Source: Leptolyngbya sp. FACHB-261 (GTDB lineage Bacteria > Cyanobacteriota > Cyanobacteriia > FACHB-261). Taken from it: 64,000 nucleotides of DNA. Shown here piece after piece: positions 1 through 64,000 of the stretch; position 1 is the stretch's first letter, and every line of letters begins with the position of its first letter. The notes below the pieces were generated by a model. That model was not told where the DNA came from, did no database searches, and saw only the letters and a list, made by a program, of their open reading frames with translations. The position numbers and the translations under genes were made by a program. The stretch lies in contig NZ_JACJPL010000028.1 in the NCBI RefSeq assembly GCF_014696065.1, positions 62,001 through 126,000 of the forward strand, given 5' to 3'.

Positions 1-2
1 CT

Positions 3-344
3 CTCTTGGCGGGTGAAGTTAATATTGAAGATATTCTTACTGAGATTGAGCAACTTCCTAATATCAAGGAAGCTTCTGGAAAACTTGATAGAGATTTACT
101 TGAAGCAGTTCTTCTGGCTGGATTGATTGAGCTGGGTGTGACTTCTCCTAGTTTAGAAGATTATAGAAAACTTGTTGGCTCAGGCTCGAAGGAACCCAAT
201 TTTAATAAAGCCCAGAAAATTCTCCGTATCATTGAAAAACTTGACGATCCATTTGATCATGGTGGACCAGGATTTAAGGTTACGGAGCAACGATTGGCAC
301 TTACAAGTCGCTTTGTATCATATGACGATGAGAGTAGAACTTAA
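3..344 (+). CDS. Hypothetical protein, 5' end outside window
   Basis: The reading frame is open to the left edge, so the first in-window TTG (position 6) is probably internal and the true start lies outside. About 113 residues are visible. They are mostly helical and charged, with a Leu-rich stretch (DRDLLEAVLLAGLIELGV) and no membrane segment or recognisable catalytic motif. I do not recognise the family. The gene runs in the same direction as the next one, but 260 bp separate them, so an operon is not evident. Confidence 0.5.
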   Translation, partial: LLAGEVNIEDILTEIEQLPNIKEASGKLDRDLLEAVLLAGLIELGVTSPSLEDYRKLVGSGSKEPNFNKAQKILRIIEKLDDPFDHGGPGFKVTEQRLALTSRFVSYDDESRT

Positions 345-606
345 CAAACGCATGTACTGTACTAGCTGAGATGCTTTCTATCTAGTTTCAACACTCTCGG
401 AGCCTATGACGCTAGTTATTAGTCCGCTAAATTAGGGTCGGAAGTGTAATCTCAAGCCTATAGGTAGATGTGATGATTAAGTTGCGCGTAAAATCCAAAC
501 AAGAAAAAATCAACAAGGCGATAGTACTTTCAAACCTTCTTATCTTCGAATTTAATGCTTTAGAGACGGAATCGTTTGAGTATCCAGCAAGTCCCTAGAA
601 AAGTTC
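345..606. other. Intergenic region, nothing recognised
   Basis: This is an AT-rich spacer between two plus-strand hypothetical genes. I see no convincing ORF, no hairpin with a T-run and no repeat. A promoter for the gene starting at 607 should lie here, but no clear -35/-10 pair stands out. Confidence 0.5.
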
Positions 607-1467
607 ATGAGTAACCGAAGATACTATTCCATTCGCACTGGTAAAAATCCTGATGCAAGTCGCTATGATTTGCCTATTCTTCTTAGACTATTTCACGATT
701 TTTATCTTGAGTTTCTAAATAAAGATTATTTTCAGGAAAATTTTGGTTATATCTGTGTAGATGCTGGAGAGGTTTCAGGTAACTTAGGTTCTGACATCGA
801 AGCTCAAATGTTTCGTGCCATTAGAAGACCTAAACTGTGGCCAATTCAGATAAGATATAAGAGCTACTCAGAAGACGATTTATTTGATGTTATTGAGTTT
901 CTTTATGATCATGTCTCTAAACCAGTTGATGGGTATTTTCATGGCCACAATGCATGCGGCTATCATTACGATACTTTTGATAAAAGGACAGGCCAGCAGG
1001 AATTTAGAGATGTTATCAATCAAATTCTATATGATTACAAGGAGGGGTATGAACTTTCCGATGAGGGAGAAATTCTGGAATCTCCAGAGCAGGGATTAGA
1101 GAAGTTGTTTACTGCAAGTTTGCCTACGCGTGATGCTAACAATGTTGAGCAGCGCGTTCAATCTGCAATTCTCAAATTTAGGCGTTATCGCTCGTCTCTA
1201 GATGAGAGACGTGATGCAATTCGAGATTTAGCTGACGTTCTTGAGTTTCTGCGTCCTCAAGTTAAGACAGTAATATCGAAAAAGGATGAGAGCGATTTAT
1301 TTTATATTGCTAATCAGTTTGGGATACGGCACCACAATGAACAGCAAAAGCAGGATTATGATAAAGCCATTTGGTACAGTTGGATGTTCTATCACTATTT
1401 AGCAACAATACACGCTTGTTTAAGGTTAATTAAAAAAGCTGAGAGCAAGTCTCCGAGTGAGGGCTAA
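607..1467 (+). CDS. Hypothetical protein with HEPN/Abi-like C-terminus
   Basis: This is a 286-residue soluble protein. The N-terminal part resembles the loosely defined N-terminal domains of abortive-infection-type proteins (RYDLPILLRLFHDFYLEFL). The last 60 residues form an amphipathic helical segment with FGIRHHNEQQ followed by WYSWMFYHYLATIHACLRL, which recalls HEPN-like helical domains of phage-defence proteins. The canonical HEPN R-x4-6-H motif is not clearly present, so RNase activity is not claimed. ATG 607 has no strong ribosome binding site. There is no partner gene next to it. The defence assignment is inference. Confidence 0.55.
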   Translation: MSNRRYYSIRTGKNPDASRYDLPILLRLFHDFYLEFLNKDYFQENFGYICVDAGEVSGNLGSDIEAQMFRAIRRPKLWPIQIRYKSYSEDDLFDVIEFLYDHVSKPVDGYFHGHNACGYHYDTFDKRTGQQEFRDVINQILYDYKEGYELSDEGEILESPEQGLEKLFTASLPTRDANNVEQRVQSAILKFRRYRSSLDERRDAIRDLADVLEFLRPQVKTVISKKDESDLFYIANQFGIRHHNEQQKQDYDKAIWYSWMFYHYLATIHACLRLIKKAESKSPSEG

Positions 1468-1661
1468 CACTCCACGACAACGGACGAACGAAAGTTGCTT
1501 CTGATGTTCCAAAGGTTACTAAAGTGATCTAATGTATAGTTAACCTACTCCACACAGAGAAGTTGCACTTGCCTTTGAAGGATATCAATGAGCTTGAAGG
1601 CGCTTGAGAGGCAATTCAAGGAAGAGGGTGAGCCAACCGTTGATAAGTTACAGCAAAAAAA

Positions 1662-2984
1662 ATGTTGCAAACAAAGTTGTATGTTTATTGGAAGTGGATT
1701 GCTTTAGCTATCTTTTCGGCAATTTTATCTATTTTTTTATTTTCTACACCTAATATTGCGAACGCACAAAATGCGACATTCTCCACAGATCAAAATCCGT
1801 TATGTCAACAACTCGACTTCGAAAAACTAGGAAACAAAGAACGTCCTACCTTAGACTCAATAATTATAGAAACCGGGTCACGCATTATTCCAGACGGTGA
1901 AACTATAACTGTCAAGATTTCTAAGCCTTCACCTGCAAATACTGTCTTCTGCGCCAGGATCTATACAAATAAAGAGATCAAACCAGTCAGAGTAATAACA
2001 GCAAAAAACTCCTCTGATGGCAATACCATCCTAACACTAAGAACTCCTAGCATTGACTGGAGACTATTGCGTATCGAAGCAAAGTTTGATTTGGCCTCTA
2101 TCCCGTTTGATGAATCTACTGGGAAATATCGGATAAATTCTCCAGATACATACGTGTCACAAGATGTAAAGATTAGTTCTTGGCCATTCTCTGTTGTTGG
2201 TTCTATTATTGCTATTTTTGTAGCTTATTCAGTGGCAGCTACTGCTGTCTACCGTTTGAAGAACAATCAAGAAAAAGGTCCCTCACAAAATATGTTGGGC
2301 TACTTAGATCTTGTTGCTTTTACATCAGAAAAGTCTGGGAAAGCCAATATTTCTAATTTGCAAATTACGTGGTTTACTTTAATTGTATTTGGTCTACTGG
2401 TCCATGTTCTGTTAAGAACTGGTGAGCTAAGTCCTATTTCAGACAATATTTTGTGGTTACTTGGAATCAGTGCTACTGGTAAGATTATCTCAAGAGGAGT
2501 GGATTTTACCAGAAATCGGTTATCACTTGAAAATCGGGCATGGTTGTATTATCAAGGATGGTTAAAAGATACTGGGCCATTAAAGGCAGCTAAGTGGGGA
2601 GACTTAATAATGACTGATAGTAGTTTTGATGTTTATAAGTATCAACTACTAATTTTTAGCTTGATCGTTGGTATAACTTTGACAGTGAGCGGTCTCAATG
2701 CGCTAACAACATTCAACCTTCCACAGGGATTTGTAAGTTTGCTTGGTCTAAGCAATGCTGTTTATATTTTTGGAAAAACAACATCTCCAAATCTTGTTGC
2801 AGAGTTAAATGAACATTTGAATCAACTACGTGGCCTTGAAAAGAGATATTCTGAAGATCCTGAAGCTTATAGAATGAAGGCTAGAGATGTTGCTAGTATG
2901 CTTGTTTTAGTATATGGAGAAGAACTTACAAAATTTAATTCTGGAATCACAAATTCTTCTTTAGAACCTAGACTGGTTGATTGA
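1662..2984 (+). CDS. Exported membrane protein of unknown function
   Basis: This 440-residue protein starts with a signal peptide or anchor (about residues 12-36, ending NIANAQ). A roughly 130-residue extracytoplasmic part follows, with two Cys (FCARIY and an earlier LCQQLDF). Further membrane segments sit near residues 178-196, 240-252, 262-272, 330-350 and 360-372. The second half is cytoplasmic or membrane and ends in a charged helix. I do not recognise the family. It converges with the CPBP protease gene, only 7 bp away. The upstream spacer (1468-1661) shows nothing obvious beyond a 39-codon ORF starting near 1588 that I do not trust. Confidence 0.6.
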   Translation: MLQTKLYVYWKWIALAIFSAILSIFLFSTPNIANAQNATFSTDQNPLCQQLDFEKLGNKERPTLDSIIIETGSRIIPDGETITVKISKPSPANTVFCARIYTNKEIKPVRVITAKNSSDGNTILTLRTPSIDWRLLRIEAKFDLASIPFDESTGKYRINSPDTYVSQDVKISSWPFSVVGSIIAIFVAYSVAATAVYRLKNNQEKGPSQNMLGYLDLVAFTSEKSGKANISNLQITWFTLIVFGLLVHVLLRTGELSPISDNILWLLGISATGKIISRGVDFTRNRLSLENRAWLYYQGWLKDTGPLKAAKWGDLIMTDSSFDVYKYQLLIFSLIVGITLTVSGLNALTTFNLPQGFVSLLGLSNAVYIFGKTTSPNLVAELNEHLNQLRGLEKRYSEDPEAYRMKARDVASMLVLVYGEELTKFNSGITNSSLEPRLVD

Positions 2985-2991
2985 AAAATTT

Positions 2992-3525
2992 CTAATGAGT
3001 GACGAACTTAGAAAACCCACCTAATAAGACTAGCCAAATCACCACAGCTAGCCAGTGTATAACTGATGGCAACCAAATTGAGCCAGTACCTAAGTAAGCA
3101 ATTGTGCATATAACCCCCAATAAAGCAGCTAAAACCAGAAAGATTGGTTGCACAAAGACGTAGTAACCAGAAGGATTCCAAGTCATACCTTGAATTGGAT
3201 GGTAGACAATAAAAATTATTATGCCGATGATTATCCAAAGCATTTTTGTTTTCATAGACGGGTTTTCAAAAGGATGTGGTAGCAATAGAACTCGAAAAAG
3301 TATCTCCTCGCTCAAAGCTGGCATAACAAAGGAAAAAGCTGCAATTTTTACGACTTCTTTCCACGTTTCATTGATTATTTGAATTCTCAAGAAGTTAGAT
3401 TTGAATCCGATAAATAGCAACAGAGCTATCAATACTAAAATAGGTAGTAGCAAACGTTTTAGTTGATTGGGACTGATGAAGTTAGTAAAAGCAAAATATA
3501 AACGCTCCCATAGTAATTGAACCAT
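2992..3525 (-). CDS. CPBP family intramembrane metalloprotease
   Basis: This 177-residue multi-pass membrane protein carries the CPBP (CAAX protease and bacteriocin-processing, Abi) motifs in order. EEILFR is the EExxxR metal/catalytic motif. YHP follows a membrane helix, as in FxxxH. SVIHWLAVVIW is the last motif. There are about five membrane segments. Members cleave membrane or prenylated substrates, or act in bacteriocin self-immunity; the substrate here is unknown. The length is near the low end for the family. It is a single gene, convergent with the membrane protein to its left. Family call is confident, role is not. Confidence 0.8.
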   Translation of the reverse strand: MVQLLWERLYFAFTNFISPNQLKRLLLPILVLIALLLFIGFKSNFLRIQIINETWKEVVKIAAFSFVMPALSEEILFRVLLLPHPFENPSMKTKMLWIIIGIIIFIVYHPIQGMTWNPSGYYVFVQPIFLVLAALLGVICTIAYLGTGSIWLPSVIHWLAVVIWLVLLGGFSKFVTH

Positions 3526-3692
3526 TGGTAATCTCTAGAAAATGACTTACTGATTGAATACCTTGAAATTCTACACTTATGATAGAGACTATCGGTGATG
3601 AGTAGAACAAGTTGTCGTGTTGCGGCATGTAGCTTGACAGGAAGCGCAACAACCTACCCAAAGTATTGGTAGGGGAAAATCCAGAGGGAAAT

Positions 3693-3974
3693 ATGCAATA
3701 CGTTCTCATTATTCACGAAGTCGAAGATTACCCAGCATGGAAAATAATTTTTGATAACGCCGCACAAATCCGAAAGGAAGCCGGAGAAATTAGTTATCAG
3801 TTGCTCAAGTTTGAAAATGACGCTAATAACATTGTGCATTTCTCACGATGGGACTCATTGCAAAACGCCAAGAACTTCTTCGAGTCGGAAGCATTAGTCG
3901 AAATTCGTAAGCAAGCTGGTGTCAAAGCGCCCAAATTTGTTTATTTGAACGAAATTGAAAACGGCAATTTATAG
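3693..3974 (+). CDS. Antibiotic biosynthesis monooxygenase (ABM)-like protein
   Basis: This is a small 93-residue single-domain protein with a dimeric alpha/beta-barrel (ferredoxin-like) pattern: YVLIIHEVEDYPAWKIIFD, then NIVHFSRWDSLQNAKNFFES, then a final strand. This matches the ABM and related cyanobacterial families used for small-molecule oxidation or as stress proteins. I chose ATG 3693 because GAGGGAA lies just upstream; an in-frame TTG at 3666 would add nine residues without support. A T-run hairpin follows at 4079. Catalytic residues are not conserved enough in this family to predict a substrate. Confidence 0.65.
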   Translation: MQYVLIIHEVEDYPAWKIIFDNAAQIRKEAGEISYQLLKFENDANNIVHFSRWDSLQNAKNFFESEALVEIRKQAGVKAPKFVYLNEIENGNL

Positions 3975-4078
3975 AAGCGTGTAAAATCTGGGCACTAGCC
4001 TCAGTTACATTTGGAATCGCCTAGAATTGAGCAACCTACTAGAAAGTATGGATTAAATCCTTCTTACACAACGCATCT

Positions 4079-4111
4079 AACGCCTCTAGAATCTTACAAG
4101 GGGCGTTTTTT
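4079..4111 (+). terminator. Rho-independent terminator (repeated module, copy 1)
   Basis: AACGCCTC and GGGGCGTT form an 8-bp stem with one G-T wobble and are followed directly by a T-run. It sits about 100 bp after the ABM gene. The same hairpin with similar flanks recurs at 11467-11497 after the RidA gene. Confidence 0.75.
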
Positions 4112-4158
4112 AGTGACCAACCTGCACCCATTCCTCCTGAACACATAGATTTAAAGCT

Positions 4159-4830
4159 ATGGCATTTGAATTTGATCATCTCTTTATCTGTACTGATATT
4201 GGGGCTCCCGAAGCTGAGCCTCTAGTATCACTTGGTTTGATTGAGGGATCATCCAACACCCATCCTGGACAAGGCACAACCAATCGTCGCTTCTTCTTCC
4301 ACAACGCCATGTTGGAACTGTTGTGGGTTTATGATCCAGAAGAAGCTAAGTCTGAGCCAATTCATCGCACTCATCTTTGGGAACGCTGGGCAAATCGGAA
4401 TAACGGCGCCTGTCCATTTGGCCTCTGTTTACGTCCAGCCACAGACTCCAGTGACATCATTGCATTTCCTAGTTGGCCCTATCGTCCACCTTATTTGCCC
4501 GAAACAATGAGCATTGCAGTGGGCAACAATAGCAACGTGTTAACTGAGCCAATGCTGTTTCAGACTCCATACGGTCAACGTCCAGACCGTTACTCTGCTG
4601 AAAGGTTACAACCTCTCGACCATCCCGTAGGGATACAAGAAATAACCCGTGTAGAGCTAGTGAGTCCCACTGCCAACAATCCGTCACCAGAGCTTCAAGC
4701 CGTGATTGATACAAACCAAGTAAAGCTACGGGTAGGAGCAGAATATTGTATAGAGCTTGGCTTCGATGGAGAAGTGCAGAAACAACAAGTAGATTTCCGA
4801 CCTGGGTTGCCGCTTATTATCCGTTGGTAG
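4159..4830 (+). CDS. VOC family (glyoxalase-like) protein
   Basis: This 223-residue protein opens with FEFDHLFICTDIGAPEAEPL and continues with GTTNRRFFFHNAMLELLWVYD, the typical first half of the glyoxalase-like branch of the vicinal-oxygen-chelate fold. His7 and Glu58 or so are candidate metal ligands. The second half (VELVSPTANNPSPELQAVID) fits a second VOC half. Enzymes of this branch are mostly uncharacterised. The gene is monocistronic, between a terminator on its left and a 136-bp gap to the next gene. Confidence 0.75.
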   Translation: MAFEFDHLFICTDIGAPEAEPLVSLGLIEGSSNTHPGQGTTNRRFFFHNAMLELLWVYDPEEAKSEPIHRTHLWERWANRNNGACPFGLCLRPATDSSDIIAFPSWPYRPPYLPETMSIAVGNNSNVLTEPMLFQTPYGQRPDRYSAERLQPLDHPVGIQEITRVELVSPTANNPSPELQAVIDTNQVKLRVGAEYCIELGFDGEVQKQQVDFRPGLPLIIRW

Positions 4831-4966
4831 CGTAAACCTCAGACAACATAGAGAAACGACATCCCGAGCCATCAAACTCAGCTACCCCTTAAACCTGTTT
4901 ATGCAATTGCCTATAAAAAACTGATAACTACATCTCACTTCTCTAGATTCTAAACAAGGAGCTGCA

Positions 4967-5476
4967 ATGGCCAACTCATCCGCCAAATCATCAAAACGCC
5001 CATTCTTTATTGAACCTCGAACACTCATTGCTTGTTTCGGTGCCCTCCCTGCTTGTTTCGCTGTTTATACATGTCTCTATATGTTCGCTGTTCCGTATCT
5101 GCTAAATTCAAGGAGTGTCGTCATAACTTATACTGGATTTTACATTCAATTTCCAACTCTTATCGGAGAAGTGCACAACCTTCGCTGTCAGACTAGTGGG
5201 GCAGTTGTAGACGGTTATGAATACTTCTGCCGCTTTAATGCCGAACCATCAAGCATTGAGCAGTTTGTTAAGGAGATGAAATTCACTGCTGGGGAGTACG
5301 AATGTGGAGATTTAGAGCAGTATCCTCAAGAGCAGTGGTGGAAGCCGACAGACATAGCCGGAGGACAATGCTACTTAAACAGCCCCGCTGGTCACCCTAT
5401 ACTGTTGTATTCTCCAATCAGTCAACTTGCTTATATAAAAGATGCTGACTACTCTATAGACCATACTGACGACTAA
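4967..5476 (+). CDS. Hypothetical membrane-anchored protein, paralog 1
   Basis: This 169-residue protein has a membrane helix at about residues 20-47 (LIACFGALPACFAVYTCLYM). After it comes a Cys-rich exoplasmic part with EVHNLRCQ, DGYEYFCRF, EYECG and GGQCY. AAGGAG lies 6 bp before ATG. The paralog at 8201 shares most residues and about 70 bp of leader DNA. I do not recognise the family. Four regularly placed Cys in the exoplasmic part suggest disulfides. The spacer to the next gene holds nothing recognisable. Confidence 0.7.
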   Translation: MANSSAKSSKRPFFIEPRTLIACFGALPACFAVYTCLYMFAVPYLLNSRSVVITYTGFYIQFPTLIGEVHNLRCQTSGAVVDGYEYFCRFNAEPSSIEQFVKEMKFTAGEYECGDLEQYPQEQWWKPTDIAGGQCYLNSPAGHPILLYSPISQLAYIKDADYSIDHTDD

Positions 5477-5690
5477 TCTTATTCTGGGACCACACGATAA
5501 AACTTTCCCAGGCTCAGAAGCCACTATCTCTAATAAAGCTGACTAATTATGCTACTAGGCGACCAGTGGGAACATAACCAAAAGCTTACTGCTAGAGCGA
5601 AGGGCAAAGTGGCTTAGAATTGTTGGTAAGGCAATGCTTTGAGAGGCAGAGTAATGAGATTAGGGAGCACTTTTCAAGTCAGCGTAGGGA

Positions 5691-6284
5691 ATGAGTGAGA
5701 TGAATCCACTAACTTCAAAGATCATTTTCACAATTGGCATAATCTCATGGCTGATCATCAGGATCCCTTACCAACGAGAGCAAAAACAGAACACCATCGT
5801 TGATGACCGAAAAACCCTTCAAGAAAAGGTAGTGCGCCTTCTGCTATTGCTTGGGATACTGTTCCTCCCGTTGGTTTACGTTCTATCTCCTTGGTTAAAC
5901 TTTGCCAACTACCATCTACCAACCTGGGCAAATGGATTAGGCATCGCTACTCTTGCGCTCTCCCTCTGGTTGTTTTGGCGCAGCCATCACGACTTAGGCA
6001 AAAATTGGTCATCAACGCTGCAAATTCGAGAAGGACACACATTGACAACCAATGGTGTTTATCAAAACATTCGTCATCCGATGTACACCTCTGTCCTGTT
6101 ACTTTGCATTGCACAAGCACTATTGCTGGCAAACTGGATTGCAGGTCTATCTGGATTCATTAGCTTCAGTATTGCCTATACAACCCGAGTTGGCCAGGAA
6201 GAACAGATGTTGCTTAACAGCTTCGGCGATGAGTATGAAACCTATAAGCAACGCACAAAGCGATTAGTTCCCTACCTGTTCTAA
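5691..6284 (+). CDS. Isoprenylcysteine carboxyl methyltransferase (ICMT)-family membrane protein
   Basis: This 197-residue protein has about five membrane segments. Its C-terminal half carries the ICMT/PEMT-like cofactor region GKNWSSTLQIREGHTLTTNGVYQNIRHPMY in pieces, including the RHPMY motif, and a late EEQMLLNSFGDEYETYKQRTKRLVP tail that binds S-adenosylmethionine in the family. Prokaryotic members methylate unknown substrates and lie mostly in the inner membrane. An alternative ATG at 5700 is better spaced from AGGGA than the ATG at 5691. Confidence 0.8.
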   Translation: MSEMNPLTSKIIFTIGIISWLIIRIPYQREQKQNTIVDDRKTLQEKVVRLLLLLGILFLPLVYVLSPWLNFANYHLPTWANGLGIATLALSLWLFWRSHHDLGKNWSSTLQIREGHTLTTNGVYQNIRHPMYTSVLLLCIAQALLLANWIAGLSGFISFSIAYTTRVGQEEQMLLNSFGDEYETYKQRTKRLVPYLF

Positions 6285-6296
6285 GCTGAGCCTAAC

Positions 6297-6345
6297 AGCA
6301 AGTGACCAGCCGCACATGCTGAAGAAATGTTCGCTGTTCTTAGTA
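6297..6345 (+). repeat. Fragment duplicated from the DUF5367/GNAT segment
   Basis: The right half (about 6312-6345, GCACATGCTGAAGAAATG onward) matches 7601-7634 inside the GNAT gene with about three mismatches in 34 bases. The left half (CAGCAAGTGACCAGCCGC, 6297-6314) resembles 7424-7440, just after the DUF5367 gene. Together they look like a shrunken copy of the DUF5367-GNAT junction. Confidence 0.6.
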
Positions 6346-6379
6346 ACTGAAAGATTGTCTGTGGACATTTTGGCTCAAG

Positions 6380-6928
6380 CTACCGCAGAAATTCCGTAAA
6401 AGCCTTGATAGACTGCTGTCCCCGCTGTGCATTTCCCGTGGTCAAAAAGTCCAAGATGGCACCCTGAAACAAGTGAAATAGAGATAAAGCAGTGGTTTTA
6501 TCATTTGTAAGATCAAATAGAGCATCTAACCATTGTTGACTCTCGCGTTCTAAGAAAAGCTGTGTCTCTGCGTCGCCTTGTATGGCACGTCGGTTTAGCT
6601 CCATGGTCAGTTTCAGCAAGCCATTCATCTCTGGTGAGGTCAAATGCGTCCACATCTCCAGCAGTCGTTCTACTAGAGAATTTGACCCTTCCCGTGGCAC
6701 GCCTTGAATTGACCACAATTTTTCACGCAAACGAGTCTCCAAAAGACCAATGAGTTGCCGCTCCAACTCGTGTTTAGAGCCAAAGTGATAAACGAGCATC
6801 CGTCCGCTAGTGCCCACTCTTTCAGCCATCGCGTTGATGCTACAGTCCAAAGCTCCCACCCCAATCGCGGCAGCTAGACACCGTTCTAGAAGCTCTTCCT
6901 TCTTCTGAGGCTCAGTGGGTCGGCTCAT
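6380..6928 (-). CDS. TetR/AcrR family transcriptional regulator
   Basis: This 182-residue protein has an N-terminal TetR helix-turn-helix at about residues 10-55: LAAAIGVGALDCSINAMAERV, then the recognition helix region GTSGRMLVYHFGSKHELERQL. A ligand-binding helical C-terminal domain follows. It is divergent from the DUF5367 gene with 84 bp between the chosen starts. Two GTAAT/ATTAC inverted repeats in that gap are the likely operators, so it probably represses both its own gene and its neighbour. The ligand is unknown. Confidence 0.85.
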   Translation of the reverse strand: MSRPTEPQKKEELLERCLAAAIGVGALDCSINAMAERVGTSGRMLVYHFGSKHELERQLIGLLETRLREKLWSIQGVPREGSNSLVERLLEMWTHLTSPEMNGLLKLTMELNRRAIQGDAETQLFLERESQQWLDALFDLTNDKTTALSLFHLFQGAILDFLTTGNAQRGQQSIKAFTEFLR

Positions 6929-6931
6929 GGG

Positions 6932-6960
6932 TTGACAATTATCGTAATGGTCATTACATT
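6932..6960 (+). promoter_or_regulatory. Promoter of the DUF5367 gene
   Basis: TTGACA (6932-6937) and TACATT (6955-6960) are separated by 17 bp, a near-consensus sigma-70 layout. The first TetR operator covers the spacer and part of the -10 box. Confidence 0.6.
6944..6957. promoter_or_regulatory. TetR operator candidate 1
   Basis: GTAATGGTCATTAC has GTAATG and CATTAC arms around two bases, an inverted repeat between TetR and DUF5367. It overlaps the promoter spacer, so binding would block transcription. Confidence 0.65.
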
Positions 6961-6970
6961 AATGATTAGC

Positions 6971-6984
6971 GTAATAGCCATTAC
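6971..6984. promoter_or_regulatory. TetR operator candidate 2
   Basis: GTAATAGCCATTAC repeats the first operator 27 bp downstream, with GTAAT and ATTAC arms around four bases. Two similar sites in one divergent gap are the usual TetR autoregulation pattern. Confidence 0.6.
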
Positions 6985-7012
6985 AGTAACACCGCTCAAT
7001 AGGAAAATGACC

Positions 7013-7423
7013 ATGAACGCGAAAAACCAAATCAGCCTCGTCTTGATTGGCTTCGTTATCTGGGTAGCAGCAACACTGGTTTTCCGGATAGCTGGTTCGT
7101 ACTTCTTTGAACGTTCCGCTACTGAGTATTGGATCAATGTGATCGGCACAGGTGCCTTGTATGCTGCTGTATCCGTGGGATTAATGAAGTGGTGGCGTAT
7201 TGAACCCAAAAATTGGTTGCAGGGTGCAATCTGTATTGCTTTACCTGGGATGCTAGGCGAGATTCCTATCCTCTCTAGCTTTTCTGAACTAATGAGCAAT
7301 ATGCAGCCCGAGACAGCAGGGCGCTATGCAGCCTTTTTATTTGGTGGTTATGCATCATTAATTGGTTTTGCTTGGCTAATGTCCACCAAAGCAAGTTCAC
7401 TGCTCACGCCCGACAGCAAGTAA
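7013..7423 (+). CDS. DUF5367-like four-helix membrane protein
   Basis: This 136-residue membrane protein has four predicted helices (LVLIGFVIWVAATLVF, VIGTGALYAAVSVGL, WLQGAICIALPGMLGEIPIL, YAAFLFGGYASLIGFAWL). The layout and the GEIP..SSF segment fit DUF5367. I placed the start at ATG 7013 because AGGA (7001-7004) is 8 bp away; upstream in-frame codons lie inside the operators. It is controlled by the divergent TetR gene, a typical arrangement for a small exporter or stress-response membrane protein. Function is unknown. Confidence 0.7.
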   Translation: MNAKNQISLVLIGFVIWVAATLVFRIAGSYFFERSATEYWINVIGTGALYAAVSVGLMKWWRIEPKNWLQGAICIALPGMLGEIPILSSFSELMSNMQPETAGRYAAFLFGGYASLIGFAWLMSTKASSLLTPDSK

Positions 7424-7537
7424 TCAGCCGCGAGCAGTGAAGAGCAACCGATAGTGACGCCTCCTAATAAGTCAATGAAGCGGACGGTATAAAGTCTTGG
7501 TGGCAATACCAAGGTTGATTGCCACCACTGACTACAG

Positions 7538-8074
7538 ATGTTAAAGCGCTCTATGCACACCATTGACATCGGCAAATTGAAGTTGGAGCCGCAACTTGCA
7601 GCACACGCTGAAGAAATGTTTGCTGTTCTTAGTGACCCGGCGATCTACCAATACGAAAATGAACCACCCGTGTCCGTGCAGTGGTTGCGCAAACGCTTCA
7701 CAAGGCTTGAAGCAAGGCAATCGTCAGACGGTAGAGAGCAATGGCTCAACTGGGTTATCCGACTTCCCAGTGGCGAACTGATCGGTTTTGTTCAAGCCAC
7801 CGTACATCCAAACCACCAAGCCACAATCGCCTGCGTTCTCACGAGCAAATTTTGGGGTCGAGGGCTCGCACGCCAATCAGTTCAGACCATGATTAGCGAA
7901 CTGACTGAGCAATACCAGGTGCGCAACCTTTTCGCGATACTCAAGCAGGAAAACTATCGTTCCTTGCGCCTCCTCAAGCGAATTGGTTTCTCTATCGCCT
8001 CAAATGGACAATACACTGGAAGCGAAGTAAAGCCAGACGAACTTCTCATGCATTTTGAACCGCAGCTACCATGA
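7538..8074 (+). CDS. GNAT family N-acetyltransferase
   Basis: This 178-residue acetyltransferase is of the RimJ/RimL type. It begins KLKLEPQLAAHAEEMFAVLSDP, has IGFVQATVHPNHQATIACVL as the central strands, KFWGRGLARQSVQTMI as the acetyl-CoA binding loop (Gx-G-x-A form), and ENYRSLRLLKRIGFSI as the final motif. The substrate is unknown; proteins of this subfamily acetylate N-termini or small amines. ATG 7553 is an alternative start. A fragment of this gene is duplicated at 6312-6345. Confidence 0.85.
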   Translation: MLKRSMHTIDIGKLKLEPQLAAHAEEMFAVLSDPAIYQYENEPPVSVQWLRKRFTRLEARQSSDGREQWLNWVIRLPSGELIGFVQATVHPNHQATIACVLTSKFWGRGLARQSVQTMISELTEQYQVRNLFAILKQENYRSLRLLKRIGFSIASNGQYTGSEVKPDELLMHFEPQLP

Positions 8075-8200
8075 CACATAAAGCTAAGGCTTGGAGCAAT
8101 TGGAAGTTGGAATGTTGGGGAGTGTATTGTTTGGTGTAATTGCCTTATGAAAATCTAATAACTACGTTTCAGTTCTCTAGATTCTGAACAAGGAGCTGCA

Positions 8201-8692
8201 ATGGCCAGATCATCAGCCAGATCATCAAAACCCCCATTCTTTATTGAACCTCGAATACTCATTGCTTGTTTCGGTGCCCTCCCTGCTTGTTTCTCTGTTT
8301 ATATATGTTTCTATATGTTCGCTGTTTCATATCTGCTGAATTCGAAGAGTGTCATCATAACTTACACTGGATTTTACATCAACTATCCAGCTCTTATTGG
8401 GGAAGTGCACAACCTTCGCTGCCAAACTAATGGACTAGTTGCAGACGGTTATGAATACTTCTGCCGCTTTAATGCCAAACCATCAAGCATTGAGCAGTCT
8501 GTTAAGAAGATGGGACTCACTTCTGCTGATTACGAATGTGGACGGTTAGATGATGAGTCTGCTCAAGAGGGATGGTGGAAACCGTTAGACCTAGTCGGAG
8601 GGCAATGCTGCTGGAGTAAGACTGCCGAGACCCCTATACTGTTGTATTCTCCAACCAGTCAACTTGGTTATATAAAAGATTTTGATTACTAA
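8201..8692 (+). CDS. Hypothetical membrane-anchored protein, paralog 2
   Basis: This 163-residue paralog of the gene at 4967 has the same N-terminal membrane helix and the same Cys pattern (EVHNLRCQ, DGYEYFCRF, DYECG, GGQCC). It differs mainly in the C-terminal third and is six residues shorter. The leader is also duplicated: TCTCTAGATTCT and AAGGAGCTGCAATGGCC occur before both genes. Divergence is moderate, so the duplication is not recent. I do not recognise the family. Confidence 0.7.
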   Translation: MARSSARSSKPPFFIEPRILIACFGALPACFSVYICFYMFAVSYLLNSKSVIITYTGFYINYPALIGEVHNLRCQTNGLVADGYEYFCRFNAKPSSIEQSVKKMGLTSADYECGRLDDESAQEGWWKPLDLVGGQCCWSKTAETPILLYSPTSQLGYIKDFDY

Positions 8693-8852
8693 GTTATTTG
8701 GATGGTAATTTTAGGCGAGAGAGCTTAACCTTACAAAGCAGGCCAACCAGACAGCGCAGCGGCTTGATAAAAAACCTTTGCTGGCTTCAGTTATTTATAA
8801 GAATGATTCCCTCTTTCTGACACTCAGCAACCTCAATTTAAAAGGAGTGACC

Positions 8853-9765
8853 TTGCCAATAAAATTATTCTCAGAACTAGAGCCTAGACAGAGCAGGTTC
8901 CTGTTTGGGGTTGCCGCCATCCTCTTAGTGATGGCGATCTATACAACCAACTTTGTCGCTATCCGATATAGCATTCTCAATGGTTTAACTTCTCTTGATT
9001 TGGCCGCCTTGCGCTTTTCCGTAGCCGGATTGGCCATGTTACCTTCCTTTTGCCGTTTAGGTCTCAGAGATCTGGGTGGCTTGGGATGGCCAAGAGCAAT
9101 GCTCCTGACTTGTTTGGCTGGTTCCCCTTACATGGTCGTTTTCTTTTTCGGACTCAGTTTTGCTCCAGCCTCACACGGTGCCGTTTTGAACCCCTGGCAT
9201 TGTGCCATCAGTCGTTTTTCTGGGAATGGTGGTTTTGGGACTGCAATCATTCTCACTCAAAAGAGCAATTTCATTGATATCTATTACTCTTGGGGTTGTT
9301 TTTGTGACAGCCTCTTCGTTTTCTTTGCAAGGTTCAGTCTTATTTGGAGATCTCCTATTACTGAGTACAGGCATCAGCTGGGGTCTATTTACGTTATTAA
9401 CTAAGTTGTGGGAGCTGAAACCGCTACAGAGTACAGCCATCGTGTCGGTTATTTCTCTATTTTATCTACCTCCATATTTATTCTTTTCGTATAACGGCTT
9501 TGAGTCTGCTTCGATTCCACACATCATTTCGCAAGCAGTTTTCCAGGGCATTATTCTGTCAATCGGCACACTTTACCTAGTCACCTATGCCGTTCAAAAC
9601 TTAGGAGCACAGTTGACTTCTCTATTCAGCCCACTGGTTCCTGTGCTAACCACCTTAATTGCTATTCCTCTCCTTGGAGAAATTCCGACCTCGGCTCAGG
9701 GAATTGGCATTGTCTTGATTGCATTGGGCATGCTGAGTGCCGCAATAGCGAGAGATGCTCGGTAA
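8853..9765 (+). pseudogene. EamA/DMT-family transporter, frameshifted
   Basis: The reading frame from 8853 encodes the first half of a ten-helix drug/metabolite transporter (ALRFSVAGLAMLPSF, SFAPASHGAVLNP) and then shifts. The second half (FLGMVVLGLQSF to ALGMLSAAIARDAR) lies in another frame up to 9765. The break is at a run of four C (9191-9194). With three C, the frame reads LNPGIVPSVVFLGM, the expected family continuation. So this is either a young pseudogene or a homopolymer sequencing error. The TTG start after AAAGGAG is tentative. Neighbours give no substrate clue. Confidence 0.8.
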
Positions 9766-9963
9766 GCCTGATGTGTTTCAGAGAGCCAGCGGTTGTAGCC
9801 ATGAGAGGTGACCGTTGATGAGAATAAGCTAACGTGTCAGTGCAACAGATTGGCTGATGCTCTTCCTGCTGACAAGGCTATCTGCAAGCACAGGCCTTCG
9901 CCATTAGACAACAAAGCGCCGTAAGTATCTTACACATGAAGAAGACGGAAAATAAAGTATCCA

Positions 9964-10878
9964 ATGGCAACAAAGCAAGATTCTATTATTGGTATAACTG
10001 AAATGAATAACGCGGTAGATAAGATTGTGCCTGTTGCACCTCTTGTATCGAGCCATCAAGCCGGGTGGAGCAACATCTTTTTTGCCTACTACCAACAACC
10101 TGCTTGTGAAATTCCAACGCACTATCTCAGCCAATATACATTCACAATCTGTAGTGAATTAAGCACTTCATCCTTAATTGAATGTTGTTTGAACAACCAA
10201 CTTAAACGTTATTACTTCCAAAATGGAGACATCATCTTTTGCCCCGCAGGTATTAGCAAATCCTTAGCCTGGGAGCAGAAAAACAGTTGCATACTGCTTG
10301 CCCTTGAACCTGAATTGGTCGAGCAAGTTGCTTATGAGTCTATCAATGTAGAGCATATCGAATTTGCGCCAAAATTTAAGATTATCGATCCATTAATCCA
10401 ACACCTAGCCTACGCGCTTAAGGCTGAGCTTGAGTCTGGTTGTTTGTCAGGTCGTCTCTACGGGGAGTCAGCGGCAGCAATGCTTGCAGTGCATTTACTC
10501 AAGATTAACTCACCTCTCAGACAACCCATCCAAGAGTATAAAGGTGGACTGCCTAGGGACAAACTGTCTCAGGTGATTGAGTACATTGATGAATATCTTG
10601 CTCAAAACGTAGGATTATCTGAGCTGGCTCAAGTCGCAGACATGAGCCAATATCATTTTGCTCGGCTCTTCAAGCGGTCAGTGGGTATTACTCCTCATCA
10701 ATACTTAATCAGACAACGTGTGGAACGAGCAAAGCAGCTCCTGCGACGGCGTGATCTGAGCATCGCTGATGTTGCACTTCAATGTGGATTTGCTAACCAA
10801 GGGCACCTCGGCTACCACTTCAAACGTCTACTAAATACCACACCAAAGGTCTTTATAAAGAGCAGCAATAACCTGTAA
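9964..10878 (+). CDS. AraC family transcriptional regulator
   Basis: This 304-residue regulator has a cupin-like sensor domain at about residues 30-190 and a C-terminal AraC double helix-turn-helix at about 198-300. Motifs are LSELAQVADMSQYHFARLFK, ITPHQYLIRQRVERAKQLL and IADVALQCGFANQGHLGYHF. These families respond to small molecules or stress. The next gene, RidA, is in the same direction 150 bp downstream and is a possible target. ATG 10003 is an alternative start. Confidence 0.9.
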   Translation: MATKQDSIIGITEMNNAVDKIVPVAPLVSSHQAGWSNIFFAYYQQPACEIPTHYLSQYTFTICSELSTSSLIECCLNNQLKRYYFQNGDIIFCPAGISKSLAWEQKNSCILLALEPELVEQVAYESINVEHIEFAPKFKIIDPLIQHLAYALKAELESGCLSGRLYGESAAAMLAVHLLKINSPLRQPIQEYKGGLPRDKLSQVIEYIDEYLAQNVGLSELAQVADMSQYHFARLFKRSVGITPHQYLIRQRVERAKQLLRRRDLSIADVALQCGFANQGHLGYHFKRLLNTTPKVFIKSSNNL

Positions 10879-11029
10879 AACAAGCAATAACCTGTAAGAC
10901 TAAAAACTAAGTGAATCTATATTCTTAATCGAAGGGTGAATTGCTTGGATGCTCCTGAGCGCAGTATGCAAGTTGCTTAGAATCTCACCTTACCTGTAGT
11001 TACTCGTACCTTTGAAAGGGTGGTTCAGT

Positions 11030-11434
11030 ATGTCAAAAGAGCACGTCAACCCAACATCCTTGTTTTCAAGCTTGAAATACGGCTTCTCTCAAATTGTCAC
11101 TAGTGTCGGCGGAAGGACAGTATACTTATCTGGTCAAACACCATTTAACGCCGAAGAGCAAATTGTCGGTACCACTCGTCAAGAGCAGATGCGTCAAACT
11201 TTAAAAAATATCCAATCGGCGATGGAGGCTATTGGTGGGTCGCTTAAAGACGTCGTGTCGTTGCGCATCTATATGGTTGACTACAAACCAGACGAAGAAA
11301 TCAATGTGATTGTTGATGGTCTCAAAGAGTTTTTTGTTGATGGTAATCCACCTGCAACAACCTGGATTGGTATTTCTTCCCTTGCCGTCAAGGACTTTCT
11401 GATAGAAATAGAGGCGACAGCAGTCTTGGAGTAA
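11030..11434 (+). CDS. RidA family protein (reactive intermediate deaminase)
   Basis: This 134-residue RidA/YjgF/YER057c/UK114-type protein has a substrate-binding pattern in TVYLSGQTPFN and SLRIYMVDY, and a late PATTWIGISSLAVKDFLIEIEATAV segment. The family's key Arg near the C-terminal PATTWI region is replaced by Thr/Trp here, so it may belong to the Rid subfamilies without deaminase activity. The start is ATG 11030 with GAAAGGG 9 bp before it. A T-run hairpin follows at 11467. Confidence 0.8.
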   Translation: MSKEHVNPTSLFSSLKYGFSQIVTSVGGRTVYLSGQTPFNAEEQIVGTTRQEQMRQTLKNIQSAMEAIGGSLKDVVSLRIYMVDYKPDEEINVIVDGLKEFFVDGNPPATTWIGISSLAVKDFLIEIEATAVLE

Positions 11435-11466
11435 TTACCAAGCAACCTACAGAAATCAATGCAGTT

Positions 11467-11497
11467 AACGCCTCGGGATCCTACCAGGGGCGTTTTT
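11467..11497 (+). terminator. Rho-independent terminator (repeated module, copy 2)
   Basis: AACGCCTC and GGGGCGTT form the same 8-bp stem as at 4079, followed by five T. The flanks also match copy 1 (AGCAACCTAC before, GACCAA after). Confidence 0.75.
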
Positions 11498-11664
11498 CAA
11501 CGACCAATCTGCGTTTCCTCCTTCTGAATCCCAGCAAGCTCAAAAGACAGGCAGTATAGCTCGCTCTGTTCGAGTGTTGCATGAAAAAAGCCGCTCTAAT
11601 ATAGAGTTAGTCAATTACGCCCCTACGTCACTGGTCAAAACAGGTCCACATTGAGAAAAGATTT

Positions 11665-11982
11665 ATGGACATTTGGCATGTTTTGTTAATAGCAATTTCA
11701 GTATCCCTAGCGGTGCCTTTGTTTTCTCGCGGGAACAATAATGAGAATGAAACCCGGATTGCATACATAGAACGCAAACTAGAACGAAAACTAGACCTAC
11801 TCTTGAAGCACTTTGGCATTGAAGAGCAGGGCTACTCTGCCGATGATGATCTTGTTGACCTAATCCTCTCCGGACGAAAAATTGAGGCAGTCAAGCTTTA
11901 TCGAGAACTACATCCTCATGAGAATTTAAAGAATGCAGTACGGGCTGTTGAGCATCTTATCCGTCAGCATGGCACAAAATAA
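11665..11982 (+). CDS. Small protein with ribosomal L7/L12-like C-terminal domain
   Basis: This 105-residue protein has an N-terminal membrane segment (WHVLLIAISVSLAVPLF), a charged heptad-like linker (YIERKLERKLDLLLKHF) and a C-terminal L7/L12-like fold (LVDLILSGRKIEAVKLYRELHPHENLKNAVRAVEHL in pieces). Such proteins are common in cyanobacteria and are not ribosomal. Function is unknown; membrane-tethered regulation is inference. It stands alone on the plus strand. Confidence 0.65.
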   Translation: MDIWHVLLIAISVSLAVPLFSRGNNNENETRIAYIERKLERKLDLLLKHFGIEEQGYSADDDLVDLILSGRKIEAVKLYRELHPHENLKNAVRAVEHLIRQHGTK

Positions 11983-12301
11983 TTACAGTGCGCTCGCTAA
12001 TCCTGCCGACTGGGTCTCCAAGCGTCAAGCTGACCTATCATTACACTCACAAGCTTAACTGCTTCGCTACTCTAGAATCACAGCCTAACAACTGCGGTGC
12101 AGCAGAGTACCACCTAGTTGCTAGTGAAGTTGCAAAGCCTTTGACAATCGTTGACTACGAGCGCTATACGGCTTCAACTACCGGCTAGGGCGTAGCTGAA
12201 CTTTGCCCGTGAAGTGACCAAAAGCAACAGATGTTAAGTTGCTCACCTCAGCCTCCGGCCAGATCATTCATAATTTCTTCGTCATAAGTGTGGTGATTGA
12301 A
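11983..12301. other. Intergenic region, nothing recognised
   Basis: This spacer lies between the L7/L12-like and TauE genes. It contains a short ORF (11988-12188) with no recognisable features, which I do not call. No terminator or repeat is obvious. Confidence 0.4.
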
Positions 12302-13090
12302 ATGCGGAATATCTGGGCATTTGCTTGGGGTGCGTTGGTTGGAGTGCTTGGTGGGCTAATTGGTCTGGGTGGTGCAGAGTTTCGCTTACCCGTTCTGGTC
12401 AGCATTTTCAACTATCGAACCCTACAAGCAGTCATTATCAATCTCATTGTAAGTCTCGTCACAGTCGCCTTTTCATTCATCTTCCGAAGTGGCGTCATTG
12501 GATTGGAGGACGTTGCTGAACATTGGGCAGTGATCGTCAACATCTTGGCAGGCTCTCTAATCGGCTCTTATCGTGGGGTCCACTACGCAACTCAGATCAG
12601 CGAGCGAACCTTACATTGGATCGTTGTAGGGTTTCTGATTTTTCTAAGTATGGTATTGATAGGACATAATTTCATCTTTAGTGTTGGTCGTTTGCAACTG
12701 CCAATTTTTTTGCGAATCGGCTTTGGATTCTTAGCAGGAATCGTAATTGGTATATTCAGTAGTATGTTGGGCGTGGCAGGTGGCGAACTGATTATCCCAA
12801 CTATTATTTTGTTGTTCGCCGTTGATATTAAATTAGCAGGGAGTTTCAGCCTCGCGATTAGTATTCCAACGATTGTGATGGGCTTATTCAAATACAGAAG
12901 TCAGCAGCGACTAAAGGAGGTTAAATCAGAACAGAAATTTATCGGTTCAATGGCCTCTGGTTCAATTCTAGGTGCATTTGTTGGCAGCGGTCTTTTAAGG
13001 CATGTATCAAGTTCTCTGCTGTACTTGATCTTGGGTACAATTTTGTTGTTGTCGGCTTTGAAGTTGGCTAAGCACAAGCCAGCTGCCTAA
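12302..13090 (+). CDS. TauE/SafE family sulfite/organosulfonate exporter-like permease
   Basis: This 262-residue protein has about eight membrane helices. It starts with WAFAWGALVGVLGGLIGLGG and carries the internal repeat GIFSSMLGVAGGELIIPTIIL, both typical of TauE/SafE (DUF81) permeases. The family exports or imports anions such as sulfite, sulfoacetate or taurine-derived compounds; specificity cannot be read here. An upstream TTG at 12239 is in frame, but the family begins near ATG 12302. Downstream is a short CCCATG tandem run, then the DUF4336 gene. Confidence 0.8.
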   Translation: MRNIWAFAWGALVGVLGGLIGLGGAEFRLPVLVSIFNYRTLQAVIINLIVSLVTVAFSFIFRSGVIGLEDVAEHWAVIVNILAGSLIGSYRGVHYATQISERTLHWIVVGFLIFLSMVLIGHNFIFSVGRLQLPIFLRIGFGFLAGIVIGIFSSMLGVAGGELIIPTIILLFAVDIKLAGSFSLAISIPTIVMGLFKYRSQQRLKEVKSEQKFIGSMASGSILGAFVGSGLLRHVSSSLLYLILGTILLLSALKLAKHKPAA

Positions 13091-13228
13091 CACGCCCATG
13101 CCCATGCCCATTAGCCGCCGAAAATTGCTCAGTTATGATGCAGAGGTTGCCTGAGGTGGGTTATGGGCAACATTAGCTAGCCAATACCATAGCCGATCAC
13201 AAGCCATGCCGAAGCCAACGAGGTATCT

Positions 13229-14089
13229 GTGGTACAAAGCTTTCGCCCAATTTCTAGCGAGCTGAAAAGCGGTTTAATCGAAGTTGCCTCGAACACCTGG
13301 ACGATTGAGGCGAAAGGGTGTGTCTGCTACCGCTCTCCCATGCAGCCCCGCTATCCTTATACACATCGCGCAGTTGTGATTCGTCTCAGCGACGATAGCC
13401 TTTTCATTCTTTCCCCAATTCAGCTCACTCCCGATATTTGTGCCGATATTGATGCCCTTGGGGTTGTGAAATATCTCGTTTCACCCAATCACTTACATCA
13501 TCTATATATGGGAGACTGGAGCCGAGCCTACCCCACTGCCAAGCTTTACGCATCACCCCGGCTGGCTTCAAAGCGCAAGGACTTAACCTTTTACAAAACG
13601 CTGTCTACAGATACGCCTGAGCCCGAGTGGGTTGGGCAACTCGACCAGTGCATTTTTGGGTCGGGGAATGGATGGTTTGATGAGATTGTCTTCTTCCACC
13701 GGGCGTCGCGCACTGTAGTCTTCACGGATATGGTCATGGACTTTGACCCAGCGACTTTTTCATCTATTTCGCGTGCTACCACTCAGTGGAACCAAATGTA
13801 TCGACACACGCCGCGTGGCGTGCAGCTCGCGCACCTCTTTGACCGCGCATCTCTACGGGATGCCCTCAAGACTGTCCGTGGTTGGGAGCCCGAGTATGCA
13901 ATAGTTGCTCACAGCCCCTGGTTATGTGTGGAAGGGAAGAAACAGGTCGCAGACTTCTTAGACTCTGCCTTCGATTGGCTGACCCCACAGCCTGTGCTCG
14001 TTGAATCCGTGATGACTGTAGCACGGCTCTCAACGCTCCTACTGGTTATCTGCCAATCCACGCACTCATTGTGTTTACCGCCGATATAG
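13229..14089 (+). CDS. DUF4336 domain (metallo-beta-lactamase-like) protein
   Basis: This 286-residue protein matches DUF4336, a family related to the metallo-beta-lactamase fold. Diagnostic blocks are SDDSLFILSPIQLTPDI, VKYLVSPNHLHHLYMGDW, AKLYASPRLASKR and TVVFTDMVMDFD. NHLHH is the candidate metal site. The GTG start at 13229 fits the usual N-terminus. The last 30 residues (PVLVESVMTVARL onward) extend beyond the usual DUF4336 end and may come from a shifted or read-through tail. Function is unknown. Confidence 0.7.
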   Translation: MVQSFRPISSELKSGLIEVASNTWTIEAKGCVCYRSPMQPRYPYTHRAVVIRLSDDSLFILSPIQLTPDICADIDALGVVKYLVSPNHLHHLYMGDWSRAYPTAKLYASPRLASKRKDLTFYKTLSTDTPEPEWVGQLDQCIFGSGNGWFDEIVFFHRASRTVVFTDMVMDFDPATFSSISRATTQWNQMYRHTPRGVQLAHLFDRASLRDALKTVRGWEPEYAIVAHSPWLCVEGKKQVADFLDSAFDWLTPQPVLVESVMTVARLSTLLLVICQSTHSLCLPPI

Positions 14090-14293
14090 CTTATCCACAC
14101 CTGACGAAACGGGGTGGGAGCAAGTAAGTTCCCTTCGCAATCGAACGACCCATTCCAACCATGCCTGCACAGACCCAGACTTCTTCTCAGAAGCAATGAC
14201 ATCGCGAGACATCAGGCTCGGCTACGCCTTAAACTTGCTTTCAGACTAGATAGAACTGAGCAAAGCAGTAGAAATAACCCCCTCCCTTGCTCC

Positions 14294-14315
14294 AGGCTCA
14301 GCTTAAGTTGAGCCT
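14294..14315. promoter_or_regulatory. 22-bp near-palindrome
   Basis: AGGCTCA (14294-14300) and TGAGCCT (14309-14315) are perfect arms around GCTTAAGT. It lies in the 360-bp gap before the repeat protein. It may be an operator or a weak hairpin. No T-run follows. Confidence 0.35.
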
Positions 14316-14451
14316 TAACTTAGTTATCTTGCCTGTTCAGAACTACTGAGACAGCCAATCATAAGGGTAGGACCCGAAGGAGAGCTTGTACATCTGCTCT
14401 CCTACAGCAGGAAGCTTGCGGGTCAGATTTTATAGCAGGGAGACAGTCGTC

Positions 14452-14931
14452 ATGGATTCACGGTTGAAGATCGGTGGCTTGGTAGTTGCTTTTGCTGCAG
14501 CCATAGTAGTTGGGCCAAAGATCGTTTCGGCACTCAATCCCTCCAGTGACGTTAATACCTCTGGGACCTGGCCTCAGAATAACAAGTCCATTGAGAGCCC
14601 TGGCTTTCCCAGTGGCAACAAATCTATTGAGAGCCCCGGCTTTCCCAGTGGCAATAAGTCCATCGAGAGCCCTGGCTTCCCCAGTGGTAACAAGTCCATC
14701 GAAAGTCCTGGCTTCCCTAGTGGTAACAAATCCATTGAGAGTCCTGGCTTTCCCAGTGGCAATAAGTCCATCGAGAGCCCCGGCTTCCCCAGTGGTAACA
14801 AGTCCATCGAAAGCCCTGGCTTCCCTAGTGGTAACAAGTCTAATCAAGACCCTAAGTCCCAGGGTTACATCATTAATTCAACCCAGAGCGACCGGACCCA
14901 ACCCGACCAACCAAGCCCAGCAGTTCCTTAA
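14452..14931 (+). CDS. Small membrane-anchored protein with seven 12-residue repeats
   Basis: This 159-residue protein has an N-terminal signal anchor (about residues 5-28, IGGLVVAFAAAIVVGPKIV). Then come seven copies of NKSIESPGFPSG at 36-bp spacing (14581-14832) and an Asn/Gln/Pro-rich tail. ATG 14452 follows GCAGGGAGA. Amino acids in all seven copies are identical while third bases vary, so the repeat is under protein-level constraint. The Ser/Pro/Gly-rich repeats resemble surface or sheath-linked proteins. No family is recognised. Upstream and downstream genes are unrelated. Confidence 0.7.
   Translation: MDSRLKIGGLVVAFAAAIVVGPKIVSALNPSSDVNTSGTWPQNNKSIESPGFPSGNKSIESPGFPSGNKSIESPGFPSGNKSIESPGFPSGNKSIESPGFPSGNKSIESPGFPSGNKSIESPGFPSGNKSNQDPKSQGYIINSTQSDRTQPDQPSPAVP
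14581..14832 (+). repeat. 36-bp tandem repeat, seven units
   Basis: Units start at 14581, 14617, 14653, 14689, 14725, 14761 and 14797. Units 2-4 match units 5-7 one by one (same AAAT, AATAAG and GAAAG variants), so a 108-bp trimer was duplicated. It is coding, with no spacers. Confidence 0.9.
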
Positions 14932-15093
14932 GCTGGATGGACCAGACGGGCCCGACCCAATTGACAAGATCGCCACTGCTTGACAGAACCGTGCAAGTGA
15001 ATCAGGGCGCTTAGCTCTCCAGCTCGGCGCCCAGTTTTTCTGGGCTCAGTTTTCTTGGATAACCACCGATGTTTTGGGCGTTGAGATAGGTAC

Positions 15094-16554
15094 GTGGCAA
15101 ACGAAGAACATCTCACCCTGCTTGAGCAGGGGATAATAGCGTGGAACCAATGGAGGCAGGATGCTACTGAGCAGCCAGATCTCAGTGGTGTAAACCTCAG
15201 AGGTAAAAACCTCAACCGCCTCAATCTTGCCCAGGCAAATTTGCAAGGGACCGATCTCAGAAACGCCGAACTTTGCTACGTAGATTTCACTGGTGCTAAT
15301 TTGCATCGGGTGAACCTCAACGAAGCGTATTTGATTCAAGCCAACCTCAGCAGGGCTGACCTCAGTGGCGCAAGTCTAATTGAGGCACATCTAGCCGAGG
15401 CCAACTTTGCTGAGGCCAATCTAGCTGGCGTTAACCTGACTGGTGGGGACTTAAAGAAGGCAAACCTGAGCAACGCTAACTTGAGTCGCACTGATCTCAG
15501 CGAGGCTAACTTCTTCGGGGCCAATCTCAATAGCGCCGGTCTAAACTTTGCCACTCTAGGATCTACAATTTTCGCAAACACTGACTTGACTGACGTGAAA
15601 GGACTTGACTCCTGCCACCACAAGGAGCCAAGTATTGTTGATCACCAAACAGTTGTTAGGTCTAGAAACTTAGATCCGACCTTTTTATATCAATGTGGAA
15701 TTCCCCAGCAGGTGGCTGATTGCCTACTATTACTGCCACATCAGCCTCTGCAAACTTCAATCGTCAGTCAAGTGGTAGCCGACAATCCTCCTCGGCGCGC
15801 TGAGCTGTATCATGTTTTTCCAATTTCCAAAACCTACGAGCCTAAGCAAGGTTTTTTGTTGGATGAGAAAAAACTACAGAGAATTCATGACATTTTGCTC
15901 ACTGGTCTGAACCGGTGTCGGGATCAGTCTTGCCTAATCTACGAAGTTTTTCGAGCCGACCATTCCTATCTGAAAACATCAAGAGTCGAAGACGTTTTCA
16001 AGGAAGGAAATAAGAATCTCAAGAGAATAACCAGAATTAGCGTTAGCAACGAGCACAGTAATGAACTAAAGCTAGAACTTGTCTTTCAAAAACTAAGCTC
16101 TGGTGGTCATACGGTGCTGAAAGTCGAGGGAGACAAAGCAGAAGCAACAGTTCCCGCCTACGAGGCGTTGCAGCAATACTTAGCCAGTCAAGTCAATGTC
16201 GTCAAGGATCAATCAAAGATTCGGCTTTTATTGTCTATCAAGATGGGCTTGCTATTTTTCTTGAACTTAACAGCTCTTCAGCCCCTGAGCAAACAGTATC
16301 CAATCCTGGCAGCCTCGGTCAATACAATCACTAATGTAACCGCGATCTTAGCGATCTTAATTGCACTGATCGGTGGCCTAAAATGGTACCTTGGGCCTGA
16401 GCTTGTCAACGACTATCTTTTCCCAGATAGCTTTTTTCTCTTCGGGCAAGAGACTAATCATTACAGAAAAATTCAAGAACTTCGTAAAACCGTAATCCTG
16501 AGCTTTGTTATCGCATCCGCGCTAGGGATTTTAGTCAACCTTTATACTAGTTGA
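15094..16554 (+). CDS. Pentapeptide repeat protein with C-terminal membrane domain
   Basis: This 486-residue protein has an N-terminal LLEQGIIAWNQWRQD block followed by about 27 pentapeptide repeats of A(D/N)LxX type (about residues 28-170). A middle domain (LYHVFPISKTYEPKQGFLLD to ALQQYLASQVNVV) carries no known motif. Two or three C-terminal membrane helices follow (IRLLLSIKMGLLFFLNLTAL, ITNVTAILAILIALIGG, VILSFVIASALGILVNL). It starts at GTG 15094. The middle plus membrane architecture recalls sensor or effector proteins in cyanobacteria, but I cannot name it. Confidence 0.75.
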   Translation: MANEEHLTLLEQGIIAWNQWRQDATEQPDLSGVNLRGKNLNRLNLAQANLQGTDLRNAELCYVDFTGANLHRVNLNEAYLIQANLSRADLSGASLIEAHLAEANFAEANLAGVNLTGGDLKKANLSNANLSRTDLSEANFFGANLNSAGLNFATLGSTIFANTDLTDVKGLDSCHHKEPSIVDHQTVVRSRNLDPTFLYQCGIPQQVADCLLLLPHQPLQTSIVSQVVADNPPRRAELYHVFPISKTYEPKQGFLLDEKKLQRIHDILLTGLNRCRDQSCLIYEVFRADHSYLKTSRVEDVFKEGNKNLKRITRISVSNEHSNELKLELVFQKLSSGGHTVLKVEGDKAEATVPAYEALQQYLASQVNVVKDQSKIRLLLSIKMGLLFFLNLTALQPLSKQYPILAASVNTITNVTAILAILIALIGGLKWYLGPELVNDYLFPDSFFLFGQETNHYRKIQELRKTVILSFVIASALGILVNLYTS

Positions 16555-16657
16555 GCCATTCTTTCCAAAACTCAGGCTCAAAGTTAAGAGCTAGGCAGAA
16601 AACAGAAGCCCACGTGAGCAGTTACAAGTGGATCAGCAAAGCGTCATGAAGAAAATC

Positions 16658-16689
16658 GCACTGGCGGAACACTTCGGTTCCGCCAGTGC
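16658..16689 (-). terminator. 13-bp stem hairpin, probable terminator
   Basis: GCACTGGCGGAAC and GTTCCGCCAGTGC form a perfect 13-bp stem with loop ACTTCG. It lies between convergent genes. On the minus strand a short T-run (GATTTTC) follows, so it most likely ends the Crp/Fnr transcript. Confidence 0.6.
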
Positions 16690-16772
16690 AATTAGGAGCA
16701 AGTTTTCTACAGGCGAGTTCGCTATCTACTCAAACAAAACCATGCACAGAGCTATTTTTAGCTGTCTAGTCG

Positions 16773-17501
16773 CTACAGGGCTTTGCACACACTGATTTGT
16801 CGCTTGGCTCGCAAGATAGCGCCTTCTTTTTCCAATTTGCTTAGCGCTCGCGAAAAGGTTTCAGGGCTGAGACCGAGTTCACCTGCGATTATTCTGAAAG
16901 GTCGGTCCAGATAAACGTTTCCTGTTTCAGAAGGCTGGGCACAATTGCGCAGATATTGTAGGACGCGCTCTTTAGCCGAGCTAATTTCTCGCAACTCCAG
17001 GTGGGCCTGTAGAAACTGAACATGTTCAACCAGACCCTGCAACAAGTTTTGAGTTAGCCCAGGACGGCTCTGTAGAAACGATTTGGGATAGACCAGTACG
17101 CGAGAGGCAACCTCAGCAACGGCTGCATAGGCATAAACCTCAGAAAGGAGGGAAGCTTCAGCAAAACTGTGGCCTGCCCGCGCTATTTGTGAGGTGACCA
17201 TTTTCCCCTCACTGGTGTAGCTAACCAGCTTGAGCCGACCCGTTTGCACGACAAAAAAAGCTAAAACTGGATCACCCGGTTGAAATAGAAACTGCCCTGG
17301 AGCGAGATCCTGATAGGTTAGCGTTGGCAGTAAATTTGGGGGGCACTGATTGTAGTTCGACCGCTCAGCTGTTGGAAAGCTGAATCTATCTAGATCAGGT
17401 TGATTGAGCGAGATAAACTCGAGCGTCTGATTTGAACCTAAGGGTGGAGAGGTTGGCCTGAGCGCTTGAGTGTTAAAGCTGGCCGAATAAATACTAACCA
17501 T
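16773..17501 (-). CDS. Crp/Fnr family transcriptional regulator
   Basis: This 242-residue regulator has a cyclic-nucleotide-binding-like beta-barrel (about residues 45-150, LAPGQFLFQPGDPVLAFFVV and GHSFAEASLL) and a C-terminal Crp-type winged helix (IIAGELGLSPETFSRALSKL). I placed the start at 17501 because ATAGGAG is 8 bp away; an in-frame ATG at 17540 would add 13 residues without a ribosome binding site. Effector residues for cAMP are not clearly conserved, so it may sense something else. The hairpin at 16658 follows it. Confidence 0.85.
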   Translation of the reverse strand: MVSIYSASFNTQALRPTSPPLGSNQTLEFISLNQPDLDRFSFPTAERSNYNQCPPNLLPTLTYQDLAPGQFLFQPGDPVLAFFVVQTGRLKLVSYTSEGKMVTSQIARAGHSFAEASLLSEVYAYAAVAEVASRVLVYPKSFLQSRPGLTQNLLQGLVEHVQFLQAHLELREISSAKERVLQYLRNCAQPSETGNVYLDRPFRIIAGELGLSPETFSRALSKLEKEGAILRAKRQISVCKAL

Positions 17502-17593
17502 TTCGTCTTCTCCTATTAACTGGTTGTAGGGTATCGTCAAGAATTACTAAGAAGATCTAGACATGAATCCTTTGCAAGCAAAGTTTTCTTTCC

Positions 17594-18148
17594 CTAAAAA
17601 TTGCCCAATCGGCCCGACGCCACGATTGCTGCTAACAGCCCTGTTCTGTCCCAGTTGCTATTGTGACGAACACCATTAATGAAGAATGCAGGTGTTTGAG
17701 TAACGCCACTGCGGGTTCCACTCTCGAAGTCTTCTTGAACTCGCTCGTCATGAATGTGGTCTGCCAACTCGCGTAAGACCTGAGTCACGTTCAAGCCGAG
17801 GTTAATGACATACTCCACTAGATAACCGTTACCTAGAGCGTGCTGATGATTGAATAGGATGTCATGCATTTCCCAAAACTTGCCTTGAGCAGCAGCAGCC
17901 TCTGCAACTTCAGCTGCCTTCTGAGCTTGAGTATGCAGTTGAGGCTGAGGGAAATGACGGAATACAAAACACAGCTGACCCGTAAGTTGGCGTTGAATTT
18001 CCTGCACAATGACATGAGCTCGACCGCAGTTAGGAGACTGATAATCTCCATACTCCACTAAGGTTACAACAGCCTCCTTCGAGCCTTGTCTGTGGTCACG
18101 CTCCCCTACTGGAAGAATCAGTCTATCCATATCTACCGCTTGACTCAT
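17594..18148 (-). CDS. DsbA-like thioredoxin-fold protein with a SPNC motif
   Basis: This 184-residue DsbA/FrnE-like protein has LVEYGDYQSPNCGRAH in the place of the usual CxxC site. Ser38 replaces the first cysteine, leaving only Cys41. The cis-Pro element is present as TQTPAFFING. Known family members are disulfide oxidoreductases or antiporter-fused domains; with one cysteine it may work only as a glutathione- or mixed-disulfide-type protein. No signal peptide is visible, so it is probably cytoplasmic. It is transcribed toward the Crp/Fnr gene. Confidence 0.8.
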   Translation of the reverse strand: MSQAVDMDRLILPVGERDHRQGSKEAVVTLVEYGDYQSPNCGRAHVIVQEIQRQLTGQLCFVFRHFPQPQLHTQAQKAAEVAEAAAAQGKFWEMHDILFNHQHALGNGYLVEYVINLGLNVTQVLRELADHIHDERVQEDFESGTRSGVTQTPAFFINGVRHNSNWDRTGLLAAIVASGRLGNF

Positions 18149-18526
18149 GAGTTTCTCAGAGGCGTGTCTTGCGAATGGATGGGCGTTTCTACTTGAGGTC
18201 CATGAACAAGAGTATCGAGCTTGTAGGCTTTAACCACACTGCTCCTCAGTCATGAGTTTCAGCAGTCCCAGAACTTAGGGAAGTTGTTAGCTCTAGAGAC
18301 AGGAAAAATCCTTATCCTTTGGCTAGGTCACATTGAGCCAAGTCATGCCTATCTAGATTGTGTTGGTCAAATATGTGTTGACCAAATGCATGTTGGCCAA
18401 ACATGTGTTGGCCCAAGTTATGTTGGCCTAGCTTTGTGTTTGCCTGGACCGAACCTATGGGCCGAACATAGCCTAGTTAGCTGGCAACCTTTCTAGCCAG
18501 GATATCGTAACTAGGCTTCCCCAAAC
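18149..18526. other. Intergenic region with 15-bp array
   Basis: This is a 378-bp spacer between two minus-strand genes. Its main content is the 15-bp tandem array at 18361-18435. I see no ORF or terminator that I would call. Confidence 0.5.
18361..18435. repeat. 15-bp tandem repeat, five units, palindromic core
   Basis: Five units beginning TGTTG start at 18361, 18376, 18391, 18406 and 18421. The core of each is near TTGGCCAA, a perfect palindrome in unit 3. Other units are TTGGTCAA, TTGACCAA, TTGGCCCA and TTGGCCTA. No spacers, so not CRISPR. It may bind a protein or simply be a minisatellite. Confidence 0.7.
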
Positions 18527-19159
18527 TTACCCTAGACGCGCAAGGCCTCGTTTGAGTGCTACTACCACGGCTTGTGTCCGGTCGCTGACTCCCAGTTTGA
18601 CCAAAATATTGTTGATATGAAACTTGACTGTGCCACTGGTAATTGCCAGAGCAGTAGCGATTTCCTGGCTGCTTTTACCGGCCACCAAGTGCTGGAGCAC
18701 TTCTAGCTCCCGCTCTGTAAGTTCTAGGCCACCAATCCGTTCGGTCAGCTTGACTGCTACGGTTGAGGCAATGTGCTTTTGCCCACTATGCACAGCACGA
18801 ATGGCATCAAATAGTTCTTGGCAAGGGGCATCTTTAAGCAAATAGCCGCGCGCACCCGCCCTCAAACCCCGATAGATGTCCTCGTCCCCGTCATAGGTCG
18901 TCAGAACAATGATCCGAGCCTCAGGAAATTCGGCTCGGATCGCAGCAACGGCATCCGCTCCCTCCATGCGTGGCATGCGCAAGTCCATGAGTGTTACGTC
19001 TGGTTGATGCTGACGGAATAGAGCAATGGCCTCCTGCCCGTCTCCGGCCTGAGCAATGATTGTCATATCAGCTTCGCGCTCCAACAGCGCGGATAGACCC
19101 TCGCGCACGGGTGGATGATCATCCACAATCAGAATCCGAATGGCGCTGGCACTACTCAT
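18527..19159 (-). CDS. NarL/FixJ family response regulator
   Basis: This 210-residue regulator has a receiver domain (about residues 8-122). Acidic pocket DDH, phospho-Asp in TLMDLRMP, Thr in VLTTYDGD and Lys in LKDAP are all present. A C-terminal LuxR-type helix-turn-helix follows (GLELTERELEVLQHLVAGKSS, then IATALAITSGTVKFHINNIL). It follows the multi-GAF kinase gene with 24 bp between, so the two form one operon and most likely one pair. Confidence 0.92.
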   Translation of the reverse strand: MSSASAIRILIVDDHPPVREGLSALLEREADMTIIAQAGDGQEAIALFRQHQPDVTLMDLRMPRMEGADAVAAIRAEFPEARIIVLTTYDGDEDIYRGLRAGARGYLLKDAPCQELFDAIRAVHSGQKHIASTVAVKLTERIGGLELTERELEVLQHLVAGKSSQEIATALAITSGTVKFHINNILVKLGVSDRTQAVVVALKRGLARLG

Positions 19160-19183
19160 GACCTTCCCCTGCTCCTGCTGTAC

Positions 19184-22100
19184 CTAGACCGCAACCACCA
19201 CCACCACTTGCGTTCCCTCTCCTGGCGAACTGACGATAGTCAAACCTCCGCTGATTCGCTCGGCCCGCTCCTGCATACTGATCAACCCAAAGGAATCACG
19301 CTCTCTGGGCAGTGAGAGATCCAACCCCTTACCATTGTCTCGAACACAAAGACGGACTTCGTGGCCGCTAAAGCTCAACTCCAAATCGAGTCTGGTGGCT
19401 TCAGCATGTTTGAGAACATTGGTCGTAGCCTCTTGAGCGATGCGCAACAGCTCGCTTTCCAAATCAGGGGGCAAGGGACGCGGGGTGCCCTGAACTTGAA
19501 ACTCAGCGCTGATTTGTGTACCTGCGGTTTTCTGGTGAAGATAGCGTTGAAGCGCATCGGTGAGATTATGGTCCTCTAGCCCTCCTGGCCTTAGGGCGCG
19601 GACTGAGCGGCGGGCTTCAGCCAAGCCAGCACGGGCAAACTTGCTAGCCCGAACAATATGAGTCTGGGCTGCCTGAGGCTGCTCCTGCACGATCCGATTG
19701 GCGGCCTCCAGTTGCAGAATGATGCTGGTTAGGGCTTGGGCTAGGGTGTCGTGGATCTCACGCGCCATGCGGTTGCGTTCTTCTTGCAGCGTTGCTTGCT
19801 GGGCTGCCTGTTTTGCCCTATCAGCCAGCCGCGTCAATTGAATCGCTAGAGCTGCTTGGTGGGCCAATGCATAGATCAGTTCCAGTTCTTCAGGCTTGAG
19901 CGCTGTCTTCTGCTCAAAAGCGAGGCCAAGCATACCAACCGGCTGCTCGCCAGCCATCAGAGCCAGAGCCGCTGCCTCATCATCCCCCACGCGACGATGC
20001 CACTCCAGCGTGCCAGGCCAGGCCGGGCCGTCAAAATCGTGGACATTGACCTGGTAGATCTGTCGGGTCTGGCACATGGCACTGAAGGCAGGGGTAATAT
20101 CTGCCGAAAATGGGGATTGGAACAAGCCCGGCTCGTCCGCAACTGCGCCTAAATGAACCCGTCCAGCATTCACCGATAGATGCAGTTCGAGCGTATTGGC
20201 AGTGGCATTGAAGAGAAAGACATAACCTCGGCTGGCTCCAGCTTGCTGCGTGATTTCGAGCAGGACGTGACCGAGGAACGAATCCAAATCGGAGTCCTCT
20301 GCCAACTGATTCAAACTGCGCTTGAGGGCTTCGTTTGCTTTTGCCAGTTCTGCTGAACGTTCTTCAGCGGCTCTGGCACGTTCTTCAATGAGTCGCTCAA
20401 CTAACTGTTTGCGGTGTAAAGCAGCCCCAATACTGTCGGCAGCAGCCGTGAGCACATCGATTTCTTGCTGAGTCCAATGGCGAGGGTTTACACAGTCATC
20501 AAAGCCAACACAACCGAGATAATGTCCTTCAATAAAGATAGGAACCACGCCAGTCGATTTAATTTCAAGCAACTCAAATTGGGCTCGGGTCACCTCTGGC
20601 AAGTCATCCACAACTCGCCAGATGGAGCGACCGGCATAAAGGGGCTGGATCAAGACCTGAAACTTCTCGTTGTCCATCACCGACATACCGACGGAGGCAT
20701 GAGCGGAGCAACCTTCTGCAACCCATTCATAGGCGACACAATGTTGTCGTTTTTGGCTGAACGGATCTTGTCGTTCAAGGATCAGTGACACACGACTGAT
20801 GTTGGCAACTTCTCCAACTGCCCGGAGAGCTGCTGGAATGGCTGTGTCCACATCCTCCGTTTCCAGCAGGTCTTTGGTAATTTGAGCCACAACAGAAAGT
20901 AGACAATCCCGTTGCTGCAAAGCCTCATTGGCTTTTGTCAGTTCTGCCGCCCGTTCTTGGGCCGCTTTTTCTTGCTCCCGAGCAATTGCGGCTTGTTTAG
21001 CCCGCTCAGAAAGACGGGCCAACTGTAAGGCCAAGGCCAATTGTTTGGCTAGTGCCTCGGCTAAAACAATCTCGCTCGCTGTGTAGGGTGACGTTGCCTT
21101 ACGGCAGATCACCAGGGCCCCTTCGGCAACTCCATCTACAACCAGAGGGATGTTCAGTTCAGCTTCCCAGCCATGTTCGCGTTTAAACTCATCAAAGGCT
21201 GAAACTGAAGTTCCTTGCTCGTGATCTACAATGCTGGCTCGGTTGCGCTCTCGAATTGCACTTCCCAAATAGTCTGAAGGCACTTCAACCCCAGCAGCCA
21301 GTTTTCGGATCAGCGCAAACTTATCAGGATCGATGGCCTCTAACTCGTGAGGCAGGAAGACCCGACCATCAAGACACCAATAGCGCAGGAAAATCCAGTT
21401 GCCACCAGGCTGGTCGTAGAAGGCACAGCTTTGCCCACCAAAGCAGCGTGCCACCACCTTCAGAACCGGCGGCACAAACTCGTCAAGGTCATCAACAACG
21501 GCAAGAGCGTCGATAGTAGATTGCAAGGCATCATTTGCCTTCGCCAGTTCTGCGGCACGTTCTTGAGCGGCTTTTTCCCGTTCTAATAAGACTTGATGCT
21601 CGGCTTCTTCCCGAGCCTGCTGGATCCGTTTGCGTTGGATGGCGCTGCCAATGCAATCTGCCGCGATTTTTAATACGGCAAATTCAGACGGATTTCGCCG
21701 TTTTGCCTCACGGCAGTCGTCAAAGCCAACGACTCCCCAAAACTTGGTTTCTACAAAAATAGGAACAACGTGAAGTGATTTTATCCCAACTGCGGCTTGC
21801 ACACTGCGAAATGGCTCGGGCATTTCTTCAAGCAAACAGCTGAAGCTCTGTCCCTGACAAAAAAGTTCGTACCATTCTTCAATTCCTTCGTAGCTCCCTT
21901 GGGCTGCCTCAGGGTGAGTAATTTGGCGTATGGTATGAGCGGAATCCCATTCGTACAAAATCCTCCACCATATTGAGGATGGATCAGATGGATGAGCAAA
22001 ATTCTCGATCACTGCGACGCGATCGGTATCCAAGCTTTCCCCAATGATGCGTAGCGCAGTGTTAACTGCATCATCAAAGTTTTCTACCGTTAATAACGCA

Positions 22101-25100
22101 TCCGCAGCTGTCGCTGTCGCCTCTAAGAGCCGATCGCGCTGTCTCAATTCTTCATTCGCTTTTGCCAGTTTCGCGGCCTGTTCTTGAGCTGCCTTTTCCT
22201 GTTCTCGGGCAATGGCAGCTTGCTTGGCTTCCTCTGCTAGTCGGGTGAGCTGAATAGCTAACGCAACTTGGTTCGACAAGGCAATGACCAGTTCGCATTC
22301 TTCCTGCGAAAAGACTCGTTGCTCACGAAAGCCTAGCCCCAAGAAGCCAACACTGCAATCGCCTGCCTTGAGCACCAGCGCGGCTACTTGTTTGCGTCCC
22401 TCCCGCAGATGCCACTCAACGCAATCTGGCCACATGGTTGCTTGTAATTCAGGATCCATGGTGACCATATCGAGAGTTAAGAAGAGGTTTTGCTCCTCCA
22501 TCAGACGAAAGGCAGGCGTGATATCTACCGAGAAGGCAGCAGAAAAAATTTCAGGCTCAGTGGGTGTGCCCTGCTCGCTCAACTCCCCGTCAATGACCCG
22601 AGCAATTAGCTCCAACATCCGGTCCGGGTGCAGCACATATAGGTAAGCAAGATCAGCTTGTAGGGTAGCTGCAATTTCAAGCAGGACTTGCTTCAAGAAG
22701 CGGCTCAAATCCCCCTCGTGGGTGAGCCAGGAGAGGCTACGACGTAGGGTTGCATTAGCTCTCGCTAATTCACTGACCCGTTGTTGAGCGGCTTTTTCCT
22801 GCTCTCGAGCAATGGCAGCTTGCTTGGCCTCTTCTGCTAGCCGGGTGAGTTGCACCGCTAAGCTCGCTTGATGGACTAATGCCTGAGCCAGCTCAATTTG
22901 TTGGGCAGTAACTTGGTGCTCACGGGGAAGGCGAATAATCAACGCGCCGATACAAGTATCCCCCAACACCATAGGAACGTTGATTTCTTTGTACAAACCA
23001 ACTGCTGCGATCCACTCGCAGTGTTTTGTAAAGGAATTCGTGCTGTGATCTTCGTAAATTAGACATTCCTTGCGCTGTTGCAGGGATTCAACTCCCATTA
23101 GCTCAGGCGGCACTCTGAAGCCCGTCAAGCCTGGATGGGTTGGGAAAACCTGGGATATTTCTTCACGGTCAAGGGTTTGCCCCTGCCGACTCATCAGACC
23201 AATGTGGGCGATGTCTCCCTCTGGGTGATACCAGTATTCAGTGATAGGGGCTTGGAATTGGTTGGCAATCACCCCCAGGACATGCCCCAAAAACTTGTCT
23301 AAATCCGGTTCCTTCGCCAGCACATCCAGCGACTGCTTGAGTGCATCCTTAGCTTTGGTTAACTCTGCTGTGCGCTCTTGCTCAGCCTGCAGGAGAGCTT
23401 GTTGAGTTCGGCGCAGTTCAGTGACATCGATCTGTGCGCCCCAGACATCAACAACATAGCCATCCTTGATGTTAGCGACAATGTTATTTAAGAAGTAGCG
23501 TTGCTGCCCTTGGGCATCAATTTCTTCCGTTTCTACATTGCGAACACGATAGTTATTTTCCAGAACAGTTCGAATAAACTTCCTGTTCTTTTCTGAGTCC
23601 TCCACATGAAAATCGGCGATTTCCAGGCCGGTTAAATCTTCAGGATTCTCAACCCCGTACATTGCAGCAAAAGCAGAATTAACTTCCTCAAGACGAAGAT
23701 TTTGACAGAACAACTTAAATTGTTCTTCGATTGGCAAGTTGACTGGGAATGGCGGATCCAATTTTGCGTAATGGAATCCTTCGCTACTTAATTCGAACAG
23801 GGTCCGATAGCGCTCTTCCGATTCAGCGAGCTGATCAAGGGCTTGTGGGAGATGAGTATTGACCTGCTCTAATTCAGCCGCACGATCCTGGGCCGCTTTT
23901 TCCTGCACTTTAATCAGGGCAGTCTGCTTTGCTTCCTCCGCTAACCGAGTAAGCTCTAGTGCTAGCGTGGCTTGATGAGCTAGTGCTTGAACCAGTTCTA
24001 TCTTCTCCGGGTTCGGCTCTAGCCATTCTCTAAAACACGGAGCCATAAACCCAATTACCTGACCACCTACTACAAGCGGCACAGCAACCACTGTTTCGTG
24101 CCCCATTTCTCGATGAAACGAGGGCGCTTGCGGAAAGCTATTGGGATCAGTCGCAGCCATCTCATGTGTCACAATCCAACCGGATTGAATTGCATTCCAA
24201 CTTGGGCTAAGGTCTGCCGGTATGACTTCCCGAAAGGTTTCTAAACGTGGATCAGTGGCGATATCTACGATCTGACCATGCAGATAAATAGCTTTCATCG
24301 AAAGCGTATGGGTTGCTTTGTCATACGAGAACAAAGCATTAGAACAGGCTCCAATTTGCTCTGCGGCTTCGGTTAGCACATGTCCTAGAAATGCCTGCAA
24401 TTCCGGCTGTTCGGAAAGCTTGCCAACCGCACGTTTCAAGACATTATTGGCTTTTGCCAGTTCCGCTGCCCGTTCTTGAGCCGCTCGTTCTCGTTTCTTG
24501 AGGATGGCAGCTTGCTTAGCTTCCTCCGCAAGCCGAGTTAACTGGATAGCTAGGGTAGCCTGCTGCGCTAGAGATTGAAACAGTTCCATCTGCTGCTCGG
24601 CCACCTGTTCCTGTTCTCGGAACGCCAGACCGATATGACCGATAGGTTGCTCGTTGAGCCGTAGGGCGAAGGCAACAATGCTCTGGTGTCCCTGCTCTTG
24701 GTGGAAGGCTAGTGTGCCAGGCCAGAATAGATGTGCTTCCTCAACCAGATTGAAGAACCTGGGTTGTCGCGACTGCAGCAAGATCTCAAAGAATGGGCTA
24801 GCGTCCACCGAGACTTCTGGGGGAAAGGGTTGAATTTCGAGCCGCCCTTCCAAAACCGTAGCCACTGTCGAGAGAGTGTTACGCTCCGGCTGCAAGACGG
24901 TGAAATGTCCAGCGGCGGCACCCAGTTGCTGAGCTGCCTCTAGAATCACATACCCCAGAAATGCCTTGAGATCCGATTCATGCGCCAACCTGTCGCCTGT
25001 TCGGCGGAGCGCTTCATTGGCCTTGGCAAACTGACGCTCCTGAACCTGAGCCGCTTTTACCTGCCCCCGTAGTGACTGCTCAATCTGCTGCTGTTGGGCA

Positions 25101-25222
25101 AGCGCTGCCCGCAATGTCTCAATTTCAGCCTGGGCACAGCGTAGTTCTGTTGTTATCCGGTCGCCTGAGTCAGACTCCGTTGACATTGCCTGATTAGCAT
25201 TGGTTGCTTGTGCTTCAGGCAT
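19184..25222 (-). CDS. Very long hybrid sensor: eight GAF-like domains, PAS, NarL-type histidine kinase
   Basis: This 2012-residue protein, close to 230 kDa, has eight GAF-like domains at approximate residues 85-230, 285-425, 640-800, 840-1010, 1060-1220, 1270-1420, 1470-1620 and 1650-1800. A PAS domain lies near 470-610 (SEERYRTLFELSSEGFHYAK). A HisKA_3 domain follows near 1810 (MAREIHDTLAQALTSI, with His), then an HATPase near 1920-2012 (RDNGKGLDLS). Domains are linked by nearly identical helices of EEAKQAAIAREQEKAAQERA type. No membrane segment is visible, so it is soluble. GGGAGG before ATG supports this start. The paired regulator is immediately downstream. The ligand is unknown; no clear bilin-binding Cys-His was found. 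Confidence 0.9.
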   Translation of the reverse strand: MPEAQATNANQAMSTESDSGDRITTELRCAQAEIETLRAALAQQQQIEQSLRGQVKAAQVQERQFAKANEALRRTGDRLAHESDLKAFLGYVILEAAQQLGAAAGHFTVLQPERNTLSTVATVLEGRLEIQPFPPEVSVDASPFFEILLQSRQPRFFNLVEEAHLFWPGTLAFHQEQGHQSIVAFALRLNEQPIGHIGLAFREQEQVAEQQMELFQSLAQQATLAIQLTRLAEEAKQAAILKKRERAAQERAAELAKANNVLKRAVGKLSEQPELQAFLGHVLTEAAEQIGACSNALFSYDKATHTLSMKAIYLHGQIVDIATDPRLETFREVIPADLSPSWNAIQSGWIVTHEMAATDPNSFPQAPSFHREMGHETVVAVPLVVGGQVIGFMAPCFREWLEPNPEKIELVQALAHQATLALELTRLAEEAKQTALIKVQEKAAQDRAAELEQVNTHLPQALDQLAESEERYRTLFELSSEGFHYAKLDPPFPVNLPIEEQFKLFCQNLRLEEVNSAFAAMYGVENPEDLTGLEIADFHVEDSEKNRKFIRTVLENNYRVRNVETEEIDAQGQQRYFLNNIVANIKDGYVVDVWGAQIDVTELRRTQQALLQAEQERTAELTKAKDALKQSLDVLAKEPDLDKFLGHVLGVIANQFQAPITEYWYHPEGDIAHIGLMSRQGQTLDREEISQVFPTHPGLTGFRVPPELMGVESLQQRKECLIYEDHSTNSFTKHCEWIAAVGLYKEINVPMVLGDTCIGALIIRLPREHQVTAQQIELAQALVHQASLAVQLTRLAEEAKQAAIAREQEKAAQQRVSELARANATLRRSLSWLTHEGDLSRFLKQVLLEIAATLQADLAYLYVLHPDRMLELIARVIDGELSEQGTPTEPEIFSAAFSVDITPAFRLMEEQNLFLTLDMVTMDPELQATMWPDCVEWHLREGRKQVAALVLKAGDCSVGFLGLGFREQRVFSQEECELVIALSNQVALAIQLTRLAEEAKQAAIAREQEKAAQEQAAKLAKANEELRQRDRLLEATATAADALLTVENFDDAVNTALRIIGESLDTDRVAVIENFAHPSDPSSIWWRILYEWDSAHTIRQITHPEAAQGSYEGIEEWYELFCQGQSFSCLLEEMPEPFRSVQAAVGIKSLHVVPIFVETKFWGVVGFDDCREAKRRNPSEFAVLKIAADCIGSAIQRKRIQQAREEAEHQVLLEREKAAQERAAELAKANDALQSTIDALAVVDDLDEFVPPVLKVVARCFGGQSCAFYDQPGGNWIFLRYWCLDGRVFLPHELEAIDPDKFALIRKLAAGVEVPSDYLGSAIRERNRASIVDHEQGTSVSAFDEFKREHGWEAELNIPLVVDGVAEGALVICRKATSPYTASEIVLAEALAKQLALALQLARLSERAKQAAIAREQEKAAQERAAELTKANEALQQRDCLLSVVAQITKDLLETEDVDTAIPAALRAVGEVANISRVSLILERQDPFSQKRQHCVAYEWVAEGCSAHASVGMSVMDNEKFQVLIQPLYAGRSIWRVVDDLPEVTRAQFELLEIKSTGVVPIFIEGHYLGCVGFDDCVNPRHWTQQEIDVLTAAADSIGAALHRKQLVERLIEERARAAEERSAELAKANEALKRSLNQLAEDSDLDSFLGHVLLEITQQAGASRGYVFLFNATANTLELHLSVNAGRVHLGAVADEPGLFQSPFSADITPAFSAMCQTRQIYQVNVHDFDGPAWPGTLEWHRRVGDDEAAALALMAGEQPVGMLGLAFEQKTALKPEELELIYALAHQAALAIQLTRLADRAKQAAQQATLQEERNRMAREIHDTLAQALTSIILQLEAANRIVQEQPQAAQTHIVRASKFARAGLAEARRSVRALRPGGLEDHNLTDALQRYLHQKTAGTQISAEFQVQGTPRPLPPDLESELLRIAQEATTNVLKHAEATRLDLELSFSGHEVRLCVRDNGKGLDLSLPRERDSFGLISMQERAERISGGLTIVSSPGEGTQVVVVVAV

Positions 25223-25766
25223 GATCGGCCTCCCGCAGGGCGTTAATTTCTGGAGTGTAGCCAGTCCTCCCTAACAGAAACGTTATCAGAGCTTAAGTCT
25301 AAAGTGTGTAGTTCCTTGCTACTATTCATGTCCTGGATCAACATTAACAACAGGTTAATTGATCCAAATCAAGATTCGAAGTTCTTCACTCAAAAATTAG
25401 CAGAATCAGTCATTCTGTCAGAAAACACTCACAGCCTAGCGTAAGAATCATGAAGGAATTTCAGGACCAAAATAAAGAAGCTTAAGTTGAACTTGAACAG
25501 GCTTATCAAGAATAAATGCAAGGTATTGCTACACGGGGACGGCTAGCTATTCCCTCAGCAGTGAAATAGCTAATCTGACCAGGCTGCTTGCCTAATACAC
25601 CACTGACAAAACCCATTTGCGCTTAAGAATCTCATAACAGCGGTGAAAATTTCGTCAATACTAATCGATGCCCCAACCCTATGGCGAGGGCATCGATTAG
25701 GCGAGAAAACCAGCTGGCTGCTTTGAATGACTGCTTTAAATTGCTGCTTGGAATTGCTACTTTGAA
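25223..25766. other. Intergenic region with one hairpin
   Basis: This 544-bp spacer lies between the kinase promoter side and the aldo/keto reductase end. The hairpin at 25661-25700 is the only clear structure. The promoter for the kinase-regulator operon should lie at 25223-25400, but I cannot pick it with confidence. Confidence 0.4.
25661..25700. terminator. 13-bp stem hairpin after the aldo/keto reductase gene
   Basis: CTAATCGATGCCC (25661-25673) and GGGCATCGATTAG (25688-25700) form a perfect 13-bp stem with a 14-nt loop. It sits about 65 bp past the stop of the minus-strand gene. No T-run follows, so termination is only possible. Confidence 0.45.
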
Positions 25767-26723
25767 CTAGGGATTCTCATGCAAAAATGCATCGATTTGC
25801 CGCAGCTCGTCTTCATTCAGGCGGAATTGAGCGGCGCCAATGATACCCTCAACTTGTTTGGCATTCCGCCCCCCTACAATTGCAGCGGTCACTGCTGGAT
25901 GGCGTAAGGTCCAGGCAATTGCAACTTCTCCTGGTGAGCGCTCATGCGATTGTCCGATTTGCCGCAGCAGCTCAACAAGCTTTAGGTTACGAGACAGGCG
26001 CGGCTCTTGAAATTCAGAACTGCCTTTGCGCCAATCGCCTTCCGCAAGATTGGCAACTCGTTCGGGTGTCATTGTGCCTGTGAGTAATCCGGATTGCATC
26101 GGGGAATAAACAATCACCCCAATGTTGTTCTCTTGACAATAGGGTAAAATTTCTTGCTCTATTTCGGGTTTAACTAGCGAGTAGGGTGGTTGTAGAGAGG
26201 TAACCGGAGCAATAGCTTGAGCGCGGCGCAATTGCTCGACGCTAAAATTTGAAACCCCAATGTGGCGGACTTTGCCTTCTTCCTTAAACTTTGCGAGTGT
26301 GCTCCAGCCTTCTTCAATTTCTGAGTCGGGGTTAGGCCAGTGAATTTGGTACAAGTCGATCGCCTCAACCTGAAGCCGTCGGAGACTCGCTTCCAATTCT
26401 CGTCGTATAGAATCTGTTTTCAAACTGCGACCAATTTCACGCTTCTCGTCCCAAATCATCGAGCATTTTGTGAAAATATAGGGACGCTGTGAGCGTTCTT
26501 TGAGCGCCTTCCCCACAATTTCCTCAGAATGTCCCAGTCCGTAGATGGCTGCTGTATCAATCCAGTTGACCCCCAGATCCAAAGCTCGCTGGATCGCAGT
26601 GATCGAGTCTTGATCTTCCTGCGGTCCCCAGCCGAATGCCCAATCGCCACCACCAATGGCCCAAGCTCCGTAGCCAATTGACGTAATTTGAAGGTCAGAG
26701 TTTCCTAACAGTTTTGTTTGCAT
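25767..26723 (-). CDS. Aldo/keto reductase
   Basis: This 318-residue AKR-superfamily enzyme is probably NADPH-dependent. It opens with KLLGNSDLQITSIGYGAWAIGG and has the catalytic tetrad region WIDTAAIYGLGHSE (Asp, Tyr), the Lys in YIFTKCSM and the His in YQIHWPN. Later blocks are IGVSNFSVEQLRRA and VYSPMQSGLL. It lacks a signal peptide. I placed the start at ATG 26723 by family comparison; 26747 would add eight residues. The neighbours give no pathway clue. Confidence 0.9.
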   Translation of the reverse strand: MQTKLLGNSDLQITSIGYGAWAIGGGDWAFGWGPQEDQDSITAIQRALDLGVNWIDTAAIYGLGHSEEIVGKALKERSQRPYIFTKCSMIWDEKREIGRSLKTDSIRRELEASLRRLQVEAIDLYQIHWPNPDSEIEEGWSTLAKFKEEGKVRHIGVSNFSVEQLRRAQAIAPVTSLQPPYSLVKPEIEQEILPYCQENNIGVIVYSPMQSGLLTGTMTPERVANLAEGDWRKGSSEFQEPRLSRNLKLVELLRQIGQSHERSPGEVAIAWTLRHPAVTAAIVGGRNAKQVEGIIGAAQFRLNEDELRQIDAFLHENP

Positions 26724-26904
26724 TGTAATTTGTCTTTGGTTTGGCATTTGGAAGAGAGTCAGTGCTTATATTAAGCTCAATCTTGAGCACCGATGACCTG
26801 TAAGCCATGACCTCAAACCCATTCGCCAAGAATCGCAACGCTAAGCACTCCAGCTATAACCGTAAGCGCAGCTTAATAAACTATCAAGCAGACCAATCAA
26901 GTGC

Positions 26905-27567
26905 GTGCCATTACACCTGAAGCGCGAAGGTCGGGGATCTTTAATTCACATTTCTTCAGTCGATGCTAGACGAGCCTTTCCCTATCACAGTACCTATGCT
27001 TCCTCCAAGCACGCAATCGACGGGTTTCTAGAAGTTCTACGGCTTGAGTTGCTGCATGAGAAGCGGCCAATCAACGTCACCAATGTGATGCCTGCCTCAA
27101 TTAACACGCCTCTGTTTAGCAAATCCCGTACCAAAATTGGGGTTAAGCCCCAGGGCTTGCCGCCATTTTATGAACCTGAGTCTGTTGCAGAGGCCATTCT
27201 CTACGTAGCAGAGCATCCAAAGCGCGAAATTGTGGTTGGTGGCGCGGGTAAGGCTTTTCTGCTCGGCCAGAAGCTCTCCCCCAGGCTTATCGATTCGCTC
27301 TTGCTGCTCCTCGGCTTTAAGTTGCAAAAGACCAAAGAGCCCAAGTCTGAGTCTGATCCAGATAATCTGTTCGAACCTATCTCCAGCGAGGACCGGGTAA
27401 AAGGAGATTTCACCAACCAGGCACGGCAAAGCTACTCTACCTGGTTGCAAACCCATCCCACCGCAAAGTGGGCGCAATTGCCGCCTTTGGGATCGCAGCT
27501 CTGGCGTTGCTTGTATCACCAGGCAGCCTTTAGAGGTGATGGCCCAGCACAGGGATGGCTCGCTTGA
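26905..27567 (+). pseudogene. Short-chain dehydrogenase (SDR) lacking its N-terminal half
   Basis: The reading frame encodes the C-terminal half of an SDR: GRGSLIHISSVDARRAFPYH, then the catalytic YASSKHAIDG and NVTNVMPASINTPLF. The NAD-binding TGxxxGxG part, about 100 residues, is missing, and the preceding 150 bp do not hold it. The last 27 or so codons come from a dispersed repeat also found at 34.5 kb. A functional enzyme is therefore unlikely. Confidence 0.75.
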
Positions 27568-27640
27568 CTGCTCCTGTCTACCAGAATGAGCAGCAGCGTC
27601 TCCCAAAATAGGTTCTGGTGACCAGGCAACAAGTTTTAGT
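27475..27640 (+). repeat. Dispersed repeat of about 165 bp, copy A
   Basis: From GCAATTGC to CAAGTTTTAG this stretch matches 34480-34642, with a few substitutions and small gaps. The longest identical block is about 20 bp (GGCCCAGCACAGGGATGGCT). Copy A overlaps the 3' end of the SDR relic; a short ORF (MARLTAPVYQNEQQ) inside it resembles the start of the 34552 ORF. Confidence 0.8.
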
Positions 27641-27643
27641 TGC

Positions 27644-28924
27644 TTATTGATAGGGCTTAAGAGGCAGTTCAACCTGGAAGGTTGAGCCTTTGCCGACTGT
27701 ACTCGTCACATGAATTTGTCCACCATGTGCTTGAACAATCTGGCGAACAATTGCTAACCCTAACCCAAAGCCACCGCTCCCCTGCGAACGCTCGGTGTCT
27801 ACCTGGTAGAAGCGATTGAAGATATAGGGTAAGTCTGCTTCTGGAATCCCGATTCCCGTGTCGACCACCTGAATAATTGCCCATCCAGGCTGGGCAATTA
27901 GTCGCAACAGTACAGTTCCGCTGCCAGAAGTGTATTTACAGGCGTTGTCGAGTAAGTTTTCGACTACTTGCCTTAGCAAATCAGGATCAGCCCACAACTC
28001 AACTTGTCGCTCGGGTTGTTCGTAATTCAGTTTGATATTTTGAGATTTTGCTATTGTGGCAAACTGGCTTGCTAAATTTTTCAGTAGAGCGTTGAGACTG
28101 AGTAATTTTAGCGATTCAGGTGCAAGCCGTCCCTGATGGCGAGCTAACAAGAGCAAATTGTTAACCAAAACTCCCATAGACTTAGCGCTATCCACAATAT
28201 TTCCCAAGGGGTGGTGGTAGCGCGAGTCATCGGCTGCGATGAATAAACCAAGCTGGGCATTGGTGAGGATAGCAGAGAGGGGCGATCGCAATTCATGGGA
28301 GGCGTCTGCTGTAAACTGTTGAAGCTGTTGATAAGCTTGTCGAATAGGCTGCATTGCAAGTCCACTGAGAAACCAACCTGTGAGTCCAATCAGGCCCAGC
28401 GTGATCGGAACAGCAAAAGTTAGCACAAGCTGAAACTGAGTGAGATTGTTTTGGGTTTCGATCAGTGGCGTCGCAACCTGAAGATAGCCAAGCACACCAG
28501 TTCTGCCTGCAACAGGTAATGTAGCTTGGCGCAGCCAGATCCCTGTTCCCAAAACTGGATCTGTTGATTGAATCGTGAGATAACCAAAGGAGGTATTTAA
28601 CTGCTCTGGAGGAGAAGCCCCAAAAAAACGGACGAGCCGCCCTTCTACGTTATACCAGCGCACATAGATCAGATCTTCTGCAAGAGGATGAGATCCGCTA
28701 CCCAACAAGGGAACATTACTCAGATCGACCTGGCTCTGGTTTTGGCGAACCTTATAGTTTACACTGGCGGCCATTACTCTAGTTTTGTCATAGAGCAGTC
28801 GGTCAATCCCCTTTAATTTGTCTTGCGCCTCAATCTGATAAATCACCCCAGCAAACAGCACAAGGATGCTTCCCATTGAGAGGGTGAACCAACGAGCCAG
28901 ATTGCGACGACTTTGGTTGAACAC
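27644..28924 (-). CDS. rppB: Sensor histidine kinase, RppB-like
   Basis: This 426-residue kinase has two membrane helices (about 12-28 and 185-205) around a periplasmic sensor. The HisKA core is FTADASHELRSPLSAIL (His). The HATPase boxes are NLLDNACKYTSG, VDTGIGIPEADLPYIF and GGFGLGLAIVRQIV. It is read from GTG with the paired regulator ending 15 bp before. The sequence style fits cyanobacterial RppB (NrsS-type). In Synechocystis that pair responds to redox or nickel; I infer only the family here. Confidence 0.85.
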   Translation of the reverse strand: MFNQSRRNLARWFTLSMGSILVLFAGVIYQIEAQDKLKGIDRLLYDKTRVMAASVNYKVRQNQSQVDLSNVPLLGSGSHPLAEDLIYVRWYNVEGRLVRFFGASPPEQLNTSFGYLTIQSTDPVLGTGIWLRQATLPVAGRTGVLGYLQVATPLIETQNNLTQFQLVLTFAVPITLGLIGLTGWFLSGLAMQPIRQAYQQLQQFTADASHELRSPLSAILTNAQLGLFIAADDSRYHHPLGNIVDSAKSMGVLVNNLLLLARHQGRLAPESLKLLSLNALLKNLASQFATIAKSQNIKLNYEQPERQVELWADPDLLRQVVENLLDNACKYTSGSGTVLLRLIAQPGWAIIQVVDTGIGIPEADLPYIFNRFYQVDTERSQGSGGFGLGLAIVRQIVQAHGGQIHVTSTVGKGSTFQVELPLKPYQ

Positions 28925-28939
28925 GTCTTGCCTTCACAA

Positions 28940-29635
28940 TCACTGTTTTTTGGGGCATTGCTGTTCGGGAGAAATTAGGCGGTAGCCCATACCATAAATG
29001 CTCTCAATCCAATTAGCAGCCCCTACAGCCTGCAAGCGTTGGCGAAGTTTGCGAACCAGAACGGTGATTGCATTGCTTTCTGGTTCAGTTCCCCATTCCC
29101 ACACAGCTTGTTCTATCTGATTGCGCGTCAAAACCTGTCGAGGATGGCGCATGAGATACTCCAACAACTGGAACTCTCGACTGGAAAGGGAAACCACCGT
29201 ACCCTGCCGTTCTATGGTGAGAGCGTCAAGGTGAAGGTGCAGATCCTCAAGCCGGAGCGTGTCACCTTGCCAAAGGGGCGAGCGCCGGCTTAATGCCCGC
29301 ACTCGTGCCATGAATTCAACCAAGTCAATAGGTTTCACCAGATAGTCATCTGCACCCGCATCTAGCCCACTCACTTTTTCAGGTGTGGTATCTCTTGCTG
29401 TGATCATCAAGACCGGAGCTGTTTTTCCCGCTGATCTATACTGACGGCACAGATTTATGCCGCTGACTCGCGGCAACATCCAGTCCAAAATCAACAAGTC
29501 GTATTCTTTTTCCGATAAAAGCCATTGAGCTGTCTCTCCATCTTTTACACCATCTACGCTATGCCCCGCCTGAGACAGCACCGTTTGCAGCGGCATCAGT
29601 TGTTTGGGATCATCTTCTACCAGCAAAACTCTCAT
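28940..29635 (-). CDS. rppA: OmpR family response regulator, RppA-like
   Basis: This 231-residue regulator opens with MRVLLVEDDPKQLMPLQTVL. The receiver has the acidic pair, phospho-Asp in LLILDWMLPRVSG and Lys in DYLVKPIDLVEFMARVRAL. A winged-helix DNA-binding domain (REFQLLEYLMRHPRQVLTRN) follows. I placed the start at 29635 because GGAGGTG is upstream at a good distance; an in-frame ATG at 29698 would add 21 residues. It is cotranscribed with the kinase. Confidence 0.88.
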   Translation of the reverse strand: MRVLLVEDDPKQLMPLQTVLSQAGHSVDGVKDGETAQWLLSEKEYDLLILDWMLPRVSGINLCRQYRSAGKTAPVLMITARDTTPEKVSGLDAGADDYLVKPIDLVEFMARVRALSRRSPLWQGDTLRLEDLHLHLDALTIERQGTVVSLSSREFQLLEYLMRHPRQVLTRNQIEQAVWEWGTEPESNAITVLVRKLRQRLQAVGAANWIESIYGMGYRLISPEQQCPKKQ

Positions 29636-29784
29636 ATCTCTGCTCACCTCCTCTATGGTTTGCAGCTTTAGCATTAGAGTTTGAAAAAGCTGGCGCATCT
29701 ACTCTAGGCTGTATTCTGGAATAGAGCAGGCTGTACTAAAGTACAGAGGAGATGGTGGGTTCAGAGCAGATGGAAAAATAGTTA

Positions 29785-30162
29785 ATGATTAAGCGTTGGT
29801 TGCAAGCATCAGGTGCAGAGTTCTGGTTGCCACTGCCATTTGTAGCGATCATGTTTTGGTCTGGCTCCAATTTCATAATGGCCCAAGAATTGAGCAAACC
29901 TCAAATAACAGAGAACAAACTTCAGGCAGATACTCAGTTTGAAGCAACTGTATCTATCAACATATTGCTAATCAATGCGGTTATTAACCGACAGCAAGGA
30001 ACGACTCAGATTGAGGTAGAAACAGCAGAACCTATCTTAAAGCGGCTGGAGTTAGATCTGCCGATGACCAACACAAGCCAGATAGAGGAAGCGATCGCTC
30101 AAGAACTTCACTTATCGCGTCAAGATGTTCGACAGCTAGTTCGCTACGAAGTCATTGAATGA
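29785..30162 (+). CDS. Small exported protein divergent from rppAB
   Basis: This 125-residue protein starts with an apparent signal peptide (LPFVAIMFWSGSNFIMAQ) and continues with a soluble domain rich in Glu and Ile (TQIEVETAEPILKRLELDLP). It is divergent from the RppA start, which often marks a target gene. Size is the same as the rhodopsin transducer ASRT, but the sequence does not match the transducer as I know it. Function is unknown. Confidence 0.55.
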   Translation: MIKRWLQASGAEFWLPLPFVAIMFWSGSNFIMAQELSKPQITENKLQADTQFEATVSINILLINAVINRQQGTTQIEVETAEPILKRLELDLPMTNTSQIEEAIAQELHLSRQDVRQLVRYEVIE

Positions 30163-30187
30163 GGTTTTTCTAGAGCCAGTGCTGATA

Positions 30188-30910
30188 CTAATGAGTTACA
30201 CTGTGGCTGGCAGTAGCTGCGTTGGCTTTGGCGCGGCTTAGGCGACGTAGACCATTCAAATCTAGATAGCTAAACCCAACTTTTGAGAAAAAGGGTAAAA
30301 CGCAGAATAGTAACGTTTCAATTGTCTGGTTGACCCAATTCAAACCAGAAGGGCCAATTAACCAGACGATCGGATAGCTAACCCATAGTACTGTAAAGTA
30401 GGTCGAAAGCCTGTTATAAAGCCTAGACAGCTCTACACCTTGCCCACGGGTTTTGGCCCTCAAAGGTATCCAAATTCCCCAAAGAATGACTAGAAACGCA
30501 ACGACACCACAGGTGTACCACAGAAACCTGGCTTCACCATTTCCAGATAAATCCGCGATTAATCCTGTTACGACAACTATCGTCTGAGTTGCCATTAAGG
30601 CAGCGATTAACGTCCAGTCTTTTGCAATAAAATACATTGCCGTCCAAGACAATGACAGCAATAGCAAAGGGGTTGTGACGATCCAGTCAATGTAACGAGC
30701 GTAATGGGTTATTTGACCTGCAATTTCAACTTTACCCTGACCAAGTGCCATCGCCATGTAAGCCAGCCCTGACCAGATGGGAATGAAGGTAGCAACTAAA
30801 TACTCGGACTTGGGAACGCCACGTGGATTGTTGCCGAGTGACATGAAATAAAACGCGCCAATCATCATTGAAATTACGTAAATCCAATGAAATGCGGTCT
30901 GTAAGTCCAT
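30188..30910 (-). CDS. Microbial rhodopsin, Anabaena sensory rhodopsin (ASR) type
   Basis: This 240-residue protein has seven helices. It aligns position for position with Anabaena sensory rhodopsin from memory: counter-ion Asp75 in RYIDWIVTTP, Ser86 (replacing the proton donor), Glu36, Pro206 in LPFFSKVGFS in place of the second counter-ion, and the retinal Schiff-base Lys210. So this is a photochromic sensory opsin, not an outward pump of the bacteriorhodopsin type. ACGGAG precedes ATG. The soluble transducer gene (ASRT) is not next to it. A divergent P-type ATPase gene starts 176 bp away across a palindrome. Confidence 0.93.
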   Translation of the reverse strand: MDLQTAFHWIYVISMMIGAFYFMSLGNNPRGVPKSEYLVATFIPIWSGLAYMAMALGQGKVEIAGQITHYARYIDWIVTTPLLLLSLSWTAMYFIAKDWTLIAALMATQTIVVVTGLIADLSGNGEARFLWYTCGVVAFLVILWGIWIPLRAKTRGQGVELSRLYNRLSTYFTVLWVSYPIVWLIGPSGLNWVNQTIETLLFCVLPFFSKVGFSYLDLNGLRRLSRAKANAATASHSVTH

Positions 30911-30947
30911 AAGCTATCTCCGTTTCTTCTCAATCTTAAATCATAAA

Positions 30948-30997
30948 TGTGATCCAAAAGTGAGTAGTAGGTTCCTACTACTCACTTTTGGATCACA
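30948..30997. repeat. Perfect 50-bp palindrome between rhodopsin and P-type ATPase
   Basis: Two perfect 24-bp arms (30948-30971 and 30974-30997) flank TT. The ends read TGTGATCC and GGATCACA, and the inner arm holds ACTCACTTTTGGATC. A close variant of that inner piece (ACTCACTTTTGAATC) occurs at 46097 in a MITE-like element. It lies in both gene leaders. Confidence 0.85.
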
Positions 30998-31086
30998 CTC
31001 CTGAGCAACACTATGAGGATAGTTGTAGGCAACATTGGCTTACGGCAGTTGTATTGCTCTTTTGTTATCGAGTGTGGAGAGAGTCA

Positions 31087-33804
31087 ATGACAGCAACAAT
31101 GGATAGCCTAAAATCAGCGGAACACCAATGGCATCACCTCTCCAATGAGCAGGTTGCCCGTTTGCTCAAAACTGATTTGGAGAGTGGTTTATCGTTTACA
31201 GAAGCAGCAGAGCGACATGAACGTTTTGGCCCCAACCAGTTAACAGCTCAGAAAAAAGAGAGTGCCTGGCTACGTTTTTTTCAGCAGTTTAATCAGCCGC
31301 TCCTCTACATTCTACTAGTGGCAGGACTGATTACAGCCTTTCTGCGAGAGTGGATTGATTCAGGGGTGATTTTTGGTGTAACGCTGCTCAATGCCACGAT
31401 TGGCTTTATTCAAGAGTCAAAGGCCGAGGATGCAATTGCCGCTTTGGCCAAATCTGTTACGACTGAAGCAACGATTCTCCGCACTGGCCAGAAGCAAGTT
31501 GTTCCATCTAGTGAACTGGTGCCTGGCGATCTTGTCTTGCTATCTTCTGGGGATAAGGTTCCTGCGGATCTACGGCTCATTGAGACCCGCGACTTACAGG
31601 TCGATGAGTCAGCATTAACAGGAGAATCTGTCCCAGTAGAGAAAGAACTTCAGCTACTAGCAGCGGACACGCCCCTAGCAGAACGCACAAATATGGCGTT
31701 CACCGGCAGTCTAGTGACGTTTGGCCAAGGACGCGGACTGGTAGTGGGGATTGGTGAGATGACTGAGACCGGACACCTTTCCCAACTCATGCAGCAAAGC
31801 ACCACACTGGAAACCCCACTGACTCGCAAAATTGACAGATTTGGCAAAACCTTGCTGTATGTCATTCTGGGCTTGGCTAGCTTCACATTTGTCGTAGGTA
31901 TTGCCCAAGGGCTCTCTTGGGTTGAGGTGTTCAAAGCCGCTGTGGCTCTGGCAGTCAGTGCCATTCCTGAAGGTTTGCCCGCAATTTTAACGGTCACGTT
32001 AGCGACCGGGGTTTCCCGGATGGCGAAGCGGCATGCCATTATTCGAAAACTACCAGCAATTGAGACGTTGGGTAGCACAACCGTCATTTGTTCTGACAAA
32101 ACTGGAACCTTAACTGAGAATCAAATGACGGTTCAAGAAATCGAGGCAGGTGGAAAGCGTTACCGGGTTAGCGGTGGAGGGTATGCACCAAATGGAGAAA
32201 TTTCCCTTAACGGGCACTCCGTTGACCTAGAGAACAGCCCCGCCTTATATGAATGCCTTCAAGCAGGACTGTTGTGCAACGATTCCCATCTAGACGTGCA
32301 AGACGGAAACTGGGCTGTAGTGGGCAGCCCAACGGAAGGGGCATTGGTTGCAGTTGCGCACAAAGCTGGGCTAAACACCGACCAACTAAATCAGGTACTT
32401 TCTCGGCTCGATACTTTGCCGTTTGAGTCACAGTTTCAATACATGGCAACGTTGCATGACAATCACCCAGAACGATTGATTTATGTCAAAGGCTCAATTG
32501 AGGCAATTCTCAAGCGGTGTCGTCAGATGCTGAGTGAGGATGCAAAGGTGATTGCGATAAACCCAGAGCATATTGAACAAGCCGTGGATAAGATGGCAAA
32601 AAAAGGGCTTCGAGTTTTGGCACTTGCTAAGAAAGTTGTGCCCGCTTCTCAAGCCTCAATTAAGCATGCTGACCTTGCTCAAGGCTTGGTTTTTCTGGGG
32701 ATACAGGGCATGATCGACCCGCCTCGCCCCGAAGCAATTCAAGCAATTCGCTCCTGCTGGTCTGCCGGAATTCAAATCAAGATGATCACGGGTGACCATG
32801 CTAAAACAGCCGCGGCCATCGCCGGACAGATGGGGCTGAATCAAACTGGAGAGGCTCCCGTTCTAACAGGTCAAGAACTTGCCCAACTGAATGAGGAGGA
32901 ACTAGCTAATGCCGTTGAGCAGAGTAGTGTGTTTGCGCGTGTAGCGCCAGAGCAAAAGCTTCATATTGTCAAAGCACTTCAATCCAGGGGCGAGATTGTG
33001 GCAATGACTGGTGATGGAGTCAATGACGCTCCTGCCTTGAAGCAAGCTGACATTGGTGTAGCAATGGGCATAACAGGTACCGAAGTCACGAAAGAAGCGG
33101 CAGATATGATTCTGACGAATGATAACTTCGCCTCCATTGAGGCAGCAGTTGAGGAAGGACGCACAGTTTACAAGAATTTGCTGCGGGCGATTGCCTTCAT
33201 CTTGCCGGTGAATGTTGGAGAGTCCATGACTATCTTGATCGCTGTACTTTTGGCAACTCCGCTGCCAATTTTACCAGTGCAAATTCTCTGGCTGAATATG
33301 GTCAGTTCAGTTGCCTTAAGCGTACCTTTGGCGTTTGAGCCCCCCTCTCCTGACATCCTGCGACAGCCTCCTCGTCCTGTTAATGAGCCGCTTCTATCTC
33401 GTAGGTTAATTACCCGGATTTTAGCAGTTTCATTGTTTAACTGGCTTGTGATTTTTGGAAGTTTTGAATGGATTATTCGCACCACAGGAAACGAAGCTTT
33501 AGCTCGGACAGTGGCAGTTCAAGCATTGGTTGCCGCAGAAGCTTTTTACCTGCTAGGCATTAGCCGCTTTGTCCCAGCAATCACTGCTAAGTTGCGCGGC
33601 AAAGATGAAGCATTCGGCTATGCGGTGGTGTTTGGGATTGGAGGGGTCTTCATTCTCCAATTCCTGTTCAGCCAATGGAGCATTATGAATCAGCTATTTG
33701 CCACCGAAGCTTTAAGCATGGCTCAAGGTTTAATTTGTATCGGAGCTGGGTTACCTATGATTGCCTTGGCAGCTTTGCTGAAGCGTTTTGCACCTCTGAA
33801 CTAG
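31087..33804 (+). CDS. P2-type cation-transporting ATPase
   Basis: This 905-residue P-type ATPase has, in order, the N-terminal cation ATPase domain, TGES (in ALTGESVPVEK), the M4 motif PEGLP, the phosphorylation motif DKTGTLT and TGDGVNDAPALKQADIG. There is no CPC metal motif, so it is P2-like, related to Ca/Na/K pumps. In M6, LWLNMVSSVALSVPLAFEP keeps the Asn, but the Asp used by Ca pumps is replaced, so the ion is uncertain. I placed the start at ATG 31087 with GGAGAGAG before it. It is divergent from the rhodopsin gene. Confidence 0.9.
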   Translation: MTATMDSLKSAEHQWHHLSNEQVARLLKTDLESGLSFTEAAERHERFGPNQLTAQKKESAWLRFFQQFNQPLLYILLVAGLITAFLREWIDSGVIFGVTLLNATIGFIQESKAEDAIAALAKSVTTEATILRTGQKQVVPSSELVPGDLVLLSSGDKVPADLRLIETRDLQVDESALTGESVPVEKELQLLAADTPLAERTNMAFTGSLVTFGQGRGLVVGIGEMTETGHLSQLMQQSTTLETPLTRKIDRFGKTLLYVILGLASFTFVVGIAQGLSWVEVFKAAVALAVSAIPEGLPAILTVTLATGVSRMAKRHAIIRKLPAIETLGSTTVICSDKTGTLTENQMTVQEIEAGGKRYRVSGGGYAPNGEISLNGHSVDLENSPALYECLQAGLLCNDSHLDVQDGNWAVVGSPTEGALVAVAHKAGLNTDQLNQVLSRLDTLPFESQFQYMATLHDNHPERLIYVKGSIEAILKRCRQMLSEDAKVIAINPEHIEQAVDKMAKKGLRVLALAKKVVPASQASIKHADLAQGLVFLGIQGMIDPPRPEAIQAIRSCWSAGIQIKMITGDHAKTAAAIAGQMGLNQTGEAPVLTGQELAQLNEEELANAVEQSSVFARVAPEQKLHIVKALQSRGEIVAMTGDGVNDAPALKQADIGVAMGITGTEVTKEAADMILTNDNFASIEAAVEEGRTVYKNLLRAIAFILPVNVGESMTILIAVLLATPLPILPVQILWLNMVSSVALSVPLAFEPPSPDILRQPPRPVNEPLLSRRLITRILAVSLFNWLVIFGSFEWIIRTTGNEALARTVAVQALVAAEAFYLLGISRFVPAITAKLRGKDEAFGYAVVFGIGGVFILQFLFSQWSIMNQLFATEALSMAQGLICIGAGLPMIALAALLKRFAPLN

Positions 33805-33884
33805 ATTGCTTCTGTAAGACAGCTTTGCAGATCGTATTTACACATTGCTCATCAAACGTCAGCATTAAGATTTCAATTCTTCTT

Positions 33885-34412
33885 ATGACTTCTCAAAAAC
33901 TCAAACACGCGGTCGGAATATTGCCTAACCGTCGGGATGCAGAACAGGCACTGATTGAGTTAAGGAATGAGAGTTTTCCTATGCACAAGATTTCAATGAT
34001 TACCAAAACTTCTGATAGTGAAGTTTTGCATGATCAAGGTGTGCAGCAACACTCATTGACAAGAGCAGAAGGGGCAAAAGCAGGTGCGGTTGCAGGAAGT
34101 ACAGGTGCAGGATTGCTAACTTTAGTGGTTGGATGCAGTATATTGCTGGTTCCCGGAATTGGTCCTGCGTTAGCTATAGAAACTCTTCTGGCAACATTCT
34201 TAGGAAGTGGAACTGCAGCTGCAGTCGGTGGTTTATATGGTGCATTTCAAGGTTGGTTGGTACCAAAGGAACAAGCAAGAGTTTACAACGATAGATTTGA
34301 TCAAGGAGATTGTTTAGTAATCATAGAAGCAATAGAGGATGAGGTCCAGATGGCCGCATCGATTCTTAGCCGCTGGGGAATTCAGATGTGGCGTGTCTAT
34401 GATTCTGTTTGA
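33885..34412 (+). CDS. Low-temperature-induced/general stress (Gsp17M-like) protein
   Basis: This 175-residue protein begins HAVGILPNRRDAEQALIEL, then has a Gly/Ala-rich pair of membrane-associated helices (AGAVAGSTGAGLLTLVVG and GSGTAAAVGGLYGAFQGW), and ends with YNDRFDQGDCLVIIEAIED. This is the pattern of the cyanobacterial low-temperature-induced or general stress protein family. The start is ATG 33885, 80 bp past the ATPase stop, so it may be cotranscribed. Known members respond to cold and osmotic stress, which would fit an ion-ATPase neighbour. Confidence 0.75.
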   Translation: MTSQKLKHAVGILPNRRDAEQALIELRNESFPMHKISMITKTSDSEVLHDQGVQQHSLTRAEGAKAGAVAGSTGAGLLTLVVGCSILLVPGIGPALAIETLLATFLGSGTAAAVGGLYGAFQGWLVPKEQARVYNDRFDQGDCLVIIEAIEDEVQMAASILSRWGIQMWRVYDSV

Positions 34413-34479
34413 ATTTCAGATGATGGATTCCGTTTTTGTGAATGTCCGTTTAAGGTGGGACAGAGGGGCCGCACATCAG

Positions 34480-34642
34480 CAATTGCAGCCTTATCGCAGT
34501 TCTAGCCCTGTCTGTATCACCAGCCGACAGAGGTGATGGCCCAGCACAGGGATGGCTCGATTGACTGCTTCTGCTTACCAGAATGAGCATCAGACATCCG
34601 CCGGTATAGGTTCTGGTCACCAGACGACAAGTTTTAGTCACC
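34480..34642 (+). repeat. Dispersed repeat of about 165 bp, copy B
   Basis: This matches 27475-27640. Copy B runs directly into the 21-bp array at 34612, while copy A ends soon after its first unit. Two decayed 21-bp units can be seen inside copy B (near 34511 and 34570). Confidence 0.8.
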
Positions 34643-34860
34643 AGAATTTATATCCTGGTCACCAACCCAATAAATCTGGTCACCAGCGTAACGAATCTGG
34701 TTACCAGCTTAATAATTTTGGTTGCCAACCTAATAGAGCTGGTCACCAGGACAACCAATTTGGTTGCCAGCCTAATAAATCTGGTTACCAGCCTAATAAA
34801 TCTGGTTACCAGGATGTACATTTGTGTCGAACTTTACATGATTTCATTTCAAGTTCTTAA
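34552..34860 (+). CDS. Possible small repeat protein (heptapeptide SG[HY]QPNK)
   Basis: This 102-codon ORF opens with MARLTASAYQNEHQ and continues as ten seven-residue units of the form SG(H/Y/C)QPNK, then a short unrelated tail. The protein frame is encoded entirely by the 21-bp array, so it may exist only because the array length is a multiple of three. No signal peptide, and no good ribosome binding site. I give it low weight as a real gene. Confidence 0.3.
   Translation: MARLTASAYQNEHQTSAGIGSGHQTTSFSHQNLYPGHQPNKSGHQRNESGYQLNNFGCQPNRAGHQDNQFGCQPNKSGYQPNKSGYQDVHLCRTLHDFISSS
34612..34821 (+). repeat. 21-bp tandem array, ten units, palindromic core
   Basis: Units of 21 bp start at 34612 and repeat to 34801. 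Each contains a core like CTGGTCACCAG or CTGGTTACCAG, a perfect inverted repeat around one base. In one unit both ends changed together (TTGGTTGCCAA), keeping the pairing; others changed one end. No spacers, so not CRISPR. Confidence 0.85.
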
Positions 34861-35346
34861 CAGTTAAGTCGAGGCAGGTGTGATCGCGTTAGAGAATCTA
34901 TTGAGCTTGGCTAGAGGGACGATAGAGCCCTCAGTGAATCTCCCGAGTTGCCCTCAGACAGCTCTGACCTAAACACTAAAAATCTTTGCCCAACCCTATT
35001 TACAACTGCCTAAATTAGCGCTACATTCTCACTCAGTCTCGCTGGCGAGACGTTACCTGGTGCCGTTTGTGCAACACCAGATAACTGACCCTCGTGTTGT
35101 TCTTGACAACGCGAAGGCTGAGGGAAGTTTAACACCGACCAAGGCTGTTCTTTGGTTTCGCTTCGCGGGCCATAGAGCAGGTCCGTTAGCAGACAGACTA
35201 AGGGGTCAAGAGGTCACTAATTGCCCCTTTCCATTGACCATTCATCCCTGCCAAGGGCGAAGCACCAAAGTCGAAGTTCGGGACTTAGTCCCAACTTTGT
35301 GCCCACTGCTTTGCCCTAATCCAACCATCCTGATTGCGATAAAACT
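34861..35346. other. Intergenic region, nothing recognised
   Basis: This 486-bp gap follows the 21-bp array. A weak ORF at 35060-35383 overlaps the next gene in another frame and shows no family features. I see no terminator, promoter or repeat of note. Confidence 0.45.
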
Positions 35347-35673
35347 ATGTCTTGCCAAATTCGTTGTGCCCTCTGGGATCTGATTTCCCGTGAGGCCGAA
35401 TTGCCTGCGCTCAACAAACTGATTCTGCTAACTATCGCCAATTACACTGAGCCCTACCGCAGCAAAACTCCGGTGCCCATCTCCCTAATTGTGCGTGACA
35501 CCCGCATTCAAGAACCCGACCTGCGCAAGTTCTTCACCAGCCTGGAAAGCGGTCACTGGATCGAGAAAACTTTAGTGCCTAATAGCGAAGGTCGCCCACC
35601 GATCACCGTCTACCATCTTGCTCCTCGTCTGCTTCGCGCCGCTCAACGTCAAACCGATCAGCCCTTCGTCTAA
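35347..35673 (+). CDS. Small winged-helix (HTH_36-like) protein
   Basis: This 108-residue protein contains LPALNKLILLTIANYTEP, typical of the first helices of HTH_36-type replication or phage regulators. Then comes VPISLIVRDTRIQEPDLRKF as the likely recognition helix region. A C-terminal basic tail (APRLLRAAQRQ) follows. It may bind DNA. Homologs known to me are often plasmid or phage borne, but no mobile gene accompanies it. The start ATG 35347 has no strong ribosome binding site. Confidence 0.55.
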   Translation: MSCQIRCALWDLISREAELPALNKLILLTIANYTEPYRSKTPVPISLIVRDTRIQEPDLRKFFTSLESGHWIEKTLVPNSEGRPPITVYHLAPRLLRAAQRQTDQPFV

Positions 35674-35995
35674 AGTCAGGAATCTAGACTCTTAGGAAGG
35701 CTGCCTACGAAACTGCCGACACGCCCGTGAACTGGTGTTTGCACACACCGTAGCTCTGGCTTGCCGCGACCGTCTCTAGTCAGTCCACGCCCTAAAAACT
35801 CGGTGCGTTAACGCAACGTTTATCGAGAGTAGGTAAACTGACTACAAGCTAGGGTGGGTCGCCGCCCTTGACCTGCTGCTCCATCACTTAGGAAAAGCCC
35901 CCAACGGTTGCCTTGGGGGCTCTACTTCTTGCATCTGAGAACGATCAGCTTTCTTGAAAAAACCAATGTCGGCTGTTGAGGCTACACCGACGACA
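35674..35995. other. Intergenic region with one terminator
   Basis: This 322-bp convergent spacer lies between a plus-strand HTH gene and the minus-strand GH74 gene. The terminator at 35896 is the only clear element. Confidence 0.5.
35896..35921 (-). terminator. Rho-independent terminator of the GH74 gene
   Basis: AGCCCCCAA and TTGGGGGCT form a 9-bp GC-rich stem with an 8-nt loop. Read on the minus strand it is followed by TTTT. It lies about 75 bp past the GH74 stop. Confidence 0.8.
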
Positions 35996-38446
35996 CTAAG
36001 GGTTGCCAACGAAAATACCGCGCCCGTTAGTACCGATGAAGACCTGCCCAAACACCTGGCGGCTTGCCTCCATCACATTGGGGGAGTTGCCAATCGCATT
36101 CTCCGGGTCACCAATGGAAGTCCAGGTTTGTCCCCGATCCAGCGAGCGAAAAATCCCTTTGTCCTGGCCCTCAATGCTGCCATAGACATAGAGAGCGGGG
36201 ATTGTGCTACCCGCCTCTGGCAAACCAAACGCAAACAGATGGGCGTTGCTAACCTTGGCAATGGGTGTAAAGGTTGCGCCACCATCAGTAGAGCGGTAAA
36301 GGCCATCAGCATCCAGGCTGGCCCAAACCTCACCGGCAACCCCCGGCACAGTTTTGATCATGGACCAGTCTTCACTGGGCAGAGAGCTGTTGATCAGGTT
36401 AAAAGATGCGCCACCATCATCACTGCGATAAACCTTACCTGCGCTGTAGTAGTAGAACCGATTGCCGTCTACCTTGTCTGCAACTAGGGGCTGCGACCAG
36501 TTCCACGGTCCCTTAGGACCATTGGGCAGACCAACAACGGGAGCCCAGCTTGCACCGCCATCTGCACTGCGAATTGCTTGTCCCTCGCTAACCGTCACCA
36601 GCAATAGCTGGGGATCCGTAGCCGAGACCGCTACCCGCTGGGGCAGAATACCCGTTGGGAAAGAGGCAAATTCAGTCCAGGTCACACCACCATCCGTAGA
36701 CTTCGCGCCTGAATAAACCTCAGTGCTGCGCCGACCGCCAACTCGCACCATTTGCAGCGGATCGCTTTCGCTGTAAGCAATGCTGTAGGTGTCCTGGAAC
36801 GAAGTCTGACCTGCTCCCATGCGTTGACTGGGATAGGCGGTCAACCCATTGTTATGGTTGAAGCCATCCACATCTGCCAGACCACTTAACAGGACAGAGC
36901 CACACGGAGGTGCAGCCAACGCAAACGTGACAACCTGCTCATGTCCTTGCTCGTAGTTCGTCCAGCTTACTTTAGAGGCACTGATATCATCCGTTGCCCA
37001 AACGCCATACCAATCGGTCAGCCAAACCCGACCTTCAACCTTCGGATCAAATTCCACTGAAGCAACCGAAGGGTGAGAACGCATAAATTGAGTCCACCAG
37101 GGAACGGTGCTATTGGTGGAACGAGCCTTCTCCACCCAACTTGCCCCACCATCCAGAGAGCGATAAAGCTTGGTCGAGGGCGTCTCACCCAGACTGACTA
37201 ATATGTCATTAGCATTGAAGGGATTGATGCTAAGCCCATTGAATACCGCTGTTGAATTGAATGGAGAAATATTCTGCCAATTCTGGTTTTGGAATTTACT
37301 AACCCCGGCATTATGCGTGACGTATAAAGCATCATTACTGGCAATCGTCATGCGATTGACTTGTATCGGACTGCCAGCCAGTTTGCTCCAGGTGACCCCG
37401 GTATCCGTGGATTGATAAACCCCATCTCCATAGGCACTGGCATAAACAAGACCGGGAATATTTTTGTCAAATTCAATATCAGTAATGCCAATACCCGGCG
37501 TGGAATTACCTGCAAATGAAGTGACTTTTGACCAGGTAGAACCAGCATCTAAGGTTTGCCACAGCCCATCGCGGCGGGACCCAAACAAAAGATTATTAGA
37601 ATCTAGAGGATTAATGACTAGTCTCTCGCCCGTCCAGCGTTTCGCTTCATTGCCGCCCATCGGCAGATCCAGGCTGAGCTTCTGCCAATGAGCCCCCTGA
37701 TCTGTAGATTTGAAAATACTGCCCTTGTCTCCCCATTTTGAGTATTTGCCTGCGGCAATATACACAGTATTTGGGTCATTGGGATCTAGCGCTAGCGATT
37801 CACCGCCGTAGTAACGGTTCTGCGCAAGAGGAAAACTATCGGTCAGCGGAATCCAACTTTGATTGACGGCATTCCAGCGGTAGAAACCACCAACATCTGT
37901 CCTGATGTAAGCGAGATCTTGCTGCTGAGGATGGTGATAAATCCCTGTCACATAACCACCGCCACCAATCGAGACATTACGCCATTGATAGGCGTCGGTT
38001 GAGCGGGAAATCAGCTGGTTGATTTGACTAGGGCTAGACCAAGTCATGCTCAAAGCCCTTTCGTCCCTGTTGTAGTCTTCCAGTTTGAGGTTGTAGCGTT
38101 GACTAACAGTTGACGCGATACCTGACTCCACCTTAGTAGAGCTAGTTGTGGCGTGAGTCCAGATGTTGCCAAGCGGCTGTCCCTGACTCCGTTGACTAAC
38201 CCCACTTGCAAAGTCAGCAGTACGGGTATAATCGTTAGAATTTATACCTTTAGAATTCTGCCCTGAATAGTTTGAATTCCTAACTTCTGCAAGGAAACCT
38301 GCCTGACTGCTTCGGTTCTCATGTAAGCCCAATCCCAACGGGCCTTGCATCCTACGGTTTTGTGCTGTCTCTAAAGACTCTAGAGAACCACTACCCAAGC
38401 TCTGCTTGACAGGACTAATCCGAGCGTCAGTACCGGTGTAATTCAC
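35996..38446 (-). CDS. GH74 xyloglucanase-like protein
   Basis: This 816-residue protein has an N-terminal 140-residue region without a known domain, then a double seven-blade GH74 propeller. Signatures are NVSIGGGGYVTGIYHHP, YIRTDVGGFYRW (candidate catalytic Asp184), then SLALDPNDPNTVYIAAG, repeated BNR-like STDGGxTW boxes, and GLADVDGFNHNNG near residue 520, matching the second catalytic Asp. Family members cut xyloglucan backbones. No signal peptide is visible in the first 140 residues, unlike secreted members. A terminator follows at 35896. The cyanobacterial source is unusual for a plant-wall enzyme. Confidence 0.85.
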   Translation of the reverse strand: MNYTGTDARISPVKQSLGSGSLESLETAQNRRMQGPLGLGLHENRSSQAGFLAEVRNSNYSGQNSKGINSNDYTRTADFASGVSQRSQGQPLGNIWTHATTSSTKVESGIASTVSQRYNLKLEDYNRDERALSMTWSSPSQINQLISRSTDAYQWRNVSIGGGGYVTGIYHHPQQQDLAYIRTDVGGFYRWNAVNQSWIPLTDSFPLAQNRYYGGESLALDPNDPNTVYIAAGKYSKWGDKGSIFKSTDQGAHWQKLSLDLPMGGNEAKRWTGERLVINPLDSNNLLFGSRRDGLWQTLDAGSTWSKVTSFAGNSTPGIGITDIEFDKNIPGLVYASAYGDGVYQSTDTGVTWSKLAGSPIQVNRMTIASNDALYVTHNAGVSKFQNQNWQNISPFNSTAVFNGLSINPFNANDILVSLGETPSTKLYRSLDGGASWVEKARSTNSTVPWWTQFMRSHPSVASVEFDPKVEGRVWLTDWYGVWATDDISASKVSWTNYEQGHEQVVTFALAAPPCGSVLLSGLADVDGFNHNNGLTAYPSQRMGAGQTSFQDTYSIAYSESDPLQMVRVGGRRSTEVYSGAKSTDGGVTWTEFASFPTGILPQRVAVSATDPQLLLVTVSEGQAIRSADGGASWAPVVGLPNGPKGPWNWSQPLVADKVDGNRFYYYSAGKVYRSDDGGASFNLINSSLPSEDWSMIKTVPGVAGEVWASLDADGLYRSTDGGATFTPIAKVSNAHLFAFGLPEAGSTIPALYVYGSIEGQDKGIFRSLDRGQTWTSIGDPENAIGNSPNVMEASRQVFGQVFIGTNGRGIFVGNP

Positions 38447-38837
38447 TACACAAACCCCCGTAAATTAGATGTCTTTTTCCGTTGTATTTTGCCCACCGAG
38501 CCAGCAGTTAGCAACAGACAAAGCTCCACAGAACAACTATACATACCTGCGGTAGCTGTCAGAACCGGGTAAATCCTTACAGCCAAGACATTGGGCCAAT
38601 CAACTTAAGAATCCTCAGTGCAAACCACTCGTTTTCTAGATAGACAATCAATTAAGTCAGAAATGGCTTTTCCATCCTGCATACTTCTTTTTACTTAGAC
38701 GTAAAGGTACCAGCAGCTACAGGTTGCCAGTAGCTTTTACAAGTCAAAAGTGACTAAACAGGACAGGGCATGGCCTAGCGGCGCTGCTAGGCCAGATAGA
38801 AGTGCAACTGCTGTCTACATGCCCAAGGACTACGAGG
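38447..38837. other. Intergenic region upstream of GH74
   Basis: This 391-bp spacer lies between the GH74 start and the GST end. It contains the hairpin at 38772. A weak ORF at 38750-38974 overlaps the GST gene and is not called. Confidence 0.4.
38772..38793. terminator. 8-bp stem hairpin after the GST gene
   Basis: GGCCTAGC and GCTAGGCC pair perfectly around a 6-nt loop, about 45 bp past the minus-strand GST stop. No T-run follows, so it is only a possible terminator. Confidence 0.35.
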
Positions 38838-39536
38838 CTAGCTACCCGAACCTTGATATTGTTTGTCACCAAATAGTACCGCCCGAGCCTGCTCATCAAT
38901 CGGGCCTTGGCGAACGCGGTCAGCTAGAACTGCAAGACCTTTTTGTACAGCTGGGCGCTCACCAATGGCATTGAACCAGCGCTGCACATGCGGGAAGTCA
39001 GCCAGGTTTTGGCCTTGGCGTTCGTAGGATCTGAGCCAGGGGTAAGTTGCAATATCCGCAATCGAATAAGCCCCTGCTAAATACTCTTGTTCGGCAAGGT
39101 GTCGATCCAGCACCCCGTACAGTCGCCCCGCCTCTTTGGTATAGCGGTCAATTGCATAGGCAATAGGTTCAGGCGCATAGCTCCGGAAGTGATGCGCTTG
39201 GCCCAGCATCGGACCAACACCACCCATTTGAAACATCAACCATTGAATCGTTTGGTAGCGTTCACTCGGTTCAGTGGGCAACAGCTTGCTAGTCTTCTCA
39301 GCGAGATAGATCAAAATTGCGCCAGACTCAAACAGAGCATAGGGATGTTCCCCTGGCCCTTCTGGATCAACAATTGCCGGAATTTTATTGTTCGGGCTGA
39401 TCTTGAGGAAGTCTGGCTCAAACTGGTCTCCTTTATTAATGTCAATTGGAATGACATTGTAGGAAAGCCCTAATTCTTCCAAAAGAATCGAAACCTTGAA
39501 GCCGTTGGGAGTAGGCCAAGTGTAAAGATCGATCAT
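38838..39536 (-). CDS. Glutathione S-transferase, YfcG/Ure2-like
   Basis: This 232-residue GST starts MIDLYTWPTPNGFKVSILLE, with Asn/Thr near the glutathione site as in YfcG-type enzymes. NNKIPAIVDPEG carries the cis-Pro, and LFESGAILIYLAEK is the Glu/Ser site. The C-terminal helical domain ends with ADIATYPWLRSYERQGQNL. It probably works in disulfide or peroxide chemistry. It follows the PPOX gene on the same strand with a 138-bp gap, so operon membership is possible but not certain. Confidence 0.88.
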   Translation of the reverse strand: MIDLYTWPTPNGFKVSILLEELGLSYNVIPIDINKGDQFEPDFLKISPNNKIPAIVDPEGPGEHPYALFESGAILIYLAEKTSKLLPTEPSERYQTIQWLMFQMGGVGPMLGQAHHFRSYAPEPIAYAIDRYTKEAGRLYGVLDRHLAEQEYLAGAYSIADIATYPWLRSYERQGQNLADFPHVQRWFNAIGERPAVQKGLAVLADRVRQGPIDEQARAVLFGDKQYQGSGS

Positions 39537-39674
39537 AATTACACCGTAATTCTCTGGTTCAGTTGTGTTTTAGCTGCGTCAAATTCTTGAAGCACTGACG
39601 TTAGCAAAGCACAATTCAAGGAGTTGTATTTGGTCTGACCTTGACGCCTTTTCTCTAAAAGACCCACATCAGCT

Positions 39675-40358
39675 CTAAGCCTGACGAGTAGCCGCTCGGG
39701 TATAAGCCGTGACGTAAGCCGGGGGTTCAATCGCTGAGGACAAACGCGGATCAGCAATCGGTTGTGCCGTAGCCAATTCTAAGGGAAGTTCCCCTGCCCA
39801 AACTGGCAGAGCATAATCCTCTTCGTCATCCACCGGTGGACCCGTGCGTACTTTGGCTGAGGCCTCAACCAGGGGCAAAGCAAGCACTAGAGTTCCTGTC
39901 AGTTCACTGCGATTAGGTGGACGAACTTCAGACCAGCGTCCTGGCACAATGTGTTCTGTAAACGCCCTCAAAGCCTCTAATTTCTGTTCCGGTTCAGAGA
40001 CGATAGAGGCGGTGCCAAACACAACAACAGAACGATAATTCATCGAATGATGAAAGGCAGAACGAGCTAAGACCAGCCCATCAAGTAGGGTGACCGTTAC
40101 GCAGACATCAATGCCAGTTTGCAGCGTGCGCAACATGCGGCTGGCAGGCGAGCCATGAATGTACAGTTGCTCTTCAATGCGCCCGTAGGCGGTGGGAATC
40201 ACGAAGGGATTGCCGTCAACCACAAAACCGACATGGCAAATCAAACCCTCATCCAGGATTTGGTATACCGTAGTGCGGTCGTATTCTGCGCGTTTGGCAA
40301 GACGTTTAACCGTACTGCGTTGTGTCGGTACGAAGGCTGGACTTTCTATGCTTTCCAT
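39675..40358 (-). CDS. Pyridoxamine 5'-phosphate oxidase (PPOX)-like flavoprotein, NimA-type
   Basis: This 227-residue FMN-binding split-barrel protein has the NimA-like pattern VKRLAKRAEYDRTTVYQILD, HVGFVVDGNPFVIPT, LYIHGSPASRM and MNYRSVVVFGTASIV. Such proteins bind FMN or heme and are not classical PdxH. It is the third gene of the arginase-cyclase-PPOX unit (15 bp after the cyclase). The presence of a divergent PLP-type MocR regulator fits vitamin B6 or amine metabolism, as inference. Confidence 0.82.
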   Translation of the reverse strand: MESIESPAFVPTQRSTVKRLAKRAEYDRTTVYQILDEGLICHVGFVVDGNPFVIPTAYGRIEEQLYIHGSPASRMLRTLQTGIDVCVTVTLLDGLVLARSAFHHSMNYRSVVVFGTASIVSEPEQKLEALRAFTEHIVPGRWSEVRPPNRSELTGTLVLALPLVEASAKVRTGPPVDDEEDYALPVWAGELPLELATAQPIADPRLSSAIEPPAYVTAYTRAATRQA

Positions 40359-40373
40359 GATTGAAATACCAGA

Positions 40374-41081
40374 TTAAGCTTCTTGAGTCGGATCAACAAG
40401 ACCAAAGGCTCGAACCGGGAATGTACCAAAGTTCTTGACTTTGACCGGTACTGAGAAGAACTTGAAGCCCTGTCTCGGTAAGGCTTGCAAGTTGCAAAGA
40501 TGCTCAACAATTGGAATCTCAGCTCCTAACAGAAGCGTATGGACCGGCCGATGACCGTCACGAGTATCGTCGATGTTGAGCGAGTCAATACCAACCAGAG
40601 CTACTTGTTGATCGACTAAGTATTGAGCAGCCTCTTTAGTCAAATAGGGGTGATCTTCAAAGTACTGGTCAGTGCCCCAATGTTGGTCCCAACCTGTTTG
40701 GACTAAAACAGCTTTGCCCTGGAGTTCAAAATTGGCAAAGGCTGAGGCATCAATGGCTTGACCCTTACTGCTCTCGACTTGCACAACAATCCCTTCTAAA
40801 TCTGCTAGAGAAGCAAGCGGTAGTTGAGATAGATCTTTGCCGTGGGCATAGCGATGGAAAGGGGAGTCGAGATAGGTACCTGTATTGGCAACCATATCGA
40901 TTCGACCAATTGAAAACTCAGTCCCTTCTGCGTAATGATCTTTTGACGCTTCCCGACTGAGAAAATCACAAATTAGGGGGGCAGGTAGACCTTTGTAAGT
41001 GATCATGCCGTGCTCGACCGTGTGACTGACATCTACAAAGTTTTGTTCGCGGTCTTGATCTGACACAATCTCATCCCTCAT
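40374..41081 (-). CDS. Cyclase family protein (kynurenine formamidase-like)
   Basis: This 235-residue protein has the cyclase fold: DVSHTVEHGMITYKGLPAP, then a middle strand pair and TGWDQHWGTDQYFEDHPYL. The metal-binding HxGTHxDxPxH motif appears as NTGTYLDSPFH, so two His are replaced by Asn and Tyr; this variant is seen in other members of the family, so activity may differ. AAAGGA precedes ATG. It is 11 bp after the arginase gene, in one operon. Confidence 0.85.
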   Translation of the reverse strand: MRDEIVSDQDREQNFVDVSHTVEHGMITYKGLPAPLICDFLSREASKDHYAEGTEFSIGRIDMVANTGTYLDSPFHRYAHGKDLSQLPLASLADLEGIVVQVESSKGQAIDASAFANFELQGKAVLVQTGWDQHWGTDQYFEDHPYLTKEAAQYLVDQQVALVGIDSLNIDDTRDGHRPVHTLLLGAEIPIVEHLCNLQALPRQGFKFFSVPVKVKNFGTFPVRAFGLVDPTQEA

Positions 41082-41092
41082 CGATACATCCT

Positions 41093-42004
41093 TTACAGAA
41101 GCGCTTTCAAAATCTGGGCTACCAGCTGGGCGGTGCGTTGGTCCATATCCTGTTGCGGGGTGTACTCCACAATCTCAATAGCTTTCAGGCCTGGATGTTG
41201 TCGGATTAGGCGGAACGCAGCCAACAGTTCTGCGGCTTTGATGCCACCCGCCTCTGGAACTCCGACTCCCGGTGCATCGGAGGGATCCAAAGAATCCAGA
41301 TCGAGGGAGAGACCAAAGCCGCCCGTTCTGTCCGTGACAATTTCAAGCGCCTCCGCCAAAACGGTATCTAGACCTCGCTCTGCAACTTCCGTCATCAAAA
41401 ACACCCTCACGCCTAATTGCTGAAGCAGGCTAACTTCTTCTGCCTCAAAACTGCGGGCACCAATCACAGCGACCTGCTTTGGGCTAAGTTTGCCTCCCAC
41501 ACTCTGAAGATCGACCAGACTGGTTTCGCCCTGGCCAAGCAGCGTGGCTAGACCCATACCGTGACAAGCCTTGGAGGGGCTGGTTGCAAAGGTGTGAGAG
41601 TCGAGGTGGGCATCCAGCCACAGCAACCCTAAGTTTTGTCCCAGCCCTAAAGCCTGGGTCAGACCACTCCAAGTACCAATGGCAACCGAATGATCACCTC
41701 CCAAAACCACGGGGAAATAATCCTGCTTCACAGCATCAGCCACGGCGATGGCGACGTCTTGCACATGGGCTAACACCAGTGGCAACGCTTCCTGCTGCTG
41801 GTTGATCTGATGGCTGGCGTACCGCAAAGCAGGGTAAACCGAGGTCAACCAATGGGCAGGAATGCCTGTTGCCAGCAGTTGCTCCACGAGTCCACTAGCC
41901 TGCAACGCAGCTGGGCCATCTTCACTGTGGTGGCGGCGGGCTCCCCAACCGGTCGCTGCGCCAATCAGGCCAATCGCTAGTTTTGTCTGGGCAAGGTTGG
42001 GCAT
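41093..42004 (-). CDS. Arginase/agmatinase family hydrolase
   Basis: This 303-residue ureohydrolase has all metal motifs: GGDHSVAIGTW, LLWLDAHLDSH, and SLDLDSLDPSDAPGVG. The length and the GGIKAAELLAAF part fit arginase-like proteins (also guanidino-hydrolases). It is first in the arginase-cyclase-PPOX unit and divergent from the MocR regulator. Substrate could be arginine, agmatine, guanidinobutyrate or another guanidine; the sequence alone does not decide. Confidence 0.88.
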   Translation of the reverse strand: MPNLAQTKLAIGLIGAATGWGARRHHSEDGPAALQASGLVEQLLATGIPAHWLTSVYPALRYASHQINQQQEALPLVLAHVQDVAIAVADAVKQDYFPVVLGGDHSVAIGTWSGLTQALGLGQNLGLLWLDAHLDSHTFATSPSKACHGMGLATLLGQGETSLVDLQSVGGKLSPKQVAVIGARSFEAEEVSLLQQLGVRVFLMTEVAERGLDTVLAEALEIVTDRTGGFGLSLDLDSLDPSDAPGVGVPEAGGIKAAELLAAFRLIRQHPGLKAIEIVEYTPQQDMDQRTAQLVAQILKALL

Positions 42005-42024
42005 GGAGTATTTGGCATTAGGTC

Positions 42025-42105
42025 GGACTGGTTAGCGTGGCATCGTCAGCCTAGCGGTGAGAATGGTCTTGCACAAGCGCCAATTTTGGCTTGAGCAACC
42101 AGTCC
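42025..42105. promoter_or_regulatory. Inverted repeats in the MocR/arginase divergent promoter
   Basis: GGACTGGTT (42025-42033) and AACCAGTCC (42097-42105) are perfect inverse copies 63 bp apart. GCCAATTTTGGC lies between them near 42079. Such sites fit binding by the divergent MocR protein. Confidence 0.45.
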
Positions 42106-42136
42106 ACTTTGCTGAACTTTGTCAGCTTCATTGCCA

Positions 42137-43630
42137 ATGGACTTCGCAATTAGTCTGGATCCTCAACAGCCCCTGCCGCTGCACCGTCAGCTCTACGCAG
42201 AGTTACGTCAGGCGATTCTGACCGGTCGCCTGACGCCAGGGCAGCGCCTGCCCTCGACCCGAAGCTTCGCTCAGCTCCTGGGCATCTCCCGCGCTACGGT
42301 CACACTCAGCTACGAGCAACTGCTCAGTGAGGGCTATCTGCAAGCAGTAGTCGGTTCTGGCACCTTTGTTTGCCAGCAGCTTACCGATGAGTTGCTGCGG
42401 CCTGCACCGATTGCAACCCCGCTTCAGGCCGTTCAGGCTGGCGAACCGCACCTGACCCTGTCTGACTACGCCATCAGCCTGAGCCGTATCGCTCTCTTTG
42501 AGCCGCCTCTACTCGATGCGCAAATCAGCTTTCGCGGGCAGCCAGATCTCGACGCCCTTCCGCTTCAGCAATGGCGACAGCTCTTGTCGCGGCATTGTCA
42601 AGCTCATGAGCAGGCGATGCTTGACTACTGTCCAGACCTGCTAGGCTATCGACCTCTACGCGAGGCAATTGCCCGCTATCTAGCCCGGTCACGGGCCGTG
42701 CAGTGCGACCCAGACCAGGTATTGATCGTCAATGGTTCACAGCAAGCCCTGGACTTATTGACTCGAATTTTGATCAACCGAGGTGACCGAGTGGCTCTAG
42801 AAGATCCAGGCTATCCGGGCGCACGGCGTGTCTTTTTGGCTCAAGGCGCTGACCTCTGTCCGATTCCAGTGGATGAAACTGGGCTGCAAGTGGAGCAGCT
42901 CAGCCAGCTAGGCGGAGGCGTCAAGTTAGTCTACGTAACTCCCTCGCATCAGTTTCCAACCGGCGTCGTGCTATCGCTGCCGCGACGCCTGGAGTTGCTG
43001 GATTGGGCACAGCACACGGGCGCAATGGTGATCGAAGATGACTACGACAGTGAATATCGCTATGGCAGCCGTCCCATTCCGGCTCTGCAAGGGTTGGACC
43101 AGGGCAATTCGGTCCTGTATATCGGCACTTTCTCTAAGGTGTTGTTTCCGGCGCTACGCATTGGCTACTTGGTGGTACCTCGATGTCTGGTCAAGCTGCT
43201 AGCTCGGGCCAGGTGGTTAGCAGACCGGCAAACGCCTCTGCTGGAACAGTATGCCCTGACTGATTTCATCAACGAGGGGCATCTGGAACGCCATATTCAT
43301 CGCATGCGCCGACTCTACGATCAGCGTCGCCAGGTCTTGGTTCAAGCGCTGCAATCCCACCTACCGGGGCAAGCCACGATCCTGGGCGAGAACGCAGGCA
43401 TGCATGTGGTGGTGCGCCTGCAAACCAGTCTCAGTGATCTTGAAGTGGTCGCCCGCGCTGCTCAGGTAGGGGTCGGGCTGGTCAGCACTCGCAACTACTA
43501 TCTCCAGCCCCGCTGCGCCACTGAAACAGAGTTTCTGCTGGGTTATGCCGCTCTACAGGCCTCAGACCTGCAAGAAGGAGTGCATCGTTTGGCTCAGGTG
43601 TTGCAAGCAGCAGCAAGTAGGGAAAGCTAG
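42137..43630 (+). CDS. MocR/PdxR-type regulator (GntR helix-turn-helix plus aminotransferase)
   Basis: This 497-residue protein has an N-terminal GntR winged helix (RLTPGQRLPSTRSFAQLLGI, TLSYEQLLSEGYLQ) and a C-terminal fold-I aminotransferase domain. VLIVNGSQQALDLL, VYVTPSHQFPTG, MVIEDDYDSEYRY and the PLP Lys in YIGTFSKVLFPALRIGY are present. MocR proteins activate or repress neighbouring amine or vitamin genes through PLP. It starts at ATG 42137; TTG 42119 is in frame upstream. The arginase operon is the likely target. Confidence 0.92.
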   Translation: MDFAISLDPQQPLPLHRQLYAELRQAILTGRLTPGQRLPSTRSFAQLLGISRATVTLSYEQLLSEGYLQAVVGSGTFVCQQLTDELLRPAPIATPLQAVQAGEPHLTLSDYAISLSRIALFEPPLLDAQISFRGQPDLDALPLQQWRQLLSRHCQAHEQAMLDYCPDLLGYRPLREAIARYLARSRAVQCDPDQVLIVNGSQQALDLLTRILINRGDRVALEDPGYPGARRVFLAQGADLCPIPVDETGLQVEQLSQLGGGVKLVYVTPSHQFPTGVVLSLPRRLELLDWAQHTGAMVIEDDYDSEYRYGSRPIPALQGLDQGNSVLYIGTFSKVLFPALRIGYLVVPRCLVKLLARARWLADRQTPLLEQYALTDFINEGHLERHIHRMRRLYDQRRQVLVQALQSHLPGQATILGENAGMHVVVRLQTSLSDLEVVARAAQVGVGLVSTRNYYLQPRCATETEFLLGYAALQASDLQEGVHRLAQVLQAAASRES

Positions 43631-43652
43631 CGTTTACGCTGCGTTGAACAGG

Positions 43653-44492
43653 ATGCTCCCGTTGTTCAATCCGTCATCTAGAGCAGGAACAGTCGCCTCA
43701 ATGTGGAATCTTGGTGCTTCTTGGAACCAATTCAAGCTGAAGTCAAAAAAGTTGCAACTTCGACAGCAGGGGTTGTTCCAGAACAGCTTAGCCGCGCTGA
43801 TCATTTCTGGGATATTAATGCCTACGCAATTGCCTGCGGTTGCTGAGGAGGTTGCCACGAGCGACCCAAATCAAATCCTGCAACTTGAAGAGCGCAACAT
43901 CAATACCAAAGCGTTTCTCTCTACAATTGCTTGGGCTGAAGGAACGGGCAATTCCTATGGCTACCAGATCATGTTCACCGGTGTTTATTTCAATAGTTTC
44001 TGGGATCATCCTCGTCAGGTTCGGTGTGCTTACTCCTGGGCACGCAGGCTGTGTAGCAGCGCCAGTGGACGCTATCAATTCCTGGAAACCACATGGGACC
44101 GTGTTGCTTTGAAACTAGGCTTACGGGACTTTTCGCCTGCATCGCAAGATCAAGCAGCGGTCGAATTAATTCGAGAACAAGGGGCTCTGGAAGATGTAGA
44201 AGCGGGTCGTTGGCAAACAGCGATTTACAAAGTTGCACCAGTCTGGGCCTCATTGCCTGACTACAACACTGGACAATCAGTTTACGGTCAACCGGTAAAG
44301 CTGATAGATCAGCTGGGCATTGTCTATGCTTACAGCTTGAATTTTTATCGTCAATTGGCTTTAGCAGAAGTCACTGCTAATCGCTCACTTTCTGCTCAGG
44401 AGAAACTGGTTTTGGATTTTGTTCCTGTGCCCTCTGTATCACCCCGCTTACCATTTCCCTCAACCGACGATCCTAGCTTCCCGCGCTTTTGA
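43653..44492 (+). CDS. GH104 lysozyme-like protein, paralog 1
   Basis: This 279-residue protein has an N-terminal hydrophobic segment (SLAALIISGILMPTQLPAVAEE) like a signal peptide or anchor, then a GH104 domain related to phage lambda endolysin. Motifs are TIAWAEGTGNSYGYQI (candidate catalytic Glu), WDHPRQVRC, SASGRYQFLETTWD and YKVAPVWASLP. Two Cys (VRCAY and RRLCSS) suggest a disulfide not in lambda endolysin. It is likely exported and acts on peptidoglycan. ATG 43701 is an alternative start. Start and spacing are uncertain. Confidence 0.8.
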   Translation: MLPLFNPSSRAGTVASMWNLGASWNQFKLKSKKLQLRQQGLFQNSLAALIISGILMPTQLPAVAEEVATSDPNQILQLEERNINTKAFLSTIAWAEGTGNSYGYQIMFTGVYFNSFWDHPRQVRCAYSWARRLCSSASGRYQFLETTWDRVALKLGLRDFSPASQDQAAVELIREQGALEDVEAGRWQTAIYKVAPVWASLPDYNTGQSVYGQPVKLIDQLGIVYAYSLNFYRQLALAEVTANRSLSAQEKLVLDFVPVPSVSPRLPFPSTDDPSFPRF

Positions 44493-44972
44493 GGGGAAGT
44501 AGATTCAGTGAAGGATCCGGATGCCATACGCAGAAAAACTGGAGATTCAGGTGACAGGATACCCGTTCGTACGGAGGTGGGTTTGGGGTATTATGACCGT
44601 TTGCCCTGGTCCAGATTTGGCCTCTCTGGCAGCAACTCAGACTTTTTTCAACCAAAAATCTCAGGATTTCCGGAAACAGATTCTGTTTTTGGATCACAGG
44701 TTATGACGGTAGAGCTTGCTTTGTTCTACTCCCTTTGGTATTTTGACCCTGGCTCAATTGTTCCCTAATGGCTGGAGGCCTGATCGTGTGGTGTGTGATT
44801 CTAACAGGAGTAACGCAATGCAGCTCAATTTGAGGTACTGAACTCGACCGAAACAGAGCTTGCATTTTCAGGAAATCTAAAGAATTAAGAGCTGCATTCA
44901 GCGAAACTCCGCAGGTGTATGAACAGAGAACCCAGAGAGAGTTTTTCAGCTTGGAATGCTGAGGGGAATCCT
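44493..44972. other. Intergenic region between GH104 paralogs, nothing recognised
   Basis: This is a 480-bp spacer between two plus-strand paralogs. I see no ORF or hairpin with a T-run. A promoter for the second copy should be near its end. Confidence 0.4.
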
Positions 44973-46064
44973 ATGTCCAAAATTACGGCTCCCTCAGTTA
45001 ATTTCCTGACCAATCTACCGAATGACACGACCAGAACGGTCAGTTCAAAGGCTGATCCAAACGGTCCAATTCCACCGGCAGAAATGCAGCAAGATCCTAT
45101 CCAGGAAAGTAATCCCCAGAAAAATATTCCTCAAAAAACAGTTCAGAAAGAGCAGAATTTTATTCGTTCTTATGGGCAACGCTTAGTTCAGGGTGGCTTA
45201 GGTGCATTGTCAGTTTCTCTGGCTTTGATGGCAGTGCCCCAACAGGCAGAAGCCTATCCCTACGGCTCCAGCTCAGACAGTTACGGCACAGAAGTTGAAG
45301 AACTTAGCCCCAACACCAGAGCCTTTCTGGACACGATTGCTTGGGCTGAGGGAACTTCAGGTCGGTATGGCTACCAGATCATTTTTACGGGAGCTTACTT
45401 CGACAACTTTGTTGATCATCCTCGGCAAGTCCGCTGTGCTAATTACAGAAGACGAAGGCTTTGTAGCAGCGCCAGTGGACGTTATCAGTTCCTAGAACGC
45501 ACCTGGGATCGTGTCTCTAATAGGCTGAACCTACAAGATTTTTCACCTCGCTCTCAGGATTTGGCGGCAGTTGAGCTGATCCGAGAAAAAGGGGCCTTGG
45601 AGGATGTCGAAGCAGGCCGCTGGGAGACTGCAATTTACAAAGTTGCACCAGTTTGGGCCTCGCTGCCCTCGCCTAGTACAGGCAGGTCAGTCTATGGGCA
45701 ACCATTCAAATCAATTCGTCAGCTGGGAGCGGTTTACGCCTCCAATCTGAATTATTACTACCAGGCCGTTGCGCGGGAACCGATTGCCAGCCGCATACCT
45801 GAGTCCTATCAGCCGATACGCTCAACGCGCTGGCAACAGCCTCGGCCTCTGCGTCCAGCTAGTAATCGCCTGCCGTCTCCTGTGGAACCGACGCTGTTTC
45901 CACCGTCACGGATTGAGATTAGTGCCCCTGTAGCCCCTCGGAACCAGCCTAATCCCCGTGCTAGTTCCTCAGCTCAATCGCCACCTAGCTGGCCCTCTGT
46001 ATTTGCCGAGAATACCTATCGCACTAACAATCAAAGCCAGTCCCCAATTGAAGACTTGCGCTAG
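44973..46064 (+). CDS. GH104 lysozyme-like protein, paralog 2
   Basis: This 363-residue protein has a 90-residue N-terminal disordered stretch, a membrane or signal segment (GALSVSLALMAVPQQAEA) and a GH104 domain (TIAWAEGTSGRYGYQI, VDHPRQVRC, SASGRYQFLERTWD, YKVAPVWASLP) nearly identical in motif to paralog 1. A Pro/Arg/Ser-rich tail of 80 residues follows. The start ATG 44973 has GAGGGGA 6 bp upstream. The pair looks like a lineage-specific duplication. Likely exported; the tail may attach to the cell wall. Confidence 0.82.
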   Translation: MSKITAPSVNFLTNLPNDTTRTVSSKADPNGPIPPAEMQQDPIQESNPQKNIPQKTVQKEQNFIRSYGQRLVQGGLGALSVSLALMAVPQQAEAYPYGSSSDSYGTEVEELSPNTRAFLDTIAWAEGTSGRYGYQIIFTGAYFDNFVDHPRQVRCANYRRRRLCSSASGRYQFLERTWDRVSNRLNLQDFSPRSQDLAAVELIREKGALEDVEAGRWETAIYKVAPVWASLPSPSTGRSVYGQPFKSIRQLGAVYASNLNYYYQAVAREPIASRIPESYQPIRSTRWQQPRPLRPASNRLPSPVEPTLFPPSRIEISAPVAPRNQPNPRASSSAQSPPSWPSVFAENTYRTNNQSQSPIEDLR

Positions 46065-46090
46065 TCCCCAATCGAAGGTCTGCGCTTCTA

Positions 46091-46206
46091 ATACCAACTC
46101 ACTTTTGAATCGCTATGCATTGATCCCTCCCAACCTCCCCCCTGTAAGGGGAGGAGCTGTAGGTGGCGGGGTTTTGATGGGTAGCTCTCATTTAGAGAAT
46201 TGGTAT
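46091..46206. mobile_element. MITE-like intergenic element
   Basis: The ends ATACCAACT (46091) and AATTGGTAT (46198-46206) are imperfect inverted copies. Inside is the hairpin CCTCCCC/GGGGAGG and a segment ACTCACTTTTGAATC that resembles the palindrome at 30948. No transposase. A non-autonomous repeat is likely but needs copies elsewhere. Confidence 0.4.
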
Positions 46207-46343
46207 AACCACACTTTCTGAATTGGGCTTTCTAAATCGGGCTCTCCAAACTGGACTTGTGAAGTTGCCTTCCCCAATCGTTGCAGATTGGAGAAGGCAG
46301 GCATGAGCAGGTAGTCTTGCCCCAGAATCTAGCGCTCCAGGAT

Positions 46344-46562
46344 CTAGTGGTGGAGCTGGAGCAGGGCTTTGGTCAGGATGCTGGCATCCCTGCGCCATTC
46401 GCGGATTGCTTCTCTACCCCGTGTCACCACTTCAGAGCGTTCCGCCTGCCGCAAACAGATACGGCTGAGGACTGCGATGAGCGTAGAGAGGCTATAGCGC
46501 TCGACTAGGACGACCAGGATCTCGAAGTCGCTGTTGCTGAAGCTGGGGTTGTTGTCACTCAT
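46344..46562 (-). CDS. Possible small protein, 72 residues
   Basis: The ORF starts ATG 46562 and encodes SDNNPSFSNSDFEILVVLVE, then helices rich in Arg/Leu. Its start overlaps the stop of a 23-codon ORF on the same strand. The paired layout and helical look support a real gene. The family is unknown. Confidence 0.4.
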   Translation of the reverse strand: MSDNNPSFSNSDFEILVVLVERYSLSTLIAVLSRICLRQAERSEVVTRGREAIREWRRDASILTKALLQLHH

Positions 46563-46630
46563 GGACGGTGGCCCTCGCTGATTTTGGCAGCTAATTTGAT
46601 GACAGCCGATTTACTGGCATAGACAGGCAT
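46559..46630 (-). CDS. Possible 23-residue leader peptide
   Basis: This ORF runs from ATG 46630 (AAGGAG is upstream) to a TGA at 46559, and reads MPVYASKSAVIKLAAKISEG. Its stop overlaps the next ATG by ATGA, a classic translational coupling. It is too short for a family call and may be a leader or a fragment of a larger gene. Confidence 0.4.
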   Translation of the reverse strand: MPVYASKSAVIKLAAKISEGHRP

Positions 46631-46744
46631 AGGTTTGTTCTCCTTGGGTTGCTCCAAGATTGGATGCAGTGAACCGTGGGGCAGTTGCTAGAACTGTCCC
46701 TGTGCCCATTTGTGAGGCGACCCTTACGCTGGAAGCCAAGGAGA

Positions 46745-46894
46745 ATGAGTGACTACAGCAGTGTTAAACTGCCCCGTAGCCTCCGGGCTGGACCTCTCAG
46801 CTTGGGGGTCAGCCGCCTGGGAGTTGAGTTCGAACTCCCAGGCGGTGCCTCACTGAATGGGCTGACTCAAGAATTTATACCTAGATCTCGCTAA
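46745..46894 (+). CDS. Possible small ORF carrying a hairpin
   Basis: This 49-codon ORF begins ATG 46745 after AAGGAG. The only notable feature is the inverted repeat inside it. Whether it is translated or is a structured RNA region is unclear. I give it low weight. Confidence 0.25.
   Translation: MSDYSSVKLPRSLRAGPLSLGVSRLGVEFELPGGASLNGLTQEFIPRSR
46813..46845. repeat. 13-bp stem hairpin
   Basis: CCGCCTGGGAGTT (46813-46825) and AACTCCCAGGCGG (46833-46845) pair perfectly around GAGTTCG. There is no T-run, so it is not a typical terminator. Confidence 0.6.
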
Positions 46895-47014
46895 GGTCAA
46901 GCCCTAGCGAGAAATGTTTGTGGTGAACTTTGACTGTGGAAGCCTCGGGGATAGTGCTCTGACTGGCAAATGAGCTGAGGATAATAGAGGCAGGAATTGA
47001 CTCATGGATGTTAA

Positions 47015-47541
47015 ATGATTACTCCCACTCAATTGCCTGCACCTACCGAGTCAAGAGTTCTCCCTAAAGGGATCAGTTGGCACACTTTTGAAACGCTGTA
47101 GCAGGTGAGCTAGGAATTGAAATCAGACAGCTAGGTTCCTTAACCCTCAAGCGAGAAGACCTAAGCCGAGCGATTGAACCAGGTATCTGTTTTTACATTC
47201 AAAATGAAGCTCTGGTGAGTGGCAAAAGCATTGAGCTAGCAACGAATCCACCTCCAGATCTGGCTTTAGAAGTAGACTTTACCAGCCGTTTTCTGAACAA
47301 ATTTCATATCTATGCTTCGTTATGAGTTCCTGAATTCTGGAGATATGAAGACCAGACTCTTATGGTCTATAAGCTGGTCGATGGTCAGTATAAGCGCTGT
47401 GACCAAAGCCCTATTTTTCCCTTCTTACCTATCTAGGAAATCCCAAGTTTCATTGAGCAGAGCAAAACTCTTGGGCAGAGAAGTGCGGTTCGTCTACTTC
47501 GCTTGAGGATTCGCCCAATTCTGCAAAACCAGTCTTTGTAA
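47015..47541 (+). pseudogene. Decayed Uma2 family (DUF820) gene
   Basis: The frames together read like Uma2: GISWHTFETL, then a break where 40-odd residues are missing, then LGIEIRQLGSLTLKREDLSR, CFYIQNEALV, LALEVDFTSRFLNKF, then stops in otherwise continuous frame (before VPEFWRYED and before EIPSFIEQSK). The two stops and the internal deletion make it a clear relic. Uma2 proteins are PD-(D/E)XK-like putative nucleases, many copies per cyanobacterial genome. Confidence 0.75.
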
Positions 47542-47551
47542 GGTCTACTGC

Positions 47552-47586
47552 TGGGCAGTAGTCACTTCAAGTGTCACTACTGCCCC
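47552..47586. terminator. Hairpin between Uma2 relic and amylase gene
   Basis: GGGCAGTAGT and ACTACTGCCC form a 10-bp stem; the loop can pair further (ACTT, AGT). It lies at the convergent ends of two genes. The T-run is weak on both strands. Confidence 0.5.
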
Positions 47587-47620
47587 TAAAAACGCTCCTG
47601 GAAACTCCTCTAAAAACGCC

Positions 47621-49546
47621 TTAGGACTCGCGACCAGAGGCCCACATATCGCGCCACTTAACCGTTCCCTCACTCGCCACAAACCAACGCCGGGGCACTA
47701 GGTTCTCGCGTAATGGAGAGGTGCCTTCACGCCATAGAGCGTAGCGATAGGTGATTAACTTGCCAGCACTTTCATTAAAGGGAATCTCACCAAACCAGGT
47801 GCTGCTGTTAACGTACTCCAGCGGGAAGGCTTTGCTGATGTTCCAGTCGCCCAGTTCAGGACAGTCACCCGTCACCACAATCCTCTCACCCGGTTGTGTG
47901 TGCACCCCGTTCAATTGGGCTCGCACAATGGTTTGCCCCCTCACCCGCTCACCAACATGACTGAGGACAATTGCGCCCCGTTCTTCCAATGGCAAATCGC
48001 GAATTTTGCCATCCACAACTTCAACCTTGCAACGGGTCAAGACGCAGGTATGTTCGCCATCGGGGAGATCGGTTGAAATCTCAGGCAGAGTTGTTTCACC
48101 ACCCCGGTTGAGCAAGACTACGCAGACCGAATCGCGGTGCTTGCGTGAATAGCAGTAAACATCTGGGCTAACATGTTGCGGCCAGTGCCCACCCATAGCT
48201 ACCGCAGGATTCAACCGTCGCAATCCAGACAGCAAGCGGATAGTTCGATAAATTTCCGACTCAGTATCCCAGCTATTCATCATTGGGCGGTTGTAGGGGT
48301 CGTTACCGCCATTAGTATCGTCGTGGAGATACTGCTCCGTGCCGTAGTAAATACAAGGAATACCCCGAGAGGTCATAATCAGCACGATCGCGACCTTCAG
48401 CATTTCTGGGTCGGGATTTAAGCTTTGAAAGCGCGACATGTCGTGGTTATCGATAAAAGTGACCAGTTCGGTCGCACTTTTGTAGCGATAATCCATGTCA
48501 AAAACTTTTTGAATCTCTTGGAAACCCGCCTCTGCTCCCTGGGCCAATGCTTCCCGAATGGCAACGCACAAACCAAAGTCAAGCAGCGTCATGCCTGATT
48601 CGTTGGCAAATTCCACAGAGCGATCATCAAAGGGGCTACTGTAAATCCATTCCCCAAAGATAAACACATCGGGTCTGTGCTTATACATATCCCCGGTAAA
48701 TTCTTGCCAGAACCAGATGGGCATATGTTTAACAGTATCGACCCGCAGGGCATCAACCCCCCGGTCTAGCCACTGTTTAATGGAAGATTTAATGTATTCG
48801 CGATAGTCGTCGTTGTTCTCGTTGAATGTTGCTAGCCCCGACAACTCACAGTTCTGAACCTGCCACTCATCTTCCCAGTCATTGACTTCACCGTAGTGGT
48901 GATACCAGTGGTCTTTATCATCGTTAAAGTCAGCAATCTTGACGCCATCGTCGTAGAGTTCACCTTTCTTGCCGCTGAAGTCTGGATTGCTGTGGTTGCA
49001 AACAATATCCAGAATTAACTTCATTTTGCGCTTGTGCAGCTCTTCAACCAGACGATCGAAGACGGTGTCTTTAGTCTCCTGGGTTTTGTTGAGTGAAGGA
49101 TTTTCGTCTTTGCCAATGAAGCGAGGATTGATGCGCTTAAAGTCTTTGGTCCAGTAACCGTGGATGGCCGCTTGTTCAACAAATAATGCTTCTACTTGCT
49201 CAAAGAGGGGAGTCAGCCAAATTGCGGTTACCCCCATGTTTTTCAAATAATCGAGCTTGTCAATAACACCTTGCAGATCCCCTCCCCAGTATTTCCCCCA
49301 GTCTTTTCCTTCCAGGTCGTAGAGGTCTGGGTTAGGCCCTTCATTATTGTCTGGATCCCCATTAAAGAAGCGATCAACAACGATGAAATAAATGGTCTCC
49401 TGACGAAATTCAATATCCCTGGTGTAAAGAAAATCTAAATCGATTTCAATATCTTGGACTGGTTCATTGACTAAAGCTTCAATCTTCGACTTTTCATCCT
49501 CCACCTGATATTGATCTTGGGATAATTGAGAAGGAGGAGTAGCCAT
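47621..49546 (-). CDS. GH13 alpha-amylase with C-terminal CBM20
   Basis: This 641-residue protein has a GH13 catalytic barrel (IYFIVVDRFFNGDPDN, IWLTPLFEQ, DIVCNHSNPDF, ALRVDTVKHM with nucleophile Asp, IFGEWIYSS with Glu, FIDNHDMSRF with Asp). A starch-binding CBM20 follows near residue 530 (GDCPELGDWNISKAFPLE). A signal peptide is not visible, which suggests intracellular starch or glycogen breakdown. The sequence is close to CGTase-like cyanobacterial amylases. Neighbours give no operon. Confidence 0.9.
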   Translation of the reverse strand: MATPPSQLSQDQYQVEDEKSKIEALVNEPVQDIEIDLDFLYTRDIEFRQETIYFIVVDRFFNGDPDNNEGPNPDLYDLEGKDWGKYWGGDLQGVIDKLDYLKNMGVTAIWLTPLFEQVEALFVEQAAIHGYWTKDFKRINPRFIGKDENPSLNKTQETKDTVFDRLVEELHKRKMKLILDIVCNHSNPDFSGKKGELYDDGVKIADFNDDKDHWYHHYGEVNDWEDEWQVQNCELSGLATFNENNDDYREYIKSSIKQWLDRGVDALRVDTVKHMPIWFWQEFTGDMYKHRPDVFIFGEWIYSSPFDDRSVEFANESGMTLLDFGLCVAIREALAQGAEAGFQEIQKVFDMDYRYKSATELVTFIDNHDMSRFQSLNPDPEMLKVAIVLIMTSRGIPCIYYGTEQYLHDDTNGGNDPYNRPMMNSWDTESEIYRTIRLLSGLRRLNPAVAMGGHWPQHVSPDVYCYSRKHRDSVCVVLLNRGGETTLPEISTDLPDGEHTCVLTRCKVEVVDGKIRDLPLEERGAIVLSHVGERVRGQTIVRAQLNGVHTQPGERIVVTGDCPELGDWNISKAFPLEYVNSSTWFGEIPFNESAGKLITYRYALWREGTSPLRENLVPRRWFVASEGTVKWRDMWASGRES

Positions 49547-49894
49547 AGGGTGATAGAGTTTCGTAGAGGTAGAATTGAACGAGCGCCGATCAGCCGATTA
49601 CAAGAACGAGTACCATTAAAATTGGCTCGGAAATCTTACAAATTATATACATGACCGAGAATCTATCTTTGGAGGGATTTATCGCTCAAGCCGTTGCAAT
49701 GGGTTCTCCTGATTTCCAGCAACTTGTCAGTAGATGCTGCTTCGCCCATTATTGTGTTCAAGGCGACTAGAGAACCTAATCAGTCAAATTAAGGTCGAGT
49801 ACGAGCAATCGCAAACTGCTCCATAGCTTACCTTTTACGACACTTTTACGACCAGAGAATCACACTGTAAAAAATCAGTGAGGACAGAGAGTTC
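49547..49894. other. Intergenic region with one possible small ORF
   Basis: Between the amylase gene and the FAD relic lies a plus-strand ORF at 49651-49770 (ATG, 39 residues, starting MTENLSLEGFIAQAVAM). It has no family match that I know. I see no terminator or repeat. Confidence 0.35.
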
Positions 49895-51199
49895 CTAGCC
49901 AATGGCTGCTTGCTTGAGCACGGACAGGATGAAGGCTGGCTGAAATAGCGTAGTAGGGGGCTTGACCATGTGCAGCACCTCCAGGAATTCCCGTAGAGCC
50001 TCAGGGTTCTGATGGCTGAGCAACCTGACCCGATCGACATACCATTGCAGCAGGCGATGGCTCATTGCTAGTTGGTCGCCCTCCGTCGTTGGCCACCGCA
50101 AATCCTCACCTGTAGCTAACAGCCAAGGCGTGGCATTAACTTTGGCTAGCCGCTTCTGAAAAACTTGAGTTTGCCCTATGGGGCTATCACCAGAGGGCGG
50201 CAGTTGCTGCCTGAGGCACTGACCGAGGGTAAGAGCCGCTTGTGCTGCCGCTGTCATACCTTGCCCATAAATGGGATTAAAGGCACATACTGCATCTCCT
50301 AGAACGACAAGCTCATTAGGCCAGCTTGGCACTCGTTCATAATGCCGCAGGCGATTGTCTGTGCAGCGGTAGCAATAGATGGGCGAGAGGGCTTGAGCCT
50401 CTTTGATCGCCTCATAAAGCATAGGGCTACGCAGACTGCGGGCAAAGCTCAGAAAGCCTGCTTCATCATTAGGTGGGTAATCCCGACCAACACCCGTTAA
50501 GGTGAGAATCCAACGGTTGCCCTCAATCGGATAGAGCATGCCTGCCCGAGAGTGATCAGGGGGTTTAGGCCAAATTAGTAGCGATTGCCACTAGGCAGTC
50601 TGCGTTGAGGGGCGTTGGTACCAACAACTGGCATAGCCAACAAAAGAATTAATATTAGTTTCTGCAGGCAGGGCATAACCCAATGCTTCTAACCACTGAG
50701 GCGTCCGAGAACTCCGACCACTAGCGTCTACCACTAAGCTGGCAGTTAAGACCTCTTCTAAATCACTCCTACCCTGCCGGCAATCAGGATGAAGGCGTGT
50801 TCGCACCCCCATCACACTTGTATTTTTGGCATCAGTTACCAAGCCGACTACCTGGTAACCCTGGCGAAAGCAGTCGGCAGTCCAATCGACCGTAGAAGCC
50901 CCCAGCTCGATTAACTGGTCTTGTAAGCCTGGGAATAATTGCTCTAGAATTCGCTGCCCCTGTAGTAACAGCACACGGAATTGGTAGGACTGAGGAACAC
51001 CTTTGCGTGATTGAGGGCTGGGTGGAAAGTAGTCACGGTCAATAATCGTGACGCTACTGAAAAAGTCAGCCAGTACTCGGCCCGCTAACAAGCCTGCTAT
51101 GCCCCCACCAATCACCAGGGCCGAATGCTGGTTGTACCGTTTGTTGTACCCTGGCTGGTCGCTGGCTATTAATGCTGAAGCAGGGAGCTTTAAGTCCAT
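49895..51199 (-). pseudogene. FAD-dependent monooxygenase split by an in-frame stop
   Basis: The first part (50591-51199) carries the FAD-binding motif ALVIGGGIAGLLAGRVLAD and LVVDASGRSSRTPQW. It ends in TAG at 50591-50593. The same frame continues as WQSLLIWPKPPDHSR into MLYPIEGNRWILTL and then the second FAD motif LVVLGDAVCAFNPIYGQG, ending at 49895. So one stop codon breaks an otherwise normal gene. The first part also seems to lack about 40 residues after DWTADC. Family is aromatic-ring or squalene-type hydroxylases. Likely pseudogene. Confidence 0.78.
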
Positions 51200-51392
51200 C
51201 AGAACGTCCCATTCGTTCTATCTGGATTATTGCAACCTTGAGGCTCTAATCAACCTGCTGTTGAATAAGAGTAATTAAGGAAACTGATCGCTTAAAAGTG
51301 CCAGTAGGGATGAGCCCTCCTCTACCAAGTTCTAACATTTGCTGCTCAGCTGCAAAGATGGCCTTCCACTAACGACTGACTACACCAACGGT

Positions 51393-53687
51393 CTATTCCC
51401 CAGCATTCGAGGCCATAGAAGGCTCCAGCATGCGCTTAAACTTCTGTAATTTATCCTTATCATTCTTCAAGTCTTTCTTCAAAGCGCGGTACTGGTCAGA
51501 TCGCACTCTGGCAGATATTTGCTCTGTTCCTTCTGCAAAGCCCTGCTCCACAGATCGCTTCATGATTTGCATAATTGCTTCTATCTTCTGCTCTTCCGCG
51601 TCTAACGCTTCGTTGATGCTATAGACCAGCTTTTCAGCCAATCTGTTCTTGGTAAGGGCTTGATAATAATTGCGCAAGTTATTTCTCAGTTTCTCAGCTT
51701 CCTTCTCTCGCTCTGCATCCCTATATTCTTGGTAAAGTTGGCTCAAAAATCTAAACAAGAAAAAAAGAACCACAGAGAGTAACAGCGCCGATATCCAGGG
51801 AGAACTTTTGAACGCGCTGATGATAGGCGCAGTTAGATGCTGCATAATTTGCCTTCTGCCGGCAATTCCCAGAATACTAAAGAGGCTGAACATAAAAATG
51901 AACTGCATCCACTGGCCTCTAATCGTTTTGAAGATATAGCTAACGGGGGAAACTTCCTGGTAGCGGTTACCGCAAGCAGGTACAGCTATCGCCTCCTGGA
52001 AAATAGACGGATCATCAATGTTATGGCTTGGTTGAAATAACGAGGGATCCAAGTGATTCAAATCTAGAGACGGGATAGAACTAAGCGTGTTGTAAGTCCT
52101 TTGGAACAGCCCTACTAAACCACCTTGAACATAGGTGGTACAAAGACGCTGCCATTCTTGGTTCGACCAAAAGCTTAATCTTGAGCGACAGAAACGCATC
52201 AGAGCTGTATTAGCATCAAGCACCTGACCTTCAATTTCCAGTTTTCGCTTATGTTCAGATTCTGACTGCTCAATTACGGACGGCACCAAGAATTCTAGAT
52301 GAAGGTATTTTCGACGGTTTCGCTTTGTCACGCAGGGCTTCAGGCGGTCTGCAAAACGCCTGATTTTACAGGAGATACTGTTTTCGAGGTATTCATCTAA
52401 CAAATCAACTTTCGACTGTTTCAAGACCTCTCTAGCTTGTCTAAAAAATAGACTCTTGTCTGCATTAATTTGCTTTAAAGCTATATCCAATTTCTCCCTC
52501 AGCTGTTCTTTTTGAACTCCTGAAGCATCAGTCCCGCCTTGCTGCTCTCGTTCGAGTTCCTTCTTCTGTACGTCAAGCAAACGCTCGATTGACGTTAGGT
52601 GAGCTAACACCTGTCTAGCAACTCGTTTAACCAAGATTTGCTCAGGTCGGCGCTTGACTAACCCTTCCAAGGACTTACAAAATTCGTCTAGCTCTAGACA
52701 AGAGCTGAAAGGTGCTTTTGTTAGCTCGGAGAGAAAAGAAGGTAGTGATAACGAAACCAAGTCAAAAGATTGCTCATGACCTTGCTCCTGAAGCCAATCC
52801 CTAGCTTCAGTTAAAGCTGTTGCCACTGGTTGTAGTGACTCGCTTTCAAATCCTGGCGTCTCTACTAACAAGATCTTCTTAGTAATCTGGGCTTTACTCG
52901 CCTCTAGAATAAATTGTTTTTCATTAGCTGTTAATACCTGCCCGGAATCAGTCAGCAGGCACAAAACATCGCAGCCCAGAAATAGACGTTCAAATTGGCT
53001 TTGCGCAGAGTCTACATCTGACGAACACTCGAAAATGAGTTCAGCGCTCTCTGGGCTAGAAGTTGGCGCTCCCAAGCTAATTCGGTCACCGGCTTGTAGC
53101 ACCTGGCTCCCTTGTACTTGTTGTCCATTAACGTATGTACCATTTTTGCTGAAGTCGCAAATCTGCCACTTGGGGTGGCTCTCACCCAAAGAAGGGCTTA
53201 AAGAAGGGGCTGCAACAGACTGCACTTCAGCATGATAACCAGAGACAAGAAGGCAAGAATCTGAAATTAGAATTGAAGACTCTGGATGACGTCCAATCAC
53301 TAATGTTTGAGCTGTGGGAACTTCGTATAGTTGGTGCCTCCCACAGGCTTGTCGCAGGATGATCTTGGCAAAAGGTTTCGACAAAATCTCCTGAGATTGA
53401 TCAGGCAAAACAGCAATCTTAAACTCATAGAGTGCTGCTAGGCCTTTACAACGATATAAATAGTCATGTAGTGCTTGAGCTAAAGCTGAGTTTTGACAAA
53501 CAATCTGCAAGGTAAGCTGGCCCGTTTGTAGGGATTTGCCAATTTCTTCTAAAGCTTGAGCAATCGAACTAAATTGCTCGTTTTGCTCAACTCTACTCAG
53601 CACGAGCTGGCGAATTTCCTGAATCTGCTTAGCTAGTCTCTCAGATTTCGGAGACATGGACTGGATGCTTCTCATGGTACCTGCCAA
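51393..53687 (-). CDS. FHA-domain protein with dynamin-like layout
   Basis: This 764-residue protein has an N-terminal helical segment, an FHA domain at about residues 115-220 (Gly132-Arg133, Ser149-x-x-His152, then SKNGTYVNG), and a region LGCDVLCLLTDSGQVLTANE followed by KKILLVETPGF that looks like a dynamin-type GTPase without a Walker A. Long helices follow, then two membrane segments near 615-675. FHA domains bind phosphothreonine, so the kinase gene upstream is a natural partner. The genes overlap by 16 bp. Role is inference. Confidence 0.75.
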   Translation of the reverse strand: MAGTMRSIQSMSPKSERLAKQIQEIRQLVLSRVEQNEQFSSIAQALEEIGKSLQTGQLTLQIVCQNSALAQALHDYLYRCKGLAALYEFKIAVLPDQSQEILSKPFAKIILRQACGRHQLYEVPTAQTLVIGRHPESSILISDSCLLVSGYHAEVQSVAAPSLSPSLGESHPKWQICDFSKNGTYVNGQQVQGSQVLQAGDRISLGAPTSSPESAELIFECSSDVDSAQSQFERLFLGCDVLCLLTDSGQVLTANEKQFILEASKAQITKKILLVETPGFESESLQPVATALTEARDWLQEQGHEQSFDLVSLSLPSFLSELTKAPFSSCLELDEFCKSLEGLVKRRPEQILVKRVARQVLAHLTSIERLLDVQKKELEREQQGGTDASGVQKEQLREKLDIALKQINADKSLFFRQAREVLKQSKVDLLDEYLENSISCKIRRFADRLKPCVTKRNRRKYLHLEFLVPSVIEQSESEHKRKLEIEGQVLDANTALMRFCRSRLSFWSNQEWQRLCTTYVQGGLVGLFQRTYNTLSSIPSLDLNHLDPSLFQPSHNIDDPSIFQEAIAVPACGNRYQEVSPVSYIFKTIRGQWMQFIFMFSLFSILGIAGRRQIMQHLTAPIISAFKSSPWISALLLSVVLFFLFRFLSQLYQEYRDAEREKEAEKLRNNLRNYYQALTKNRLAEKLVYSINEALDAEEQKIEAIMQIMKRSVEQGFAEGTEQISARVRSDQYRALKKDLKNDKDKLQKFKRMLEPSMASNAGE

Positions 53688-56032
53688 ATCCTGATTGTTT
53701 TATCCAGACTACTGCTAGCAAGAGTTTTGCCACTAGGGCTGAAGGCGACAGAATAAATAGGATCTAAATGCTCATCAAAAGTATGAAGTCGTTCGCCAGT
53801 ACGTAGATTCCAGAGATTAATTTTGCTGTCTTCACCGCCACTAGCCAGAGTTTGACCATCAGCGCTGATCGCAATGGCATGAACTGCCCCGTTGTGTCCT
53901 TCAAGTGAGCGCAGCAATTTTCCTGTGTACAGATTCCAGAGCTTGATACTGCCGTCTGCACTCGTGCTGGCAAGAGTTGCGTTATCTGGGCTGATGGCAA
54001 CAGTGCTGACTTTACCTGAGTGCCCTCTCAATACCCATTTAAGCTGACCTGAATGCAGATCCCAAACTCTAATAGTATTGTCTGCACTACCTGCCACCAG
54101 AAACCAGCCATCTGAACTAATAGCCACCGAGGAAAAGGCAGCCGTATAGCCAGAGAGAGTTTTGAGTAGCTGTTTTGTCTTTAGATTCCAGAGCTTGATT
54201 GTATGATCCTCGCTTCCACTAGCGAGTATTTGGCCATCGGGACTGATAGCAATAGATAAAACTGGCCAGAGGTGCCCTCTCAATGTATGAAGCAATCTAC
54301 CTGTGTGGGCATCCCAAAGATCGATCGTGCTATCTTCGCTACTACTAGCGAGGAGCCGACCATTGGAACTGAGCGCAACCGAAGTGATCGAGCCTGCGTG
54401 GTCGGCTAGGGTTTGGACTTGGCTACCCGTTTTCAGATCCCAGACCTTTACTAAGTTGTCTTCGCCGCCACCAATTAAAGTCTGTCCATCAGGACTAAAC
54501 GCAACAGAGCGGATCAATGCGGATTGTGCAGTCAATGTCTGGACTAAGAATTTTTGGGTTGGAGAGGCTGGAACTGAAATGTGAGAGCTGTGGGGCTTAG
54601 TCGAGTGCAATCCGAACCCCTTAGTAGCACCAACCATTGAAATGAAGACAATAGCTACTCCCGTGACAAACAGCCCACTGCCAACTAGCAAAGAAATTCT
54701 CTTAGGGGTGAAGAAAATCTTGATCCTTTGGGCCAGCGGCTGAATATCTGTTTTGTGTCCACTGTCAGAAGCAGGCAATAGCGTCGAAGGTAGCTCAGCA
54801 AACAAGTCTTGCTCTGGTTGGATGCCAGTTGGCTGTTTCTGTGGAAAAGCTGGCTTCAGAGGTGAGACAAGCGCAGCCTTTGGTGCTTGCTGGAGGGGCA
54901 CGACCTTAGTAGGGGTGTAGATTGGAGAGTTTATGGGTGGCGTTATCGGCGAGGGAGCATTAGAAAGCTGAAGTGCTTGGATGACCTCTGCCACAGTTTG
55001 GTAACGATCCTCGGAGTGTGAACGAACCATCTTTGTTAGCACTGCTGCTAGCCCATCACTAGCCTCAGTCAGATGCTGCCAGATAATCTCTCCTGTATCT
55101 GAATCCTCTGCAAATTCTTTGGGGTGCGATCCTGTTAGGGCTTGGATAGCAATTTTACCCAAAGCGTAAATGTCGCTGCTCGGCTCTGGTTTACCCTCTA
55201 ATTGTTCAATCGGTGAATAGCCTTCGCTGATCACCGCTACTGCTTTGTCAATTTGCAGCAGTTGCACTGGTGTAGCTGAGCCGAAGTCAATCAAGACTAG
55301 TTTCTGATCTTGACTGCAACGGATGAGGTTTTCGGGTTTAATATCGCAGTGGATAATTTTCCGTCTGTGCAGAAAGTCTAGAATGCTTAGAAATTCCACT
55401 AGTAAATCGATAACCCGCTCCTCAGCCCAGCGCTGCGCAGGTACTAGTTCTTGACTTAGGGGTTGGCCTTCAATCAGCTCCTGCACGAGGTAAAACTCTT
55501 GGTCTTGCTCGAAGTACGCCAGCAGCCTAGGAATTTGAGGATGTTCCAGTTGTTCAAGCACCTCTGCCTCAGCTTTGAATAGGCGCCTGGAAAGTTCCAG
55601 GCTGGTTGAGTCAAAGCCTGTAGGTTTTAAATGTTTGACAACGCATTTAGGGTAGCCTGACAAACCTGTATCTCGGGCAATATAAGTCTGACTGAAGCCG
55701 CCCTGACCTAGGCTTTGGATGATTTGATAACGCCCGTGTAAAAGTTGAGCCGAGGCCAAAGATCCTGACAAGTTAGAGATATGACTGCCGGGGCCATTAT
55801 TTTCAGACTCCAACAGATAATCTCGATAAACCTGATTGGTCAAGTCTGGGTTAATGCCCTGAAGTGCATTCTGGAATAAATCTTTCCAGCCAGTAGCATC
55901 TCCAGGTAGCCCATTGGCCGTGATTTGCTTAACTTGTTCATCCAAGACGTCAAGATTCCCCTGACTATCAAGAACCGCTAAACGAATTGCTTCAACACAT
56001 TGCTTAGTTGTTTGGATCTGTGCAACCTTCAT
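53672..56032 (-). CDS. Ser/Thr protein kinase with membrane segment and seven WD40 repeats
   Basis: This 786-residue protein has an N-terminal 100-residue segment, then an active-looking kinase domain: GQGGFSQTYIA loop, VVKHLKP (Lys133), IHCDIKPENLI, LIDFGSA. A membrane helix lies near 440 (LLVGSGLFVTGVAIVFISMV). Seven WD40 repeats fill the C-terminus (VKVWDLKTG, IDLWDAHTG, IKLWNLKTK, IRVWDLHSG, IKLWNLYTG, INLWNLRTG, IRIWQVP). The kinase is likely cytoplasmic, with the propeller outside. The FHA gene overlaps its end. Confidence 0.9.
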   Translation of the reverse strand: MKVAQIQTTKQCVEAIRLAVLDSQGNLDVLDEQVKQITANGLPGDATGWKDLFQNALQGINPDLTNQVYRDYLLESENNGPGSHISNLSGSLASAQLLHGRYQIIQSLGQGGFSQTYIARDTGLSGYPKCVVKHLKPTGFDSTSLELSRRLFKAEAEVLEQLEHPQIPRLLAYFEQDQEFYLVQELIEGQPLSQELVPAQRWAEERVIDLLVEFLSILDFLHRRKIIHCDIKPENLIRCSQDQKLVLIDFGSATPVQLLQIDKAVAVISEGYSPIEQLEGKPEPSSDIYALGKIAIQALTGSHPKEFAEDSDTGEIIWQHLTEASDGLAAVLTKMVRSHSEDRYQTVAEVIQALQLSNAPSPITPPINSPIYTPTKVVPLQQAPKAALVSPLKPAFPQKQPTGIQPEQDLFAELPSTLLPASDSGHKTDIQPLAQRIKIFFTPKRISLLVGSGLFVTGVAIVFISMVGATKGFGLHSTKPHSSHISVPASPTQKFLVQTLTAQSALIRSVAFSPDGQTLIGGGEDNLVKVWDLKTGSQVQTLADHAGSITSVALSSNGRLLASSSEDSTIDLWDAHTGRLLHTLRGHLWPVLSIAISPDGQILASGSEDHTIKLWNLKTKQLLKTLSGYTAAFSSVAISSDGWFLVAGSADNTIRVWDLHSGQLKWVLRGHSGKVSTVAISPDNATLASTSADGSIKLWNLYTGKLLRSLEGHNGAVHAIAISADGQTLASGGEDSKINLWNLRTGERLHTFDEHLDPIYSVAFSPSGKTLASSSLDKTIRIWQVP

Positions 56033-56038
56033 TTTTCA

Positions 56039-56280
56039 CTAAAGCCTTTCCAGAGACTCTCTGGCTTCCGACAACAGGTCAACCGCTGTTTTACAAGTAT
56101 TACTAGTCAGAACATCCCATCGACTACGGCGCTACTGGCATCTAGTACGCTAGAACTTGCTGTCTCTACAGCGCTCTCTAGCTTGCTCATGAGTTCTTCC
56201 ATTTTCTGAGTTGTGATCTCAAGCTGCTGAGAAAGCTCCTCTTGATCGAGGCATTGCAATCTATCTGAATTATTCTTGGA
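56039..56280 (-). pseudogene. Remnant of a fifth coiled-coil paralog
   Basis: Read on the minus strand this spacer encodes DQEELSQQLEITTQKMEELM, then KLESAVETASSSVLDASSAV, a TGA stop, and in the next frame TSNTCKTAVDLLSEARESLE. This matches the C-terminus of the coiled-coil gene at 57430 (KLDEMMTQLEGAVETAKTSV, then SNESCQKAVEVLTKSRDALE). So about 75 C-terminal codons of a lost paralog remain, frameshifted. Confidence 0.75.
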
Positions 56281-56302
56281 CTACAGGCAATACTTCTATC
56301 AA

Positions 56303-57196
56303 TCAAAACCAGTCATTAAGCATGCCCCGATCAATAGCGCTCCTTGTATTCTCAAAGGCCCCATAAACGCCTAAAGCAGTTATAGGCTGACCAACTACTA
56401 TCCCAACAGGATTCATAGACATTAATGTTCCTACAGTAATCTCGGCTCCTGCTAGAGCCATACGTTTTGCCCAACCCTCTGTCACGCTATCTTCAGGGTT
56501 ATTAAAAATGTCAATAGACGCTCCAGTGATAGGGCCTGTATTAATTCCTATTGTTTCAAGGCTGGGAACACCATAGACTGCTATAGCGAAGTGTGCTGGA
56601 TCGATGAATCCATTCCCACCTCCTTGAGCGTTGTCGTAGGCGTTGACATGAACTTGATAGAGATCGTCAAAGGAGAGTCTGCCTGATCCGCCAGCAGCAA
56701 GACGACTGTCGATCAAAGCTTTTTCTTGGCTAACCAAAGACGTTCGAATGTTGTACCAGGGATTGCCTGGTTCTGTGCCGTGCCCAACGTAGTTGGTTGC
56801 AGAGTTCTGAGCCCAGGCACCACTGGGAATACCGTCGATGTTATACCCTGGCATGTATTGGGCGTAATCACGGTAAAAGTCATTATCTTCTGTAGGTGGT
56901 CGAAGAGTCGTATCATAGCCAATTAAACTCATGACACCGTTAACAGTCCCGTTAATAGCGTTAGAGATTAAATTATTTTTGGGAACCATTACTTCATCGT
57001 TAGGTCCATTGGTAGTGTATTCTGCTGCTTCTTCAAGAGTGTATTTAGAGCGACCTCCTCGAACAATTTCCCGCTCATAATCACTACTTACAGGGGGCTC
57101 GCGTTCTAATCTCTGAATTTCTGACAACAAGCTTTTAGATGCTTGAAGTTTATCTCTAGCTTGCTCTATACGAGCTGTTAAATTCGCTACACTCAT
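56303..57196 (-). CDS. Effector-like protein 2 of the coiled-coil locus
   Basis: This 297-residue protein starts with a short helix, MSVANLTARIEQARDKLQAS, closely like the N-terminus of the protein at 59485 (IDSLVARIEDAKSRIQES). The rest has no family that I recognise: YVGHGTEPGNPWYNIRTSL, GSGRLSFDDLYQVHVNAYDN and a C-terminal hydrophobic part (MALAGAEITVGTLMSMNPVG). The shared N-terminus with a different C-terminus suggests a delivery or partner signal. An open, startless stretch precedes it (57197-57335) in frame. Confidence 0.6.
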   Translation of the reverse strand: MSVANLTARIEQARDKLQASKSLLSEIQRLEREPPVSSDYEREIVRGGRSKYTLEEAAEYTTNGPNDEVMVPKNNLISNAINGTVNGVMSLIGYDTTLRPPTEDNDFYRDYAQYMPGYNIDGIPSGAWAQNSATNYVGHGTEPGNPWYNIRTSLVSQEKALIDSRLAAGGSGRLSFDDLYQVHVNAYDNAQGGGNGFIDPAHFAIAVYGVPSLETIGINTGPITGASIDIFNNPEDSVTEGWAKRMALAGAEITVGTLMSMNPVGIVVGQPITALGVYGAFENTRSAIDRGMLNDWF

Positions 57197-57429
57197 GACT
57201 TCAGTCTTCTTAATAGGTAAACCAAGACAAGCTAGTGCTATGTTGGTTTCGGCAATTTCCTCAGTCTTAGGTTCGAAGGTTTCGTCGTTTTCAGGTTTTA
57301 CCGGGGAATATCTTTGAGGTGCCTCTGCCGCTTGGCTTCAGGAAGCAGAGCCTCCAAGTATGCATTCCAAGGCTCCACCTTGAAACGAGTTTTGTTACTC
57401 AGCCATCTAGATGTGTTGCTGTTAGAGGT

Positions 57430-58314
57430 TTAGATCGCCTCTAAAGCGTCCCTGGATTTTGTTAGGACTTCTACTGCTTTTTGGCAGCTTTCATTACTGA
57501 GTTCAATGCCCTCTACCAGAGCTTCTGTGGCATCCACAACACTGGTTTTTGCTGTCTCAACTGCCCCTTCCAACTGGGTCATCATCTCGTCAAGTTTGAT
57601 GGCGGTGCCATCAAGCTCAGTAAACAACTCACCTTGGGACGTGCTGACTTCTTCCATTAATCCTTGAATGGACTCTTCCATGCCGTCTGAAACCGTTTGA
57701 ATGGAAGTGTTGAAGTGTTCAATTGCGCTGTCAAAGTGTTCGGAGAGGGATTGTTTTCCGCCTTCAATCGCAGGTACAACCTGCTCAGTGATAGTAGAGT
57801 CCAGCCCATCAACCTGACCTTCTAACCCTGACTCAAATGCAGTGAGTTCGCCTCCAAAGCCATTAAGCTCTTCGATCGCCTGCCCAATTGCTTCTGCAAC
57901 TTCAGTGCCAATCTCTTTTTCACCAAGGTTGTTTAGGGCTTCTTCGGCTTCGGTGATGTCACTTTCCATGTCCAGTTCAGCCAGTCTGTCGTCAATTGCG
58001 GCGATCGCTCCCTTCGTTGCCTCCAATTCCTGAGTTAACTCACTTTGAGTTGTGTCAATAGTCTGCTTCAACTGAGTGATCATCTGGGTAACAGAATCCA
58101 CTTCAGCCGCAAGCTCTGTTTTGCCTTCGCTTACCTGTTGAATGAGGGATTGAGCGCGATCGCTCAGCGTTCCCCAAGCCTCATCAACCGCTTGACGAAT
58201 CCGCGTGAGTTCAGTCTTAAGGTCAGTGAGTTTGGTCTGGGTCGTTTCTGTTGCGTCTGCTAGAGACGAAAGTTTGCTAACAGTTTCACTTGCAAGGGTT
58301 TGTAAATCACTCAT
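57430..58314 (-). CDS. Coiled-coil protein 4 of the locus
   Basis: This 294-residue acidic protein is almost entirely helical with heptad-like repeats (LKTELTRIRQAVDEAW, QLKQTIDTTQSELTQELEAT). It has a single Cys near the C-terminus (NESCQKAVEVLTKSRD). No membrane segment. AGGAG precedes ATG. Apolipoprotein-like or partner role cannot be told. A remnant copy of its C-terminus survives at 56039. Confidence 0.65.
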   Translation of the reverse strand: MSDLQTLASETVSKLSSLADATETTQTKLTDLKTELTRIRQAVDEAWGTLSDRAQSLIQQVSEGKTELAAEVDSVTQMITQLKQTIDTTQSELTQELEATKGAIAAIDDRLAELDMESDITEAEEALNNLGEKEIGTEVAEAIGQAIEELNGFGGELTAFESGLEGQVDGLDSTITEQVVPAIEGGKQSLSEHFDSAIEHFNTSIQTVSDGMEESIQGLMEEVSTSQGELFTELDGTAIKLDEMMTQLEGAVETAKTSVVDATEALVEGIELSNESCQKAVEVLTKSRDALEAI

Positions 58315-58361
58315 CGGTTTTCTCCTAATTCGGGGTAATTGATATATCTATACAAGGCGCT

Positions 58362-59282
58362 TTAGCTCCAGGGGATACCCAGTTTGTCAGCTGCATCTTG
58401 GGCGCTGGTGACACCCTGTCGCAGAGGCTCAATTAACTCTCGTAGCTGATCGACCAAGCTGCTTAACTCTTCTCGCTCAGTGGAGATGTTGCCCTCGGTC
58501 CCAGACAAGTCTGAACCCGCTTCTTGAATAGCGCTAGTGACTTTCTCCAGAGCATCTTCAATACTGGTTCCCAGGGTATCTACTGATTCTCTAGCTGTCT
58601 CCAGAAGGGAGTTGATTTCGGTTTGAACAATGCTGTCTTGCAGAGTAGTTAACCCGTTGCTTAACTCATCCAGGTTAGAGAATTCATCCACTATTTCCTG
58701 AACTTCAGTATCAATTTCTCCATTGGCTTCCTCTAGAGAATTGGTGGCTTGAGAAATATCTTCGGCGATCGCACTCGTTGCTGTTTCAATCGCCTGTTTT
58801 GCCGTATCCACACTTTCCTCAACCGTATTCACTACCTGATCAAGCTGCTGTTGACCGCCCTGAATTTTGCCCTGCCCTTCACTCAACATATTCAGCGCAG
58901 TTTCACCTGCTGTTGAGAGGGATGTTAGTCCTTCTTCCAAACTGGTGTTAAGTTCAGTGAGTTTGGTTTGGGCTTCTTGCAGTTCGGTTTCAAGTTCGGT
59001 GCGATCGCTCATTACCTCACTTTGCAAATTCTCAAACTCACTGCCCAAATCTGAGATACTTTCGGTCAATTCTGTCTGATGCTCTGTGATTTCTGTTTGC
59101 AACTCATCCAAACTAGTTTCGATCTGGTCAACCAATCCACTAAGCTCCTCCTGCATCCCACTCAAACTTTCCTCAAATGTATTGATTTCTTCCTGAACTG
59201 CACTTGCTTCTTCGGTCAGAAGCCGTAACTTTTCAGGTAGATCCGTCGCCAGTTGTTCTAAAGAACTGGTTGCTTCACTCAT
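58362..59282 (-). CDS. Coiled-coil protein 3 of the locus
   Basis: This 306-residue acidic, wholly helical protein (EEASAVQEEINTFEESLSGM, QTEITEHQTELTESISDLGS) has no membrane segment. I placed the start at ATG 59282 because GAGGT is 7 bp upstream; an in-frame start at 59339 adds 19 residues without support. It is 47 bp before the next coiled-coil gene. Confidence 0.65.
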   Translation of the reverse strand: MSEATSSLEQLATDLPEKLRLLTEEASAVQEEINTFEESLSGMQEELSGLVDQIETSLDELQTEITEHQTELTESISDLGSEFENLQSEVMSDRTELETELQEAQTKLTELNTSLEEGLTSLSTAGETALNMLSEGQGKIQGGQQQLDQVVNTVEESVDTAKQAIETATSAIAEDISQATNSLEEANGEIDTEVQEIVDEFSNLDELSNGLTTLQDSIVQTEINSLLETARESVDTLGTSIEDALEKVTSAIQEAGSDLSGTEGNISTEREELSSLVDQLRELIEPLRQGVTSAQDAADKLGIPWS

Positions 59283-59484
59283 GGTGATTACCTCTAATAA
59301 ATTGTGAGAAATGCTGGGCTTGAAATTCTCAAGGTTCAAGCTTAAAACCCGAACGATGCTGCCTTAAGCTCGATAGTTGATGTTCCCTTCTGAGGGAAAA
59401 TTTTGGGTGGCGATCGCAACCATTGAGCTTCTAAACCCAAAATCTTCTGCTCCTGATCTAAATCATGCATCAGCCCGAACTTCA

Positions 59485-60462
59485 TTAAGCATTCGGTGCA
59501 TTCTCATCCCTGATAGATCCCCCAAACAAATTTACGGTAGATTCAGTGAGATTTCCCTCCGGCAATATTGCATCAGTGATTGCATCAGGGATTAAACCTC
59601 CATCAATGCTATTCAAAGCTGTCCGCAACGGGTCTTCTGTCTTAACGTCTAACGAAATGCCAATGCCGGCGGGAAGGGGAACATCTGCGCCCAAACCAAC
59701 TTCTCTAAATCCATCGCCGTCGACATCATCCCAATGCCCACGGACTCCTGCTCCTGGGCCTAAATTTGCGCCTATTCGTGTTGTTTCGTCGTTCTCTATT
59801 TCTGCACTGCTAGTTCCCTCAGTAATTGCCACTGATGCAAGGTCTGCCGAGCCTCCAAACGAGAAGCCATCAGTCCCAGCACTCGCTTCTACCGCAGCGG
59901 TCCCTGCGCCTAGCTCAACTTCTAAGACATTTTCTTCTGGCAGATTAAGACCATTAGCCAGGTCCACTTCAGTTCTTGCACCGCGGAAATTTCCTGAAAA
60001 TCCTCCACGAGTATTGCCGTTGGCGTCTTCCCAAGTCCCAACTTTACCCTCGTAGGTGCTAATATCATACTCCTTTATAAGGGAGCCTTCGCCCCGAACA
60101 GAAGCAACCCCAGACGAAATCCTTGCGCCTCTTTCATCTACCTCTACCTCTGCATAACCAGCTTTGAAATCAATGCGCTCGGCTCTTATCCCCAGCGGGC
60201 CAAGCCGTCCCTCTACGTTTTCAACACTCCCTTGCAAAAGGCCGGACGAAATCCTTGCGCCTCTTTCATCTACCTCTACCTCTGCATAACCAGCCTTGAA
60301 ATCAATGCGCTTGGCTCCTACTTTGCCCTCTCCAGGCCCTACCATTCCTTCTCGGATCGAGATTCCGTTTCCTCTTAAGTCTGTGAGAGAGTTTTGACTC
60401 TCCTGGATGCGGGATTTTGCATCTTCAATTCGGGCAACTAAGCTGTCAATTGATTCAGCCAT
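59485..60462 (-). CDS. Effector-like protein 1 of the coiled-coil locus
   Basis: This 325-residue protein starts with the helix MAESIDSLVARIEDAKSRIQ, then has a Gly/Val/Ala-rich beta region with two direct copies of FKAGYAEVEVDERGARISSG (44 residues apart). A middle stretch (LGAGTAAVEASAGTDGFSFG and GANLGPGAGVRG) resembles the beta-rich spacer domains of polymorphic toxins. The last 60 residues have no catalytic motif I know. The first helix is shared with the protein at 56303. Being an effector is inference. Confidence 0.6.
   Translation of the reverse strand: MAESIDSLVARIEDAKSRIQESQNSLTDLRGNGISIREGMVGPGEGKVGAKRIDFKAGYAEVEVDERGARISSGLLQGSVENVEGRLGPLGIRAERIDFKAGYAEVEVDERGARISSGVASVRGEGSLIKEYDISTYEGKVGTWEDANGNTRGGFSGNFRGARTEVDLANGLNLPEENVLEVELGAGTAAVEASAGTDGFSFGGSADLASVAITEGTSSAEIENDETTRIGANLGPGAGVRGHWDDVDGDGFREVGLGADVPLPAGIGISLDVKTEDPLRTALNSIDGGLIPDAITDAILPEGNLTESTVNLFGGSIRDENAPNA
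60113..60322 (-). repeat. Internal direct repeat, two copies 132 bp apart
   Basis: The stretch beginning GACGAAATCCTTGCGCC at 60113 recurs at 60245 with about 2-3 mismatches over 75 bases, third positions included. The copies encode the same 20-residue block, so the duplication is recent. Confidence 0.85.
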
Positions 60463-60496
60463 TCCACAATCCTGCTAGTAATTTTTATTGGGATTT

Positions 60497-61480
60497 CTAA
60501 GCCAGCATTTCTTCGATCATGGTGTTAGCTGCGACCATCACATTTCCGGCAGTGACGATTTCCTGAGTGAGAGGATCAAGTTCACTCATAACAGATAAGG
60601 CCTCTTGCATTTCACCCCTAGTTTCTTCTGTCTCGCTCGCAATTTCCTCAACAGCTCCACCTGTGACTTCCTCAACTGCGTCACCAATCACAGCTTTGTG
60701 GGTGTTTTCGCACTCGTCCGCAAGCCCTGAGATTACCTCGGTGACATCTTGTTCGTACTGGTCAATGGCTTCACTCACGTCGGTGCTGAAGGCTTCGAAT
60801 AGCTCTTTGAGGTTGGTTTCGCAGTCATTGCTGGCAGTGGTAACTGCTTCGGAGTGAGTAGTTTTCAACTCCTCGCTGAGTTCATCAAAGTTGGTTTCGA
60901 TCGCTTCTCGATGAGTACCCTGCAGTTCGCTGACGAGTTCATCAATGTCAGTTTCAATTTCAGAAAAAGTGTCTACCTGGGTTTCTGCTTCGGTGATGGT
61001 TTGATCCAGGGTTTCAAAGGCTTCTTGCGTGGTTTGAATTGCCTCTGTCAGACCATCCTCAAGCTGGGTCACTGCCCCTTCAAATTTGCTTAGTGCCTGT
61101 TGAGCTTCGGTCATTTCTGTCTCAAATTCCGTGATGGCGGTGGAGAGTTCTTCAAACTCTCCCTGCATCTCGGTGATAGTACCGTTTGCCTCTTTGAGTT
61201 CTGTGGAGATGTCGGCGATCGCCCCTTCCAACTCATCTAGAGCAGTCGTGATTTCGGTTTCCGCGGTTTCCAGTTGTGTATTTGCATCGGACAAACTTTG
61301 CTCTAGCGCTTCTAGCTGAGCGTCCAATTCATCGCCCTGGCGTAGTTCTTCTGTCTCAGTTTCCAGTTCTGTGGCAAGCTCTCGGAAATCTCCACAGGCC
61401 TGTTCCAGTGTTGTAAGCAGTCGTTCAAGTACCTCTGAGGTTTCTTCAACATTAGTAGCGAGTTCAACAGCTTCAGCCAT
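60497..61480 (-). CDS. Coiled-coil protein 2 of the locus
   Basis: This 327-residue acidic helical protein has repeated Glu/Thr-rich heptads (LETAETEITTALDELEGAIA, FEELSTAITEFETEMTEAQQ). The C-terminus (EIVTAGNVMVAANTMIEEML) is more hydrophobic. I placed the start at ATG 61480; GGAG is upstream. It is 34 bp before the effector-like gene on the same strand. Confidence 0.65.
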   Translation of the reverse strand: MAEAVELATNVEETSEVLERLLTTLEQACGDFRELATELETETEELRQGDELDAQLEALEQSLSDANTQLETAETEITTALDELEGAIADISTELKEANGTITEMQGEFEELSTAITEFETEMTEAQQALSKFEGAVTQLEDGLTEAIQTTQEAFETLDQTITEAETQVDTFSEIETDIDELVSELQGTHREAIETNFDELSEELKTTHSEAVTTASNDCETNLKELFEAFSTDVSEAIDQYEQDVTEVISGLADECENTHKAVIGDAVEEVTGGAVEEIASETEETRGEMQEALSVMSELDPLTQEIVTAGNVMVAANTMIEEMLA

Positions 61481-61527
61481 AATCAATTTCTCCGTTCAAC
61501 ATTGGCTGGACAAATTTTTTGGAGGTC

Positions 61528-62421
61528 TTAACCGAGGGTTTCCTCTACGTTTTCGAGAGTAGGCATCATCTCTTGGATAATCGCCACCACATCACCGCAC
61601 TTGTCGATAATCTCGCCAAAGTGCTCATTCATTTCTTCACAGTCGGTTACAGCTTCTTCCCCGACTGCAGCAACCGCATCGACTAATTCTTGAGCTGATG
61701 TGGTGATTCCTTCACCAATCTCATTGAATTTTTCCTGAATTGTGGTGAAAGCATCACTGGCAGCTGTCTCTAGGGCCACATCCAGTTCACCTAACTCGGT
61801 GCTACTGGTCTCAACCAGGAATTCAAAATCTGCTTGCAGTGCTTCTAGTTTTTCGCCTATCAACTCCATCAGAGAGGTAAACTCATCAGTGAGTTGGGTT
61901 TGGCTTTGGGTGAACTCACTGCGAACCGATACAATGGATTCTTTCATGCCGTCAATCTCTCCTACAGCTTCATCCTCCAGCGTGTCTACTTCGGAGCTAA
62001 ATTCCTCTGACTGAGTGGTCATCGTATCCAGATTCTGCTGAATTTCAGTTGCTTTGGTTTCGATTTGCCCGATCATTTCTTCAGCACTGCTTTGCAAATC
62101 GCTAAGTTGACTGCGAACTATTTCTGCAAATTCAGTGAGTTGCGTTTCAATTCCTTGAGAAGTTTCCTGAATGGGGATGAGGGTATCCTTTGCCGTTTGG
62201 ACTTCAGTTGTCAATTGTTCTTCTAGTGTTTCTAGCCGTTGACTGAGAGTTTCAAAGCTAGAAAGTGTTTCCTGCTCTTTAGACGTCAAAGTTTCACTCA
62301 GCGAGTCAATCAACTCCTCTAGCTCATTCACTTCCTCAAGGGCGCGATCGCCCTCACTAGAGAGTTCTCGCATCTTCTCAAGATTCTGATCAATTAAGTC
62401 AGTGATATCTGCTGTGGCCAT
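61528..62421 (-). CDS. Coiled-coil protein 1 of the locus (first gene)
   Basis: This 297-residue acidic helical protein (QNLEKMRELSSEGDRALEEV, LSQRLETLEEQLTTEVQTAK) has no membrane segment and Cys only near the C-terminus. AAAGGGTGAACCTT precedes ATG 62421. It is the first gene of the minus-strand locus, 47 bp before the next. Its promoter lies in the divergent gap with the sigma-like gene. Confidence 0.65.
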   Translation of the reverse strand: MATADITDLIDQNLEKMRELSSEGDRALEEVNELEELIDSLSETLTSKEQETLSSFETLSQRLETLEEQLTTEVQTAKDTLIPIQETSQGIETQLTEFAEIVRSQLSDLQSSAEEMIGQIETKATEIQQNLDTMTTQSEEFSSEVDTLEDEAVGEIDGMKESIVSVRSEFTQSQTQLTDEFTSLMELIGEKLEALQADFEFLVETSSTELGELDVALETAASDAFTTIQEKFNEIGEGITTSAQELVDAVAAVGEEAVTDCEEMNEHFGEIIDKCGDVVAIIQEMMPTLENVEETLG

Positions 62422-62969
62422 AAGGTTCACCCTTTAGAAAGTAAGGAGTCGCTTGAAGAGTTTTACGGATGGTACCGATTAGCCTGTTCCATTCCTCAAT
62501 CAGAGGCAAGCCGAAAAACTATGAAAATTGTTCAGAGAGGTGATCAATGTACAAGCTGTTGAAAGTCCCTTTGAATAGGTTGCTACTGACATATCAGCGC
62601 AAGGACGACTAACTATGAAAACCCGCGGCGCAGACAATATTTGCAGCGTCTCTAATCTCTTTCTCAAGGGAGAAGCTTGGTGCTCGAATATACTGAGATA
62701 GCTCGAATAGACAAGAGAATTTATTCTCTTGTCTTGAAAGTATCAGGTCGGCATCTCAGCCTATGATCTGCACTCGGCGAGGTACCAACATGCATCAATA
62801 CACTCTTTACTGTGTGCTCAAATGCTCTCTGAGCATCTCCGTAAGGTTTTCATACTTTCTTGATTTCTACCTGAGCAAAGAGTAAGGTCAGCTCAAGGAG
62901 GGGTTTTTCAAACTACTCTGTTCTGATTGGCCAACCTGGCCGGACTGTTCCTTGTTCGAGGAAGCGCCC
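62422..62969. other. Divergent promoter region with two inverted repeats
   Basis: This 548-bp gap between the coiled-coil locus and the sigma-like gene holds GACAAGAGAA/TTCTCTTGTC (62710-62733, loop TTTA) and ATGCTC/GAGCAT (62822-62836). Both are candidate regulatory sites. No ORF is called. Confidence 0.45.
62710..62733. promoter_or_regulatory. 10-bp arm inverted repeat
   Basis: GACAAGAGAA and TTCTCTTGTC are perfect inverse arms with a 4-nt loop, in a divergent gap. It may be an operator or an RNA hairpin. Confidence 0.45.
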
Positions 62970-63734
62970 ATGGAAGACCAAGACGAACTCTTACGTCAAC
63001 TGATTGCCGAAGTGAGACGACATTCGCTAGGAAGTCCAGCATGGCGTAGGGGCATGAGCCGTCTACTCATGCTCATTCAGAACTTCCCAGAATTTAGAAG
63101 GTACTCCAGGCCAGATTGTCCAGACTACCTTCTAGATGCCTTAAATCGAACTTGGGAGTGGCTCAGTCGTAACATTCAAGATTTTCAGCCCCGTACGACT
63201 TCAATTCGGGCAGATCTTGTGAAATGGATCGACGGTTACCTTTACTGGCGGGTCAAAGATCTAGCCTCACCAGGCTCTTGGGGTGGAATTAGTTCGCCAC
63301 TGTCCCTAGACGAAACCATTAAGGAAAGTGACAGCGTAGAAAAAACTACCTGGCTAGAACGTTTATCGGATCAGGGGCAGCTCATAAGCACCTTGAGCTC
63401 TCATACTCAAGATGGTTTAGAGCTTTACATTGCGCAACTCCAGAGGCAGACGGAACAGCATATTGCTACACGCCTCGCTCGATACATTGAGCAAGATCCA
63501 GACCAGAAGCTTCAGAAAAGCCATCCTCGTAAACATCCTCAGTGCAACTGTCAGTTACTCAGTAAGAGGCTGCTATTTATTTTCAAAAATCCTCCAGATA
63601 GCCTGGCCGATATTGCTCGGGAATTCAACGTTAATTACCAGACCTTAGTTGCCCATTGGAAGCAAAAAGGTCTACCCCTTCTGCGAGAGATCGTACTCGA
63701 ACTCGGATACAAACCAACCAAAGATTATGAATGA
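62970..63734 (+). CDS. Sigma-70-like regulator found before DUF1822 genes
   Basis: This 254-residue protein has a helical middle (YLLDALNRTWEWLSRNIQDF and DLVKWIDGYLYWRVKDLA) that fits a sigma region 2-like fold, and a C-terminal helix-turn-helix (SLADIAREFNVNYQTLVAHW) that fits region 4. A Cys/His-bearing linker (HPRKHPQCNC) lies between. The start is ATG 62970 with GAGGA upstream. In cyanobacteria such genes precede DUF1822 genes, as here, where the two overlap by 8 bp. Likely an alternative sigma or anti-like regulator. Confidence 0.75.
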   Translation: MEDQDELLRQLIAEVRRHSLGSPAWRRGMSRLLMLIQNFPEFRRYSRPDCPDYLLDALNRTWEWLSRNIQDFQPRTTSIRADLVKWIDGYLYWRVKDLASPGSWGGISSPLSLDETIKESDSVEKTTWLERLSDQGQLISTLSSHTQDGLELYIAQLQRQTEQHIATRLARYIEQDPDQKLQKSHPRKHPQCNCQLLSKRLLFIFKNPPDSLADIAREFNVNYQTLVAHWKQKGLPLLREIVLELGYKPTKDYE

Positions 63735-64000
63735 CTTGGAAAGAACCTATTTGACTGTTCCCTTGGGAAATGAGCCTCATCGCCTAGCCCAGCAGTTCGC
63801 TGCTGAGCAAACAACGCCTGAAAAAGGTAGCCAAATTTATTTGAATACCTTGGCAGTCTATGCTGTCCACAGTTACTTAAAATGGCTACAAATAGAAACG
63901 GATCTTAGCCAAGGGGATAGTTGGCATCCGGGCCTACGGACCTTATTTGATGTTGCCGATTTACCTCTGCCCAGCATTGGTCGGTTAGAGTGCCGCCCCG
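63727..64000 (+). CDS. DUF1822 family protein, 3' end outside window
   Basis: The 91 visible residues read MNDLERTYLTVPLGNEPHRL, then AQQFAAEQTTPEKGSQIYLN and TLAVYAVHSYLKWLQIETDL, the N-terminus of DUF1822. The ATG overlaps the preceding stop. It lies in a widespread cyanobacterial cluster with a sigma-like gene, often followed by CHAT-domain genes. The rest is cut by the window end. Confidence 0.8.
   Translation, partial: MNDLERTYLTVPLGNEPHRLAQQFAAEQTTPEKGSQIYLNTLAVYAVHSYLKWLQIETDLSQGDSWHPGLRTLFDVADLPLPSIGRLECRP

Follow-up and report, generated by a model that had tools for sequence, protein, structure and literature searches.

Results

The window, by which we mean the whole 64,000-nucleotide stretch of Leptolyngbya sp. 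FACHB-261 DNA that was analysed, contains an opsin gene flanked on one side by a small exported-type protein and the rppA-rppB pair and on the other by a divergently transcribed P2-type cation ATPase and a glycine-rich stress-like protein (Table 1). A preliminary description of this DNA had named the small exported protein and the divergent ATPase as the neighbours of the opsin, and the Pfam and open reading frame evidence agrees. It had also given the interval as 30188-31086, of which the start is right, but the end takes in intergenic DNA up to the start of the ATPase gene. That gene likely begins with the ATG at 31087; a TTG at 30988 was rejected as the start because it lies inside the palindrome and box of the intergenic region.

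Table 1. Coordinates of genes and promoter features around the opsin gene (window positions)
Feature	Position	Strand	Details
RppB-like sensor histidine kinase	27644..28924	-	Best model NF041735, 304 bits
OmpR-family response regulator RppA, proposed activator of the boxes	28940..29698	-	NCBIfam NF041734, 254.2 bits
Small membrane-anchored exported-type protein	29785..30162	+	Divergent from RppA; third gene by rppAB
ASR-type (xenorhodopsin-clade) opsin, short C-terminal tail	30188..30910	-	240 aa; ATG at 30910
-10 element TAAGAT, opsin promoter	30933..30938	-	+25..+30 from box start, in phase
Direct-repeat box TCACTTTTGGATCACATTT, points at opsin	30945..30963	-	PWM score 32.5
Perfect inverted repeat, 24-bp arms, 2-bp centre (50 bp)	30948..30997	.	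Two back-to-back activator-type boxes
Direct-repeat box TCACTTTTGGATCACACT, points at ATPase	30982..30999	+	PWM score 26.5
-10-like element AACACT, ATPase promoter	31007..31012	+	In phase, A at +26, T at +30
P2-type cation ATPase	31087..33804	+	905 aa; Pfam PF00122/PF00690/PF00689 (E1-E2_ATPase, Cation_ATPase_N, _C)
General-stress-like glycine-rich protein	33675..34412	+	Homologous part from about 33885

The opsin is matched by Pfam PF01036 (Bac_rhodopsin; E 8e-64), and its closest solved structure is Anabaena sensory rhodopsin (ASR; 2m3g/1xio; E about 1e-111), to which it aligns without gaps over residues 1-228 with 71.5% identity in that stretch. Glu36, Asp75, Ser86, Pro206, Lys210 and Asp217 (ASR numbering) are identical in the two proteins; the preliminary description had called the opsin ASR-type and had named Asp75, Ser86, Glu36, Pro206 and Lys210, all of which the alignment confirms. 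Both its sequence clade and the presence of Asp75, Pro206, Lys210, Glu36 and Asp217 place the protein in the ASR/xenorhodopsin clade, within which the window opsin and its relatives L010, L011, L012, L027 and L013 form one clade (100/97). Neither the opsin nor homologues of it were found in viral contigs. The same genome encodes two carotenoid oxygenase homologues, which could be the source of retinal, and a second opsin (L002; G000:C31:478017-478664) with Thr at 75 and Asp at 86 and 206 (TSD motif), which from these residues is of the halorhodopsin type, that is, the cyanobacterial chloride-pump type. Opsins from Hymenobacter (Bacteroidota; L053-L058 and L063) are 52-56% identical to the window opsin and have short tails and no box; these were likely transferred without the cyanobacterial regulon.

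After residue 218, the window opsin has a tail of only 22 aa (NGLRRLSRAKANAATASHSVTH), where most other cyanobacterial ASRs carry an Arg-rich tail of about 35-60 aa. Judged from these sequences, the window clade has lost the Arg-rich C-terminal tail. Short-tailed opsins lie within about 5 kb of an ATPase gene in 6 of 8 cases, compared with 4 of 34 for long-tailed opsins, a comparison that uses manually assigned near and far labels and non-independent rows. Three genomes (G401, G388 and G408) carry both a short-tailed opsin and a long-tailed paralogue; at L026/L027, G388:C34:477098 and G408:C132:1047, the short-tailed opsin is beside or near the ATPase gene and the long-tailed ASR is elsewhere in the genome. 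Strain FACHB-63 has two copies (L013 and L014, 986-1708) of a sister opsin with Glu217.

The preliminary description had treated the opsin as one without its transducer. A search of the whole 6.95-Mb, 97.7%-complete assembly for ASRT (PF07100) indeed found none. The idea that this absence is peculiar does not survive: ASRT was found in only 10 of 54 genomes carrying ASR-type opsins and is absent from 44, and an ASR without ASRT, with a two-component system in the opsin neighbourhood, was already published for Cyanothece PCC 7424 (Ugalde et al. 2011; PMC3198991), so that an ASR without its transducer is unremarkable in itself. The ASRT gene adjoins the opsin in seven loci; three genomes (L070, L076 and L077) have an ASRT that does not.

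The nearest NCBIfam model to the ATPase is the PMR1-type Ca ATPase, but the protein falls below the P2A Ca2+ cut-offs TIGR01522 (694.1 against 798.3) and TIGR01116 (592.4 against 703.4). Its M6 segment reads NMVSS, and the family as a whole shows NMV(S/N/G)S where N..TD is usual, with S, N or G at that place across the aligned orthologues. In SERCA, the M6 aspartate binds Ca2+ at this site. The ion specificity of the family may, on these residues, differ from that of Ca2+ pumps. Homologues of the glycine-rich stress-like protein adjoin the ATPase gene in L010, L011, L012 and L027, and members of this family carry the box in other islands.

Comparison of relatives defines this box as a direct repeat with an 11-bp period and the consensus TCACTTTYNRRTCACATTT. 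The spacing is specific: the 62 opsin upstream regions contain 26 instances of GTGA-N7-GTGA, whereas spacings of 3-6 and 8-12 give 0-3 each. A position weight matrix (PWM) trained on the opsin upstream regions matched 113 times in about 1.0 Mb of opsin loci, mostly in promoter regions; with the threshold unchanged, a Markov shuffle gave 2 matches. Among 178 distinct flanked boxes from relatives, a -10 element follows with an A at +26 in 97% and a T at +30 in 93%; because this distance is fixed, the box occupies the -35 position, and the tandem half-sites about 11 bp apart complete the layout of an OmpR/PhoB-type activated promoter. Upstream sense-strand boxes were found at 30 of 50 cyanobacterial ASR loci, with an in-phase -10 element in 25 of the 30, and shuffles gave none. 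About 40% of ASR loci have no sense-strand box at threshold; some of these opsins (e.g., L020, L031 and L036) sit downstream in possible operons. Our literature search for the box motif found nothing, nor did the literature searched yield a description of the regulon, although one may exist elsewhere. We also considered OrrA, which regulates osmotic genes, in connection with the box, but the OrrA paper gives no binding motif.

Between the opsin and ATPase genes, two such boxes stand back to back and together form the 50-bp palindrome. Both are in phase with a -10 element, that of the ATPase being read off the window sequence against the -10 profile of the 178 flanked boxes. The palindrome is a single copy in the 6.95-Mb genome, which rules it out as a repeat element, and its position between two diverging starts, together with its resolution into two boxes, rules it out as a terminator. 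The box facing the opsin is the only exact match to its sequence in the genome, and the strong boxes of this genome are limited to these two. The pair is kept in L010, L011, L012 and L027, with a degenerate distal box in L012. Since each gene has its own copy of one activator-type box, the opsin and ATPase look like co-regulated outputs. The preliminary description had suggested that the opsin may control ion pumping, which is not what this arrangement indicates; from the promoter layout, the two genes are most probably co-regulated, with the opsin not in control of the ATPase.

When up to one mismatch is allowed, a genome-wide scan detects the box in 38 of 42 ASR genomes; the reversed pattern, used as a control, gave counts near zero. 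Several large genomes have their sites concentrated in a single 25-110 kb region, which also contains an RppA orthologue; in 15 genomes, 94 of 142 box sites among the matches listed lie within 50 kb of such an orthologue, where 3.4 would be expected. These islands encode proteins whose family names were partly assigned by eye from sequence, and the box accompanies the ATPase in 11 of the 14 genomes having it there, a small secreted protein in 11 of 14, a holin-like membrane protein in 10 of 12, an MgtE-like Mg transporter in 7 of 12 and the opsin in 7 of 9; antiporters and PRC-barrel proteins are further box-bearing genes. As the island regions were picked around RppA, these counts do not test RppA itself, whereas the genome-wide box counts, the linkage test and the genomes without ASR are independent of that choice.

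In ASR-less genomes, the box is found before the ATPase gene, an amino-acid permease cluster and others, and four such genomes (G042, G125, G129 and G308) have rppA-rppB within 10 kb of a box. The box and island serve an ATPase without an ASR opsin in L200, L202, L203 and L206, the first of which (in G125) has the window-type gene set minus the opsin. In a sample of the phylum, the exact box occurs in 3 of 5 ASR genomes versus 11 of 381 others. Picocyanobacterial boxes (L212 and L213), which come without island genes, look like chance matches.

The gene order stress protein, ATPase, opsin, small exported protein, rppA, rppB is kept in L010, L011, L012 and L027, giving five genomes with full synteny; outside the window clade, the order and orientation of the opsin and ATPase genes vary. 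Linkage within 20 kb was counted with genomes treated as independent, which overstates significance: opsin and RppA are linked in 15 of 42 genomes (0.51 expected; 10 of 37 without the window clade), opsin and ATPase in 14 of 38 (0.33 expected; 9 of 33, against 0.27, without the window clade) and ATPase and RppA in 15 of 38 (0.54 expected; 10 of 33 without the window clade). The proximity of opsin and ATPase, which the preliminary description had pointed to in this one genome, is thus a real conserved link. The variation in gene order argues against a single inherited block, and the abundance of ATPases does not explain the linkage, because there are only 1-3 orthologues per genome at E <= 1e-200. 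In Aliterella atlantica (L035:1594-2637), only two separate ATPase pieces, either a decaying gene or an assembly gap, adjoin the opsin, and the box is still upstream.

The response regulator narrowly passes the curated cut-off of the RppA model (254.2 against 250), while its partner fails that of the RppB model (304 against 400) and can be called RppB-like only. The RppA gene lies 1.2 kb from the opsin, and the recognition helix of RppA is nearly invariant across islands. Homologues of the small exported-type protein are found beside rppA-rppB, and divergent from rppA, in 18 of 18 islands examined. This protein has no Pfam or NCBIfam match; a predicted model of moderate confidence shows a transmembrane helix and an alpha/beta domain, and a fold search for the protein gave no match at E <= 0.001. 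Its Nostocales homologues have a duplicated domain (about 200 aa). The rppAB genes themselves carry a box in 0 of 18 islands. About six islands (L141, L147, L163, L165, L170 and L171) encode a second OmpR-family regulator, which is a possible alternative regulator of the boxes.

Discussion

Our strongest result is the regulon and its promoter architecture. The sequence comparisons give good support to a clustered ion/osmotic regulon across cyanobacteria that is marked by the box and to which most ASR-type opsins belong, and the promoter type common to opsin and ATPase places this opsin family in an ion/osmotic stress programme. The biological role of ASR has stayed open, and the ASRT account fits a minority of genomes. 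The conserved box and its fixed -10 element, which opsin and ATPase have in common, indicate the occasion on which the opsin is produced and its companions. A little-understood cyanobacterial two-component system also gains a predicted regulon, precise enough in sequence for any genome to be searched.

We would propose the following scheme. Redox, metal-ion, salt or osmotic stress would lead to phosphorylated RppA, with RppB and the small membrane-anchored protein as partners. Phosphorylated RppA would then bind both boxes, standing in for a -35 element, and the opsin and ATPase would be induced together. In an opsin without an Arg-rich tail and without ASRT, the Schiff base proton would move upon photoactivation to the cytoplasmic side (Asp217), which is the weakest step of the scheme. 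The opsin would then not signal through a transducer but, driven by light, would carry protons inward or leak them, and so help to restore membrane potential or pH during cation transport by the ATPase. Taken as a whole (an ASRT-free, short-tailed opsin, paired activator-type promoters with the ATPase, RppA, and inward or leaky proton transport), we consider this model reasonably likely.

The assignment of RppA as activator of the boxes rests on linkage, family type and promoter layout, and we think it probable with some confidence. An OmpR-family dimer suits the box because two equal half-sites sit one helical turn apart. In Synechocystis, RppA receives phosphoryl groups from the redox- and Na+-responsive Hik2 (PMC4751278) and its partner RppB is a nickel sensor (PMC9321951). 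As Anabaena asr is also a FurA/FurB target (PMC12282138), other inputs to asr exist. Control of the box by another OmpR-family regulator, or by an alternative sigma factor, would account for the lack of a box before rppAB and for the second OmpR-family regulator in some islands; we regard it as unlikely, though not negligibly so. RppA recurs near box clusters in genomes with and without ASR and is close to the opsin in the window, while the two equal half-sites 11 bp apart and the sigma70-like -10 element fit a tandem response-regulator dimer and not a sigma -35 element.

The linkage of opsin and ATPase may instead be passive, both genes being co-inherited cargo of a plastic island with the box as its generic promoter. 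The many unrelated stress genes of the islands and their varying gene order are in keeping with this reading, which we nevertheless find improbable: the box is not generic in the window's genome, whose strong boxes are confined to the pair separating opsin and ATPase, each box of this pair has its -10 element in phase, and the pairing is kept in L010, L011, L012 and L027. It is also conceivable that the opsin is an upstream light sensor that, in place of an ASRT output, directly contacts and so controls either the ATPase or RppB. Adjacency often marks interaction in other sensory rhodopsins, and in five genomes the opsin adjoins the ATPase 1.2 kb from rppA; moreover, both the tail and an adjacent ASRT are missing in the window clade. 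However, the opsin has no extra cytoplasmic domain for such contact, its order and orientation relative to the ATPase change outside the clade, and the shared promoter element is what parallel outputs would have. Neither rppAB nor the ATPase needs the opsin, since the rppAB-ATPase island exists without it (L200), and sensing by direct contact appears distinctly improbable. Even less probable, in our judgement, is direct repression or activation of transcription by the opsin as a photochromic sensor. Photo-induced gene regulation has been reported for ASR (Irieda et al. 2012, as cited in PMC4005646), with which the window opsin shares 71% identity and identical photochemical residues, but the Arg-rich tail, which is probably what binds nucleic acid, is missing from the clade, and G401, G388 and G408 also carry long-tailed paralogues.

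For the co-regulated opsin of our preferred model, the direction of proton movement can be approached by analogy. When the C terminus of ASR is truncated, the Schiff base passes its proton to the cytoplasmic instead of the extracellular side (Sineshchekov et al., as cited in PMC3267196), the D217E replacement makes ASR transport protons inward, and PoXeR, an inward H+ pump, is also without the Arg-rich tail (PMC5118547). Tail loss, together with the same replacement in the sister genes (L013/L014), makes proton transfer towards the cytoplasm likely. The window opsin has Asp217 and Glu36, the counterparts of the cytoplasmic acceptor network of PoXeR (Asp216/Glu35). To our knowledge, however, wild-type ASR does not pump protons although it too has Asp217, so net inward transport by the window opsin is speculative, a possibility that we rate as less likely than not. 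As a broader generalization, cyanobacterial ASR-type opsins as a class would be effector proteins of an ion/osmotic regulon under RppA control, and the short-tailed subclade would be a natural, light-driven inward proton transporter paired with an unusual P2 cation ATPase and not an ASRT-dependent colour sensor; we put this forward as speculation that is unlikely to hold as worded.

Several known systems resemble parts of this locus. The opsin is closest to ASR of Nostoc PCC 7120 (alr3165), a member of the xenorhodopsin clade, in identity and in functional residues, but has Glu in place of Asp198, adjoins a P-type ATPase and rppAB and belongs to a genome without ASRT. The Anabaena ASR-ASRT system thus differs both in its partner and in the long Arg-rich C-terminal tail, which the 240-aa window opsin does not have. 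PoXeR of Parvularcula oceani belongs to the same clade, its Glu35, Asp74 and Asp216 have equivalents in the window opsin and neither protein has an Arg-rich tail; PoXeR carries a DTL motif where the window opsin, known here from its sequence, has DTS. The ATPase shares with PMR1/SERCA-type P2A ATPases the overall architecture, PEGLP in M4 and N..E in M5, but scores below the family cut-offs and has an M6 without the Ca2+-binding aspartate of SERCA. Pho boxes consist of 7-bp half-sites in direct repeat with an 11-bp period right before a sigma70 -10 element. The promoters described here are alike in all these respects, but their half-sites read TCACTTT/TCACATT and, in the window clade, two boxes stand back to back between divergent genes. 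Finally, the locus resembles the RppA/RppB system of Synechocystis (sll0797/sll0798, NrsRS) in that the window regulator passes the RppA model. It differs in that the window kinase is below the RppB cut-off and the gene set is no nickel operon but an ion/osmotic island with an opsin and an ATPase.
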